From: Caldifarciminota bacterium
Lineage (GTDB): Bacteria > SDB-A
Assembly: GCA_016929715.1 (NCBI GenBank)
Contig: JAFGIG010000109.1
Span: 1 to 45,630 of the forward strand
Direction of reading: 5' to 3'
DNA length: 45,630 bases
Part shown: in pieces, positions 1-45,630 of the stretch
Layout: the number at the start of each line of letters is the position of its first letter
Numbering within the stretch: the stretch's first letter is position 1
Position numbers and translations under genes: made by a program
The notes under the pieces: model-generated
What the model saw: the letters and a program-made list of their open reading frames with translations, nothing else
Database searches by the model: none
Told to the model about the DNA's origin: nothing

Positions 1-111
1 AATGTAGAAAACTCAATAGCCGAAATGATAATTAATGGAGATATAGTGCCCGGTCAAAAAGTGGCGATAAGGGAGAAAAACGGACAATTGACATTGGAAG
101 CAGAGGATTGA
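1..111 (+). CDS. Clp-family AAA+ ATPase, C-terminal end only
   Basis: An open frame enters from the left edge and ends with TGA at 109-111, giving 36 residues. The pattern (hydrophobic-Ala-Glu, then NGDIVPGQKV, then a short beta-strand ending in acidic residues) matches the last strands of the D2 small domain of ClpB/ClpC/ClpA chaperone ATPases, where a 'GDIKPGD.V' segment precedes the C-terminus. The stop codon directly abuts the stop of the convergent pilD gene, so no intergenic DNA or terminator separates them. Which Clp paralogue this is cannot be decided from so short a piece. Confidence 0.6.
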   Translation, partial: NVENSIAEMIINGDIVPGQKVAIREKNGQLTLEAED

Positions 112-936
112 TTAAAAAGGAAAGTTGTCGTTTAAAAGTCTGAAAAGAATAATCCATATAGTAAAGCCTGACGCGATAAAAGGGACGAATGGAATTTTTC
201 TCCATTTAGGCTCCGGATCTCTCCAGTCTTTTTCATCTCTCTTCCTTGACGAAAACATGATTGTTAAGCCGTAGACCAAACCCAGGAATGACCCCATGAA
301 TAGTGAGAAAAGAGAAGCCTTCCAGCCGACAAACGCGCCGATAAGTCCGGCGACGCTCGCGTCTCCGTCTCCCAAACCTTTTTTATTGAAAAATGCAGAG
401 AAGAAATCGTCGAACAGGAGAACCGAACCTGCCGCGAGAGCCGCGCCGGCGGCGCTTGATAAGGGATTTACGAAGGAATTGTCCATAAAAGACGTAGCGA
501 TGCCGAACACGATTCCGGAAAAGGTCAGGTTTACGGGAACAATGAACCTCTCAGCATCGGTCGCGGAAACCGCAAAAAGAATAAAGAACAAAGCTGATAT
601 CCTCAGGGCGTCTGCCGAAGTGCCGAAGAGAATGAAAGACAGGAGAAAAAGAAGCCCCACAGATATTTCAACTGCAGGATAGCGGAAAGAAATTTTTTTT
701 CCGCAGTATCGGCATTTTCCTTTCAGCAGAATATACGAAAAGACCGGAACATTGAGGTAAAAAGGGATTTTCCTGCGGCATTCAGGACAGAATGATCTCG
801 GCCCGACAATAGATATTTTTCTCGGCAGTCTGTATATGCATACGTTCGCGAAAGAACCGAAGCAGGCTCCTAAAAAAAACCAAATGAAAGCCGATATAGG
901 TGCCGGATAGTCTTTAAGGGCTTCTGCTATACTCAG
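112..936 (-). CDS. pilD: Prepilin peptidase (A24), non-AUG start
   Basis: Inner-membrane aspartic protease that cleaves type IV pilin or pseudopilin leader peptides and usually N-methylates the new N-terminus. Both catalytic Asp motifs are visible: ATDAERF and GLGDGDAS. The frame stays open well upstream of the first in-frame GTG (660). The added sequence holds the complete N-terminal domain with its two zinc-binding pairs, CPEC and CRYC, and a first membrane helix with FLGACFGSFANVCIYRLP, a family signature. The only start candidates there are CTG at 936, which overlaps the upstream stop as CTGA behind GGAAAGG with a 7-nt gap, or ATT at 942. The full product is about 274 residues, the usual family length. 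It is the last gene of the minus-strand run; which pilins it serves is not visible here. Confidence 0.85.
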   Translation of the reverse strand: MSIAEALKDYPAPISAFIWFFLGACFGSFANVCIYRLPRKISIVGPRSFCPECRRKIPFYLNVPVFSYILLKGKCRYCGKKISFRYPAVEISVGLLFLLSFILFGTSADALRISALFFILFAVSATDAERFIVPVNLTFSGIVFGIATSFMDNSFVNPLSSAAGAALAAGSVLLFDDFFSAFFNKKGLGDGDASVAGLIGAFVGWKASLFSLFMGSFLGLVYGLTIMFSSRKRDEKDWRDPEPKWRKIPFVPFIASGFTIWIILFRLLNDNFPF

Positions 937-1706
937 GAGAATTCCTTTCCTTCAAATATTAGAACTGAAAGAAAAAGGCACGCAATCACATAACAAAGAG
1001 AATAAGAGGCGGAAGAAATTATAAAATCTGAACCCAGGGGTATGTTGCTGTAAGCAAGCACGTTTATGTCAATCTGAGACAAAGCGGGAAGAATGTAACC
1101 GAGAAAAGATACTGCCGCCGCAACAGCCGGATTCAATTTTTCTCCTATATCGCTGAAATTCAGCGCCGATGAAAGAAACATTCCGGACACGACAGTGAGG
1201 AATGTGAATACCGCGCTTGTAACCGGAGTCGCGAATGAAGAAAAGAATACGCTCAAAGAGCAGACAATCAGGAGCTGAAACTGAACGAAGACGAAGTTAA
1301 TAAAAAAGCCGCTGCTTAAAGGGAATCCTGTCGCGAGAAAAACGGCTATAAAAAGCAAAGCTATTGCAGTTTGGATAATGAATATGACGGAATACATTCC
1401 TAAAAATTTGCCGAAAACATAACATTCTTTAGGGACGGGTTTTGAGAGTATAAGATAAATTGTTTTTTGTTTAAGCTCAGTCTGTATTACGGAAGTCCCT
1501 GTGACTACTGCTATCAGAATACCTGTGAGAAGAAAAGTGGAATTGGCGAAGTCGTTGAGAATTTTTTCGAATTCTCCGAGGACGAGAGGCTTGATTAGAA
1601 CAGCCATCAAAGCCATAAAAAGCGGAAACACCGCTATGAAATATATGGATCTTTCCCTGGCGATTATTTTAAGAGTGTTTTTGGCGATAGAGAGAGTCTT
1701 TTTCAT
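933..1706 (-). CDS. ABC-2 type transporter permease
   Basis: Integral membrane protein of 257 residues with about six hydrophobic helices. The N-terminal amphipathic stretch (KNTLKIIARERSIYFIAVFP), the first helix, and the loop with 'TELKQKTIYLILSKPVP' are typical of ABC-2 export permeases, where 'E...KT...LLSKPV' follows helix two. Its start overlaps the ATPase stop as ATGA, so the two are translationally coupled and form one exporter. The substrate is not predictable. Related pairs export copper-maturation factors, drugs or lipids. Confidence 0.8.
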   Translation of the reverse strand: MKKTLSIAKNTLKIIARERSIYFIAVFPLFMALMAVLIKPLVLGEFEKILNDFANSTFLLTGILIAVVTGTSVIQTELKQKTIYLILSKPVPKECYVFGKFLGMYSVIFIIQTAIALLFIAVFLATGFPLSSGFFINFVFVQFQLLIVCSLSVFFSSFATPVTSAVFTFLTVVSGMFLSSALNFSDIGEKLNPAVAAAVSFLGYILPALSQIDINVLAYSNIPLGSDFIISSASYSLCYVIACLFLSVLIFEGKEFS

Positions 1707-2614
1707 GTTTTTCCTATTAGAGAGACGAAAGTCTGCTCGAGAGGAGAAAGAGAAGGGCCGAATTTTATTATATTGATTTTTTCATTTTTGAAGGTAAAAA
1801 TTTCTTTTTCCAGGTCTTGGCGTTCTCCTTCGGTCTTCCAAAGATTCTCGCCGCAGTTTGTATACAAAATGTCTGTTTGAGACGAACGGGGAGGACCGTC
1901 CGTTTTCTCGACGACGAGAATGAATAGTTTGCGGTATTTCGAGGTTATGTTGAAAAGCGAATCTCCGAGGATCAGCCTACCTTGGTCGATTATGCCGATA
2001 TCGTCCGCGAGTTCTTCTATATCGGGCAGAGTGTGTGTGGAAATCACAACCGTTTTGCCTCTGTTTTTCAGGTCCCTTATGATTTCTTTTATCTCGGTTC
2101 TTCCAACCGGATCAACTCCTGAAAGGGGTTCGTCTAGTATCAGAAGTTCCGGTTCACCGGCTATCGCCTGTGCTATTCCAAGTCTCTGAAGCATGCCTTT
2201 GGAATATGTCTTTATCTGGTTTCCGGATACTTCCGCTATCCCGACGGATTCCAGAAGGAGGCGAGTTCGGCTCTTTTCCGGTTTTTTCCCTATTAGATCA
2301 AAAGAAAACTGAAGAAATTCACAACCTGTAAGGTGGGAATAAAAAACAGGATTTTCCGGCAGAAAACCCAGCATTTTTTTTGATTCCATAGTTCCGGCCG
2401 GTTTTGAGAAGATTTCAGCAGAACCGCCGTCTTTTCTGACCAGTCCGGTCAGTATTTTCATGGTTGTGGATTTTCCCGCGCCGTTTGGCCCAAGAAGACC
2501 GTATATACAGCCGGCTTTGACGCTGAACGAAAGCCCGTTCAGAGCGTTTATTTTTTTCGGGATGAACCCCCGGGAATAGTTTTTTTTAAGGTCATTGATT
2601 TCGACGGCGTTCAT
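1703..2614 (-). CDS. ABC transporter ATP-binding protein
   Basis: Cytoplasmic ATPase of 303 residues that powers the adjacent permease. Walker A GPNGAGKST is near residue 42, the signature YSKGMLQRLGIAQA near 137, Walker B LLILDEP near 157, and the switch His lies in VVISTHTL. A C-terminal extension of about 90 residues follows the nucleotide-binding domain, as is usual for the CcmA/NatA-like ABC-2 ATPases. It lies 2 bp after the M23 peptidase gene and overlaps the permease by 4 bp. Confidence 0.9.
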   Translation of the reverse strand: MNAVEINDLKKNYSRGFIPKKINALNGLSFSVKAGCIYGLLGPNGAGKSTTMKILTGLVRKDGGSAEIFSKPAGTMESKKMLGFLPENPVFYSHLTGCEFLQFSFDLIGKKPEKSRTRLLLESVGIAEVSGNQIKTYSKGMLQRLGIAQAIAGEPELLILDEPLSGVDPVGRTEIKEIIRDLKNRGKTVVISTHTLPDIEELADDIGIIDQGRLILGDSLFNITSKYRKLFILVVEKTDGPPRSSQTDILYTNCGENLWKTEGERQDLEKEIFTFKNEKINIIKFGPSLSPLEQTFVSLIGKT

Positions 2615-2616
2615 TT

Positions 2617-3846
2617 TCAGAAAACAAAATTTTTAATTTCAATGAAGTTAAGTTCTGAGACTACTTCGCCCATGAAATAGTAGTATCGTATCGCTTTCTT
2701 AAACAGTAATTTTTCTTCAGGAGGCAGGGGTTCCCCTGACGCTTTCTCGAGCACAGGAAGCGGATCGACGTGTTTGCCGTCAATTTTTATGCCGAAATGC
2801 AGATGAGGCCCGGTTGAAAGGCCCGTAGAGCCGACAAAACCGACGACCTGTCCCTGCTCGACTCTGCGGCCGACAGAGACTCCGTCCGATATTCTGCTGA
2901 GATGATAATATTCGCTCTCAACTCCCCCGGCGTGCTTTATCCTCACTGCAATTCCGGCTTCTCCTGCCCACCCTGACAGAGTAACCGTGCCTGATGCGAT
3001 AGCGGAAACAGGAGTTCCCGTCGGAGCGGAATAATCAACGCCCCTATGGGCTCTTGTGTATTGAAGTATCGGGTGAAATCTCGCAGGAGAGAATCCCGAA
3101 GATATCCTTGTATAAGACACTGGAGAACTTAAAAATCTCCTCTGAGCGCTCTGGCCGTCGAGGCTGAAATGAGTGAATCTTGAGTAAGGAAATAAATATA
3201 CATCGCCTCTGGTTTTCGAACCCCAGTAGTTGCCCGAAATAATAGGAGTTCTTCCAATGAGGTTTCCTTCGGAATATTTCTTGAAAATCAAAATTTCAAA
3301 AGAATCTCCTGTTCTCGAGCTGAAAGTGAAATCAGCCTGATACTCGAGTAAATTACAGAAAGCTGCCGCTACGTCGTCGTTGCCGCCCGAACTGATTATA
3401 CTCTGCCAGAGCGAAGGGTTTTCTGAATCAATAGAGCCTTTGATGACGAAAGGGATGAAAGTGACATCGACGGCAACAGTCTCACCCTCCCAGCCGGATT
3501 GGGTCCGGAAAACCCTGTATATCTGGTCTTCTTTTCGCTTAAAAACGATGCCTGCGACTGTATCGGCTTCAATGTAAACGAAAAGGCTTTCACCGGGCCG
3601 GCATTGCTCCGTTTTGAAAAGCTGTCCGAAGATAAGGGATACTTCGCCGACGTTTACCGCGGAGGGGGAGACCCGGACAAGAAGGGAAGAAAGGTATTCA
3701 CCCGAATCCAAAATTCCCATGAGAGTTTCTGCAGAAGGAGATTTTGTGAATTCTATTGAATCGGTTCTGAAGGTTAAGTCCCGTCTTTTATCCTCTCTGC
3801 AGGAAATCAGTAAAGCGGCAAAAATTAAGAGGAAAATATTTTTCAT
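2617..3846 (-). CDS. M23 metallopeptidase lipoprotein (LytM/NlpD-like)
   Basis: Predicted periplasmic, lipid-anchored murein endopeptidase or amidase activator of 409 residues. The N-terminus is a lipoprotein signal with lipobox LISC near residue 16. The C-terminal LytM domain carries HRGVDYSAPTGTPV (first zinc His and Asp) and HLHFG (HxH motif), with the YYHLS strand between them, so the zinc site looks intact and the domain may be catalytic. About 230 residues of unassigned N-terminal sequence precede it. The start overlaps the phosphoesterase stop by 4 bp. Confidence 0.85.
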   Translation of the reverse strand: MKNIFLLIFAALLISCREDKRRDLTFRTDSIEFTKSPSAETLMGILDSGEYLSSLLVRVSPSAVNVGEVSLIFGQLFKTEQCRPGESLFVYIEADTVAGIVFKRKEDQIYRVFRTQSGWEGETVAVDVTFIPFVIKGSIDSENPSLWQSIISSGGNDDVAAAFCNLLEYQADFTFSSRTGDSFEILIFKKYSEGNLIGRTPIISGNYWGSKTRGDVYLFPYSRFTHFSLDGQSAQRRFLSSPVSYTRISSGFSPARFHPILQYTRAHRGVDYSAPTGTPVSAIASGTVTLSGWAGEAGIAVRIKHAGGVESEYYHLSRISDGVSVGRRVEQGQVVGFVGSTGLSTGPHLHFGIKIDGKHVDPLPVLEKASGEPLPPEEKLLFKKAIRYYYFMGEVVSELNFIEIKNFVF

Positions 3847-4601
3847 GTTCCGGTCAATATACGAAGGGCTAAATTTTTGGGAAGCCCTCTATTGAGTATT
3901 TCTTTTGAAGCCGTTTCAGCATCGTAATCAAAACGGCCGAGAAAAACACTGTTTTTCTCAGTGTCTAAAACTGCATAAGACGGCATGTAAATTCCGTCTC
4001 TCGGTTGACCTGAACTGCCCACGTTTACAATGTATCTCAAGCCGGGTTTCAGGTCAATTTCCAATTGCGATTTAGTGCATGGCACTGAATGACAGCCAGA
4101 GGAGTCTAAAAGATAAACAGCCGGAGAGTGAGTGTGTCCAATGAAAACCAGACCCGGAGATTCTTTTGATGTTTTTTCGAATTCTTTTTTGGCCTCTTTC
4201 TGCCCGAAAATGTATTCCCATGAGTCCGGGGAAGAATATGAACTGTGAGAGAAAACCGTTTCCCAGGATCCGTAAAGATTTTTGTTTGTCAACTCCCAGG
4301 AGGAAATAGTTTTTATTGAAGAAGAGCATAAAGTTTTTTTTGTCCACTTGAGAGACTGTTTCGCCGTGTCAGTGAAGTATTCTTCGTCTATCATTCCCAA
4401 TACACAGGCTTCGTGGTTTCCATAGAGCTTTATGTCCGAGACTTCTTCTACTCCTTCGACGCATTCATTCGGGAAAGCGCAGTAATCGATCGCGTCGCCC
4501 AGAAAAACAGTCAAGTCAGGGCAGGCAGAAAATAAATGTTTTTGTAGTTCTCTAAAGGCATGGAGGTTTCCGTGAATATCTGAAAAAACAGCTATTTTGA
4601 T
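3843..4601 (-). CDS. Calcineurin-like metallophosphoesterase, ATC start
   Basis: Dimetal phosphoesterase of the YfcE/MJ0936-like type, about 252 residues. Visible ligands are the D-x-H motif in FSDIHGN, GDAIDY, GNHEA and GHTH, plus a later His/Asn region ('NVGSSGQPRDG'). An automatic start at the TTG of 4514 would delete the D-x-H motif. The frame continues upstream, where ATC at 4601 gives MKIAVFSDIHGN, exactly how this family normally begins, with GAGGG about 5 nt before it inside the end of nusB. No ATG, GTG or TTG exists between that point and the next in-frame stop. ATA at 4595 is the only nearby alternative. Substrate unknown. Confidence 0.8.
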   Translation of the reverse strand: MKIAVFSDIHGNLHAFRELQKHLFSACPDLTVFLGDAIDYCAFPNECVEGVEEVSDIKLYGNHEACVLGMIDEEYFTDTAKQSLKWTKKTLCSSSIKTISSWELTNKNLYGSWETVFSHSSYSSPDSWEYIFGQKEAKKEFEKTSKESPGLVFIGHTHSPAVYLLDSSGCHSVPCTKSQLEIDLKPGLRYIVNVGSSGQPRDGIYMPSYAVLDTEKNSVFLGRFDYDAETASKEILNRGLPKNLALRILTGT

Positions 4602-4993
4602 TTTTCCCTCGCTACGGATTCGAGCATTCCGTTAATATAAGGCGCGGCTTTGGGCCCGCAAAACTCTTTTCCTAGCCTGATGGCTTCGTCCATAGCTACC
4701 GCAACGGGGACTTCAGGGAAAAAGAGAATTTCCGCTATTGAAAGGCGGAGTATCTGTTTTTCGACAAGTCCTACTCTTTCAAAATTCCAGTTAGTCGAGT
4801 TGTTCTTTATCAAATCATCGATTTGGGCGAGGTTTTTTTTAACGGAAGAGATCTTATTTTCTATCCATTCCAAATCATCGCTTTGGAGGTTTTTGCCGTA
4901 ATATTCTAAAAAAAAGCAGTCGTCCTCAGAGAGAAATTCATCTCTATATAGTTTTTTGACTATGAATTTTCTGAGATTGTGAAGTGACTGCAA
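4592..4993 (-). CDS. nusB: Transcription antitermination factor NusB
   Basis: All-helical RNA-binding protein of 133 residues that joins NusE/S10 in rRNA antitermination. The late segment 'ILRLSIAEILFFPEVPVAV' followed by 'DEAIRLGKEFCGPKAAPYINGML' is the classic NusB C-terminal signature (family pattern: LR.A..EL....VP..V.INEAVELAK.F......FVNGVL). It lies 3 bp after ribH, a ribH-nusB order found in many bacteria. Confidence 0.93.
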   Translation of the reverse strand: MQSLHNLRKFIVKKLYRDEFLSEDDCFFLEYYGKNLQSDDLEWIENKISSVKKNLAQIDDLIKNNSTNWNFERVGLVEKQILRLSIAEILFFPEVPVAVAMDEAIRLGKEFCGPKAAPYINGMLESVAREKSK

Positions 4994-4996
4994 ATA

Positions 4997-5464
4997 TTAT
5001 CCCATTTCGGAATACAGATTTGCCATTTCTAAAGCCGACAAGGCCGCGTCGAAACCTTTGTTGCCGGATTTAATGCCCGATCTGTCAAGGGCTTGTTCCT
5101 GAGTGTCCGCTGTTATGACGCCGTATATCACCGGAATCTTAGATTCTAGTCCTACAGAAGCGATGCCTTTTGAAACCTCGGAAGCCACAAAGTCAAAATG
5201 AGGCGTTTCTCCTCTGATAACAGAACCGAGGCACAAAACAGCGTCGTATTTTCCGGATGCGGCGGCTTTTTTTGCCACGGAGGGCATTTCGAAAGCGCCG
5301 GGAACCCAGATTATCAAGACATCTGATTCAAGGACATCGTGTCGCAAAAGACCGTCTATTGCTCCCTCAACAAGCCTTGAGGTGATAGAGGAATTGAATC
5401 GGGAAGCCACGAGGGCGAATTTTTTTCCTTTTCCAAAATATCTGCCTTCCATTATAACGGGCAT
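4997..5464 (-). CDS. ribH: 6,7-dimethyl-8-ribityllumazine synthase
   Basis: Lumazine synthase of 155 residues. It condenses 5-amino-6-ribitylaminouracil with 3,4-dihydroxy-2-butanone 4-phosphate, the penultimate riboflavin step. Family motifs: ALVASRFNSSITSRLVEGA, WVPGAFEMP, CLGSVIRGETPHFDFVASE (with the catalytic His in HFD) and PVIYGVITADTQEQALDR. It immediately follows ribBA with no gap. Confidence 0.96.
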   Translation of the reverse strand: MPVIMEGRYFGKGKKFALVASRFNSSITSRLVEGAIDGLLRHDVLESDVLIIWVPGAFEMPSVAKKAAASGKYDAVLCLGSVIRGETPHFDFVASEVSKGIASVGLESKIPVIYGVITADTQEQALDRSGIKSGNKGFDAALSALEMANLYSEMG

Positions 5465-6664
5465 TTAAACCTCCTTTAAGATGTGGCCGAGTTTTTCCTT
5501 TTTTGTTTTAAGATATTCAATGTTTTTATCGTGGGGCTGAGTTTCTATGGGAACTCTTTCGACTATGCTGAGTCCGAAACTGCCCAAGCCAATCAGCTTT
5601 TTAGGGTTGTTTGTCATGACCTTTATTTTCGTCAAACCGAGATCTGAAAGAATCTGAGCTCCAATGCCGTAATCTCTTTCGTCGGGTTTGAACCCGAGGC
5701 AAAGATTCGCGTCAACCGTGTCATATCCTTTTTCCTGCAGAGAGTATGCCCGGATTTTATTTACAAGGCCTATTCCCCTGCCTTCCTGTCTCATATAGAG
5801 CAAAACGCCTACGCCTTCGTCTCCTATCATTTTCATCGCTGAGTGAAGCTGGTCTCCGCAGTCGCATTTCATGGAACCGAAGACATCACCCGTGAAGCAT
5901 TCAGAGTGGACCCTGACGAGGACGCTTTCTTTTGAAGAGATATCTCCTTTTACAAGAGCGGCATGGATATCGTTGTTCATATCTGTTTCATAGAGATAAA
6001 GTTTGAAATCTCCCCATTTCGTAGGTATAGTTGCTGAAGCGGCTCGTTTGACCAGCTTTTCTTTTTTTGTTCTGTAAGATATAAGATCTTTTATGGTGAT
6101 GATTTTCAATCCGAGTCTTTGGGAAAGTTCTTCCAGCTGAGGGAGCCTTGCCATGGATCCGTCATCGGCGAGAATTTCACACAGGACTCCTGCCGGAGAG
6201 AGTCCGGCGATATTCATTAAATCGACAACCGCCTCTGTGTGTCCGGCTCTTCGGAGAACGCCGCCTTTTTTCGCTTTGAGAGGAAAAATATGTCCGGGCA
6301 TTACGAAATCTGAAGGGTTTGAGTCTTCCGAAGCGAGGAGGTTAATCGTCTTTGCTCTGTCGTGAGCGCTTATGCCTGTCGTTATGCCATTTGCGGCATC
6401 AACCGAGACTCCGAATGCTGTCTGATAGGGGGCTGTGTTTTTTTGTGTCATCATGGGAATTCCGAGCTTGTCCATTTGTTCTTCTGGCATGGAAACGCAT
6501 ATAAGGCCTCTTGCATATTTAGTTATGAAATTTATGTCTTCGCAGGAAACCCTCTGGGCTGAAATCACCATGTCTCCTTCATTCTCCCTGTCTTCGTCAT
6601 CTACTACTATGACTATCTTTCCGGATCTTATGTCTTCAACTACGTCTTCGATTTTCCATATCAT
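5465..6664 (-). CDS. ribBA: Bifunctional DHBP synthase / GTP cyclohydrolase II
   Basis: Two-domain enzyme of 399 residues opening both branches of riboflavin synthesis. The N-terminal RibB half (about 1-200) has the acidic loop DDEDRENEGDM and the 'HDRAKTI' and 'GHTEAVVDL' motifs. The C-terminal RibA half has the zinc site ECFTGDVFGSMKCDCGDQL and the catalytic run YMRQEGRGIGL. Start chosen at ATG 6664, giving MIWKIEDV just after the ribE stop. The longer frame to 6706 adds 14 residues without homology inside ribE, and GGAG sits about 10 nt before 6664. Confidence 0.95.
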   Translation of the reverse strand: MIWKIEDVVEDIRSGKIVIVVDDEDRENEGDMVISAQRVSCEDINFITKYARGLICVSMPEEQMDKLGIPMMTQKNTAPYQTAFGVSVDAANGITTGISAHDRAKTINLLASEDSNPSDFVMPGHIFPLKAKKGGVLRRAGHTEAVVDLMNIAGLSPAGVLCEILADDGSMARLPQLEELSQRLGLKIITIKDLISYRTKKEKLVKRAASATIPTKWGDFKLYLYETDMNNDIHAALVKGDISSKESVLVRVHSECFTGDVFGSMKCDCGDQLHSAMKMIGDEGVGVLLYMRQEGRGIGLVNKIRAYSLQEKGYDTVDANLCLGFKPDERDYGIGAQILSDLGLTKIKVMTNNPKKLIGLGSFGLSIVERVPIETQPHDKNIEYLKTKKEKLGHILKEV

Positions 6665-6665
6665 A

Positions 6666-7244
6666 TTATGCGCTCCGTGTTTGGGGTGACATGAAATCGC
6701 TTTCAATGTTTACGGGCATGCCAGCACGGGCGAATTTCAGGTTGGTTCTCTTAAAAGTTTCTTCTATCACGGTGACTCTGAGGATTGATCCTTTAATATA
6801 GTTGACTGTCAAGCTCACTCCGTCAATGGCGATATATCCTTTGGAAATTATTTTTCCATAGACTTCTTTCGGAACCGAGACATCGAGGGAGGAATTTCCC
6901 GGGGATCGGAGAAATTTTCTGATTTTGCCGATTCCTTCAACGTGGCCCTGGACGAAATGCCCGCCTATTCTGCCGTCCGCCTTGAGAGCCCTTTCAAGGT
7001 TGACAACCGAACCTGTTTTGTAATATTTCGCTTTTGTCGTTTTAACTGTAGTCATGGACAACTGAGCCCTAAAATCGTGTGTTCCTTTTTCAACGGCAGT
7101 CAGGCACGTTCCATCGACGCAAACTGAATCGCCTGGGCTGAGGCCTTCAAGAGTTTTGTGACAAGATATTGTGATGTCCCAAAAAGTTCCTTTTCCCGCA
7201 ATTCTTTTTATTACGCCGGTTTCCTCTATCAGGCCTGTAAACAA
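6666..7244 (-). CDS. ribE: Riboflavin synthase, alpha subunit
   Basis: Riboflavin synthase of 192 residues. It dismutates two lumazines to riboflavin. It begins MFTGLIEETG, the near-invariant start of the family, and has two internally repeated lumazine-binding halves: 'GDSVCVDGTCLTAV' in the first and 'SKGYIAIDGVSLTVN' in the second, with GGHFVQGHVEGIG at the junction. It overlaps the ribD end by 16 bp, so the four rib genes are one unit. Confidence 0.95.
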   Translation of the reverse strand: MFTGLIEETGVIKRIAGKGTFWDITISCHKTLEGLSPGDSVCVDGTCLTAVEKGTHDFRAQLSMTTVKTTKAKYYKTGSVVNLERALKADGRIGGHFVQGHVEGIGKIRKFLRSPGNSSLDVSVPKEVYGKIISKGYIAIDGVSLTVNYIKGSILRVTVIEETFKRTNLKFARAGMPVNIESDFMSPQTRSA

Positions 7245-8347
7245 CCATTATCTCCGATTTTTATTTTTCTTTCAGAATTACTGTAAACCGTGAGTAAGTC
7301 TTCTTCAATAGAGAAAACCTTTTTTCTGATTAAGAGAGGGTGTTTTTCCAAAGTGAATTCCCCCTCTATCATTTTCAGTCCTTCGCCGAGAAAAAAAGGC
7401 GAAGTGAAATGGAATATCCTGTCAAAAAGTTTAGAATTGTATAAATACGACAGTAAAGTAGGTCCTCCCTCTACCAGCAGGGAAAAAACAAAGTATTTGC
7501 TGTAGAGTATGTCCAGTATTTCCGGAAAGGCGAATTTTTTCTCTTCCAGAAACTCTGTCCTCGGCATGCCCTTTTCGACTGAAGAGAACAAAACGTAATT
7601 TTCGTCCTTAAAAACATTGCTTTCGCGAGGTATTCTTCCGTGTCTGTCGAGGACAACCCTGAGGGGGTCTTTATGTTTTTTTTGGCCGGAAGTCAAATTA
7701 GGGTCGTCCTCGAGGACTGTGTTTGTTCCGACGGCGACAGCTGAATGGGATGATCGGAGTTTTCGCCCGAAAGCCCTTGCGGCATTTCCCGTAATCCATT
7801 TTGACACGCCGTTTCTATCACGGACGAAACCGTCAGCTGTGGAAGCGGCTTTCAGGCTTATGAAAGGCCTTTTATAGAGACGGGCGATAAAATATTTCTC
7901 ATTCAGTTCAAAAGCCTCTTCAGCGCATACACCTGAGATGACCTCAATTCCGGCCTTTTTCAATTCTTCTGAACCTTTCCCGCAGACCAGTTCATTGGGG
8001 TCTTGCAGGGCATAAACCACTTTTTTCACTTTTGCTTTTTTTATTATTTCGGTGCACGGCGGAGTCCTGCCGTAATGGCAGCACGGTTCGAGATTGACAT
8101 AAAGAGTCGAACCCGCCGCCTCTCTTCCGGCTTTTTCAAGAGCGGCTCTTTCCGCGTGCGGTTTTCCGCAGCCCATGTGAACGGCTTTAGAGACGATTTT
8201 GTCTTTTTTTACAACAAGGCAGGCAACGGCAGGATTCGGAAGGTTTCTGTCTTTCCTTGTCTTTGCAGCTTTCAGAGCTTTCTTCATGAAAATTATGTCG
8301 AAAGGATTTTTCACGGATACATTATCGCAAATACAGGCAAAATTCAC
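7229..8347 (-). CDS. ribD: Bifunctional pyrimidine deaminase/reductase RibD
   Basis: Two-domain riboflavin enzyme of up to 372 residues. The deaminase half shows the zinc site HAERAALEKAG and EPCCHYGRTPPC. The reductase half (from about residue 160) shows LKAASTADGFVRDRNGVSKWITG and VEGGPTLLSYL. The start is uncertain: GTG at 8347 or GTG at 8314 (giving MKNPFDIIFMKKAL), neither with a clear Shine-Dalgarno. The gene lies 27 bp after the small secreted protein gene. No FMN riboswitch was recognised upstream of it or of the run. Confidence 0.93.
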   Translation of the reverse strand: MNFACICDNVSVKNPFDIIFMKKALKAAKTRKDRNLPNPAVACLVVKKDKIVSKAVHMGCGKPHAERAALEKAGREAAGSTLYVNLEPCCHYGRTPPCTEIIKKAKVKKVVYALQDPNELVCGKGSEELKKAGIEVISGVCAEEAFELNEKYFIARLYKRPFISLKAASTADGFVRDRNGVSKWITGNAARAFGRKLRSSHSAVAVGTNTVLEDDPNLTSGQKKHKDPLRVVLDRHGRIPRESNVFKDENYVLFSSVEKGMPRTEFLEEKKFAFPEILDILYSKYFVFSLLVEGGPTLLSYLYNSKLFDRIFHFTSPFFLGEGLKMIEGEFTLEKHPLLIRKKVFSIEEDLLTVYSNSERKIKIGDNGCLQA

Positions 8348-8374
8348 AAGAGGGAGATTGAAGATTTAGGTTCT

Positions 8375-8698
8375 TCAGATACGAGTTTTAGTTTTTATGT
8401 ATTTGGAAAAAATCCGGCTTGTGTCAAATCTTACAACGGGCCTGTATGAACTTCCGTCGTTGTTCTCGTCCCAGAAAAAGTCAAAACTGTTGATGATTGA
8501 AATCATAACGGAAGGAGGGATGTTTGATGAAAAAATTTTCTCTCCTTTAAAAGATCCGGGATTGAGGATTTGCGTCGGAAGATTTACCGGCGAGGGCCCG
8601 GACCTGACGGAAAGTCCCGTCTCTCTGTATGAACAGAGAGACGGGAGAGGAGGAAGGAAAGACGTGAAGAGCAGAAGAAAGGAGATGGTTTTTTTCAT
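8375..8698 (-). CDS. Small secreted protein, function unknown
   Basis: 107 residues with a clear Sec signal peptide (MKKTISFLLLFTSFLPP) and no recognised domain. The mature part is polar, with a short aromatic segment SFDFFWDENNDG. The start codon overlaps the stop of the FN3 lipoprotein gene (ATGA), which supports a real, coupled gene. A 13-bp perfect hairpin sits in codons just after the signal peptide. A plus-strand frame overlaps it (8397-8726) but lacks a signal peptide, a ribosome site and operon context. Confidence 0.55.
   Translation of the reverse strand: MKKTISFLLLFTSFLPPLPSLCSYRETGLSVRSGPSPVNLPTQILNPGSFKGEKIFSSNIPPSVMISIINSFDFFWDENNDGSSYRPVVRFDTSRIFSKYIKTKTRI
8616..8645. repeat. 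13-bp perfect inverted repeat with 4-nt loop
   Basis: CCCGTCTCTCTGT, a 4-base loop, then its exact complement. It lies inside the coding sequence of the small secreted protein. No T-run follows on either strand, so it is not a standard intrinsic terminator. A stable mRNA hairpin or a degenerate protein/DNA site are both possible. Confidence 0.75.
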
Positions 8699-9459
8699 TC
8701 TATTTCAACAGAATTGTTGTCAGTAAGACCGATGCTCAGCTCCCTGTTTCCAGGGTCAGTCTGATAAGCCCAGTCGAATACGATCTCTGACGGGGTCACC
8801 TGCCGAATGTATATTTTCGCGTAATTGTCAGTTCTGGTCCAAATTACGTAAACATGATTCACTATGGCTTCCGCGTCTCCGGTTGGAGACCAGCCTCCAG
8901 TTGGCGCGTAAGAAATGTCGTCAAAAGAATACGCCCAGCCCATATCCTGAATGTCTGTGCTGAGGTCTGAACATACAATATAACCAGCAGATCCGGTATA
9001 TTCATAATATATATCGCAGACCTGCGACGCAGCGTCGCAGCGCGCGTAGGATGAGAAATCCCAGCCTGCGGTTGCGGGATTCTGTGAAACGTCCGTAATG
9101 CTCGCGTAAAATCCCTGAGGGCGGGGAGTATCGTATATAAGATAATCAGTTAGAGGACCTTCTTCTCCGCAGGTGTTAACGGCGGATAAAGCGTAAAAAT
9201 ATGTTACTCCGTTGTAAACCGCGTTATCATTAAAGTATTCGAAAGGCGTCTCTGCTAAAAGTTCATAATACCCTGAAGGGCTGTGACATCTGTAAACCCT
9301 GTAAAAATCCGTTCCTGATTCAGGATTAGGAGACCACGTTAATCTTACTTGCCTGTCTCCGGTCACGGTAACTGCGTTTCTCACCATTGAAGGCCTTTTA
9401 CAGCATCCTGTAATGATGACAAGGCTTAAAGCAAACACAAATTTTAGTGATATTTTCAT
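8695..9459 (-). CDS. Fibronectin type III lipoprotein
   Basis: Predicted lipid-anchored protein of 254 residues. Lipobox IITGC near residue 18, then an FN3 domain (about 25-105) with the hallmark strands 'VRLTWSPNPESGTDFYRVYR' and 'YFYALSAVNTCGEEGP'. The remaining 145 residues look like a beta-rich surface domain of unknown role. Start chosen at ATG 9459 because GGAGGT lies 5 nt upstream; a longer frame to 9480 would run through that ribosome site. First gene of the minus-strand run to 112. The region upstream (9460-9564) is AT-rich, with the palindrome GCATATAATATGC at 9482-9494, but shows no convincing promoter. Confidence 0.85.
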   Translation of the reverse strand: MKISLKFVFALSLVIITGCCKRPSMVRNAVTVTGDRQVRLTWSPNPESGTDFYRVYRCHSPSGYYELLAETPFEYFNDNAVYNGVTYFYALSAVNTCGEEGPLTDYLIYDTPRPQGFYASITDVSQNPATAGWDFSSYARCDAASQVCDIYYEYTGSAGYIVCSDLSTDIQDMGWAYSFDDISYAPTGGWSPTGDAEAIVNHVYVIWTRTDNYAKIYIRQVTPSEIVFDWAYQTDPGNRELSIGLTDNNSVEIE

Positions 9460-9564
9460 TTTAACCTCCACTAAATTCAATGCATATAATATGCCAATTA
9501 AAACAAAATTTAATATGTGTTGATATTATGTTATTTATGAAATCAGATAAAAAGCGAAAAGAAA

Positions 9565-9592
9565 AAACACCGCACGGAATCAGTGCTTTTTT
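9565..9592 (-). terminator. Probable intrinsic terminator after rpe
   Basis: Immediately after the rpe stop, the minus strand reads an A-run, GCAC, a 7-nt loop, GTGC, GGTG and then six T. The stem is short and imperfect, but the U-tract and its position at the end of a ten-gene run support termination. Confidence 0.5.
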
Positions 9593-10225
9593 TTAGAAAT
9601 TTTTGAGTTTTTTCATGGTTTCGGAATAATCCTGTGATTGAACAAGATAAGAGCCTGAGACGAGGTTCGTAATACCCGCTCTGAGGGCGACAGGCGCGGT
9701 TTTGTCGTTAATGCCTCCGTCTATGAATAATTCGAGTTTTTTCTTTTTTGAAATTTCAACTGCTTTTTGGGCAACTTCAGGAATGAATTTCTGCCCTCCG
9801 AAACCGGGATTGACGCTCATAAGGAGGACGAAGTCCAGAAAATCGAGAAAAGGCATTAACTTTTGGACATCTGTTGAAGGATTTAATGCCATCCCTGGTT
9901 TGACTTTATTCTCCCTCAAAAATGATATTATACCCAAATGATCAGCTGGCGTTTCTATGTGCCATGAAAGGTATTCAGGCCTGCTGTCGATAAACCAACG
10001 GGCTGTTTTCTGGGGTTCATCGGTCATCAGATGAATGTCCAGAGGAAGTTTCGATATTTTTCTTATTGCTCGCGCCATCTCCGGTCCGAAAGTCAGATTA
10101 GGGACAAAATGCCCGTCCATGACGTCAAAGTGAATGAAATCCAGTCCTGCGCTTTCCAGTTTTCTTATGACTTCGCCTAAGTTCATCAGGTCTGAAGATA
10201 TTAAAGAAGCTCCGATTTTGATCAT
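9593..10225 (-). CDS. rpe: Ribulose-phosphate 3-epimerase
   Basis: TIM-barrel epimerase of 210 residues that interconverts D-ribulose 5-phosphate and D-xylulose 5-phosphate. Motifs: IGASLISSDLMNLGE, HFDVMDGHFVPNLTFGP (metal and catalytic Asp), DIHLMTDEP, LLMSVNPGFGGQKFI and DGGIN. Start chosen at ATG 10225, just after the upstream stop. The longer frame to 10276 would add a hydrophobic leader inside the previous gene. Last gene of its run. Confidence 0.95.
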   Translation of the reverse strand: MIKIGASLISSDLMNLGEVIRKLESAGLDFIHFDVMDGHFVPNLTFGPEMARAIRKISKLPLDIHLMTDEPQKTARWFIDSRPEYLSWHIETPADHLGIISFLRENKVKPGMALNPSTDVQKLMPFLDFLDFVLLMSVNPGFGGQKFIPEVAQKAVEISKKKKLELFIDGGINDKTAPVALRAGITNLVSGSYLVQSQDYSETMKKLKNF

Positions 10226-10226
10226 T

Positions 10227-10640
10227 TCAACCCGCCAGGGAAAGAAAAGAAAAAAGCCCAAGAAGAGGATACGCAATCACGCGGAGTTTTTTCAGTCCCG
10301 AATATTTATAAGACAACATTAGTTTAGTGCAAGCCGTCAGTAGGAACGCCCCCAGAAAAAAAGACGCTTGAGCGGCTGTCATTCTTATCACGGGGAAAAA
10401 AGCGTTGAATATTCCGGCGAAAAGAAATATGAAAAACAAAAGAGGCAATGCGTTTTCTTCTTTTTTTTTAAATTCTTCAAAGTAGCGCCAGAATACGATT
10501 GAAATTGAAAGCGCTCCTGTCCTCATCAGTCTGTGCTTTACCTGCTGGCTTAAATCGAATGTTTCGGAGCATAGAAAAAAAACGAGAAAAACGATGCCCG
10601 TAAGCCTTAAAATGAGTGAAAACTCACGAGGATATTTCAA
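10227..10640 (-). CDS. Small multi-pass membrane protein, unknown
   Basis: 137 residues with about four hydrophobic segments separated by short charged loops (FKKKEEN, YKYSGLKK). The arrangement ('RTGALSISIVFWRY', then a charged loop, then 'IFNAFFPVIRM') is reminiscent of small DUF6804-type membrane proteins, but I cannot confirm this. It overlaps the PfkB gene by 4 bp and is followed 1 bp later by rpe, so it is co-transcribed. Confidence 0.65.
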   Translation of the reverse strand: MKYPREFSLILRLTGIVFLVFFLCSETFDLSQQVKHRLMRTGALSISIVFWRYFEEFKKKEENALPLLFFIFLFAGIFNAFFPVIRMTAAQASFFLGAFLLTACTKLMLSYKYSGLKKLRVIAYPLLGLFSFLSLAG

Positions 10641-11542
10641 AGGGGGATCTCCGAAGCCCTTTTTTCAATGTCTTTTTTTGAAGCCCCGAGAAGAGAAGAA
10701 AGGCCGAAACCTTCTACGGCGTATGAAGCTGCGGCTGCGCCGTAGACAAGGGAATTTCGGACTTCTTTCCATCCGATACGGGTCTTCGCGGGGTCTGCAG
10801 TCGAGGCGAGATATCCCATGACTCCGCCCGCGAAAGAGTCTCCCGCTCCTGTCGTGTCTATCAGTGCTGTGTCTTTGTAAATTCCGGCAAAGCTGTATCT
10901 GTCTTTTGAAAAGGCGAAAGCTCCGTTTTTGCCTTTTTTAAGGACAAGATAACGGGGTCCGAGTTCTAAAATATCGAGTATTGAAGATGTCTCTGTTTTT
11001 CTGCCCGTGATGTGCAGAAGTTCCTGATCGTTGATGAAAAGCAGGTCGACTTTTGAAATCGCCTCTATAAGAGGTTCGTAAAAACCGTCTATCCAGTAAT
11101 TCATAGTGTCGAGAGCTTTGAATGAATCTTTTCTCGACTGTTCAATGACCGACAACTGCAGATGAGGCGAAATGTTGCCTAAAAAAACAAATCCGGCGTT
11201 TTTTGCCCTGCCTTTGAGAACCGGTTCAAAATTTTCGAACACTCCCAGTTCAGTAAAAAGGGTCTGTCTGAAATCCAGATCTTTTGAATATTTTCCACCC
11301 CAACGGAAAGTTCGTCCTTCCTCGACTGATAAATTTGATTTGTCGAATTTTCTGTCAGTCCCCCATGCTTCGGAAAAAGGCGGAAAATCTGTTCCGACAG
11401 CGCATAGGGGTATTACTTTTTTGAATAATGCGGCGGCGCAGGTAAAGTAAGACAATGACCCGCCCGGAGTGTCGTCTATCCTGCCGGTTGAATTTTCGAT
11501 TGTGTCTAAAGCGACTGACCCTACCGCGAGTATATCATTCAT
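10637..11542 (-). CDS. PfkB-family carbohydrate kinase
   Basis: Ribokinase-fold sugar or nucleoside kinase of 301 residues. N-terminal GSVALDTIE and GGSLSYFTCAAALF match the substrate lid and the 'GG..N.A' region. The catalytic and anion-hole motif DTTGAGDSFAGGVMGYLA near residue 230 is intact. The usual Asn in 'GGSAANVA' is replaced by Ser-Tyr ('GGSLSYFT'), so the sugar cannot be predicted. It overlaps the protease gene by 8 bp. Proximity to rpe hints at pentose metabolism, but this is only contextual. Confidence 0.85.
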   Translation of the reverse strand: MNDILAVGSVALDTIENSTGRIDDTPGGSLSYFTCAAALFKKVIPLCAVGTDFPPFSEAWGTDRKFDKSNLSVEEGRTFRWGGKYSKDLDFRQTLFTELGVFENFEPVLKGRAKNAGFVFLGNISPHLQLSVIEQSRKDSFKALDTMNYWIDGFYEPLIEAISKVDLLFINDQELLHITGRKTETSSILDILELGPRYLVLKKGKNGAFAFSKDRYSFAGIYKDTALIDTTGAGDSFAGGVMGYLASTADPAKTRIGWKEVRNSLVYGAAAASYAVEGFGLSSLLGASKKDIEKRASEIPL

Positions 11543-13166
11543 CGATAATCGATCGGATGCTGTCTTCGTAAGCGAGCGCCCGTTCGTCTATTCTCTGCCA
11601 TTCCAGACGGTTTTGCGCAACCGTGAAAATATCCCTCATGGATTCGGTCTCTTTGAGCAGACGGACGGCAACTTCAACGGCTTCATCGGACTTGAGTGAT
11701 TCGTAATACCTGCCGTCAGCACCGAATGAAGAAGTGGCTATTGTTATTCTGAGCTGAGATATGATGTTCTTTCTGATTTCTTCTGGAGTTGATTCGTCGA
11801 TGAAAATGCCTGAATCTGCCGCAAGAAGGTAAAATCTATCCAAATCAGACCTGGAAAGTTCGAAATCCCTTGAAAGGGAAGGATTTTCAAGTGTGTATTC
11901 GGTGGCGAAAGTAAAATAAAGACCCATTCTGACAAGGCTTAGTTCTTCATCTGAAAGCAGCGATGAGTAAAATAAAAAATCCGGATATATTCCCCCTCCG
12001 CCACAGACATTCCTGCGAAGAGGTCCCACTGTGACGTAAGGGCCTGAATCGGCAAGCGAAATGTTATTTTCGATTTGGCTTTTTGTCCTCGAATGCCCGG
12101 CGTCAATAAGCCTTCCTGAAGGCGTGTAGTATCTGCTTGTAGTCAGCTTAATAGCGCCTCTCGAACCTCTGTAAAGCGGAAAAATACTCTGAACAGACCC
12201 TTTGCCGTATGTCCTCGAACCCATTATTAATCCTCTGTCGTGGTCTTGAATGGCGCCGCCGATTATCTCGGAGGCGGAAGCGCTGCTGAAATTCACGAGG
12301 ACAATCAAGGGACTCGAAGGCGACAGCGGTTCTCTTTCAGAGAAAAACCTGTTTCTTCCTGCCCTTCCGTTTGTCGATACAATCGTCGAGCCCTTTGGAA
12401 GGAATATGTTTGAGATATCTATTGACTCTCTCAAAAGCCCTCCGGGATTGCCGCGAAGGTCGAGAATAAATTTTTTCGCGCCGTTTTCCGAAAGAGTTTT
12501 AACTGCGTCATATACTTCTTTACCGGCGTCGGAATAAAAATTTGAAAGGCGTATGTAGCCGATATCCGTGCCAGGGATCATTTCGGCGTAGGGAACCGAG
12601 TTGAGATGTATTATTTCCCTTGTGATAGTGATATCGACCGGTTCGGACTGACCAGGGTGCAGTATTCTGATTTTTACCTGTGTGCCCGGAATTCCCCTGA
12701 GTTTGTTCACTGCCTCTTCTGTGGTTATTCCCTCTGTGGACTCTCCGTCGATTTCGAGGATCTGATCGCCGGCAACGAGACCCGCTCTCTCAGCGGGTGT
12801 GTTGTCCATAGGAGCGATCACCGTGAGAACAGTCCCTCTTATGCCGATCTCTATCCCGAGTCCGCCGAAATTTCCCGATGTGTTTTCCTGCATTCTCGCG
12901 AACTCGACTGAATCGAAGTAAACGCTGTATGGGTCAAGCCTTTCGAGCATACCTTTTACCGATGATTCGATGAGTTCGCCGACTGGGATGTCCGTGACGT
13001 AGTTGGACATTATAATGTCGAGCGACTGCGAGAAAAATTCGAGTTCTTCACGGATTGTCCGGGGAGGATAAGTCGTGTTTTTGGCGAATAGGCAAAGAGA
13101 AGCGCCGAATAACGAACTGAGGAAGGAACTCAGAAATATAATAATGAAAAATTGTCTTTTTGACAT
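11535..13166 (-). CDS. S41 C-terminal processing protease with PDZ
   Basis: Periplasmic serine protease of the CtpA/Prc type, 543 residues. An N-terminal signal or anchor helix (about 5-27) is followed by a PDZ domain (GGLGIEIGIRG ... AGLVAGDQILEIDG) and the S41 catalytic domain, with the nucleophile Ser in NFSSASASEIIGGA and the general-base Lys in RTYGKGSVQS. About 160 unassigned residues follow the catalytic core. Start chosen at ATG 13166, which has AGGGGG 7 nt upstream; the frame to 13199 adds 11 polar residues. Confidence 0.92.
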   Translation of the reverse strand: MSKRQFFIIIFLSSFLSSLFGASLCLFAKNTTYPPRTIREELEFFSQSLDIIMSNYVTDIPVGELIESSVKGMLERLDPYSVYFDSVEFARMQENTSGNFGGLGIEIGIRGTVLTVIAPMDNTPAERAGLVAGDQILEIDGESTEGITTEEAVNKLRGIPGTQVKIRILHPGQSEPVDITITREIIHLNSVPYAEMIPGTDIGYIRLSNFYSDAGKEVYDAVKTLSENGAKKFILDLRGNPGGLLRESIDISNIFLPKGSTIVSTNGRAGRNRFFSEREPLSPSSPLIVLVNFSSASASEIIGGAIQDHDRGLIMGSRTYGKGSVQSIFPLYRGSRGAIKLTTSRYYTPSGRLIDAGHSRTKSQIENNISLADSGPYVTVGPLRRNVCGGGGIYPDFLFYSSLLSDEELSLVRMGLYFTFATEYTLENPSLSRDFELSRSDLDRFYLLAADSGIFIDESTPEEIRKNIISQLRITIATSSFGADGRYYESLKSDEAVEVAVRLLKETESMRDIFTVAQNRLEWQRIDERALAYEDSIRSIIDE

Positions 13167-13201
13167 GCGGATCCCCCTTGAATTTTCTGTTTTATTCATC
13201 T

Positions 13202-13816
13202 TTATATATGGTCAAGATGTTTTTGAACCCTGTCCGCTATCGCACGGTGTATTTCATCCTGCGGAAGCCTGGCGTCTAACAAAATTATTCTGTCAGGATG
13301 TTTCCTCGCCAGAGTTCTGTAGCCTCCGCGGACGCGGATATGAAATTCGATGTTTTCTTTTTCTATTCTGTCTTTTTTCAAGCCCTTTCTCTCCAGTCCG
13401 CATTCAGGTTCGAAATCGAGAAGGAAAGTGATGTTCGGATTAATTCCGCTTGTGGCAATAGTGTTGAGTTCGTTTACGAGAGTTTCAGGAAGTCCTCTTC
13501 CGTAAACCTGATATGCAATTGTTGAATCCGCGTATCTGTCGGATATCACTATCTTGTTCGATTCGAGCGAAGGAATGATGACGTTTTCAGTGTTTTCAAC
13601 TCTGCTGGCAAGATATAGAAAAAGCTCAGTATATGCCGATATGTTCAATTTGTTCTGAAGCAGTATATCCCGGATTTTTTTCCCTACTTCGGTCCCTCCC
13701 GGCTCGAATGTAACGGTAAAATCCCTGTTTTTTTCAGTCAGGTATGCTTTTAAGAGTTCTATCTGCGTCGTTTTACCGCTGCCTTCGACGCCCTCAAAGG
13801 ATATAAAAAGAGGCAT
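13202..13816 (-). CDS. tmk: Thymidylate kinase
   Basis: Phosphorylates dTMP to dTDP. 204 residues, the usual length. P-loop FEGVEGSGKTTQ at residue 6, the DR(Y/H) and substrate-binding region VISDRYADSTIAYQVYGRGLP, and EPGGT after the P-loop are all present. It sits between the inositol-phosphate synthase gene (7 bp) and the S41 protease gene. Confidence 0.95.
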   Translation of the reverse strand: MPLFISFEGVEGSGKTTQIELLKAYLTEKNRDFTVTFEPGGTEVGKKIRDILLQNKLNISAYTELFLYLASRVENTENVIIPSLESNKIVISDRYADSTIAYQVYGRGLPETLVNELNTIATSGINPNITFLLDFEPECGLERKGLKKDRIEKENIEFHIRVRGGYRTLARKHPDRIILLDARLPQDEIHRAIADRVQKHLDHI

Positions 13817-13823
13817 ATATTTT

Positions 13824-14957
13824 TTACTTTTTGCTTTTGAGCTTATGTTTTTCCGGTTTTTTCTCTTTGGGCGTTTTAGATGAAAGTTTTCTTATGAAAT
13901 CCTCTGTTTTATCTCTGCAAATACTGTCGGGATACTGTTTCGGAGGGGATTTCATGAAATAGGACGCGGGTTCGTTCAGGGGTCCGGAAATGTTGTTGTC
14001 TTTGGCGAGTTTGATGCATCTCACGGCGTCTATTATGACGCCGGCTGAATTCGGAGAGTCCCATACCTCAAGTTTGGCTTCAAGGTTCAAGGGGACATCG
14101 CCGAAAGTTTTGCCTTCCATTCTTATATAGCACCATTTTCTGTCTTTGAGCCATGGAATATAGTCCGAAGGGCCGATATGGATGTCTTCTTCGTTCATCT
14201 TGAAAGGAAGAAGAGAAGTGACGGCCTGAGTCTTGGAAATTTTTTTTGATTCGAGCCTTTCCCTCTCGAGCATATTCAAAAAGTCGGTGTTGCCGCCGAC
14301 GTTGAGCTGATAAGTCTTTTCGAGTTTTACGGCTCTGTCGATGAACAGCTGAGTGAGGACTCTGTGTGTAATCGTCGCTCCCACCTGGCTCTTTATATCG
14401 TCGCCTATTATAGGCTGTCCGGCTTCTACGAATCTTTTCGACCAATACTCTGAGGTGGCTATGAAGACCGGTATCGCGTTGACCATACCCGCCCCCGCGG
14501 CGAGTATTTGCTCTACATACCATTTAGTGGCTTCTTCAGAGCCTACAGGCAGGTAGTTTATTACAACGTCCGTCCCCGTGTCTTTGATTATTTTCTGAAC
14601 GTCGTCGGAAGGACCCGGGGCTTTTTTAACCATATCCTTGAGATATTTTCCTATCCCGTCATGCGTCATTCCTCTATGAACTTTGACGCCGAGATTCGGA
14701 ACATCAGTAAATTTATAGGTGTTGTTCGGGAAAGCGAAAATAGCCTGAGAGAGATCTTTCCCGACTTTTCCTTCAACAACGTCGAACGCACAGGAAAATT
14801 CAACATCGCGGATATGATACCCGCCGAGATCGACATGCATAATGCCTGGAATTGAATCTTTCTCCCGGGCGTTTCTGTAGTAATAAACGCCCTGAACCAA
14901 AGAAGAAGCGCAATTGCCTACTCCTATGATACCTACTCTGACTTTCTTATCTGCCAT
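13824..14957 (-). CDS. ino1: Inositol-1-phosphate synthase, short bacterial type
   Basis: NAD-dependent enzyme converting glucose 6-phosphate to 1L-myo-inositol 1-phosphate. 377 residues, in the size class of actinobacterial/archaeal enzymes rather than the roughly 510-residue eukaryotic ones. Rossmann motif [16 protein letters not shown] at the N-terminus and the active-site run [17 protein letters not shown] near residue 195 are diagnostic. The C-terminus ends in a Lys-rich tail. Start chosen at ATG 14957 because AGGAGG lies 6 nt upstream. It overlaps the end of the phosphatidyltransferase gene by 11 bp, which supplies the lipid acceptor reaction. Confidence 0.93.
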
Positions 14958-15576
14958 CTTTACCTCCTGAAAAATTCTTCCATATAACGAAAAACCTTTG
15001 AATGCAAGTGGCGCTGACAAGAAGAAGAAGAACCGCAAAACCCCAGAAAACGAATTTTTTGCCGATTATCGCTATTAAAGCCGTCGAAATAACCCTCTCG
15101 GGTCTGGCAAAAAAACCCTGCCTGGTTCCGTTCCCGAGACCTTCCGCTCGCGCCCGCAGGTAACTTGTCAGCAATGAGCCAAATAATACTATAAATAACA
15201 TTAAAACGAAAGTATTTTTATCAGCGAATCCGGCGCTGAAAGAACCCTTGTCAGTGAAGAGAGCCCAGTATGCGAATGCTCCGAGCGTCGTGAATTCGCT
15301 TATTCTGTCGAACGAAGAATCGAGAAATGCGCCCCTCGGAGAAACCCTTGAAGTGATTCTTGCCAGTTCGCCGTCGAGAGTGTCGAAAATGCCTGAAAAA
15401 AGAAGAATGAGGCCACCTGCCAAAAAACTGCCTATGGCGATGAAAAAAGATGAGACAAAAGTCAGAAGAAGCCCGAAGATTGTCAGGGAATCAGGGGAAA
15501 ATCCCGTTTTCTGAAAAAAGACGACAGCAGGTTTTACCTTTTTTCTGAACAGAGAAACTATTTTTTGCGGTATCAT
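14947..15576 (-). CDS. CDP-alcohol phosphatidyltransferase, likely PIP synthase
   Basis: Inner-membrane enzyme of 209 residues that transfers a phosphatidyl group from a CDP-lipid to an alcohol. The complete eight-residue signature D-x2-D-G-x2-A-R-x8-G-x3-D-x3-D is visible in '[10 protein letters not shown]' and 'GAFLDSSFD'. About six membrane helices. Start chosen at ATG 15576, overlapping rsmI by 4 bp; the frame to 15711 would add 45 charged residues inside rsmI. Overlap with inositol-1-phosphate synthase makes inositol 1-phosphate the likely acceptor (phosphatidylinositol-phosphate or archaetidylinositol-phosphate synthase). The acceptor is inferred from context. Confidence 0.85.
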
Positions 15577-16253
15577 GTTTCTTTTCCGCCTATAACCACT
15601 ACAATCTCTCCCTTGACTGTTTTTCCTAAAAATTCTTGGGCTAATTTTTCCGCAGATCCGAACCGGAATTCCTCGTTTATTTTCGTCATCTCTCGCGCCA
15701 CAGAAAGACATCTCTTCGGTTCGTGCTCGGATATTTCCGAAAGAGTCCTTGCCAGCCTCTGCGGAGATTCAAAGAGAACGGCTGGAATCCCCGCATCAAA
15801 AGCCTGAATTAGTTTTTTTGTCCTTTTGGATTTTTTTTTAGGCAGGAAACCGAGAAAAAGAAATTCCTCCGCCCTGAAACCCGAAACCGAAACTGCGCAA
15901 ACAGCGCTCGAAGGCCCGGGAACGGGAACGACACTGATGGCGTTTTCTATGCATTTTTTGATGAGAGTCTGTCCCGGATCTGATACTACCGGAGTCCCTG
16001 CGTCGCTGACAAGGGCGACCGAAAGAGAATTCCGCATAAGCGAAATGAGTTTAGGAGTCCGGAAGTTTTTATTGTTCTCGTTGTAGGAGATTGTTTTGTT
16101 TTTTATGCCGTACTTCTGCATGAGCAGAAAAGTTCTTCTTGTGTCTTCGCAGGCGATAATATCGACTTCGGACAGAATCCTCACCGCCCGAAATGTTATG
16201 TCTTCAAGGTTTCCGATAGGAGTTGATACGACGTATAGAGAGCCGGATTTCAT
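15573..16253 (-). CDS. rsmI: 16S rRNA 2'-O-methyltransferase RsmI
   Basis: SAM-dependent methyltransferase of the tetrapyrrole-methylase fold that modifies C1402 of 16S rRNA. 226 residues. N-terminal LYVVSTPIGNLEDITFRAVRIL, then IACEDTRRT, SDAGTPVVSDPG and VPGPSSAVCAVSVSG are the standard family blocks. It is slightly shorter than E. coli RsmI at the C-terminus. It overlaps both neighbours by 4 bp. Confidence 0.95.
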   Translation of the reverse strand: MKSGSLYVVSTPIGNLEDITFRAVRILSEVDIIACEDTRRTFLLMQKYGIKNKTISYNENNKNFRTPKLISLMRNSLSVALVSDAGTPVVSDPGQTLIKKCIENAISVVPVPGPSSAVCAVSVSGFRAEEFLFLGFLPKKKSKRTKKLIQAFDAGIPAVLFESPQRLARTLSEISEHEPKRCLSVAREMTKINEEFRFGSAEKLAQEFLGKTVKGEIVVVIGGKET

Positions 16254-17248
16254 TCTTTGAATGAAAGGCTGCTTTTTTCAAAGAAACCTATGGATTTGAG
16301 AGCGAATCTGTATTCGTGTATCGACATTTGTATGAAACTTTCCGATTCGGTATCGCCTATTATGGAGGAAAAAGAAGTCTTTATAAGGTCGAACCATGCA
16401 GCGAATGTCCTGACGAGTTCCTGAGGAGTCGTGATAATGGCTCCCTCAACCGTCAAATTCTCGAAATTTGAATTTTCCATGAAACTGAACTGTTCTTTTA
16501 TCCTGTTGTAGCTTGTCAATGCGGTGTTTTCGACGATTGTTTTACCGAGCACGTCTGAAAATTTCGAGAAAGTGCTGTTTATCGCGTTATAAAAAAGGGC
16601 AATTTGAGCCGGAGAAGCCTGAACTTCCTTGTCGTCAGTCTTGCACAGGTATCCTTCTATTCTGATGTTTCCTTTTCTTCGAGTGAAGTATTCTTCGAGG
16701 AGAATGATAAATTCGGGCCAACTGGCTTGAGTTGTGAGTTTTGAGGAGTAATACCCTTTAACAATTTCTCCGTTGATTATTTTGAGATAATTGTGGTCGA
16801 TGTCGCAGACGAATTCCAAAAATCCGGTGAAATTTATTGAATAGAATTTAGAAATGAGGGTTTCCTTATTGCTTATTATTTTTTCAATTTTTTCCCATCC
16901 GAGCGCGCTGAAGACGGGTTTCCTCGTGGCAGATATCAGGATGAAAAGCAGAAGCTCCTCGGGGACTTCGTAAAAATTGACAATACCCATAACTGATTTT
17001 CTGGCTCTTTCAATTACTTCCGAAATTCCTATTACTGATTTTTTATCGTGAGAATAAGTAATAGCGTTGTATGGTTCGCCGTTTTTCACAAGAAGAAGGT
17101 CTATAGATTCAGGATAGATTATTGAAATGTAACCGGATATCTTGTAGGCTCTCTCCTGCTTGGAAGCGTTAAGGACCTTGTCGAAATCGACAAAGCTAAG
17201 CTTTGTATTTTCTATTATGAGATTGCCCTTTGGAAACTTCAAAATCAA
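16250..17248 (-). CDS. Unknown cytoplasmic protein, 332 aa
   Basis: I do not recognise this family. No signal peptide or membrane helix is visible. The N-terminal 60 residues (MILKFPKGNLIIENTKLSFVDFDKVL...) look beta-rich and are followed by alternating hydrophobic and acidic segments; the C-terminal third looks helical. Four-bp overlaps with rsmI and the DUF4097-like gene make it a genuine coupled gene. Nothing in the sequence identifies an active site. Confidence 0.7.
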   Translation of the reverse strand: MILKFPKGNLIIENTKLSFVDFDKVLNASKQERAYKISGYISIIYPESIDLLLVKNGEPYNAITYSHDKKSVIGISEVIERARKSVMGIVNFYEVPEELLLFILISATRKPVFSALGWEKIEKIISNKETLISKFYSINFTGFLEFVCDIDHNYLKIINGEIVKGYYSSKLTTQASWPEFIILLEEYFTRRKGNIRIEGYLCKTDDKEVQASPAQIALFYNAINSTFSKFSDVLGKTIVENTALTSYNRIKEQFSFMENSNFENLTVEGAIITTPQELVRTFAAWFDLIKTSFSSIIGDTESESFIQMSIHEYRFALKSIGFFEKSSLSFKE

Positions 17249-18012
17249 TATCCGAGTATGGTTATATTTCCCTGAAGGTTTTCGACATCAATTTTTGAGC
17301 CGCCTTCCTTCAAAGTGTAAACATACATTCCGTGTTCGGAAGATGAATTGGTCAAAACTTCCTCGAAACCCGATATCGAAAAATTCCCCGAAGGGAGTTT
17401 GACTGTCAACTGAGCCGAAAGGGATAAAGGCAGAAGAAGAGTTATGTTGCCTGTGTTTCCCTTCACAAGAAGAGCGTCGGTGTTTTTAAGGCTCCATCTG
17501 AGGTTTATGTTGCCCGTGTCCATCTTCAGCTCTACCGTTCCGTTGCCTCCGGCCATATTAATATTTCCGATTCCGACATTGCATGAGACCCTGCCGAACA
17601 TTTCGTGAACGTCGATATTGCCCGTTCCGGAATAAAGGTTCAGGTTCATGTCAGGGAGGACATGGCATATAAAATCAACCTTCCATTCAATTCCTTCAGG
17701 AAAATCTTCTCCGGGGCCGTAGAAAGAACAGTTCAAAATTCCCGAGAGAGTGTCTGTTTCCGTCTGGAGAAAATCCAGCAGAACGAGAGCGGATTCCGGC
17801 GATACGCCCCTGACCTCTTTTACTGTTTCAATAAAGAGAGTGTCGTCGCTGACTATGTGTATATTGCCGATCTCAGTGTGAAGGAAAAGAGAGCCCCAGT
17901 ATTCATAAAAATATATCCTGTCGGTGTTCTGCGCTCCGTCAGGCAGGGTTACGGATCTGCCTGAAAATAAAAAAAGCCAAAGAATAAAAGAAAAAATAAT
18001 ATTCTTTTTCAA
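17245..18012 (-). CDS. DUF4097-like secreted beta-repeat protein
   Basis: 255 residues with an N-terminal signal peptide (MKKNIIFSFILWLFLFSG) followed by repeated short strands of the form 'TGNIxV/GNINM' (GTGNIDVHE, GIGNINMAG, DTGNINLRW, NTGNITLLL, PSGNFSISG). These give a right-handed parallel beta-solenoid as in DUF4097/DUF2154 adhesin-like domains. Start chosen at TTG 18012 because GGAG lies just upstream and it yields a clean signal peptide. ATG at 18039 would put nine polar residues before it and has no ribosome site. First gene of its run. Role unknown. Confidence 0.75.
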   Translation of the reverse strand: MKKNIIFSFILWLFLFSGRSVTLPDGAQNTDRIYFYEYWGSLFLHTEIGNIHIVSDDTLFIETVKEVRGVSPESALVLLDFLQTETDTLSGILNCSFYGPGEDFPEGIEWKVDFICHVLPDMNLNLYSGTGNIDVHEMFGRVSCNVGIGNINMAGGNGTVELKMDTGNINLRWSLKNTDALLVKGNTGNITLLLPLSLSAQLTVKLPSGNFSISGFEEVLTNSSSEHGMYVYTLKEGGSKIDVENLQGNITILGY

Positions 18013-18057
18013 TGCCTCTCCTCTGTGATTTATTGACATTTTATCATTTACTATTTT

Positions 18058-18085
18058 TTGACGCTTTTGTAAAATTAATTATATC
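18058..18085 (+). promoter_or_regulatory. Candidate sigma-70 promoter for the C25-like gene
   Basis: TTGACG, 16-bp spacer, TATATC, followed 22 bp later by the GTG start with AGGAG between. It lies in the divergent region 18013-18106. Confidence 0.4.
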
Positions 18086-18106
18086 TTTACAGGAGTAGAA
18101 AATAAA

Positions 18107-19117
18107 GTGGTGAACTCATTTGTTTTATCCTGGGAAAAATTGAAAAATCAGGGTATTGACGCCTTGTGTGTCACAAAAAGCCTTTATGAGAGAGGTCAAG
18201 TTTTCATCGCGGAAGAGATAACAGGAAAAACTGATTTCAGCCCAGAAGAACTCCGGGCGGGAATTTTGAAAAATGTCATAACGCGCAGTGAAAATGTAAC
18301 CCTTGTGGGAGATGACGAATGCATTCCTTTTTTCAAACTTGAGAATCCCGCTTCCGACGCGGATGTCTGCGTTTTATCCGATAACCCTTACGGCTGTCTG
18401 GAGGAAGAATTTCTCGTTCCGGATTTTCCGGTTTCAAGGATACCGAGCGACAGAAGAAATCCGGATTTTCTGCTCTATTTCATACGAAATGCCGCTGACA
18501 AAGTGTCAGCGGTAAAAAGAAGGGGGGTTTCAGCGGAGGTTTGGGAAAAAGCCTCCTCTGAAGTTTATGCCGTATTGTCTCCCGAAGCCCCTCTGATTCT
18601 GTCTCCGCCGGCCAAAAGAGGGAATTTAGACGAAGATATGTTGTCTGCCGATAAAAGCCTGCTCTATTTCAACGTTCACGGAGACAAAAAAAGAGCTCTA
18701 TGGTTCGGTCAGGGAACGCATGAATATCCGCCGCTCCTTTCTTCCTCGGATATAATATCAGCCGATAAAAACTGTGTAGTATCCGAAGCGTGTTACGGAG
18801 CGCTTTTGGACAAGAGGGGAAAAGACGACAGCATACCGATTGCTTTTCTCAAGAAAGGAGCTCAGATTTTCGTCGGCTCCACTACGATTTCCTACGGACC
18901 ATACAGCCCTCCAAGCCAGGAAGCCGACCTTATCGTGAAATATTTTCTACAATATGCACTGAGAGGATTTCCCGCCGCCCAGGCACTCAAAAACGCGAAG
19001 GTCGATTATTCAAGAAAAATGATCAGGCAGCAGGGATTTCTTGATGAAGACGATAAAAAAACATTGCTTCAATTTGTCGTTTACGGTCTTGCGGGAACTT
19101 TTTTAACATTAAAATGA
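18107..19117 (+). CDS. Caspase-fold (C25/gingipain-like) protein, cytoplasmic
   Basis: 336 residues. The C-terminal half shows the clan CD catalytic pair: His in LLYFNVHGD (about 197) and Cys in VVSEACYGA (about 229), followed by 'IPIAFLKKGAQIFVGSTTISYG', the strand-helix block seen in C25 peptidases, and AAQALKNAKVDY. Unlike gingipains, it has no signal peptide, propeptide or sorting domain, so it is probably cytoplasmic. Start at GTG 18107 (a second GTG follows directly), with AGGAG 11 nt upstream. The small gene 13 bp downstream is probably co-transcribed. A CHAT-like domain is the alternative assignment. Confidence 0.65.
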   Translation: MVNSFVLSWEKLKNQGIDALCVTKSLYERGQVFIAEEITGKTDFSPEELRAGILKNVITRSENVTLVGDDECIPFFKLENPASDADVCVLSDNPYGCLEEEFLVPDFPVSRIPSDRRNPDFLLYFIRNAADKVSAVKRRGVSAEVWEKASSEVYAVLSPEAPLILSPPAKRGNLDEDMLSADKSLLYFNVHGDKKRALWFGQGTHEYPPLLSSSDIISADKNCVVSEACYGALLDKRGKDDSIPIAFLKKGAQIFVGSTTISYGPYSPPSQEADLIVKYFLQYALRGFPAAQALKNAKVDYSRKMIRQQGFLDEDDKKTLLQFVVYGLAGTFLTLK

Positions 19118-19130
19118 AAACGGAGAAAAT

Positions 19131-19397
19131 ATGAAAGATGAAGACCTGCTGGAAAAAATTTTTGAAAAGTTCCCTGATCTGGTATCCGCAGAGAGGGACA
19201 TCAAAACTGTTGAGAGCTCTCCGGATAAAAAACTCGCAGAAAAACTCGGAGTCAGCTTTCCGAAAAAAGCTCCGAAAATTATGAAGGTTTTTACATTCAG
19301 AAAAAATGTTTCGTTTGGCGATTCTTTATCCCAAAAAGTGACAAGAGTGACTATTGACGAAGAGGGTATTATATTGAAAGTTACTCAGAGTAAATAG
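19131..19397 (+). CDS. Small charged protein of unknown function
   Basis: 88 residues, no signal or membrane segment, rich in Lys and acidic residues. An N-terminal helix (DEDLLEKIFEKFPDLVSAERDI) and a C-terminal pair of strands (RVTIDEEGIILKVTQ) are suggested. GGAG sits 6 nt before the ATG. It follows the C25-like gene by 13 bp and may be its partner. It ends 5 bp from the convergent PorX-like gene. Confidence 0.6.
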   Translation: MKDEDLLEKIFEKFPDLVSAERDIKTVESSPDKKLAEKLGVSFPKKAPKIMKVFTFRKNVSFGDSLSQKVTRVTIDEEGIILKVTQSK

Positions 19398-19402
19398 TCC
19401 GT

Positions 19403-20962
19403 TTATCTGGGTTTCAGAACTGCGTAGGGTATTATTACTTCATCGAGCGATATCCCGCCGTGCTGAAACGTGTTTATATAGTCTTTCGTGTATTGTTCAG
19501 GATTGGTGGGGTAAACAAGAAAAGAATCATGTGTGGAAATTACATAGTTGTATTTGTGTCCGTGAGAAGGAAGACCCCATGATTTCGCATCGGTTATAAC
19601 CACAGCCCTCTCCCTGTGTTTGTCAATGACATTCAGTTTTTCTCCGTATTTATAACGCAGGTTAGCAGAAACATCGCCCTGAGCATTTTTGAGAATGGCC
19701 GGAGTTTTGACTTGAACTGATCCGTGGTCGGTTGTAATAACAACTGTCATGCCGAGTTCACCTGCTTTTATTAGTGTTTTCATCACAGGTGAATTGTCGA
19801 ACCAGGTAACGGCGGCTTTTTTAAGAGCTATTTCATCATGGATCATTTCTTCGAGAATCGGGTTTCTCGAAATCGAATGCGACAGAATGTCTACAAAATC
19901 TACGACGACAGCTGAAAAAAGAAACGAAGACATTTTTTCAATCTCTGAAAGAAGGGAAAGCTCACCTGTTTTGTTAAGTATTTTTTTATAAATTATATCG
20001 CCGTCGTTGATTCCTCTTACTTGTCTGAAAAATGATAAAAGGAAATCTTTTTCGAATTTATTCTGATGGGGCTGTTCGAGAATGGTTAAAAATTCGGGAA
20101 ATTTAGCAACAGTCGAGTCCGGAGTCATTCCTGAAAAAATTGAATTTCTCGAGTAAGGCGTGGCGGATGGTATTATTGAGTAGTAGTATGAGGAGCTGAT
20201 AGAAAAGCTCTTTTCGAGGAATTTCGATATCTCTGTCCATTGATCCGAACGCATGCAGTCTATTATGACAAAAAGGATTGAATGCTTTTCGTCGATAAGG
20301 GGCAACAAGACCTTTTCGAGAAAACTGTGCGAAAATACGGGCGAATCATCAGCTGTTATCAAGTCAGGGTAGCAACGCTGAAGAAAAGAAGAGAAGGACA
20401 GGTCGGCTTCTTTCCTTATGTCATGATGTATTTCCCGAAGCATTGAATCTGAACTTTCCAGCAGCCTCAATGTCCACGAGTTTATTTTTTTTGCGGTTTC
20501 AATCCAGATCATGGGATCGTCGCTTTCGAAATTCATTTTAAGCGACTTCAATTCTTCCGTGTATCTCGGAGGAATCCTCGTGTCTATTAGCCTTCCTCTT
20601 TCGAGAAATTTCTTGCAGACTGCAATAAGCTGGCTTGGTTGAACTGGTTTTACAACATAATCGTCTGCTTTTAACGCTATGCTTTCTTCGACTGTTATTT
20701 CGTCTTCGCTTTTTGTTATCATGACAACCGGAAGGGCCGGCTTGATGCTTTTTATGTCATCGAGAACGCTAATGCCGTCTTTTCCCGGCATCATTACGTC
20801 GAGAAAGACAAGATCAAATGATTCTTTCTCTATCATCGAGACCGCGTCATAGCCGTTATTCGATGTTTTTACCTCGTAATTCTGCTTGTTGAGCAGCCTG
20901 ACATGAGGTTCAAAGAGCTCTACCTCGTCGTCAATCCAGATTATTTTGTATTTGGAGGCCAT
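19403..20962 (-). CDS. porX: PorX-like response regulator with PglZ domain
   Basis: Two-domain cytoplasmic protein of 519 residues. Residues 1-125 form a receiver domain: acidic pocket IIWIDDE, phospho-acceptor Asp in LVFLDVMMPG, Thr/Lys switch VVMITKSE and DDYVVKPVQP. Residues about 200-519 form a PglZ alkaline-phosphatase-superfamily domain with FVIIDCMRSDQW, IPSATPYSRNSIFSG (presumed nucleophile Thr) and VVITTDHGS. The order and wording match PorX, which in Bacteroidetes controls type IX secretion and has a nuclease/phosphodiesterase-type C-terminal domain. Start chosen at ATG 20962, with AAAGGAT upstream; the frame to 21013 adds 17 unrelated residues. No type IX component is visible in the window. 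Confidence 0.88.
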   Translation of the reverse strand: MASKYKIIWIDDEVELFEPHVRLLNKQNYEVKTSNNGYDAVSMIEKESFDLVFLDVMMPGKDGISVLDDIKSIKPALPVVMITKSEDEITVEESIALKADDYVVKPVQPSQLIAVCKKFLERGRLIDTRIPPRYTEELKSLKMNFESDDPMIWIETAKKINSWTLRLLESSDSMLREIHHDIRKEADLSFSSFLQRCYPDLITADDSPVFSHSFLEKVLLPLIDEKHSILFVIIDCMRSDQWTEISKFLEKSFSISSSYYYSIIPSATPYSRNSIFSGMTPDSTVAKFPEFLTILEQPHQNKFEKDFLLSFFRQVRGINDGDIIYKKILNKTGELSLLSEIEKMSSFLFSAVVVDFVDILSHSISRNPILEEMIHDEIALKKAAVTWFDNSPVMKTLIKAGELGMTVVITTDHGSVQVKTPAILKNAQGDVSANLRYKYGEKLNVIDKHRERAVVITDAKSWGLPSHGHKYNYVISTHDSFLVYPTNPEQYTKDYINTFQHGGISLDEVIIPYAVLKPR

Positions 20963-21018
20963 GTAGATCCTTTCTTTTAATTTAATGCTTGTGTTAAAAC
21001 AAGACAGGGGCATTTTCT

Positions 21019-21046
21019 TTGACAGGACGCGCCGTGTTGGTGTAAT
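21019..21046 (+). promoter_or_regulatory. Candidate sigma-70 promoter
   Basis: Perfect TTGACA, 16-bp spacer, TGTAAT, 23 bp before the ATG of the small membrane protein gene. Good match to consensus. Confidence 0.55.
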
Positions 21047-21069
21047 TTTATCTTGCGAAAGGGGGAAAA

Positions 21070-21288
21070 ATGAAGTTCTATTTGAATTTCAGCATTCTTT
21101 TGATTGTATTCGGCGCTCTGGCCTGGCTGTCGAACGCAGGTTATCTGGAAGTCAAGAGAGACTGGCCCATTGCATTGATCGTTTTGGGAACAGATGTTTT
21201 TGTCGTTACCTTGATAAGCTCGGTAAAAAAAAGAAATGATGAGCTGAGAAAAAAAGGGGAAAAACCCAGAGAAACGGAGGAAAAATGA
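21070..21288 (+). CDS. Small two-helix membrane protein
   Basis: 72 residues: two hydrophobic helices (about 4-22 and 31-50) joined by a short turn, then a highly charged tail (KKRNDELRKKGEKPRETEEK). The layout, including 'W.W.P..LI.LG' in the second helix (here RDWPIALIVLG), resembles LiaI/DUF5668-type membrane proteins. Its stop overlaps the start of the lipoprotein gene by 4 bp, so the two are coupled. Confidence 0.65.
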   Translation: MKFYLNFSILLIVFGALAWLSNAGYLEVKRDWPIALIVLGTDVFVVTLISSVKKRNDELRKKGEKPRETEEK

Positions 21289-21812
21289 TTCGACAAGCGA
21301 TTATTATATCGGCTTTTTTGGCTCTGGTTCTATTTATGCAGGGTTGCTGCGGAGCGTGCAACCTCGGAGATAAATTATCCCAGAAAGTCGAAGAAGAACT
21401 GGGCGAAAAAATAACGGAAGGTCTGACGGGAGGCCAGGTCGATATTTCCAACGGCAATGTGACAATTAAGGATTCAACGGGTTCTTATGACTATGCCGAA
21501 GAAGTGGATCTCAGCGATTATGATTTGAACCGCGAACTCATGTATCCGGGAGCAAAAGCCAGATATGTCATGGTTTCTGACGAACCGGACTTCAGCCATT
21601 GCACTGTAGTATTCGAAACGGGAGACAACCCGCGTGAAGCTGTTACCCGCTACAAAAACCTCGGCGGTTGGGAAACGGTTATGGAGACATCAACTACGGA
21701 AGGTTATCTGATACAGATTAAGAAAGATAAAACCGAGGCGACAGTGAGCACGTATAAGGATTCGAGCACGGACAGAACTATGGTATCGGTTATTTACGTG
21801 GAATACAAATAA
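21285..21812 (+). CDS. Lipoprotein of unknown function
   Basis: 175 residues with lipobox MQGC (about 18-21) after a hydrophobic signal. The mature start has three further Cys nearby (CCGAC). A helical stretch rich in Glu/Lys (KLSQKVEEELGEKITEGL) leads into a beta-rich region resembling a small alpha/beta domain ('FETGDNPREAVTRYKNLGGWE'). Coupled to the membrane protein upstream. Its end overlaps the convergent rluD end by 19 bp. Confidence 0.7.
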   Translation: MIRQAIIISAFLALVLFMQGCCGACNLGDKLSQKVEEELGEKITEGLTGGQVDISNGNVTIKDSTGSYDYAEEVDLSDYDLNRELMYPGAKARYVMVSDEPDFSHCTVVFETGDNPREAVTRYKNLGGWETVMETSTTEGYLIQIKKDKTEATVSTYKDSSTDRTMVSVIYVEYK

Positions 21813-22789
21813 ACGGATCTTTCCCGGGAAAGAAATAATAAAAGAGGGACGATATCGCCGGGTAAAGCCGAAAAAAATTTCATTTTTCCTTTGCCCGACG
21901 GGTGGTCAAAAGAGAGCCTTGCCGCGTGAAGAACCTGTCTCGGGGCGAGGGAGTTGATTTTTTGAATCTGTTTTAACCATTTGCCGGAGACCCCTTTGGG
22001 ATATTTTGTAAAACCGCCGTATTCCCGGTCACCTATGACGGGATGTCCGGCATGGCTCATGTGAACCCTGATCTGATGAGTTCTTCCTGTTTCTAAACGG
22101 CACAAAATCAGAGTCGCCGCGCCATAGTTTACGAGAGTTCTGTAATGAGTTTTCGCTTCTTTGGATCTGAAAGAAGTCACCGCCATTTTTTTTCTGTTTA
22201 CAGTGCTTCTCCCTATCGGCTCATCTATAGTTCCGCCTTTTCCCGGGTCTCCCCAGACGAGAGCCAAGTATTCCCGTATCATTTTTCTGCAAAGAATCTG
22301 ATTCTGAAGGCTTCTGTATGCTTCGTCGTTTTTAGCCGTCACCATCAATCCCGAAGTGTCCTTGTCGAGCCTGTGGACTATGCCCGGCCGGTAATCGTCC
22401 TTTCCTTTTTCAGAAAGTCCGCTGTGATACAACAGCGCGTTTACAAGAGTCCCCCCCCTGTTTCCTTTAGCCGGATGGACTACTATACCGGATTGTTTGT
22501 CCACAACGACTATATCATCGTCTTCGTAGGTTATTTTTATCTCGATTTTTTCAGGCTCGAGGGAAAGACCCGGTTCTTTGGGAAAAACCACCTCGACTAT
22601 GTCTCCTCTTTTTACGTAATGATGGGGAACGAGGACGGTTTTGCCGTTGACGGTCACTTTGCCTTCTTCTATCAGTTTTTTTAGTCTTGACCTGCTTGTC
22701 GGGGCACCGGAAGCCGAAAGATATGAATCGAGACGGACCCTGTTCATATAGGTGTCCACGGTTTTGGTGAAAGTGTTGCCCGTCAGCAT
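21794..22789 (-). CDS. rluD: Pseudouridine synthase, RluD family
   Basis: RNA pseudouridine synthase of 331 residues. N-terminal S4 RNA-binding domain (RLDSYLSASGAPTSRSRLKKLIEEGKVTVNG) and catalytic domain with the invariant Asp in GIVHRLDKDTSGLMVTAKN, plus RLETGRTHQIRVHMSHAGHPVIGD. Substrate could be 23S rRNA (RluD/RluC type) or tRNA. Its start overlaps the rph stop by 7 bp. Confidence 0.92.
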   Translation of the reverse strand: MLTGNTFTKTVDTYMNRVRLDSYLSASGAPTSRSRLKKLIEEGKVTVNGKTVLVPHHYVKRGDIVEVVFPKEPGLSLEPEKIEIKITYEDDDIVVVDKQSGIVVHPAKGNRGGTLVNALLYHSGLSEKGKDDYRPGIVHRLDKDTSGLMVTAKNDEAYRSLQNQILCRKMIREYLALVWGDPGKGGTIDEPIGRSTVNRKKMAVTSFRSKEAKTHYRTLVNYGAATLILCRLETGRTHQIRVHMSHAGHPVIGDREYGGFTKYPKGVSGKWLKQIQKINSLAPRQVLHAARLSFDHPSGKGKMKFFSALPGDIVPLLLFLSRERSVYLYST

Positions 22790-23514
22790 TGGACGGAGAC
22801 TGATAGAGACTCGAGGACCTCGTCCTGAACCGTGAAAACAGAAGGCATAACTCCTAAGATAGTTTCAAAAAGAGCGAAAAATCTCTTTTTTTCTATGGGG
22901 AAACCTTCCGCTGAAGACTGTATCTCAACTATGTCGAGGTCTTTGGTGAAAACGAAATTCGCGTCGAAATCGGCTGAACTGTCTTCTTCGTAGTCCAGAT
23001 CCACAAGAGGGCGGTCCCCGCAGAAACCCGCGCTCATTGCAGCCACTTGCCTTATGACGGGGTTTATTTTGAGAATTTTTTTTGAAAGCATTTCGCTTAC
23101 GCCGATGGCGAGAGAGACCCAAGCCCCAGTAATTGACGCCGTTCTAGTCCCACCGTCAGCTTGAATGACGTCACAGTCAACGGTAAGAGTTATCTGCGGA
23201 AGGAATTCGACATTAAGGGCTGAACGAAGAGAGCGTCCTATAAGTCTGCCGATTTCAAGAGACCTTGAATTGGCGTAAATCCTTTCCCTTCGGACTCTCT
23301 GAGATGACGAACCCGGAAGCATGCCGTATTCGGCAGTAAGCCATCCGTGCCCTTTTCCTTTGAGCCACGCCGGGACTCCATCGTTTATAGAAACGGAACA
23401 GCAGACCCACGTGTCTCCGTATTGGCAGAGGCATGACCCCGGCACGTTTTTCTGATAAGGTGCCGTGATCCTAATCGGTCTTGTAGCGTCGGCGGATCTG
23501 CCGTCCGTTCTCAT
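22783..23514 (-). CDS. rph: Ribonuclease PH
   Basis: Phosphorolytic 3'-5' exoribonuclease that trims tRNA 3' ends. 243 residues. Begins with RTDGRSADATRPIRI (family 'R.DGR...ELR.I.I'), then GKGHGWLTAEYGMLPGSS, EIGRLIGRSLRSAL, TLTVDCDVIQADGGTRTASITGAWVSL and a late 'VDLDYEEDSSADFDANFVF' block, which are diagnostic. It lies 6 bp after the first M42 gene. Confidence 0.96.
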   Translation of the reverse strand: MRTDGRSADATRPIRITAPYQKNVPGSCLCQYGDTWVCCSVSINDGVPAWLKGKGHGWLTAEYGMLPGSSSQRVRRERIYANSRSLEIGRLIGRSLRSALNVEFLPQITLTVDCDVIQADGGTRTASITGAWVSLAIGVSEMLSKKILKINPVIRQVAAMSAGFCGDRPLVDLDYEEDSSADFDANFVFTKDLDIVEIQSSAEGFPIEKKRFFALFETILGVMPSVFTVQDEVLESLSVSVQC

Positions 23515-23520
23515 ATTTTG

Positions 23521-24525
23521 TTAAAAACCCGCCTGAGAGGCGTCTGTTTCGCAGATCGAAACAATCCACTTCGAAGCGTTTTCGACGTCTGAAGAATCGA
23601 CCATTTCGCTCGGAGAATGAATGTATCTTGAAGGGATGGATATGCAGCCCGAATGAATTCCCGATTTTGTGACGCTGAATGCTCCGGCATCCGTTCCGCC
23701 GAAGACGAGAATTTCATTCTGAAAGGGTATGCCTCTCTTTTCGGCGGCGCTTCTCATGAAGTTCTTGACCTTTTCTGTGACGATTATGGAAGCGTCCATG
23801 ATTTTCAGTCCGGGACCCTTTCCCATTTCCACAGACATAGTGAAGCCTTTGGGAGTGTCGCCGGTTCCGGTTACGTCAACCGCGATAGCAAGGTCTGGCT
23901 CGACAGCGTAGGCTGAAGTCCTGGCGCCTCTTAAACCGACTTCCTCCTGAACCGTGAAAACGAAATAAAGATCATTTAGAGGTTTTTTTACTTTCTTCAG
24001 CGCGTCTACTATCACAGCGCATCCTATCCTGTCGTCGAAAGCTTTGGAAATCCAGCGCTGGCCGTTCACGGAAAAGCCCTGGACAAAACCCGCTTTATCG
24101 CCGATTTTGACTTTCAGAAGAGCTTCGTTTTTGTCTTTCGCGCCTATATCAATGAACATTTTCGAGAGGGGAGGAAAGCTTCCAGGCGCTATGTCCCTGA
24201 ATTCACAACCGACAACTCCCGTTGTCCCGTCTTCGAAAACCACTCTTTGGCCTGCCGTGATAATAGGATTGACGCCTCCCACTGGAGCAAACCGCAGAAA
24301 ACCTTTTTCGTCGGCGTAATTAACTATTACTCCGATTTCGTCCATGTGGGCGGCAAACATTATCTTTTTTCCAGGTCCTTTTTTTCTTGCTATTAGATTT
24401 CCGAGATTGTCAGTATGGAATTCATCCACGAAAGGCTTTATTTCGGATTCTATGGCTTTGCGTATTTTATTCTCGCTGCCGGAGGGACCATATATCTGGG
24501 TGAGTTTTTCAGCAATTTCTCTCAT
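23521..24525 (-). CDS. M42 glutamyl aminopeptidase, paralogue 1
   Basis: Cytoplasmic dimetal aminopeptidase of 334 residues, likely a tetrahedral TET dodecamer as in known M42 enzymes. Metal ligands and base are present: FAAHMDEIG, KAFDDRIGC, TVQEEVGLRGA, a 'DVTGTGD' segment and the final His in SRYIHSPSE. It is the third of three adjacent M42 genes in transcription order. Substrate preference cannot be read from sequence. Confidence 0.92.
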   Translation of the reverse strand: MREIAEKLTQIYGPSGSENKIRKAIESEIKPFVDEFHTDNLGNLIARKKGPGKKIMFAAHMDEIGVIVNYADEKGFLRFAPVGGVNPIITAGQRVVFEDGTTGVVGCEFRDIAPGSFPPLSKMFIDIGAKDKNEALLKVKIGDKAGFVQGFSVNGQRWISKAFDDRIGCAVIVDALKKVKKPLNDLYFVFTVQEEVGLRGARTSAYAVEPDLAIAVDVTGTGDTPKGFTMSVEMGKGPGLKIMDASIIVTEKVKNFMRSAAEKRGIPFQNEILVFGGTDAGAFSVTKSGIHSGCISIPSRYIHSPSEMVDSSDVENASKWIVSICETDASQAGF

Positions 24526-24538
24526 TTCTGACTCCTGT

Positions 24539-25570
24539 TCATGAAAATGATTTTACTAGGACCGGCAGGAAGGCTTCTGCGAGTTTCAAAGTTTCCCTGT
24601 AATCCGAAAGGGATGCGATTGATACAGGTGAATGAATATATCTCGAAGGGACGCTGAAAATCGCGCAAGGTATCCCTTTCCTCGAAATGTGTATTCTACC
24701 CGCGTCTGTTCCGCCTATCTGCGGCTGCTTAAACTGATATTTTATCTTTTTTTCTTTTGCCACTTTTTCTATGAGGTCAATTAATTTTCTGCTCACGAGT
24801 ATCGAATTATCTGATAAGGTGACAACAACGCCTTTTCCGAGGCACGGATAAGAAGGAAGGTCTAGATCTTCGTCTTCTTGTGGGAAATCTGCCGCTCCGG
24901 TTCCTTCGAGAACGAGAGCCGCTTTGGGATTGATTCTCTCGCCGAGAACTCCGGCTCCTCTCAGGCCGACTTCTTCCTGGACAGTGAAAACGCCGTATAG
25001 ATCAAAAGGAAAACCTTCTTTGTTTTTTAACATTTCCATCAGAAGAGAACAGCCCATCCTGTCGTCAAACGCTTTTCCTTTGACTCTGTCCTTGCTGAGA
25101 TGGCCGAAAACAGTGTCGAAAGTGATGAAATCTCCGACCGCGATTTTTTTCTGGGCAGCTTTGTCGCTTTCTGCGCCTATGTCAATTATGAGAGCTGAAA
25201 CTTCAGGTATGGAAGCGCCGGGTTTTTTTACAAGATGAGGCGGCGGCCAGCAGATAATGCCGGGCACCGATTTATCTCCTATCAAAACGCGTTTTGCAGG
25301 AAGAATTCTCGGATCGACTCCTCCGGAAGGGGTGAAATGAACAAAACCGTCTTTGGAGATGCTTTCTACAATGAAGCCTATTTCATCCATATGTGCGGTT
25401 AGGAGGATTTTCGGACCTTTTTCTTTTGCTTTTTTTATACATATCAAATTGCCTAATGAGTCTGTTTGGACGGAGTCAACATGTTCTGATATTGTGTCTT
25501 TGATGAATTTTCTGACAGCGTGTTCGTAGCCGGCTACGCCGCAGAGATTTGAAAGCTTTTCCAAATACAT
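24539..25570 (-). CDS. M42 aminopeptidase, paralogue 2
   Basis: 343 residues, same fold as its neighbours: LTAHMDEIGFIV, KAFDDRMGCSLL, TVQEEVGLRGAG and SRYIHSPVS are intact. The metal-ligand Asp seen as 'DVT' in paralogues 1 and 3 reads 'LEGTGAADFPQ', a Glu at the equivalent place, which may change metal or substrate preference. It lies 3 bp after paralogue 3 and 13 bp before paralogue 1. Confidence 0.92.
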   Translation of the reverse strand: MYLEKLSNLCGVAGYEHAVRKFIKDTISEHVDSVQTDSLGNLICIKKAKEKGPKILLTAHMDEIGFIVESISKDGFVHFTPSGGVDPRILPAKRVLIGDKSVPGIICWPPPHLVKKPGASIPEVSALIIDIGAESDKAAQKKIAVGDFITFDTVFGHLSKDRVKGKAFDDRMGCSLLMEMLKNKEGFPFDLYGVFTVQEEVGLRGAGVLGERINPKAALVLEGTGAADFPQEDEDLDLPSYPCLGKGVVVTLSDNSILVSRKLIDLIEKVAKEKKIKYQFKQPQIGGTDAGRIHISRKGIPCAIFSVPSRYIHSPVSIASLSDYRETLKLAEAFLPVLVKSFS

Positions 25571-25573
25571 CGG

Positions 25574-26647
25574 CTACTCCTTTTCTTCTTCAATGGGTTC
25601 GATTTTGTCTATATCGAGATCGGATTCTTCGAGCTGGATCACAAAAGAAGACAGTAGGCGCGCCGATCTTTCTATGTCCTTGTGGGATATGGTTTCGACA
25701 GGAGAATGCATGGATCGGACAGGAGCTGAAATGACAATGCAGGGAATTCCGTTTCTGACGAGCTGGATGGAATAAGCATCTGTTCCTGTTCCGTATGGCG
25801 CTATTTCAGTGGAGAACGGGATTTCTTCGTATTCGCAGATTTTTTTCGCTTTTGTAAAAATCCCTCTGTGGATGTTGGGTCCCACAGACAAAGTTATGCC
25901 TTTGCCGAGTTTGAAAGTCTCGGATTCTTTAAGACCGGGCATGTTGGCGTGAGTCACGTCTAGAGCCACTGCGACATCAGGGCATATTTCGTAAGCTGAG
26001 CTTTTGGCGCCGAAACCCGTCCATTCTTCCTGCAGGGTTCCTACAGCGTAAAAACTCCAATCCAATTCGACGTTTTTAAGCCTTTCGAGCGTCATTAAAA
26101 GCACGGCAAGCCCGAATCTGTCGTCTATTGACTTGCAGGAAAAGCTCTTGTTGAGAAGCTCCACGCTTTTTGCCTGGAATGAAACAAAATCTCCTACTGA
26201 GACCATTGAAAGAGTGTCTTTTTCGTCGAGTCCGGTGTCAATAAAGATATTATCCCATTGAAAAGGTTTTTTGCGCTCTTCCTGGGTCATCAGATGAGGT
26301 GGTTTTGAGCCGACCACTCCTTGTATATTGCCTTTTGAAGAGTGGATTAAAACTTCCTGTCCCGGAAGAATTGACCTGTCGACTCCCCCGACTTGATAGA
26401 CGCGAAGGTATCCGCCTTTCAGTATTTTGGTTACTATCAGACCGACTTCGTCCATATGCGCCGCGGCGAGTATTATTTTCTTGCCTTTGCCCTTCCTCAA
26501 AGCCACGGCGTTTCCAACGCGGTCTATATATGCTTCATCAGAGTAAGGCTTTGTCTCCTCGACAAACTTTTTCGCCACGGAAGATTCCATACCGGTCAAA
26601 CCCGGAATTTCACAAAAAAGCTTCAATCGTTCATTGGTTGATTTCAT
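25574..26647 (-). CDS. M42 aminopeptidase, paralogue 3
   Basis: 357 residues, the most divergent of the three. AAAHMDEVGLIV, KSIDDRFGLAVL, GTLQEEWTGFGA (Trp-Thr where the others have Val-Gly), VALDVTHAN and RSMHSPVE keep the catalytic set. It ends in an acidic tail (DLDIDKIEPIEEEKE). First M42 gene in transcription order, 22 bp after parB. Confidence 0.9.
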   Translation of the reverse strand: MKSTNERLKLFCEIPGLTGMESSVAKKFVEETKPYSDEAYIDRVGNAVALRKGKGKKIILAAAHMDEVGLIVTKILKGGYLRVYQVGGVDRSILPGQEVLIHSSKGNIQGVVGSKPPHLMTQEERKKPFQWDNIFIDTGLDEKDTLSMVSVGDFVSFQAKSVELLNKSFSCKSIDDRFGLAVLLMTLERLKNVELDWSFYAVGTLQEEWTGFGAKSSAYEICPDVAVALDVTHANMPGLKESETFKLGKGITLSVGPNIHRGIFTKAKKICEYEEIPFSTEIAPYGTGTDAYSIQLVRNGIPCIVISAPVRSMHSPVETISHKDIERSARLLSSFVIQLEESDLDIDKIEPIEEEKE

Positions 26648-26669
26648 CTTACCTCCCGCTGAAATATTA

Positions 26670-27530
26670 CTACAGTTCGGTCAAGCCGAAACGCTTCATC
26701 AATAGGTTAAGTTCGTCGTAGGAAAAAAATTCTATAACGAGCCTTCCTTTTTTGCCGGCCATTTTTATCTTTACCGGATTTCCGATCTTCTCTGACAATT
26801 TGCTTTCGATGGCGGATATTTCAGGATTTGAGAAATTCTGTTTTCTCCTTTTGCCGGGTTTGTGTGTTTTTTTTATATCTTCGACATAGCTCTCTGTTTC
26901 GCGGACGGAGAGGTTCTTGTCAATTATCCTCTGTGCCGCTGCAGCCATCAGTCTTTTTTCCCTGAGAGAAAGTATAGCTCTCGCGTGTCCGGCTGAGATA
27001 CTTGTCTTTCTTACGAGTGTCTTAACTTCGTCTGGGAGTTCCAGAAGCCGCAGTGAATTGGCTACCGCCGATCTGCTTTTTCCGACCCTCGCGGATATGT
27101 CGTTCTGGCTCAAATGAAATCTCGTCGCCATGATGTTGTATCCTTCGGCTTCCTCGATGGGGTTTAGGTTTTCTCTCTGAAGGTTTTCAATCATGGAAAT
27201 TTCGAGGGCTTTTAGATCGGGAACGTCTCTGATGAGAACCGGGACTTTTTTCAGGCCGACCTTTTTGGCGGCTTCGAATCTTCTTTCGCCGCAAATTATC
27301 TCGTATCTTCCGTCAGTTGAGGGCCTTACTATCAGCGGTTCAATAATGCCGTCTTGTCTGATTGACTGAGAAAGTTCATTGAGAGCTTCGTCGTCGAAAT
27401 ATGTCCGGGGCTGAAATTTACCTTTTTTTAATAGATCTATGTCCATCTCGACAAGAGCGTCTTCAGTTGTTTTGAGAGAGGACGCCGAGCCGATGAGAGC
27501 GTCAAAACCCTTACCCAGTCTTTTTTTCAT
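26670..27530 (-). CDS. parB: Chromosome partitioning protein ParB
   Basis: CTP-dependent DNA clamp that loads at parS and organises the origin. 286 residues. Begins [13 protein letters not shown], then [29 protein letters not shown], the CTP-binding box [30 protein letters not shown], and the helix-turn-helix [28 protein letters not shown] short C-terminal dimerisation domain follows. Its start overlaps the parA end by 20 bp. No parS-like 16-mer was noticed in the window, but I could not search systematically. Confidence 0.95.
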
Positions 27531-28299
27531 ATTTAAGCCTTTCTCTTTTTAAGAACTCGACGGCGAGAGAAACATAATTTTTCGCGCCAACCGAATCCGC
27601 ATCATAAAGCAGTATCGGTTTACCGAAGCTCGGCGCCTCAGCGAGTCTGACATTTCTCGCGACGTATGTTGCAAAGACGTGTTCCGGAAAATATTTCCTC
27701 ACTTCGTCCATTATTTCTTTGACAAGTTTAAGCCTGAAATCCACGAGGGTGAAAACAATACCGTCTATCTCGATAGAAGGATTCAGCTCTTTTCTGATGA
27801 GATCGAATGTCGTCATCAGTTTGCTCAGCCCGTCGAGGGCGTAAAATTCAGGCTGCATTGTAATCAAAATCCCGTCTGCCGCAGCGAGGGCATTGACTGT
27901 CAGAATGCCGAGTGTCGGAGGGGTGTCGAGAATAATATAGTCATATAAGTTTCCGAGTTCGGCGAGAGAGTTTCTTATGAAATGATTTCTGTCTTTTTCC
28001 CCTGCGAGTTCGACTTCCATTCCGGACAGATGCTGTGAAGCAGGAATGAGATGAAAGAAGGGGAGGTAGTCGAATTTGATTATGGCATCTTGCGGAGAGC
28101 ATGATCCTGAAAAAACGTCATAGAGATTTTTATATTTGGCGGACTCGACTCCGAGTCCTATGGTCGCGTTCGCCTGAGGGTCGGCGTCAACTATGAGGAC
28201 TTTCTTTTCAGCTGCCGCGAGTGACGCGCCGAGATTGACGGCAGTGGTAGTTTTTGCCACGCCGCCCTTCTGATTAGTTATGGATATAATTTTCGCCAA
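27511..28299 (-). CDS. parA: Chromosome partitioning ATPase ParA/Soj
   Basis: Deviant Walker ATPase of 262 residues. [21 protein letters not shown] (deviant Walker A, KGGVAKTT), [10 protein letters not shown] and [18 protein letters not shown] are diagnostic of Soj/ParA; an Arg-rich stretch near the C-terminus may bind DNA. The start is TTG at 28299, the only candidate giving the conserved N-terminus, with a weak AAAGG upstream. First gene of the seven-gene minus-strand run down to rluD. Confidence 0.95.
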
Positions 28300-28311
28300 T
28301 TATCACTGCCT

Positions 28312-28339
28312 TTAATAGTATTGACATTTAATATCACAA
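28312..28339 (-). promoter_or_regulatory. Candidate parA promoter, overlapping the btu promoter
   Basis: On the minus strand, TTGTGA, 16-bp spacer, TATTAA, 12 bp before the parA TTG. It shares bases 28321-28339 with the stronger plus-strand promoter, so the two could compete for RNA polymerase. Confidence 0.3.
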
Positions 28340-28349
28340 ATGATTTAAT
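28321..28349 (+). promoter_or_regulatory. Sigma-70 promoter for the cobalamin-riboswitch operon
   Basis: Perfect TTGACA, 17-bp spacer, TTTAAT (five of six). The predicted transcript start is near 28356, a few bases before the first pairing strand of the riboswitch. The placement supports both features. Confidence 0.75.
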
Positions 28350-28361
28350 TTTGCCTTAAAA

Positions 28362-28515
28362 ATTCTTCGGCGACAAGGGAAGTTCCGGAAAACGGAGACG
28401 GTCCCCGCCGCTGTGATCGCTGACGAAGGCGAGTTTAACCACTGGTAAAAAACCGGGAAGGTTCGCCCGAGAGAGAAGCGAGAGTCAGAAGACCTGGCGC
28501 TGGAGGGTTTAGAAT
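28362..28515 (+). promoter_or_regulatory. Cobalamin (B12) riboswitch aptamer
   Basis: The conserved core is readable in order: GGGAA near 28378, CCGGAAAACGGA, ACGGTCCCCGCCGCTGTGA (28399-28417), an ACCACTGG helix with its CCGG partner, and the B12 box GTCAGAAGACCTGGC at 28484-28498. P1 closes by pairing ATTCT (28362-28366) with AGAAT (28511-28515). A hairpin CACGA/TCGTG with a G-rich loop follows at 28519-28536, as expected for the element that kisses the aptamer core. It controls the downstream BtuB-like receptor and lipoprotein, presumably shutting them off when cobalamin is bound. Confidence 0.92.
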
Positions 28516-28559
28516 CGTCACGACGGGGGGTTCGTGTGCGGTGAAAGAGCCGCGTGCGG

Positions 28560-28596
28560 AACCTCTCCATGGAAAGGAGAGGTTTTTTATTTTTAA
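28560..28596 (+). terminator. Riboswitch expression-platform terminator masking the SD
   Basis: AACCTCTCC (28560-28568), a 7-nt loop, GGAGAGGTT (28576-28584), then six T, A and five T. The 3' arm contains GGAGAGG, the only plausible ribosome site for btuB, so the stem could act both as terminator and as sequester. GGAGGGTTT at 28502-28510, just inside P1 of the aptamer, can pair with 28560-28568 (one bulged base) and is a candidate antiterminator. Confidence 0.85.
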
Positions 28597-30751
28597 ATAT
28601 GTTCTCATAACAGTTTTGTTTTTTCCTGCCGCTTCTTTCTGCGCGTCTTTGACCGGAACTGTCCGCGACGCTTATGACCTTTGCCCTGTAGCAACCGTAT
28701 CTGTTTTCATAGACGGAAGACTTGCGGCTCTGACGGACGCCAACGGAAGATATTACGTGATCGGCATACAAACCGGAGAGCACACTGTTCTTTTTCAAAG
28801 GCTCGGGTTTGAAAAGCTTGAGGAAAACTTTTTTTTAGAGCACGCGGAAACCAGGGAATATTCAGTGAATATGATTCCTTCGGACTTGTCCGCCGAAGGC
28901 GTAACTGTTTGGGGCGCCTCCCGTGCTTTTCAGAACTATGAGGTCCTCAGAGAAGAGGATATAGAGAAATTTGGAAAAAAAGACATACCTGAGATACTGG
29001 AGTGTTTATCAGGGGTGACGGTTCACAGACAGAATGAAGGCGGTTTTTCAAAAATTATTCTCAGCGGGCCATCGGCGGGCAGAATATCTGTATATATTGA
29101 CGGAGTAAAAGTAAACGACCCTGCTTCAGGCGCATACGACCTGTCAGCCATACCGCTTTCAGCAGTCAAGAGTATAGTTGTTGTCAACAATCCTTCAGCC
29201 GCCGAAGAGCCCGGAGGTAGAATAATGATTTACCTCAAAGAACCGGGTTCAGGCGAAAACGAAATTTCTCTGGCAAAAGGTTCATGGGGAAAGATTTATG
29301 CCGGAACGAGATTAGGAGTAAACGGTTTTGTATTTCCGTCCCTGAACTTTTCTCTCGATTTATTTCACAGGGAATACGGCGGCGGTTATGAAGCCGAAGG
29401 CTATCCCGGAAACAGACTGCTGAACAGTGACTCGAGATCTTCGGGTGCCGTATTGAGAACAGCTTTCGGGACGCCCGTTTTTGCCGAGATTTCCGCCGCC
29501 GGAGATATCGCAGAAAGAGGAATTCCCGGTCAGGCTGACGGCGCTTTGATGACGCTGTCGAGGCTTGAAAGCGAAAATATCCTCATCTGGTCGAGAATTT
29601 CGAGAAGTTTTACGGGTAAGTTCCTATACGCAAGTTATTCTTTTTCCTATATAAAGTCAGTATATAACTGCCCTGAATATCAGCCCGTTCCGGGACAGAA
29701 CGACAGTGTCCGATTTTTCCCCGAAATGACAGAGACTCATACGGCGAACGAGGAAGTCACCTTGTTCTGTTCCATGAGATTTACAGGCGATTTCGAAATG
29801 CACCTGAAAAGCAGTCTGTCGAGACAGAAATACATGAATGAAGACTTGCTGAGGCCTTTTACAGAAAAAACCTCAGCCGAAAGAAAAGATGCAAGATTTG
29901 CAGCCGGACTGTCTTCGCAAATTTCTCTGGGGCGGTCCGCAGTCAGAATTGAAGCTGAGATGTCGCCAATATTACGGGATAGAAACAGGGCTTTTATATC
30001 TTATTCTTTTGGGTTTTCCGTGTCTAACCGGAAAGAGGATTTCTGGGCTTCAGCCGGATTGACGTATTCACTGAACATGCATTTTCCCGATTTTTCCCAG
30101 ACTCACGCCGCGGAAAATGTCTATTCAGCCGGAAACCCGGACCTCCTCCCTGAAATTTCAGGGACAGCAGGGGCTAATTTTAATATGTCTGGAGAGAAGC
30201 CTTTTGGTTGGTCTCTCTCGACATCGGCTTTTTTCAGCATCCTCGAGGAAATGATAGTATGGAGAAGAGATTTCATGGGTCGGTATCGGCCCATAAACAT
30301 GGCGAGGGCGGAGGGGACGGGTTTCGATGCGTCTTTCAAAGCGGATTTGACTGAAAATATATTCATAGGTTCAGGAATATCCCTGCAGAATGTAGTCAAC
30401 AGGACAAAGGGAGACATCAATTACGGAAACCAGATTACTTATTCCCCTCGTTACAGATTTACAGCCAGAACCGGCGTGATATTCGGCTCTCTGAGAGCCG
30501 GAATAGAATTCCGTTCAGTGGCAAGGCGATTCACGAGGGAGGCAAACACTGATCCTATAAATTATTCCCGGACATCGCTTGAACCATACAGAAATGTGGA
30601 AATATTTGCTTCTTATTCTGTGAAGTCAGGGCAATTCGATGCTGTATTCGGCTTTTCAGTGAAAAACATTTTTGACGACAGATATATGATAGTGGAACAG
30701 ATGCCGGTAGAAGGAAGAATTTTAAGCATGGAGGTGAAGGTAAAATGGTGA
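28589..30751 (+). CDS. btuB: TonB-dependent receptor, BtuB-like, probable ATT start
   Basis: Outer-membrane gated barrel of about 720 residues, predicted to import cobalamin because of the riboswitch upstream. A signal peptide (MFKYVLITVLFFPAASFCA), a carboxypeptidase-regulatory-like domain (about 22-95), a plug domain (DIPEILECLSGVTVHRQ ... VYIDGVKVND ... KSIVVVNNPSAAEE) and a long barrel ending in aromatic Trp. A GTG at 28541 would start translation upstream of the terminator and prefix 16 polar residues. ATT at 28589 lies 6 nt after GGAGAGG and gives a normal signal peptide; no ATG, GTG or TTG fits between. The propeller lipoprotein gene overlaps its stop by 7 bp. Confidence 0.88.
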   Translation: MFKYVLITVLFFPAASFCASLTGTVRDAYDLCPVATVSVFIDGRLAALTDANGRYYVIGIQTGEHTVLFQRLGFEKLEENFFLEHAETREYSVNMIPSDLSAEGVTVWGASRAFQNYEVLREEDIEKFGKKDIPEILECLSGVTVHRQNEGGFSKIILSGPSAGRISVYIDGVKVNDPASGAYDLSAIPLSAVKSIVVVNNPSAAEEPGGRIMIYLKEPGSGENEISLAKGSWGKIYAGTRLGVNGFVFPSLNFSLDLFHREYGGGYEAEGYPGNRLLNSDSRSSGAVLRTAFGTPVFAEISAAGDIAERGIPGQADGALMTLSRLESENILIWSRISRSFTGKFLYASYSFSYIKSVYNCPEYQPVPGQNDSVRFFPEMTETHTANEEVTLFCSMRFTGDFEMHLKSSLSRQKYMNEDLLRPFTEKTSAERKDARFAAGLSSQISLGRSAVRIEAEMSPILRDRNRAFISYSFGFSVSNRKEDFWASAGLTYSLNMHFPDFSQTHAAENVYSAGNPDLLPEISGTAGANFNMSGEKPFGWSLSTSAFFSILEEMIVWRRDFMGRYRPINMARAEGTGFDASFKADLTENIFIGSGISLQNVVNRTKGDINYGNQITYSPRYRFTARTGVIFGSLRAGIEFRSVARRFTREANTDPINYSRTSLEPYRNVEIFASYSVKSGQFDAVFGFSVKNIFDDRYMIVEQMPVEGRILSMEVKVKW

Positions 30752-31761
30752 GAAATACTGCCTTTTTGTTTTTTGCGTGCTGTATTTTGTTTTCCTGCTC
30801 AAAATCGTCATCACCGGCGGGTCCAGGAGCCAGCCAGCCTGCCGCGACATACCTTGTTGTATTGAACAATTTAGCTGAAACCATCTCTCTCGTAAACACA
30901 AAAGACTGGAGCGCGGCAGTCAACGCCGTCGGAACCGGACAGGTCCCGAATGACGCGGATACCGCAGGGGAATTTCTCTACATTGTTAATTCTCAGTCTT
31001 CCACGCTGATAAAATACAGGAAGACATCGTCGGGAATAGCTTTTGAAGCTTCTCTGAATTTGGGAAGCGCGACAAATCCCTTCGGACTCAGCTGTTCAAA
31101 CCAAAAAATCTACGTCTCATGTTTTATGTCCGACGAGCTCTTATGCGTCATAACGAATCCTTTTTCAGTCAGCAAAAGAATTAGTATCGGAAAATCACCA
31201 CAAGGGGTTCTTTCTCACGGCGGAAATATTTTTGTAGCCTGCACCGCTTTCGACAACTTGACGTATGATTACGGTCAAGGCTACGTCTATGTAATAAACG
31301 CGGCCGGCGATTCGGTCACAGACAGCATAAAAGTAGGGAAGAATCCGCAGGACCTGACCCTTGCGGGAGGAAAAATTCACGTTTCATGCACGGGAGACTG
31401 GGGTGTTACGGTTAACGGTAGAATATACATGATAGACCCCGCAAGCCTGGAGGTGACAGACAGCATTCTCATAGAAGGGACTCCGTCTGCTCTGTGCGCC
31501 GCCGGAGGCGATTCAGTTTATGTCGCCGCCGGGGGATGGTCCGGAAACGGAGAAATATACCTCTACAGACAAAGCGGCGAAATTCTCAGGGGTCCGGCAA
31601 ATCCGATAATAGCACCTCTTGGGGTTATGGATGTCTGTTATTTCAACGGCAAAGTTTACGCGGCGTGTTTCGCGGCAGACAGCTTGGCTCAAATAGAAGG
31701 CGATTCTGTCACGATGACCTGGAGTATCGGAGACGGTCCGCAAAATGTTATTGTTTGGTGA
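30745..31761 (+). CDS. Beta-propeller lipoprotein, BtuG-like
   Basis: 338 residues. Lipobox LFSC at about 15-18, a Ser/Pro/Gly linker, then YncE-type beta-propeller repeats: ATYLVVLNNLAETISLVN, GEFLYIVNSQSSTLIKY, QKIYVSCFMSDELLCVI, GNIFVACTAFDN, GKIHVSCTGDWG, DSVYVAAGGWSG and GKVYAACFAADSL, about seven blades. In Bacteroides, BtuG is a surface lipoprotein with a seven-bladed propeller that binds B12 and caps BtuB. Overlap with btuB and the shared riboswitch make the same role likely here. The binding residues cannot be judged by eye. Confidence 0.75.
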   Translation: MVRNTAFLFFACCILFSCSKSSSPAGPGASQPAATYLVVLNNLAETISLVNTKDWSAAVNAVGTGQVPNDADTAGEFLYIVNSQSSTLIKYRKTSSGIAFEASLNLGSATNPFGLSCSNQKIYVSCFMSDELLCVITNPFSVSKRISIGKSPQGVLSHGGNIFVACTAFDNLTYDYGQGYVYVINAAGDSVTDSIKVGKNPQDLTLAGGKIHVSCTGDWGVTVNGRIYMIDPASLEVTDSILIEGTPSALCAAGGDSVYVAAGGWSGNGEIYLYRQSGEILRGPANPIIAPLGVMDVCYFNGKVYAACFAADSLAQIEGDSVTMTWSIGDGPQNVIVW

Positions 31762-31858
31762 ATTTCGGAGGAGGATTAGAGGGGTCATTTTTTCTGCAAA
31801 AAAGCGAAACTGAACATTCGTATGGATTTAGGATTGAAAATATGGTTTGTTCAATAAG

Positions 31859-32548
31859 ATGAAAGAGACCGAACTGCACCTTCCTCTGAAAAATTTTCTC
31901 GAAAAAAGAGGTTATTCTGTCAACTGCGAAGTAAATAACTGCGACATTGTAGCGAGAAAAGATGGGGAACTTATTGTAGTCGAGACTAAAACCCGTCTTT
32001 CGTTGTCTCTTTTGGCGCAGGCGAACTTGAGAAAAGAACTTACAGATTCGGTTTACATCGCTGTCCCGTTTTTAGGCGGAAAATCATTAAAAAACTATAA
32101 AAATGTGAGAAAACTCCTGAGGAGGCTTGAAATCGGATTGATAGCCGTTTACATGAAAAAGAAAAAAACCTCTGTCGATGTGATTCTGCATCCACTGCCT
32201 TACGCAGGGAGAAAATCAAAGAAAAAAATACGGGCTGTAATAAGCGAGATAGAAGGCAGACACGCCGAACTTAATGTCTCGGGGAGTCCCGGCGGAACGC
32301 CGAAAATGACTTCTTACAGGCTTGAAGCCCTAAAAATAGCTTCTCTTCTCCATGGAGCCGGCGAATCAACCCCTAAAAAACTCCTCTCCATGGGGTGTTC
32401 TGAAAAAACATACAGCATTCTGTATAACAACTTTTACGGATGGTTCGAAAGAAAAGGCAGAGGAGTGTATAAAATCAACTCTTCAGGCGAGAAAGCTCTA
32501 GCCGTATACAAGAAAGTTTTAGTCAAAAATAAACCCGGCGCCGGCTGA
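31859..32548 (+). CDS. DUF2161-type PDDEXK-like protein
   Basis: 229 residues. 'KETELHLPLKNFLEKRGY ... CDIVARKDGELIVVETKTRLSLSLLAQA' is the signature of DUF2161, a PDDEXK-nuclease-fold family of unknown function; the D...ExK triad appears as D in CDIVARK and VETKT. A positively charged middle (KKKIR, GRKSKKK) and a C-terminal winged-helix-like segment follow ('SMGCSEKTYSILYNNFYGWFERKGRGVYKI'). Start chosen at ATG 31859 over TTG 31847 because homology begins at KETEL. It lies 97 bp after the propeller gene, so it is not clearly in that operon. Confidence 0.75.
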   Translation: MKETELHLPLKNFLEKRGYSVNCEVNNCDIVARKDGELIVVETKTRLSLSLLAQANLRKELTDSVYIAVPFLGGKSLKNYKNVRKLLRRLEIGLIAVYMKKKKTSVDVILHPLPYAGRKSKKKIRAVISEIEGRHAELNVSGSPGGTPKMTSYRLEALKIASLLHGAGESTPKKLLSMGCSEKTYSILYNNFYGWFERKGRGVYKINSSGEKALAVYKKVLVKNKPGAG

Positions 32549-32563
32549 AGACGGGAAAAGCGT

Positions 32564-33085
32564 CTATTCTATACCCAGTCTTTTAGCTTCATCTGGTTCT
32601 TGCTGTTTGAGAAGGTCGAAATTGGCGTATTGGCCTATTATGTTGAAACTTGACAGGAGCTCGTAAAATTCCCTGTCCTCGCCCAAATAATCTTTCAGCG
32701 CCGCTGTGTAGGTTTCATACCAGTCTGATTCCGAAAGAGCTCCTATCTTGCTGAGTATCGCCATATCGACGGCTCCTTTTTCCGTCTGATCCATGGCTTC
32801 TCTGAGGCTGCCCAGCTCTACGAGAACCCTGATGTTGGCTTCTTTGAGCTCTTCAACGGCCGGCCTCACTTCAGCGATTTCCGGCCTGTCTTTTATCAGC
32901 TCCGTGACGTCTTCTAGAGCTTTGACATAGACAGTTCCGATTTTTTCCCCGAGTTCTTTTGGCGTCATTTGAACAGTTTCAATGGTTTCTGCCGTCGAGG
33001 TATCGGTTTCGACCCTTGGGTCCTTGCTGCAGGAAAAGGCGAGCACCGCTAAAAAAGAAGCGGCGAGAAGTAAAAATTTTTTCAT
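32564..33085 (-). CDS. Lipoprotein with helical mature domain
   Basis: 173 residues: signal peptide and lipobox AFSC (about 16-19), a Thr-rich linker (VETDTSTAETIETVQMT), then mostly helical, acidic sequence (KALEDVTELIKDRPEIAEVRPAVEELKEANIRVLVELGS). No recognised domain. It follows the DUF559 gene by 11 bp with a strong AAAGGAGG ribosome site. Confidence 0.7.
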   Translation of the reverse strand: MKKFLLLAASFLAVLAFSCSKDPRVETDTSTAETIETVQMTPKELGEKIGTVYVKALEDVTELIKDRPEIAEVRPAVEELKEANIRVLVELGSLREAMDQTEKGAVDMAILSKIGALSESDWYETYTAALKDYLGEDREFYELLSSFNIIGQYANFDLLKQQEPDEAKRLGIE

Positions 33086-33096
33086 CTTTCCTCCTT

Positions 33097-33852
33097 TTAA
33101 GATGATTTTTTCAGCCCTCCGAGAAAATCTATTGTATCAAATATTATTTCGACAGGTTTGTTGCAGTTGTTTGTTTCTATCTGCCCGGAAGTAAATCTGA
33201 GTATATGCCATCCCTTTGATGAAAGGGAGTTGTTTCTCTCGTTGTCATGTTTTGCTGAAGACGGGTTGTGGTGCCAGAAATCTCCGTCCGTCTCAACGTC
33301 AATTTTTCCTTTTCTGCAGTAAATTGAAAAGTCGAGAATAAATCTTTGTTTCGAGGTTTTGACAATCTCCTGCCTTTCGGCGGGTATTCCTTTTTCTTTC
33401 AGTTTCGACCACAGTTTTTCTTCTATTTTTGTCCCGTGAAAAAGATCGTTTATCTCCCTTGCTTCAAACAGTTTTTTGAGCGTGGTCTGAATGAAGACTA
33501 TCCTCCGCAGTTTTTTGCTGACAATTGGAACGGGAAGTTTGACGAGGTCTCCGAGCCGTATCTGATAATATTCTTTATCGCTTGAAGTGGAAAATTTCTC
33601 ATGCGGGAACAACTGCCATCTTTTCGCCTTTTCAATTCTCTTGACGCGGGCGCAAAACCTCACAGAGAAGGCTTTATCGCCCGAATTAAGGGGGTGGTAA
33701 AAAGCGATCCATTCCGGAGGCCAAATTTTTGAAAGCAGCTTGTCCGCTTTATCAACGGGAATCCTATACCAATGCACATTTTTAGCAATATTAAAATCTT
33801 CGGGGTTCTTGAGAATTGCGACGAGGAGCTTTGCATTACGATTGCTTTTCAT
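33097..33852 (-). CDS. DUF559-type endonuclease-fold protein with N-terminal domain
   Basis: 251 residues. The last 100 form a DUF559 (Vsr/PDDEXK-like) domain: KLKEKGIPAERQEIV, then FILDFSIYCRKGKIDVETDGDFWHH, NERNNSLSSKGWHILRFTSGQI. The catalytic Asp, Glu and His line up (DFSIY, DVETDG). The first 130 residues form a separate domain ('WPPEWIAFYHPLNSGDKAFSVRFCARV', 'QIRLGDLVKLP') that may bind nucleic acid. Start chosen at ATG 33852; the frame to 33867 begins at a GTG with no ribosome site. A TATAAT at 33859-33864 is too close to serve a conventional leader. Confidence 0.75.
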   Translation of the reverse strand: MKSNRNAKLLVAILKNPEDFNIAKNVHWYRIPVDKADKLLSKIWPPEWIAFYHPLNSGDKAFSVRFCARVKRIEKAKRWQLFPHEKFSTSSDKEYYQIRLGDLVKLPVPIVSKKLRRIVFIQTTLKKLFEAREINDLFHGTKIEEKLWSKLKEKGIPAERQEIVKTSKQRFILDFSIYCRKGKIDVETDGDFWHHNPSSAKHDNERNNSLSSKGWHILRFTSGQIETNNCNKPVEIIFDTIDFLGGLKKSS

Positions 33853-33900
33853 CAGTTTATTATACACCAGGGGCTAGATATTAAAAATGGATAAATCTAT

Positions 33901-35580
33901 TCAGTCCCACATCGCATCGAGAGAATCGACATAAAACTTAATTTCCGCCGAAGTCGGGAATAAAATTATGGCTTTACGGAAGTAGTGTTTCGCCGAAAAC
34001 AAATCTCCTTTCGCGAGAGAGATTCTGGCAAGGTGATAATAGGGTTCATACCATTGCGGCGCTCTCTCTGCCGCCATTTTGAAGGCGTTTGCGGCACTGT
34101 CTGGGTCTCTCTCTGAAAGCCCTTCGAGAAAGGGATAATCAGACCTTGAGGGGTTGATTTCGGAGGCTTTCCGTGCGTAAAATGAAGCGGATTCAGGAGA
34201 GCCGAATCGGAGGTGAAAAGACGCCCTTTCGTAATATTTTCCCGCTATGCCCGATCTTGCCGAAAAAAAAGAGAAAAGAAGGCAAAAGGCCATCAGCAGA
34301 GAGGCGAATGTTTTGCCGAGGGGGATTTTAAAGCGTTTTGAATGAGCTCCCGCCAAAAAGAAAAAAACAAGTGAAATCCCTATATTGCTGAAATCCCAGT
34401 CTGCCAAAGAATGCAGAAACAGTGACGACAGGGAAAAAAACACAAGGGGATAGGAAAAAGATTCCAAGAGGATTGCAAAGACTGCAACGGCAAAAAAAAC
34501 AGAAGCCGGAATTCCGGCTGTTGAAGATATGTCGAGGATTATGTTGTGCGCGGAAGCCGGAAGGTCTGTCTGCTTTTCCGGCCTGTATCTTGAGTAATTT
34601 CTCTTGAATGTCCCGGGACCCGTTCCCGTGAGAGGATTGTCAAGGGTCATTTCAAAAGCGCCTTTTAAAGTCAGGAGTTTTGAATCAGAATCGGTGCTGA
34701 GCGTTGAAATTCTTTCAACGGCTTCTCTTGCCGGCATTTCTTTGTTGAATTTGTTGACCGAGTATGCAGATAAAAATCCCGTGAGAGCGAAGACAACTGT
34801 CAAGATGAGTTTCTTTCTGTCTTTTATGAGAAGATAAGCGCAAGAGGACAGAAAGGATAATGCCCATAGGGTTATTCCGAGCCTTGAAGACGTGAGATAA
34901 ATAGAAAACGAGATAAAAAACCATACTGTCAGGGCGAGAAATTTTATGGGAGAGAAAAATTTTTTCACCGACATAACCGTCAAAACAGGACCTGAAATCA
35001 TAATGAGATAAGCGGCGAATGAATTAGGGTATTGAAAAGTAGAAAAAAGTCTTCCCGCCAGAGCAGTTTGAGTCAGCGCGCCTAAGGCTCCGTCTGCGAG
35101 CATATGCTCTTTTATCGCCGGAAAAATCACGAAATACTGCCAAAGCGAATAGACAAGGACGCATGCGGCTGAAAAAAGAGAGGTCAGGAGTATTATCCTT
35201 TTATTTTCTCTTAAAATGAAACCGCAATAGAAGAAGATAAGCCAAGAAGCGAAATATGAGGTCTGGACTAAGGAAAGCTCTTTTTCTGGTGAAAAAACAG
35301 AAGATATTAATGAAAAAAGCACAAATGCCGTCAGAAAAATTGAAGCCGTCGGAATGTTGTCAATTTTCCTAAAGTATGAAATAATTAAAAAAAGCGCGGA
35401 CAGCAAAGCCGCGGCTATAAAAATTCCGCCGCTGAAAAGCGGTCTGTTCTTGGACACGAGAGGGGCGAGAAAAACAATGAAGAGGACGAAAAAAACAGAC
35501 GCAAGTCTGAGTTTTTCAAGAATAGGTTTATTAGAGAAATCTCCTGTCGAATAGAATATTTTTTTTAATCCGTTGAACAT
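33901..35580 (-). CDS. O-antigen ligase/polymerase-like protein with TPR tail
   Basis: 559 residues. About 11-12 hydrophobic helices with a central periplasmic loop containing 'LFSTFQYPNSFAAYLIM' and 'DNPLTGTGPGTFKRNY', the Wzy_C/RfaL motif region ('NP..G.G.G.F'), followed by 'HNIILDISSTAGI'. After the last helix (about 445), a soluble tail of about 110 residues has TPR-like repeats ('PQWYEPYYHLARISLAKGDL'). Presumed role: polymerising or ligating surface glycan in the inner membrane. Divergent from the iron-sulfur operon. Confidence 0.85.
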   Translation of the reverse strand: MFNGLKKIFYSTGDFSNKPILEKLRLASVFFVLFIVFLAPLVSKNRPLFSGGIFIAAALLSALFLIISYFRKIDNIPTASIFLTAFVLFSLISSVFSPEKELSLVQTSYFASWLIFFYCGFILRENKRIILLTSLFSAACVLVYSLWQYFVIFPAIKEHMLADGALGALTQTALAGRLFSTFQYPNSFAAYLIMISGPVLTVMSVKKFFSPIKFLALTVWFFISFSIYLTSSRLGITLWALSFLSSCAYLLIKDRKKLILTVVFALTGFLSAYSVNKFNKEMPAREAVERISTLSTDSDSKLLTLKGAFEMTLDNPLTGTGPGTFKRNYSRYRPEKQTDLPASAHNIILDISSTAGIPASVFFAVAVFAILLESFSYPLVFFSLSSLFLHSLADWDFSNIGISLVFFFLAGAHSKRFKIPLGKTFASLLMAFCLLFSFFSARSGIAGKYYERASFHLRFGSPESASFYARKASEINPSRSDYPFLEGLSERDPDSAANAFKMAAERAPQWYEPYYHLARISLAKGDLFSAKHYFRKAIILFPTSAEIKFYVDSLDAMWD

Positions 35581-35590
35581 TTTCAGCGGG

Positions 35591-35619
35591 ATTATACATC
35601 GCCGGTGACCAATTGTAAA
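35591..35619 (-). promoter_or_regulatory. Strong promoter giving a near-leaderless mRNA
   Basis: On the minus strand, TTTACA, 17-bp spacer and a perfect TATAAT end 10 bp before the ATG at 35580. Transcription would start about 3-5 nt before the start codon, leaving no room for a ribosome site, so this mRNA is either leaderless or uses another promoter. Confidence 0.5.
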
Positions 35620-35633
35620 ATAATGGAGGTCAG

Positions 35634-36128
35634 ATGATATCCGAATCGAAAGAGTTGAAAGACGAATTGTTCCGCAGAAAGCTCAGAAGATACGGTGCTG
35701 AAAAAGGTTCGATAATTCCTCTTCTTCAGGCGGCGCAGGAAATTTATTCCTATGTTTCTGAAGAAGCGGTTTCCATGATTTCCGAATCCACTAAAATACC
35801 TCAAAGCAGTATTTTCGGCGTCGCCACTTTCTACAAGCAATTCAGATTAAAACCTGTGGGAAAACACATAATAAAAGTCTGTCAAGGGACTGCTTGCCAC
35901 GTCAACGGATCAAAGGAAATAATGAAAGCCGTAGAAGATCATCTTTCAGTGAAAGAAGACGAAAATACAAAAGACGGAATGTTCACTCTTCTGTCTGTTG
36001 CGTGTCTCGGCTGCTGCAGCCTGTCGCCGGCAGTTATGATAGATGACGAAACTTACGGAAAATTGACTCCCGACGCGATACGCGAAATCCTCGATTCTTA
36101 CAGAAAAACCGAAGGAGAAGAAAAATGA
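35634..36128 (+). CDS. nuoE: NuoE/HydC-like [2Fe-2S] subunit
   Basis: Thioredoxin-fold iron-sulfur subunit of 164 residues that docks on the NuoF-like subunit. The helical N-terminus (GSIIPLLQAAQEIYSYVSEEA) and 'IFGVATFYKQFRLKPVGKHIIKVCQGTACHVNG' are standard. The four Cys ligands lie in CQGTAC and CLGCC. GGAGG sits 5 nt before the ATG. First of three coupled genes; its stop overlaps the next start (ATGA). Confidence 0.93.
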   Translation: MISESKELKDELFRRKLRRYGAEKGSIIPLLQAAQEIYSYVSEEAVSMISESTKIPQSSIFGVATFYKQFRLKPVGKHIIKVCQGTACHVNGSKEIMKAVEDHLSVKEDENTKDGMFTLLSVACLGCCSLSPAVMIDDETYGKLTPDAIREILDSYRKTEGEEK

Positions 36129-37897
36129 AGACTCTTCTTGTCGGAATGGGAACATGCGGAATTTCCGCCGGAGCTGAAAAAGTCTGGAATGAACTCATCA
36201 GACTCATCGACGAAGGCGATCTGCACGACAAAGTAAAGCTCGAAAAAACAGGCTGTATAGGAATGTGTTACCGCGAACCGCTCGTTGAATTGAGGAAAGA
36301 AGACGGCACGAAGACTATCTTCGGCGAGATCAATCCGGAAAAAGCTGCGAGAATAATTGAGGAAGCTGTTCTGAAAGAAAATGATTTAGACGATCTCGTG
36401 GTTTACGATTTCAAATCCGGTGGAGATGCAAGCCTTTTTTCAAAACAAATGCGCGTGGTCCTCAGAAATTGCGGAATAATAAACCCTGAAAACATAGACG
36501 ATTACATTGACAGGGACGGTTATACAGCTTTAGAGAGGGTGATTTTCGATTACACTCCCGAGGAAGTCATTGAAGAGATTACCGCAAGCGGATTGAGAGG
36601 AAGAGGGGGAGGAGGATTTCCAACAGGGAAAAAATGGCTTTTCACGAAAATGAGCCCGGGAGACAAAAAATACGTAATCTGCAACGCCGATGAAGGCGAC
36701 CCCGGAGCTTTCATGGACAGAAGCGTTTTGGAAAGCGATCCACACTCTGTCATCGAAGGAATGCTGATATGCGCCTATGCCGTCGGGGCTCAGGAAGGTT
36801 ATATATACGTCAGAGCCGAATACCCTAAAGCGATAGAAAGGCTTAAGATAGCCATAAATTCCGCTACAGAGAGAGGTTTTCTCGGAGACGGCATATTGAA
36901 GAGTCATTTTAAGTTTTCCCTGAAGATAAAAGAAGGCGCCGGAGCTTTCGTCTGCGGAGAGGAGACGGCTCTGATCGCTTCTATAGAAGGCAAAAGAGGC
37001 ATGCCGAGAGTCAGGCCGCCGTTTCCTGCGGTAAGCGGTTTGTGGGGAAAGCCCACTAACATCAACAATGTTGAGACTTTTGCTAATATTCCGTGGATAA
37101 TAATTAACGGAGCGGAAAAATTTGCCTCGGTCGGAACGGAGAAAAGCAAGGGAAGCAAGGTTTTCGCTCTCGCCGGAAAAATAAACAGAAGCGGCTTGAT
37201 AGAGGTCCCCATGGGACTGACGATCAACGAAGTCGTCCACGATATAGCCGGCGGTTTGAAAAACGGAAAAAAACTCAAGGCGGTTCAGATGGGAGGTCCT
37301 TCGGGAGGCTGTATTCCCGCGCATATGTGCGATATCCCAATAGACTATGAGGAGATAACCAAAACGGGAGCCATCATGGGTTCCGGAGGGCTCATAGTCA
37401 TGGACGAGGACACATGTATGGTCGACGTGGCGAGGTTCTTTCTCAGTTTCACTCAGAAAGAATCCTGCGGAAAATGCACTTTCTGCAGGATAGGGACGAA
37501 GAAAATGCTCGAAATTCTAACAAGAATAACTCAGGGAGAGGGCAGGGAAGAAGACATCCCGAAACTCTATGAACTCGCGGAGAAAATTAAATCCGCGTCT
37601 CTTTGCGGACTGGGGCAGACCGCTCCCAATCCTGTATTGACGACATTGAAGTATTTTCTCGAAGAATACGAAGCGCACATAATAGACAAAAAATGTCCGG
37701 CAAAAGTCTGCACTGCTCTCGTCAAATTTGTAATCGATCCGGAGAAATGTGTGGGCTGCACTCTATGCGCGAAAAAATGTCCGGTCGAAGCCATATCCGG
37801 AGCGCCCAAAAAAGTTCATTATATAGATTTAGATAAATGCATTTCCTGCGGAACATGTATGGAAGTGTGCCCGAAAGAAGCTGTTTACAAGGAATAG
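36125..37897 (+). CDS. nuoF: NuoF/HydB-like NADH-binding flavoprotein subunit
   Basis: 590 residues. An N-terminal thioredoxin-like [2Fe-2S] domain (about 1-85, MGTCGISAGAE and TGCIGMCYREP), then the FMN/NADH domain with GLRGRGGGGFPTGKKW, CNADEGDPGAFMDRSVLESDPH and GAGAFVCGEETALIASIEG, an SLBB domain, the N3 [4Fe-4S] motif ESCGKCTFCRIGT with SLCGLGQ, and a C-terminal two-[4Fe-4S] ferredoxin (CVGCTLCAKKCP, CISCGTCMEVCP). The extra ferredoxin domains are typical of HydB/bifurcating enzymes and absent from respiratory complex I NuoF. In HydB-type complexes the FMN site is where bifurcation is thought to occur. Confidence 0.93.
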   Translation: MKTLLVGMGTCGISAGAEKVWNELIRLIDEGDLHDKVKLEKTGCIGMCYREPLVELRKEDGTKTIFGEINPEKAARIIEEAVLKENDLDDLVVYDFKSGGDASLFSKQMRVVLRNCGIINPENIDDYIDRDGYTALERVIFDYTPEEVIEEITASGLRGRGGGGFPTGKKWLFTKMSPGDKKYVICNADEGDPGAFMDRSVLESDPHSVIEGMLICAYAVGAQEGYIYVRAEYPKAIERLKIAINSATERGFLGDGILKSHFKFSLKIKEGAGAFVCGEETALIASIEGKRGMPRVRPPFPAVSGLWGKPTNINNVETFANIPWIIINGAEKFASVGTEKSKGSKVFALAGKINRSGLIEVPMGLTINEVVHDIAGGLKNGKKLKAVQMGGPSGGCIPAHMCDIPIDYEEITKTGAIMGSGGLIVMDEDTCMVDVARFFLSFTQKESCGKCTFCRIGTKKMLEILTRITQGEGREEDIPKLYELAEKIKSASLCGLGQTAPNPVLTTLKYFLEEYEAHIIDKKCPAKVCTALVKFVIDPEKCVGCTLCAKKCPVEAISGAPKKVHYIDLDKCISCGTCMEVCPKEAVYKE

Positions 37898-37906
37898 GAG
37901 ATATAG

Positions 37907-40900
37907 ATGGCAACAGTCAGTTTAACTATAGACGGAAAACAGGTGAAAGCCCTGCCGGGCAGCACTATTCTTGATGTCGTAAGAAAATACAAAATAGCCG
38001 ATATCCCTACTCTTTGCCACGATCCGGAGCTTCCTCCTTACGGGTCATGCTTTCTCTGCGTGGTGGAAGTTCAGGGCATGAACAGGCTTGTTCCTTCGTG
38101 TTCGACTCCCGTCGCCGAAGGCATGGTGGTCAGCACTTGCAACGATAGAATATTTCAAACCAGAAAGATGGCTCTCGAACTTCTTCTGTCGAATCACTAT
38201 GCTGACTGTGTGGCTCCATGCACGGAAGGGTGCCCCGCTAACGTCGATGTTCAGACCTACATTGCCTTGATATCCGCCAATGAATATTCTGAAGCAGTAA
38301 AAGTAATCAGGGAAAAGAATCCGCTTCCGGTGGTCTGCGGGAGAATATGCGTCAGAAAATGCGAACTTAACTGCAGGCGTAAAGAAGTGGATAATGAACC
38401 CGTAGGCATCAATTATCTAAAAAGATATGCTTCGGATTACGAAAGAGAACACCACGAAAAAGAAAAGACAAAATCCAGAAAAGGAAAGAAAGTGGCTGTT
38501 ATCGGCGGCGGGCCGGCGGGACTGACCGCGTCGTATTATCTGGCAAAGGAAGGATACGAAGTGACCATCTTCGAGATGATGGAAAAACTCGGAGGCATGC
38601 TCAGATACGGAATCCCTGAATACAGGCTTCCTAAAAAAGTTCTCGATCAGGAAATTGGGTTTATCCTCGACCTCGGGGTCGAGACGAAGACCGGAATCCG
38701 TTACGGAAAAGACGTTACTAAGGAAGATCTCGAAAAGGAAGGTTTTTCAGCCGTGTTTTTCGGCGTCGGGGCGTGGTCGAGCCAAAACATGGGAATAGAG
38801 GGCGAAGACAAGATAGAAGGCGTGATTCCTGGAATAGACTATTTAAGAGAGCATCAGATAAAAGGAGAGAGCAGACTCAGAGGAAAAGTGATTGTCGTTG
38901 GCGGAGGCAACACAGCCATAGATGCAGCGAGAACCGCGGCGAGAGAGAAAGAAGTAAAAAAGGTGACCCTTCTCTATAGGCGGACGAGAAATGAGATGCC
39001 CGCCGATCCGCTCGAAGTTCACGGTGCCGAAGAGGAAGGTGTTGAACTGTTGTTTCTGACGGCTCCGGTTGGTTTTGTAACGGGGAAAGACAGAGTTCTC
39101 AAAAGCTTAAAATGCCAGAAAATGGAGTTGGGCGCCCCAGATTCTTCCGGAAGACGGAGACCGGTTCCGGTAAAGGACAGCGAATTCGAGATACCCTGCG
39201 ATTATCTGATTTCGGCTATAGGGCAAAAACCGGATTTATCAGGGATCGAACTCGAAAAGACAAAATGGAATACTATAGCAGTTGACGCCGGCACACTGTG
39301 CGCGGGAGAGCCGTCTTTTTACGCCGGCGGCGACGCGGTTCTAGGACCCTCTGTGGTTATAGATGCAATTGCTCAGGGGCAAAAAGCCGCAAAATCCATA
39401 GATGAATATCTAACCAAGGGGAAAGCCGAAAGCGCTAAGATAAAATTCATATCGAAAAGAGATGTTTTTGGCAACGCTCCGGAAGGTTATTACAGGGATG
39501 TATCTCCTTACAAAAGAAGCAAAATGACCGAAGAAGACCCGCGGGAGAGAATTAAAGACGAAAGGGAAGTCGAAACCGGGATTCTTAAAGAGGACGTTCC
39601 CAAAGAGACTTCAAGGTGTCTTGAATGCGGATGCGTGGTTCAGGATGCCTGTTATCTTCGTGATTACGCGACTGAATATGACGCCGACCCGAGCAGATTT
39701 CTCGGTGAGACGAGAATTACTCCCATAGACAGAAGACATCCTTTCATAGTTCTTGATCAGAATAAGTGTATTCTCTGCGGAAGATGCGTGAGAACCTGCG
39801 ACGAAATCGTTGGCAAGGCTGTCTACGGTTTCATTGACAGAGGTTTCGGAACACAGGTCTGCCCCATACCCGGAAATGGTTTGAGAGGCACGGACTGCAT
39901 AGACTGCGGAAACTGTATTGATGTGTGCCCGACGGGAGCCATTGCGAATGTTTCTTCAGCGGAAAAACCGATCCCGAGGGTAATTGGAAAAACTAAATCC
40001 GTTTGTTCTTATTGTTCCGTTGGATGTCATCTCTTTTTTGAAAAGCATCCCGGCGGGGACTGGAAGATAGGCTCGGACAGAAACGGCGGAATAGACGGCC
40101 CCGGAAAAGGACTTCTTTGCTTCAGGGGTAGGTTTGCTCATGAATACGTTAAACACCCGTCGAGAGCTTTAAAACCGATGGTAAGAAAAAACGGCAAACT
40201 TATTGAGACAGACTGGCAGACAGCTCTTGATGCGGCATGTTCAGGCCTGAAACAAAAAACCGAGGGCAGAACAGCCGTGTTTTATTCGCAAAAAGCGAGC
40301 ATAGAAGAGATGCTGGTCATCGAAAAAATATCCGAAACTCTCAAAGACACAATCTGCGCTAGTCTTTCGGCAGTTTATTCGGCAGGAAGCGGACTGCTCG
40401 GAGATTTGCCTGAAAACTATAGAAACTCTTCAGCCGATTTTTCGGATCTCGACAGAGCCGACATCATAATCGCCTTCGGGGACACGGAAAAAGAGAATCC
40501 TGTCGCGGCGATGAGAATAAACAAAAGGAAATCCGAAGGCGCTTCGCTTTTTCTTTTGGACCCTGACGAAAGAGGAACACTCTGTAAGAAAGCTGATGTA
40601 TCTTTTTTTTCGGAAGGGAAAGACGACGGATATGTTTTCGCGGCTCTTTTGAACTCGCTTTTGTCAAAAGGAGCTTTCAGATGGGATATTGTTGAAAATC
40701 TAACTTCGGATTTCAGCGCGTTAGAGGAATCACTAAAAAAATGGAATCTGAGAAACGTCGAAGAAGCCACGGGAACGAAAAGAAGAAAAATTCGAAAATT
40801 AGTCGACGCCCTCTCGGATCCTGACAAAAAAACGGTCTTTGTCATGAATGCCGATTCATACTCAAATTCAAGCACATTGCGGCTTGTCTGTTCTTATCTG

Positions 40901-41539
40901 CTTTTGACGGGAAAACTTTTCGGGAGGGGGAGCGGATTGCTGCTTCTCGGAGATCATTCAAACAGCGCCGCTTACAGGCTTTCTGAAAAGAACAGGAAAC
41001 CGGCGGAAGATATTAGAGAAGCTCTGGAAAAAGGAGAAATAAAAAGATCTCTGATTTTCAGGGAAGATCCGTTATCATGCGAAAGCCTGAAAAAGTTTTT
41101 TGAAAAGAACGAGTTTATCGTCGTATCTGATTTCACCCTCACAGAAACAGCTAAGAGAGCAGATGTGTTTTTGCCGTCATCGGCTCATTTTGAGTCGGTT
41201 TCGTCTTTTGTAAACGCTGCAGGGGAAGTTTTCATTTCCGGCAGGATATTGCCACCGGCGGCAGAAATGGACAGCAAGAGTTTTCTGACATCCATTCTCG
41301 GTAAGTGCGGTGCGGATACAGCAGAGCTGGAAAAAGACCTGACCGGAGAAGCCCTCACGAGGCTTTCCCCCAAGAGCGCGACCGGACAAAAGAAAGAGAT
41401 AAAAGAAGCCTTATCAGAAACCGGTTTCATATTTCCGCTCAAGGCGTTTACTCCATGCGATGGGAAGAAAAAGAAACACGAAAACGTCGACAGCCTGAGC
41501 AGATGGGTTGAGATGTTCAGGGAAGAAAAGTATAAATAA
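37907..41539 (+). CDS. StnC-like fusion: NuoG front end, NfnB/GltD flavoprotein, degenerate Mo-type domain
   Basis: 1210 residues. Domains in order: plant-type [2Fe-2S] (C37, C48, C51, C65); GltD/NfnB-type Cys cluster region (C101-C156) and FAD/NAD(P)H oxidoreductase with VAVIGGGPAGLTASYYLAKEG and VIVVGGGNTAIDAARTA (to about 515); a CLECGC segment; two [4Fe-4S] motifs (CILCGRCVRTCD, CIDCGNCIDVCP); a NuoG/FdhA-type [4Fe-4S] (CSYCSVGCHLFFE); and a molybdopterin-oxidoreductase-like domain. The last has no Cys or Sec in the position used by formate dehydrogenases and stops without the usual C-terminal cofactor domain, so it is probably structural. No H-cluster is present. With NuoE/NuoF partners, this matches the Stn-type NADH/NADPH/ferredoxin transhydrogenase plan. 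AGGAG lies about 9 nt upstream of the ATG. Confidence 0.85.
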   Translation: MATVSLTIDGKQVKALPGSTILDVVRKYKIADIPTLCHDPELPPYGSCFLCVVEVQGMNRLVPSCSTPVAEGMVVSTCNDRIFQTRKMALELLLSNHYADCVAPCTEGCPANVDVQTYIALISANEYSEAVKVIREKNPLPVVCGRICVRKCELNCRRKEVDNEPVGINYLKRYASDYEREHHEKEKTKSRKGKKVAVIGGGPAGLTASYYLAKEGYEVTIFEMMEKLGGMLRYGIPEYRLPKKVLDQEIGFILDLGVETKTGIRYGKDVTKEDLEKEGFSAVFFGVGAWSSQNMGIEGEDKIEGVIPGIDYLREHQIKGESRLRGKVIVVGGGNTAIDAARTAAREKEVKKVTLLYRRTRNEMPADPLEVHGAEEEGVELLFLTAPVGFVTGKDRVLKSLKCQKMELGAPDSSGRRRPVPVKDSEFEIPCDYLISAIGQKPDLSGIELEKTKWNTIAVDAGTLCAGEPSFYAGGDAVLGPSVVIDAIAQGQKAAKSIDEYLTKGKAESAKIKFISKRDVFGNAPEGYYRDVSPYKRSKMTEEDPRERIKDEREVETGILKEDVPKETSRCLECGCVVQDACYLRDYATEYDADPSRFLGETRITPIDRRHPFIVLDQNKCILCGRCVRTCDEIVGKAVYGFIDRGFGTQVCPIPGNGLRGTDCIDCGNCIDVCPTGAIANVSSAEKPIPRVIGKTKSVCSYCSVGCHLFFEKHPGGDWKIGSDRNGGIDGPGKGLLCFRGRFAHEYVKHPSRALKPMVRKNGKLIETDWQTALDAACSGLKQKTEGRTAVFYSQKASIEEMLVIEKISETLKDTICASLSAVYSAGSGLLGDLPENYRNSSADFSDLDRADIIIAFGDTEKENPVAAMRINKRKSEGASLFLLDPDERGTLCKKADVSFFSEGKDDGYVFAALLNSLLSKGAFRWDIVENLTSDFSALEESLKKWNLRNVEEATGTKRRKIRKLVDALSDPDKKTVFVMNADSYSNSSTLRLVCSYLLLTGKLFGRGSGLLLLGDHSNSAAYRLSEKNRKPAEDIREALEKGEIKRSLIFREDPLSCESLKKFFEKNEFIVVSDFTLTETAKRADVFLPSSAHFESVSSFVNAAGEVFISGRILPPAAEMDSKSFLTSILGKCGADTAELEKDLTGEALTRLSPKSATGQKKEIKEALSETGFIFPLKAFTPCDGKKKKHENVDSLSRWVEMFREEKYK

Positions 41540-41552
41540 TTACTGTCTGACC

Positions 41553-41582
41553 TTGTAAATGTAAACAACTATGTGGTATAAA
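41553..41582 (+). promoter_or_regulatory. Candidate promoter for the TPR gene
   Basis: TTGTAA, 18-bp spacer, TATAAA in the 61-bp gap after the transhydrogenase operon, 18 bp before the ATG at 41601. Confidence 0.4.
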
Positions 41583-41600
41583 TAACTTAAAGGTTTGAAA

Positions 41601-42553
41601 ATGAATCAAAATAAAGAGGAATTAGCCAAGTTTCTGAATTCGATGAGAGCCGACCCTTATGATTCTTCAGCATGGCACAGTTTAGGTGAATACCTTGTAA
41701 AAAAAAAAGAATACAGCTCGCTAAAATCGCTTTTTACAAATCATTGCTCCTGGACCCGGATTCACAATCTTTTTCTCAAATCAGAATTTACGGACTACCG
41801 GAAGACAAACTATTTGTCAGGAATTCAGCCCCTGAGGATTTGATTTCTCACTTCTTGAGAAAGGCGGAAGTATTGGAAGAAGACAAAGATAAGAAAAAAA
41901 AAGCGCAAGGCGCGGATCAAAAAAAATGGAAAGATCTGCCTCTTCCTCCCCCTCCCCCTGATTTTTTAGAAAAATATCAAGACAACGAAGAACTCAAGCC
42001 TGTTCTTGAATTTGAAAAAGAATCGAAGGAAGAGAATCTCGATGAGATACTAAAAGATTTCGAAACTGATTTCACTGCTCAGAATGAAGATGTTATAGAG
42101 AAAGAACCCGAGAGCATAAAACTTGAAGAACTGGAAATTTTCGAAAAGACTTCATTAACCAGCGGAGACAGCAAAACAAAAGAGGGAATTGATGTCCTCG
42201 TCAGAACACTCAAAGCCGGCAAAGAGAGAGCGGATATAGATTCTTCAGGATGTGAAAGCGTAGTCAAATCAGTTTTTGACAGAAAAATAGCTCTCTATGT
42301 TCTGATTGAGAAAGGCCAGAAGTTTTACGAGACGGGAGATAAAAAATTCGCAAACTCGGTGAGAATAGTTCTGGAAAATCTTGAACCTGCTGTGGGTAAG
42401 GAATTATCCTGGAACGCCGAGTTCGAAGAGGAATCGTTTATAGGGCATGCCGAAGAAAATTTTTCAGTGTCCCTGGTCTGCGACAGAAAAAAAACAGGAG
42501 TAGCCAAAATAGAAATCGGAAAAATAATCAGCGCAGTAAGGGAAAATATATGA
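41601..42553 (+). CDS. TPR protein split by a -1 frame change in an A10 run
   Basis: Frame 0 runs from ATG 41601 to a stop at 41841-41843. A second frame, open to the stop at 42551-42553, carries the rest. Joining them with a -1 step in the ten-A run at 41699-41708 gives a 317-residue protein in which one TPR aligns end to end with the 32-position consensus (AWHSLGEYLVKKK from frame 0, RIQLAKIAFYKSLLLDPDS from frame -1). Without the shift neither piece contains a whole repeat. A Pro-rich linker (PLPPPPP) and a long acidic region follow. It could be programmed ribosomal or RNA-polymerase slippage on A-AAA-AAG, a one-base deletion, or a homopolymer sequencing error. Coupled by ATGA to the next gene. 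Confidence 0.7.
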
Positions 42554-42855
42554 ACGCCAAAGAAACAGTAAGGCAGATGCCGGGGGTAAAAAAATTCTTT
42601 TATTTTCATGCTGAAATAAAGCCCGAGGAAATAGAAAATGAGCTTGAAAAGGAAGAAACACTGAAAAAGATTTTGCTCGGGACAATACCTTTCATTGAAA
42701 GCGATAGAGAACAGCCCGTTCACTATTTTTCTCTTTCTTCAGGCAACGATGTGATTATAGTCGTCAAAAACTCTGGAAATATCGGAGCCGTAACTGCCGA
42801 TGAAAACGCCAATATCGGTTTGCTCAAGGTCATGATGAACAGAGTTTTTTCCTAA
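42550..42855 (+). CDS. Small protein, possibly roadblock/LC7-like
   Basis: 101 residues, no signal peptide. The second half (GNDVIIVVKNSGNIGAVTADENANIGLLKVMMNRV) shows the strand-strand-helix pattern and small-residue turn of roadblock/LC7 regulators of small GTPases, but conservation cannot be checked here. The start overlaps the TPR gene stop by 4 bp, tying the two together. Confidence 0.55.
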   Translation: MNAKETVRQMPGVKKFFYFHAEIKPEEIENELEKEETLKKILLGTIPFIESDREQPVHYFSLSSGNDVIIVVKNSGNIGAVTADENANIGLLKVMMNRVFS

Positions 42856-42865
42856 AGGAGGAAAA

Positions 42866-43276
42866 ATGCAGGAAGAACTCAACAATCTCAAGACGCTCTC
42901 TATGTTCCACTTCATCATGAGCGGTTTCACTGCTTTGGTTTCGTGTTTTCCTCTAATTCACGTCACCATGGGCATAATTTTTGTCATCGCCTCGAAAAAA
43001 GGAGCTTTTGAAACCAAACCGGACTCTCTTGCGCCTGAGGTAGCCGGATGGCTTTTCATAATTATTGGAAGTTTAATCGTGATTACCGGTCTGACTCTCG
43101 CTTATCTAATTTTCCTCAGCGGCAAAAATCTGAGAAAAGCGACAAGATACACATTCTGCATAGCGGTGGCATGCATTCTTTGTTTGATGGTCCCTTACGG
43201 AACAGTTCTCGGCGTTTTCACCATAATTATACTGACGAAACAGCCGGTCAAAGAGCTTTTTTCGCAGAAGAACTGA
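42866..43276 (+). CDS. Four-helix membrane protein of unknown function
   Basis: 136 residues. The N-terminal segment 'LNNLKTLSMFHFIMSGFTALVSCFPLIHVTMGI' resembles a widespread uncharacterised family that begins 'L..L...HY...G...LF...P..H'. About four membrane helices, with a Gly-rich 'GWLFIIIGSLIVITG' helix. Strong AAAGGAGG 6 nt before the ATG, 10 bp after the previous gene. Confidence 0.7.
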   Translation: MQEELNNLKTLSMFHFIMSGFTALVSCFPLIHVTMGIIFVIASKKGAFETKPDSLAPEVAGWLFIIIGSLIVITGLTLAYLIFLSGKNLRKATRYTFCIAVACILCLMVPYGTVLGVFTIIILTKQPVKELFSQKN

Positions 43277-43319
43277 TATCGCCCAATATAATATCATAAA
43301 TTATTAAGTCGGAGGCAAA

Positions 43320-44984
43320 ATGAACACACGAGTGGACGGCGAGAAAAAATATTCCATCAGCCCGCATGGAGAAAAATTCATTCTACCTGAAAAAAATGAT
43401 TATCCCGGGGAATTCGATAAAATAAAGAACCTCGCCGACAGGGCAAAGGACAAAGGCATGGAAGTGGTAGTCGTCATGGGAGTCGGATTCGTCGGCGCAG
43501 TAATGGCGGCGATTGTCGCAGATTCAAAAGATAAGGACGGCAAACCCGGCAAGTTTGTCATAGGATGCCAGAGACCCAGCGAAAGGAGTTTCTGGAAGAT
43601 ACATCTTTTGAACAGAGGCGAGTCTCCTGTGAAAGCCGAAGACCCCGAAGTTGATGAGCTGATAAAAAGGTGCGTTCTCGAAAAGAAGAATCTCGTCGCA
43701 ACCTACAACAACGACTGCCTCAGTCTTGCCGACTGCGTAATTGTCGATGTTCAGTGCGATTTTATTAAAAGGGATCTGGGAGACATGAAGACCGGTGATA
43801 CCGATATGAGGGCACTGGAAGAGACTATAAAAGTTATAGGCGAAAAAATAAGAGAAAAATGCCTTGTCCTCATAGAGACTACCGTCGCGCCCGGGACGAC
43901 GGAATTTGTCGCCTATCCCATCCTTAAAAAAGCTTTCCTCAAGAGGGGCATAAAAGGAAAGCCCTTGCTGTCCCACAGTTTCGAGAGAGTCATGCCGGGA
44001 AGGGAATACGTCAAGAGCATAAGGGATTTCTGGAGGGTCTGCGCTGGCTGCGACGAAGAGGCGAGAGAGAGGGTGGTGAAATTCTTAAACGAGGTCTTAA
44101 ACACTAAAAGCTTTCCCCTGACCGTCATGGACAGACCGATAGAGTCCGAGACGACGAAGATTGTCGAAAATTCTTACAGGGCGGCGATTCTCGCTTTTAT
44201 AAACGAATGGAGCGTCTTCGCTGAGAGAAACGGAGTTGACTTAATAAAAGTTATAAAAGCGATAAAAGTCAGGCCGACTCACAGCAATATAATTTTTCCG
44301 GGACCGGGAATAGGCGGATACTGTCTGCCTAAAGACGGCGGTCTCGGATACTGGGCATACAGGCATATTCTCGGATTCGACGACGGAGACGACCTTTTCA
44401 GGATCACTCCCGCGTCAATTGACATAAACGACACAAGAGGACTTCACGCCGCTCAGCTCGCGAGAGACGCCCTCAGAAACATGGGTAAATACATAGCAGG
44501 TTCGACAGTAGTCATCTGCGGCGCGAGCTACAGACAGGACGTAGGAGATACGAGATACAGCGGCAGTGAACTGATAGCGAGAAAACTTGCCGAAATGGGA
44601 GCGGAAGTCAGAGTCCACGATCCGTATGTCGAACACTGGTATGAGCTGGAAGAGCAAGACGAATATCCTTCTCCTGAGAGTTCGAGGAAGTGGTTTTTCA
44701 GAAATCAGGAGGAGTTGAAAAATACGGTTGTAAAAAAAGAACTTGCTGATTCTTTAGACGGAGCGGACGCGGTTGTTCTCGCTGTTCCTCACGAACAGTA
44801 TTTGAAACTGTCTGCCCAAGAGATTGTATCTTTGTCAAAAAACCCTGTGGCAGTAATCGACTGTTTCGGTATTCTCAGCGATGAGAACATAGAAAAACTT
44901 TTCGAATTCGGATGCGAAGTCAAGGGCATGGGAAGAGGGCATATTCAGAGGATAAAAGAAAAGGTGAGAAGCAGGAAAGCCTGA
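43320..44984 (+). CDS. UDP-glucose/GDP-mannose dehydrogenase family, enlarged
   Basis: 554 residues, about 100 more than the usual 430-450. NAD-binding VVVVMGVGFVGAVMAA near residue 50, ETTVAPGTTE, the central domain with VENSYRAAILAFINEWSVFAERNG, the catalytic Cys in GGYCLPKD and the C-terminal domain with VVICGASYRQDVGDTRYSGSELIARKL. The extra length is a 40-residue N-terminal extension plus insertions before and after the catalytic domain. It oxidises a nucleotide sugar to a uronic acid for surface polysaccharide; which sugar is unknown. GGAGG sits 6 nt upstream of the ATG. Confidence 0.88.
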   Translation: MNTRVDGEKKYSISPHGEKFILPEKNDYPGEFDKIKNLADRAKDKGMEVVVVMGVGFVGAVMAAIVADSKDKDGKPGKFVIGCQRPSERSFWKIHLLNRGESPVKAEDPEVDELIKRCVLEKKNLVATYNNDCLSLADCVIVDVQCDFIKRDLGDMKTGDTDMRALEETIKVIGEKIREKCLVLIETTVAPGTTEFVAYPILKKAFLKRGIKGKPLLSHSFERVMPGREYVKSIRDFWRVCAGCDEEARERVVKFLNEVLNTKSFPLTVMDRPIESETTKIVENSYRAAILAFINEWSVFAERNGVDLIKVIKAIKVRPTHSNIIFPGPGIGGYCLPKDGGLGYWAYRHILGFDDGDDLFRITPASIDINDTRGLHAAQLARDALRNMGKYIAGSTVVICGASYRQDVGDTRYSGSELIARKLAEMGAEVRVHDPYVEHWYELEEQDEYPSPESSRKWFFRNQEELKNTVVKKELADSLDGADAVVLAVPHEQYLKLSAQEIVSLSKNPVAVIDCFGILSDENIEKLFEFGCEVKGMGRGHIQRIKEKVRSRKA

Positions 44985-45096
44985 CCGCGAATACAAATAA
45001 AAGTTTATTTCATTCGTAGTTAGTATTCATTTTCTTTAATGATTTTATTTTAAACAAACTTTGCTAATTTGCTTTATGCAAATTAGTATTCGCGGT
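44984..45096. repeat. 113-bp element with 15-bp terminal inverted repeats
   Basis: ACCGCGAATACAAAT (44984-44998) and its inverse with one mismatch, ATTAGTATTCGCGGT (45082-45096), bound an AT-rich core. Inside is a second perfect hairpin, CTAATTTGC/GCAAATTAG around TTTAT (45064-45086), and a direct repeat TTAGTATTC (45020-45028 and 45083-45091). The left end overlaps the stop codon of the dehydrogenase gene. It resembles a small mobile-element relic or dispersed intergenic repeat. No transposase is present. Confidence 0.65.
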
Positions 45097-45135
45097 TAAT
45101 AATTTTTTTGTATAATGAAGATTAATAAAAAAAAA

Positions 45136-45163
45136 GGCGGAAGAAAACTTCCGCCTTTTTTTT
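45136..45163. terminator. Strong bidirectional intrinsic terminator
   Basis: Perfect 8-bp stem GGCGGAAG/CTTCCGCC with an AAAA loop, flanked by nine A on the left and eight T on the right. It can end both the dehydrogenase transcript (plus) and the outer-membrane protein transcript (minus). Confidence 0.95.
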
Positions 45164-45177
45164 ATATGATCAGATTA

Positions 45178-45630
45178 TCAGAAGTGGTATACAGCTGAAA
45201 CCTGAAGGTTCATCGGATTGGTGCCGTTGGCGGCGCCGGAGAGAAGATAGGGACCGTTGTAGAGAAGATCTTCGCTGACTTCGGTGTCTATCGTGAAGTT
45301 TGGTCCGAAGTGGACGCCGAGACCTATCTGAACATTCATGTTCTTCTCGAATTTGACTGTTCTTTCTTCTTCAGCTGTCACTCCGCCTGCTGTCATAGAT
45401 TCTTTCTGTGTGATCATGTTGAGCTGATAGGTCATTCCGGCTCTTGCCGTCAGCCATGAGAAGACCTGAGACTCTGCGCCGGCTTTAACTCTCGGGAAGG
45501 TGATCGTGTTTTCTGACATTTCACCATCCTGATCGTTTGTCTGCTCTTTTTCCCATGTCATTTTGGCAGTTGTGTAGCCGAGTTCACCGGCGAGTCCAGC
45601 CTGCCAGGTCGAGCCGCTCCACACTATTCC
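45178..45630 (-). CDS. Outer-membrane beta-barrel protein, C-terminal part
   Basis: The frame runs off the right edge; at least 150 residues are visible. Alternating hydrophobic/polar strands ('SWLTARAGMTYQLNM', 'NVQIGLGVHFGPNFTID', 'MNLQVSAVYHF') and the C-terminal Phe, the BAM recognition residue, mark an outer-membrane barrel. The GTG at 45624 is not the start; codons for Ile and Gly precede it in the window. No specific family is recognised. Confidence 0.8.
   Translation of the reverse strand, partial: GIVWSGSTWQAGLAGELGYTTAKMTWEKEQTNDQDGEMSENTITFPRVKAGAESQVFSWLTARAGMTYQLNMITQKESMTAGGVTAEEERTVKFEKNMNVQIGLGVHFGPNFTIDTEVSEDLLYNGPYLLSGAANGTNPMNLQVSAVYHF

Follow-up and report, generated by a model that had tools for sequence, protein, structure and literature searches.

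In the window, a 45,630-nucleotide stretch of DNA from a Caldifarciminota bacterium (contig JAFGIG010000109.1 of assembly GCA_016929715.1), we identified what is very probably a B12-repressed operon for outer-membrane uptake of B12 (corrinoids), of the BtuB plus BtuG type. Judging from sequence comparisons and structure models, a cobalamin riboswitch precedes the genes of a BtuB-like TonB-dependent receptor and a BtuG-like seven-bladed beta-propeller lipoprotein, with all features on the forward strand. The initial annotation had described a promoter, a readable cobalamin aptamer and a terminator ahead of a TonB receptor gene overlapped by that of a lipid-anchored propeller of about seven blades, and each of these elements was recovered in the analyses below, promoter activity itself being deduced from the hexamers.

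The aptamer (RF00174; 28324–28515) was recognized by cmscan at 70.8 bits (E 1.3e-15; curated cut-off 31.5 bits), with a match spanning model positions 1–189. It is the only copy of RF00174 in the whole genome, and matches of 71.5 and 64 bits were found at the equivalent place in two congeners. A probable promoter, TTGACA-N17-TTTAAT (28321–28349), is composed of hexamers at 28321–28326 (TTGACA) and 28344–28349 (TTTAAT) with a 17-nt spacer, both of which are kept in the two congeners. This pair was not listed by a consensus promoter scan, the rule of which demands that the second base of the downstream hexamer be an A; we therefore infer the promoter from its sequence. The promoter sits within the first part of the Rfam match, which means that the 5' strand of the P1 helix in the Rfam model probably falls outside the transcript.

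After the aptamer, two mutually exclusive structures, an antiterminator and an intrinsic terminator, fold in all three species (the window and the two congeners). In the antiterminator (28525–28567), GGGGGGUU (28525–28532) can pair with AACCUCUC (28560–28567), with a stem-loop on top, and the terminator (28558–28590) consists of an 11-pair stem (28558–28586) followed by a T-run. Forced-pair folding gave -30.6 kcal/mol for the antiterminator versus -34.6 kcal/mol for the terminator form, and the antiterminator is the minimum free energy form (-24.3) if the RNA stops after the terminator 5' arm. The terminator pattern scan was overall not above shuffled sequences (6 found versus 4.8 expected); the hairpin at 28558–28586 is the strongest of that scan and is kept in both congeners. 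Its 3' arm (GGAGAGG) probably has a second role as the Shine-Dalgarno sequence of the receptor gene (AAGGAG, 28574–28579). No obvious ATG start is present in that gene. Comparison of the three species points to a non-standard AUU at 28589 as the probable start, with a GTG at 28541 as the alternative. The GTG was rejected as a conserved start: it is missing in both congeners, in which stop codons lie between that place and the gene.

The receptor gene (28589–30751) encodes Pfam Plug (E 4.4e-14) and barrel (E 2.4e-8) domains, preceded by an N-terminal carboxypeptidase-regulatory-like domain. TonB-B12 (TIGR01779) is its best NCBIfam match, yet at 66.7 bits versus an equivalog cut-off of 599.7 bits, and its best PDB sequence matches are Bacteroides BtuB (8p97/8p98). 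When the AF2 model (pLDDT 74.5) was compared to the PDB using Foldseek, ranks 1–6 went to the BtuB chains from Bacteroides BtuBG complexes, followed by E. coli BtuB; every match in ranks 1–11 is a BtuB, and the siderophore receptor XusA first appears at rank 39. This is the sole receptor of the genome with a cobalamin riboswitch.

The propeller gene (30745–31761; 338 aa) shares 7 nt (30745–30751) with the receptor gene and has GGAGGTG upstream. Its product carries the lipobox LFSC with Cys18 (SCSK is kept in all four genomes compared from the phylum). The acidic lipoprotein export signal that follows the Cys in Bacteroidetes, described as exclusive to them (PMC6143338), is absent (CSKSSSPAGPG). 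The AF2 model (pLDDT 84.1) contains 28 strands, corresponding to seven blades. BtuG chains make up 16 of its 17 top Foldseek matches in the PDB (the fifth is the archaeal YVTN surface-layer propeller 1l0q), the next unrelated propellers follow only at 1e-11, and XusB is absent among the 50 best. Two independent fold searches, one per product, thus lead to the two components of one known complex, BtuG and BtuBG-type BtuB, which supports the reading proposed in the initial annotation.

At the sequence level, identity between the propeller and BtuG is about 15–20% (about 15% over the structural alignment). BtuG1 is matched by phmmer (E 2e-5), the motif G-x-G-x3-N-D occupying the same loop in both proteins; 1l0q scores better than BtuG in this type of comparison. 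The match to Pfam DUF5074, the BtuG family, reached 20.2 bits, below the curated cut-off of 27.2, and DUF5074 matches at E up to 0.001 were obtained in 4 of 27 sequences scanned (a Terrimonas BtuG is counted among the 27). Across 27 sequences, conservation is higher on the AB/CD-loop face than on the other side of the propeller (P = 0.0005), and by our assignment the loops with which BtuG2 grips B12 appear to lie on this face (loop positions from PMC10404256). The pocket of BtuG2 includes two tryptophans, Trp194 and Trp272. Net charge is negative in 26 of the 27 family members; that of BtuG2 is -18 (PMC10404256).

The propeller is present in all four genomes compared from the phylum of the window and the whole riboswitch-receptor-propeller unit in three of them, including the two congeners, in which riboswitch and receptor precede the propeller; the contig of the fourth genome stops at the propeller. 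A scan of all species genomes with the propeller alignment, limited by its narrow peptide patterns, returned only three loci, leading to the candidate phylum WOR-3 and to Terrimonas. The riboswitch-receptor-propeller order was found in 21 WOR-3 stretches, and 11 WOR-3 stretches contain a member of the propeller family with no receptor adjacent. Recent transfer from Bacteroidota was considered and rejected, given that receptor and propeller share only 17% and 21% identity, respectively, with their Terrimonas counterparts.

Spread of the pair across related bins and the presence of btuCDF elsewhere in the genome had been suggested as points to check, and both were found. The btuC, btuD, and btuF genes are clustered with a corrinoid adenosyltransferase gene (btuF and btuD score under the NCBI equivalog cut-offs), and TonB C-terminal domains are also encoded. 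B12-dependent enzymes in the genome include methylmalonyl-CoA mutase and a MetH-like methionine synthase, and MeaB is also present. No corrin-ring methyltransferases were found in the genome, the sole PF00590 methylase being the rRNA enzyme RsmI. Given these enzymes and the missing methyltransferases, gene content suggests that the organism should depend on B12 import.

In the proposed operon, the G-run after the aptamer would pair at low B12 with the terminator 5' arm to form the antiterminator, RNA polymerase would continue into the genes, and ribosomes would have access to the Shine-Dalgarno sequence of the terminator 3' arm, with receptor and propeller made together by translational coupling. 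At high B12, the ligand-bound aptamer would presumably permit the terminator, stopping transcription and also hiding the ribosome-binding site; the AUU start is likewise a prediction. By analogy with BtuBG, we infer that the propeller is located on the outer leaflet, captures B12 on its AB/CD-loop face, and caps the BtuB-like barrel like a lid. The barrel would move B12 inward on TonB energy to BtuF-BtuCD, the adenosyltransferase would supply coenzyme B12 to methylmalonyl-CoA mutase, and the MetH-like methionine synthase would also use the imported B12.

Several features could instead be read as a B12-regulated BtuB-type receptor co-transcribed with a propeller that is not a lid, i.e., an ordinary YVTN lipoprotein of the surface or periplasm whose role is structural or of some other kind: 1l0q is the best match by sequence, the Bacteroidetes-type export signal is absent, and related WOR-3 propellers occur without a receptor. 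We consider this quite unlikely in view of the BtuG-dominated fold ranking, the gene order and riboswitch kept in two phyla, and the greater conservation of the face that carries the B12 site of BtuG. A propeller-capped receptor for another ligand that is only incidentally under B12 control is very unlikely. XusB, the lid of the siderophore system XusAB, is a lipoprotein with a seven-bladed propeller too, showing that architecture alone is no proof of B12 (PMC13142918), but a cobalamin riboswitch immediately precedes the genes in this locus and in many others, the receptor is nearest to BtuB, the propeller has no XusB among its 50 best matches, and the genome lacks corrin synthesis and has no other receptor under such a riboswitch.

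Convergence, in which BtuB of these lineages acquired a partner from an unrelated propeller family that came to act like BtuG, concerns origin rather than function and overlaps with BtuBG-type uptake. The low sequence identity, the ease with which propellers are recruited, and XusB (DUF4374), which places propeller lids in more than one Pfam family, are compatible with it. We nevertheless regard it as rather unlikely: the significant BtuG1 match with the shared motif, the DUF5074 matches, and a receptor that is itself nearest to BtuBG-type BtuB speak against it. The phmmer signal, its G-x-G-x3-N-D loop, and the fold ranking favour homology with BtuG. The initial annotation had offered BtuBG-type capture or a convergent version of it; the former gains support, and the latter keeps a small probability at about 15% identity.

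Among 313 human gut genomes, BtuG was reported only in Bacteroidetes (Wexler et al. 2018), and two papers confine BtuG, or lipoprotein-capped TonB transporters, to this group (Wexler et al. 2018; Abellon-Ruiz et al.). The loci in the phylum of the window and in WOR-3 argue against such confinement: two candidate phyla, both uncultured, have a likely relative accompanied by riboswitch and receptor, and the B12-capture arrangement seems much more widely spread than published. If B12 binding is confirmed, explanations from crowding in the human gut would be incomplete, and the question would become by what route lipoproteins arrive at the cell surface where the Bacteroidetes export signal is missing. 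We give even chances to lipoprotein-capped B12 transport being, instead of a specialty of Bacteroidetes or of the gut, an old system common to Bacteroidota, WOR-3, and the phylum of the window, independent of that signal and controlled here by a hairpin that is both terminator and Shine-Dalgarno sequestrator of an AUU-start gene.

The archaeal propeller 1l0q shares the seven-bladed YVTN fold with the window propeller and gives its best sequence score. To our knowledge, 1l0q has no TonB receptor partner and no link to B12, E. coli BtuB is not paired with a propeller, and XusAB has no B12 riboswitch. In XusAB of Bacteroides, too, a propeller lipoprotein forms the lid of a TonB receptor, whereas its ligands are ferric siderophores (PMC13142918). 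Escherichia coli BtuB shares B12 riboswitch control (PMC12870672) and the receptor fold, whereas the window receptor carries an additional carboxypeptidase-like domain at its N terminus. Compared to BtuB1G1, BtuB2G2, and BtuB3G3 of Bacteroides thetaiotaomicron (PDB 8blw, 8bmx, 8p97/8p98; PMC10404256, PMC6143338), the window pair comes from another phylum, has about 15% identity and a 7-nt gene overlap, lacks the Bacteroidetes lipoprotein export signal, has no further B12-binding surface protein gene recognized alongside the pair, and has btuFDC in a separate cluster, whereas the B12 riboswitch and the adjacent genes for receptor and seven-bladed propeller lipoprotein are the same.

The locus at positions 28321-31761 (+ strand) carries a cobalamin riboswitch (RF00174, 28324-28515, + strand; Rfam, 70.8 bits with a cut-off of 31.5, E = 1.3e-15), which is the sole Rfam match in the window and the only cobalamin riboswitch in the whole genome (1.98 Mb, 94.7% complete). 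The aptamer is followed 3' by a terminator hairpin, a TonB-dependent receptor gene (28589-30751; Pfam: Plug 4.4e-14, barrel 2.4e-8, and an N-terminal carboxypeptidase-regulatory-like domain), and a gene for a propeller lipoprotein (30745-31761; 338 aa, lipobox LFSC at residue 18) that overlaps the receptor stop codon by 7 nt. The initial annotation had named these parts (aptamer, terminator, TonB receptor, and overlapping lipoprotein) correctly, as seen from the RF00174 match, the hairpin, the Plug and barrel domains, and the lipobox. It had also proposed a promoter, for which the sequence TTGACA-N17-TTTAAT, kept in two congeners, is a plausible candidate, but a consensus promoter scan of the window did not pick it. 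The Rfam aptamer match takes in this probable promoter (28321-28349) at its 5' end. The 5' strand of the Rfam-aligned P1 is therefore probably untranscribed, and the window aptamer possibly lacks P1.

Downstream of the aptamer, ACGACGGGGGGUUCGUG is kept in all three congeneric leaders, and RNA folding shows that GGGGGGUU can form 8 bp with AACCUCUC (the terminator 5' arm), closing on an apical stem. For RNA ending at the 5' arm, this antiterminator pairing is the best fold in the three leaders (-24 to -25 kcal/mol); when the 3' arm is included, the terminator form is best (-34.6, -34.1, and -37.0 kcal/mol; forced antiterminator: -30.6, -28.1, and -31.7 kcal/mol). The terminator 3' arm (GGAGAGG or GGAGGGG) itself looks like a Shine-Dalgarno sequence, and an in-frame ATT lies 5-9 nt past it in each species, followed by a signal-peptide-like hydrophobic stretch. 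Between the last stop codon and this stretch, one congener (G001) has no ATG, GTG, or TTG, and the other (G002) has one ATG, within the hairpin; the sole candidate in the window is a GTG further upstream that is absent from relatives. We infer from these sequences that the receptor gene probably starts with AUU at 28589 and that a single hairpin may control both its transcription and its translation. The putative AUU start directly follows the terminator T-run in the window (28574-28591) and in the congener loci L016 (approximately 8700-8725, - strand) and L017 (approximately 8215-8245, - strand); ATG, GTG, and TTG are all unavailable upstream of the signal peptide in L017.

The propeller model (AlphaFold2, with four orthologues) has 28 strands forming seven four-stranded blades (mean pLDDT 84.1). 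In a PDB fold search, BtuG chains filled ranks 1-4 and 6-17 (E = 5e-15 to 2e-13), with the archaeal YVTN propeller 1l0q at rank 5 and the next other structures from 1e-11. Based on sequence, the propeller matched 1l0q (1.5e-11) and BtuG1 (8ptd/8ptf: 2e-5; 8blw: 1e-3), sharing with BtuG1 a G-x-G-x3-N-D motif aligned at the same place in the blade-1 C-D loop; the cut-off of Pfam DUF5074, the BtuG family, was not reached. The receptor model, folded with ten relatives (pLDDT 74.5), retrieved BtuB chains of Bacteroides BtuBG complexes at ranks 1-6, E. coli BtuB next, and the siderophore receptor XusA at rank 39. Bacteroides BtuB was also first by phmmer, and the NCBI TIGR01779 cut-off was not reached. 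Thus, searched separately, propeller and receptor each find their half of the same known complex.

Conservation among 27 family members was mapped onto the loops of the propeller model. Conservation is higher in the AB and CD loops, which form one face, than in the BC and DA loops of the opposite face (P = 0.0005, n = 27), also without Gly/Pro; the effect is weak among the four orthologues alone (P = 0.015). In BtuG2, B12 is gripped by loops Asn54-Thr64 plus two loops of blade 5 (PMC10404256). Judging from strand order, these loops seem to belong to the AB/CD type, and the conserved face would fit a B12-binding face. Conserved CD loops are common in YVTN propellers generally, and the comparison was confined to this one family, so the face conservation is supportive only.

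The propeller occurs in all four genomes that the genome set has for the whole phylum, the other three copies having 46-64% identity to that of the window, and both congeners keep the order riboswitch, receptor, propeller, between parA and a DUF2161 gene; the spread in related bins that the initial annotation had proposed to check is therefore present. Three similar peptidase-like genes in tandem, which look like the M42 family, adjoin parAB (23521-26647, - strand) and are kept in both congeners. In the fourth genome (G003), a 4,516-base contig (L018) stops at the propeller. The same contig is found as 'Desulfuromonas sp. SDB' record LKUE01000251.1 (L027; NCBI Desulfuromonadales), which is probably misnamed, since G003 groups with the window's phylum in the genome set.

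Beyond this phylum, the propeller was matched (E up to 1e-10) in 43 of the 147 genomes that share a phylum with a genome named 'candidate division WOR-3'. Gene order was read in 41 stretches: riboswitch-receptor-propeller on one strand in 21 (one with two propellers), receptor-propeller(s) with no riboswitch in the stretch read in six, the reversed riboswitch-propeller-receptor in two (L095 and L097), riboswitch-propeller in one, and a propeller alone in 11. In WOR-3, the receptor start is mostly 20-40 nt 3' of the aptamer and is preceded by a strong Shine-Dalgarno sequence, an arrangement that implies an expression platform different from that of the window. Seven WOR-3 stretches (L084, L087, L089, L090, L092, L093, and L094) carry a close-knit group of lipoprotein propellers of the same family, with neither a receptor nor a riboswitch in the sequence read; these may be B12-binding proteins that act on their own. 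The WOR-3 stretch L028 (2666-6233) has a riboswitch, a receptor, a protein similar to LIC_13355-family lipoproteins with a T9SS-type sorting tail, and two propellers, the second of which is longer, lacks a lipobox, and has a C-terminal end resembling a sorting tail. Terrimonas ferruginea, the Bacteroidota relative found, has riboswitch-receptor-propeller with a propeller of clear BtuG1 type (1e-52 to 8ptf).

With regard to btuCDF elsewhere in the genome, a gene cluster on a separate contig combines a CobA/BtuR-type adenosyltransferase with a periplasmic binding protein, an ABC ATPase, and a permease resembling BtuC (best family: BtuC). Equivalog cut-offs were not reached. The genome also encodes both parts of methylmalonyl-CoA mutase, MeaB, and a MetH-like methionine synthase (L022, a stretch of this genome, 2394-4889; 831 aa) with an adjoining MTHFR-like gene. 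The match of this protein to the metH model ends at position 855 of 1182, which leaves it without the C-terminal reactivation domain. The rRNA methylase RsmI, encoded in the window, is the sole tetrapyrrole-methylase family protein, and thus the corrin ring could hardly be made (genome 94.7% complete). Given B12-dependent enzymes without a corrin route, only three Plug proteins, and TonB, the gene content suggests that the organism should depend on B12 import, for which the window receptor would be the obvious entry.

The initial annotation had read the locus as BtuBG-type capture or a convergent version of it. Because the propeller is nearest to BtuG and the receptor nearest to BtuB of BtuBG, the BtuBG-type reading holds well, and homology is more likely than convergence. 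With about 15% identity, the matches score at the level of distant relatives. Judged strictly against BtuBG, the window locus has the fold, operon, lipobox, and riboswitch, and lacks a DUF5074 match at cut-off and the lipoprotein export signal of Bacteroidetes. The pair likely works like BtuBG, and the locus is a remote member of this kind in an unexpected phylum. Wexler et al. found BtuG in Bacteroidetes only, searching 313 gut genomes at 1e-10 (PMC6143338), and Abellon-Ruiz et al. described TonB transporters with a lipoprotein cap as seemingly restricted to Bacteroidetes (PMC10404256); the present loci fall outside this taxonomic range and are too divergent for the 1e-10 BLAST threshold of Wexler et al. 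That B12 capture proteins range more widely is not a complete surprise, since DUF4465 B12-binding proteins were reported in eight clades, and 40% of one cluster of these proteins adjoin DUF5074 propellers (PMC13398666). A net negative charge, described for BtuG2 (PMC10404256), is common to it and 26 of the 27 members of the present propeller family.
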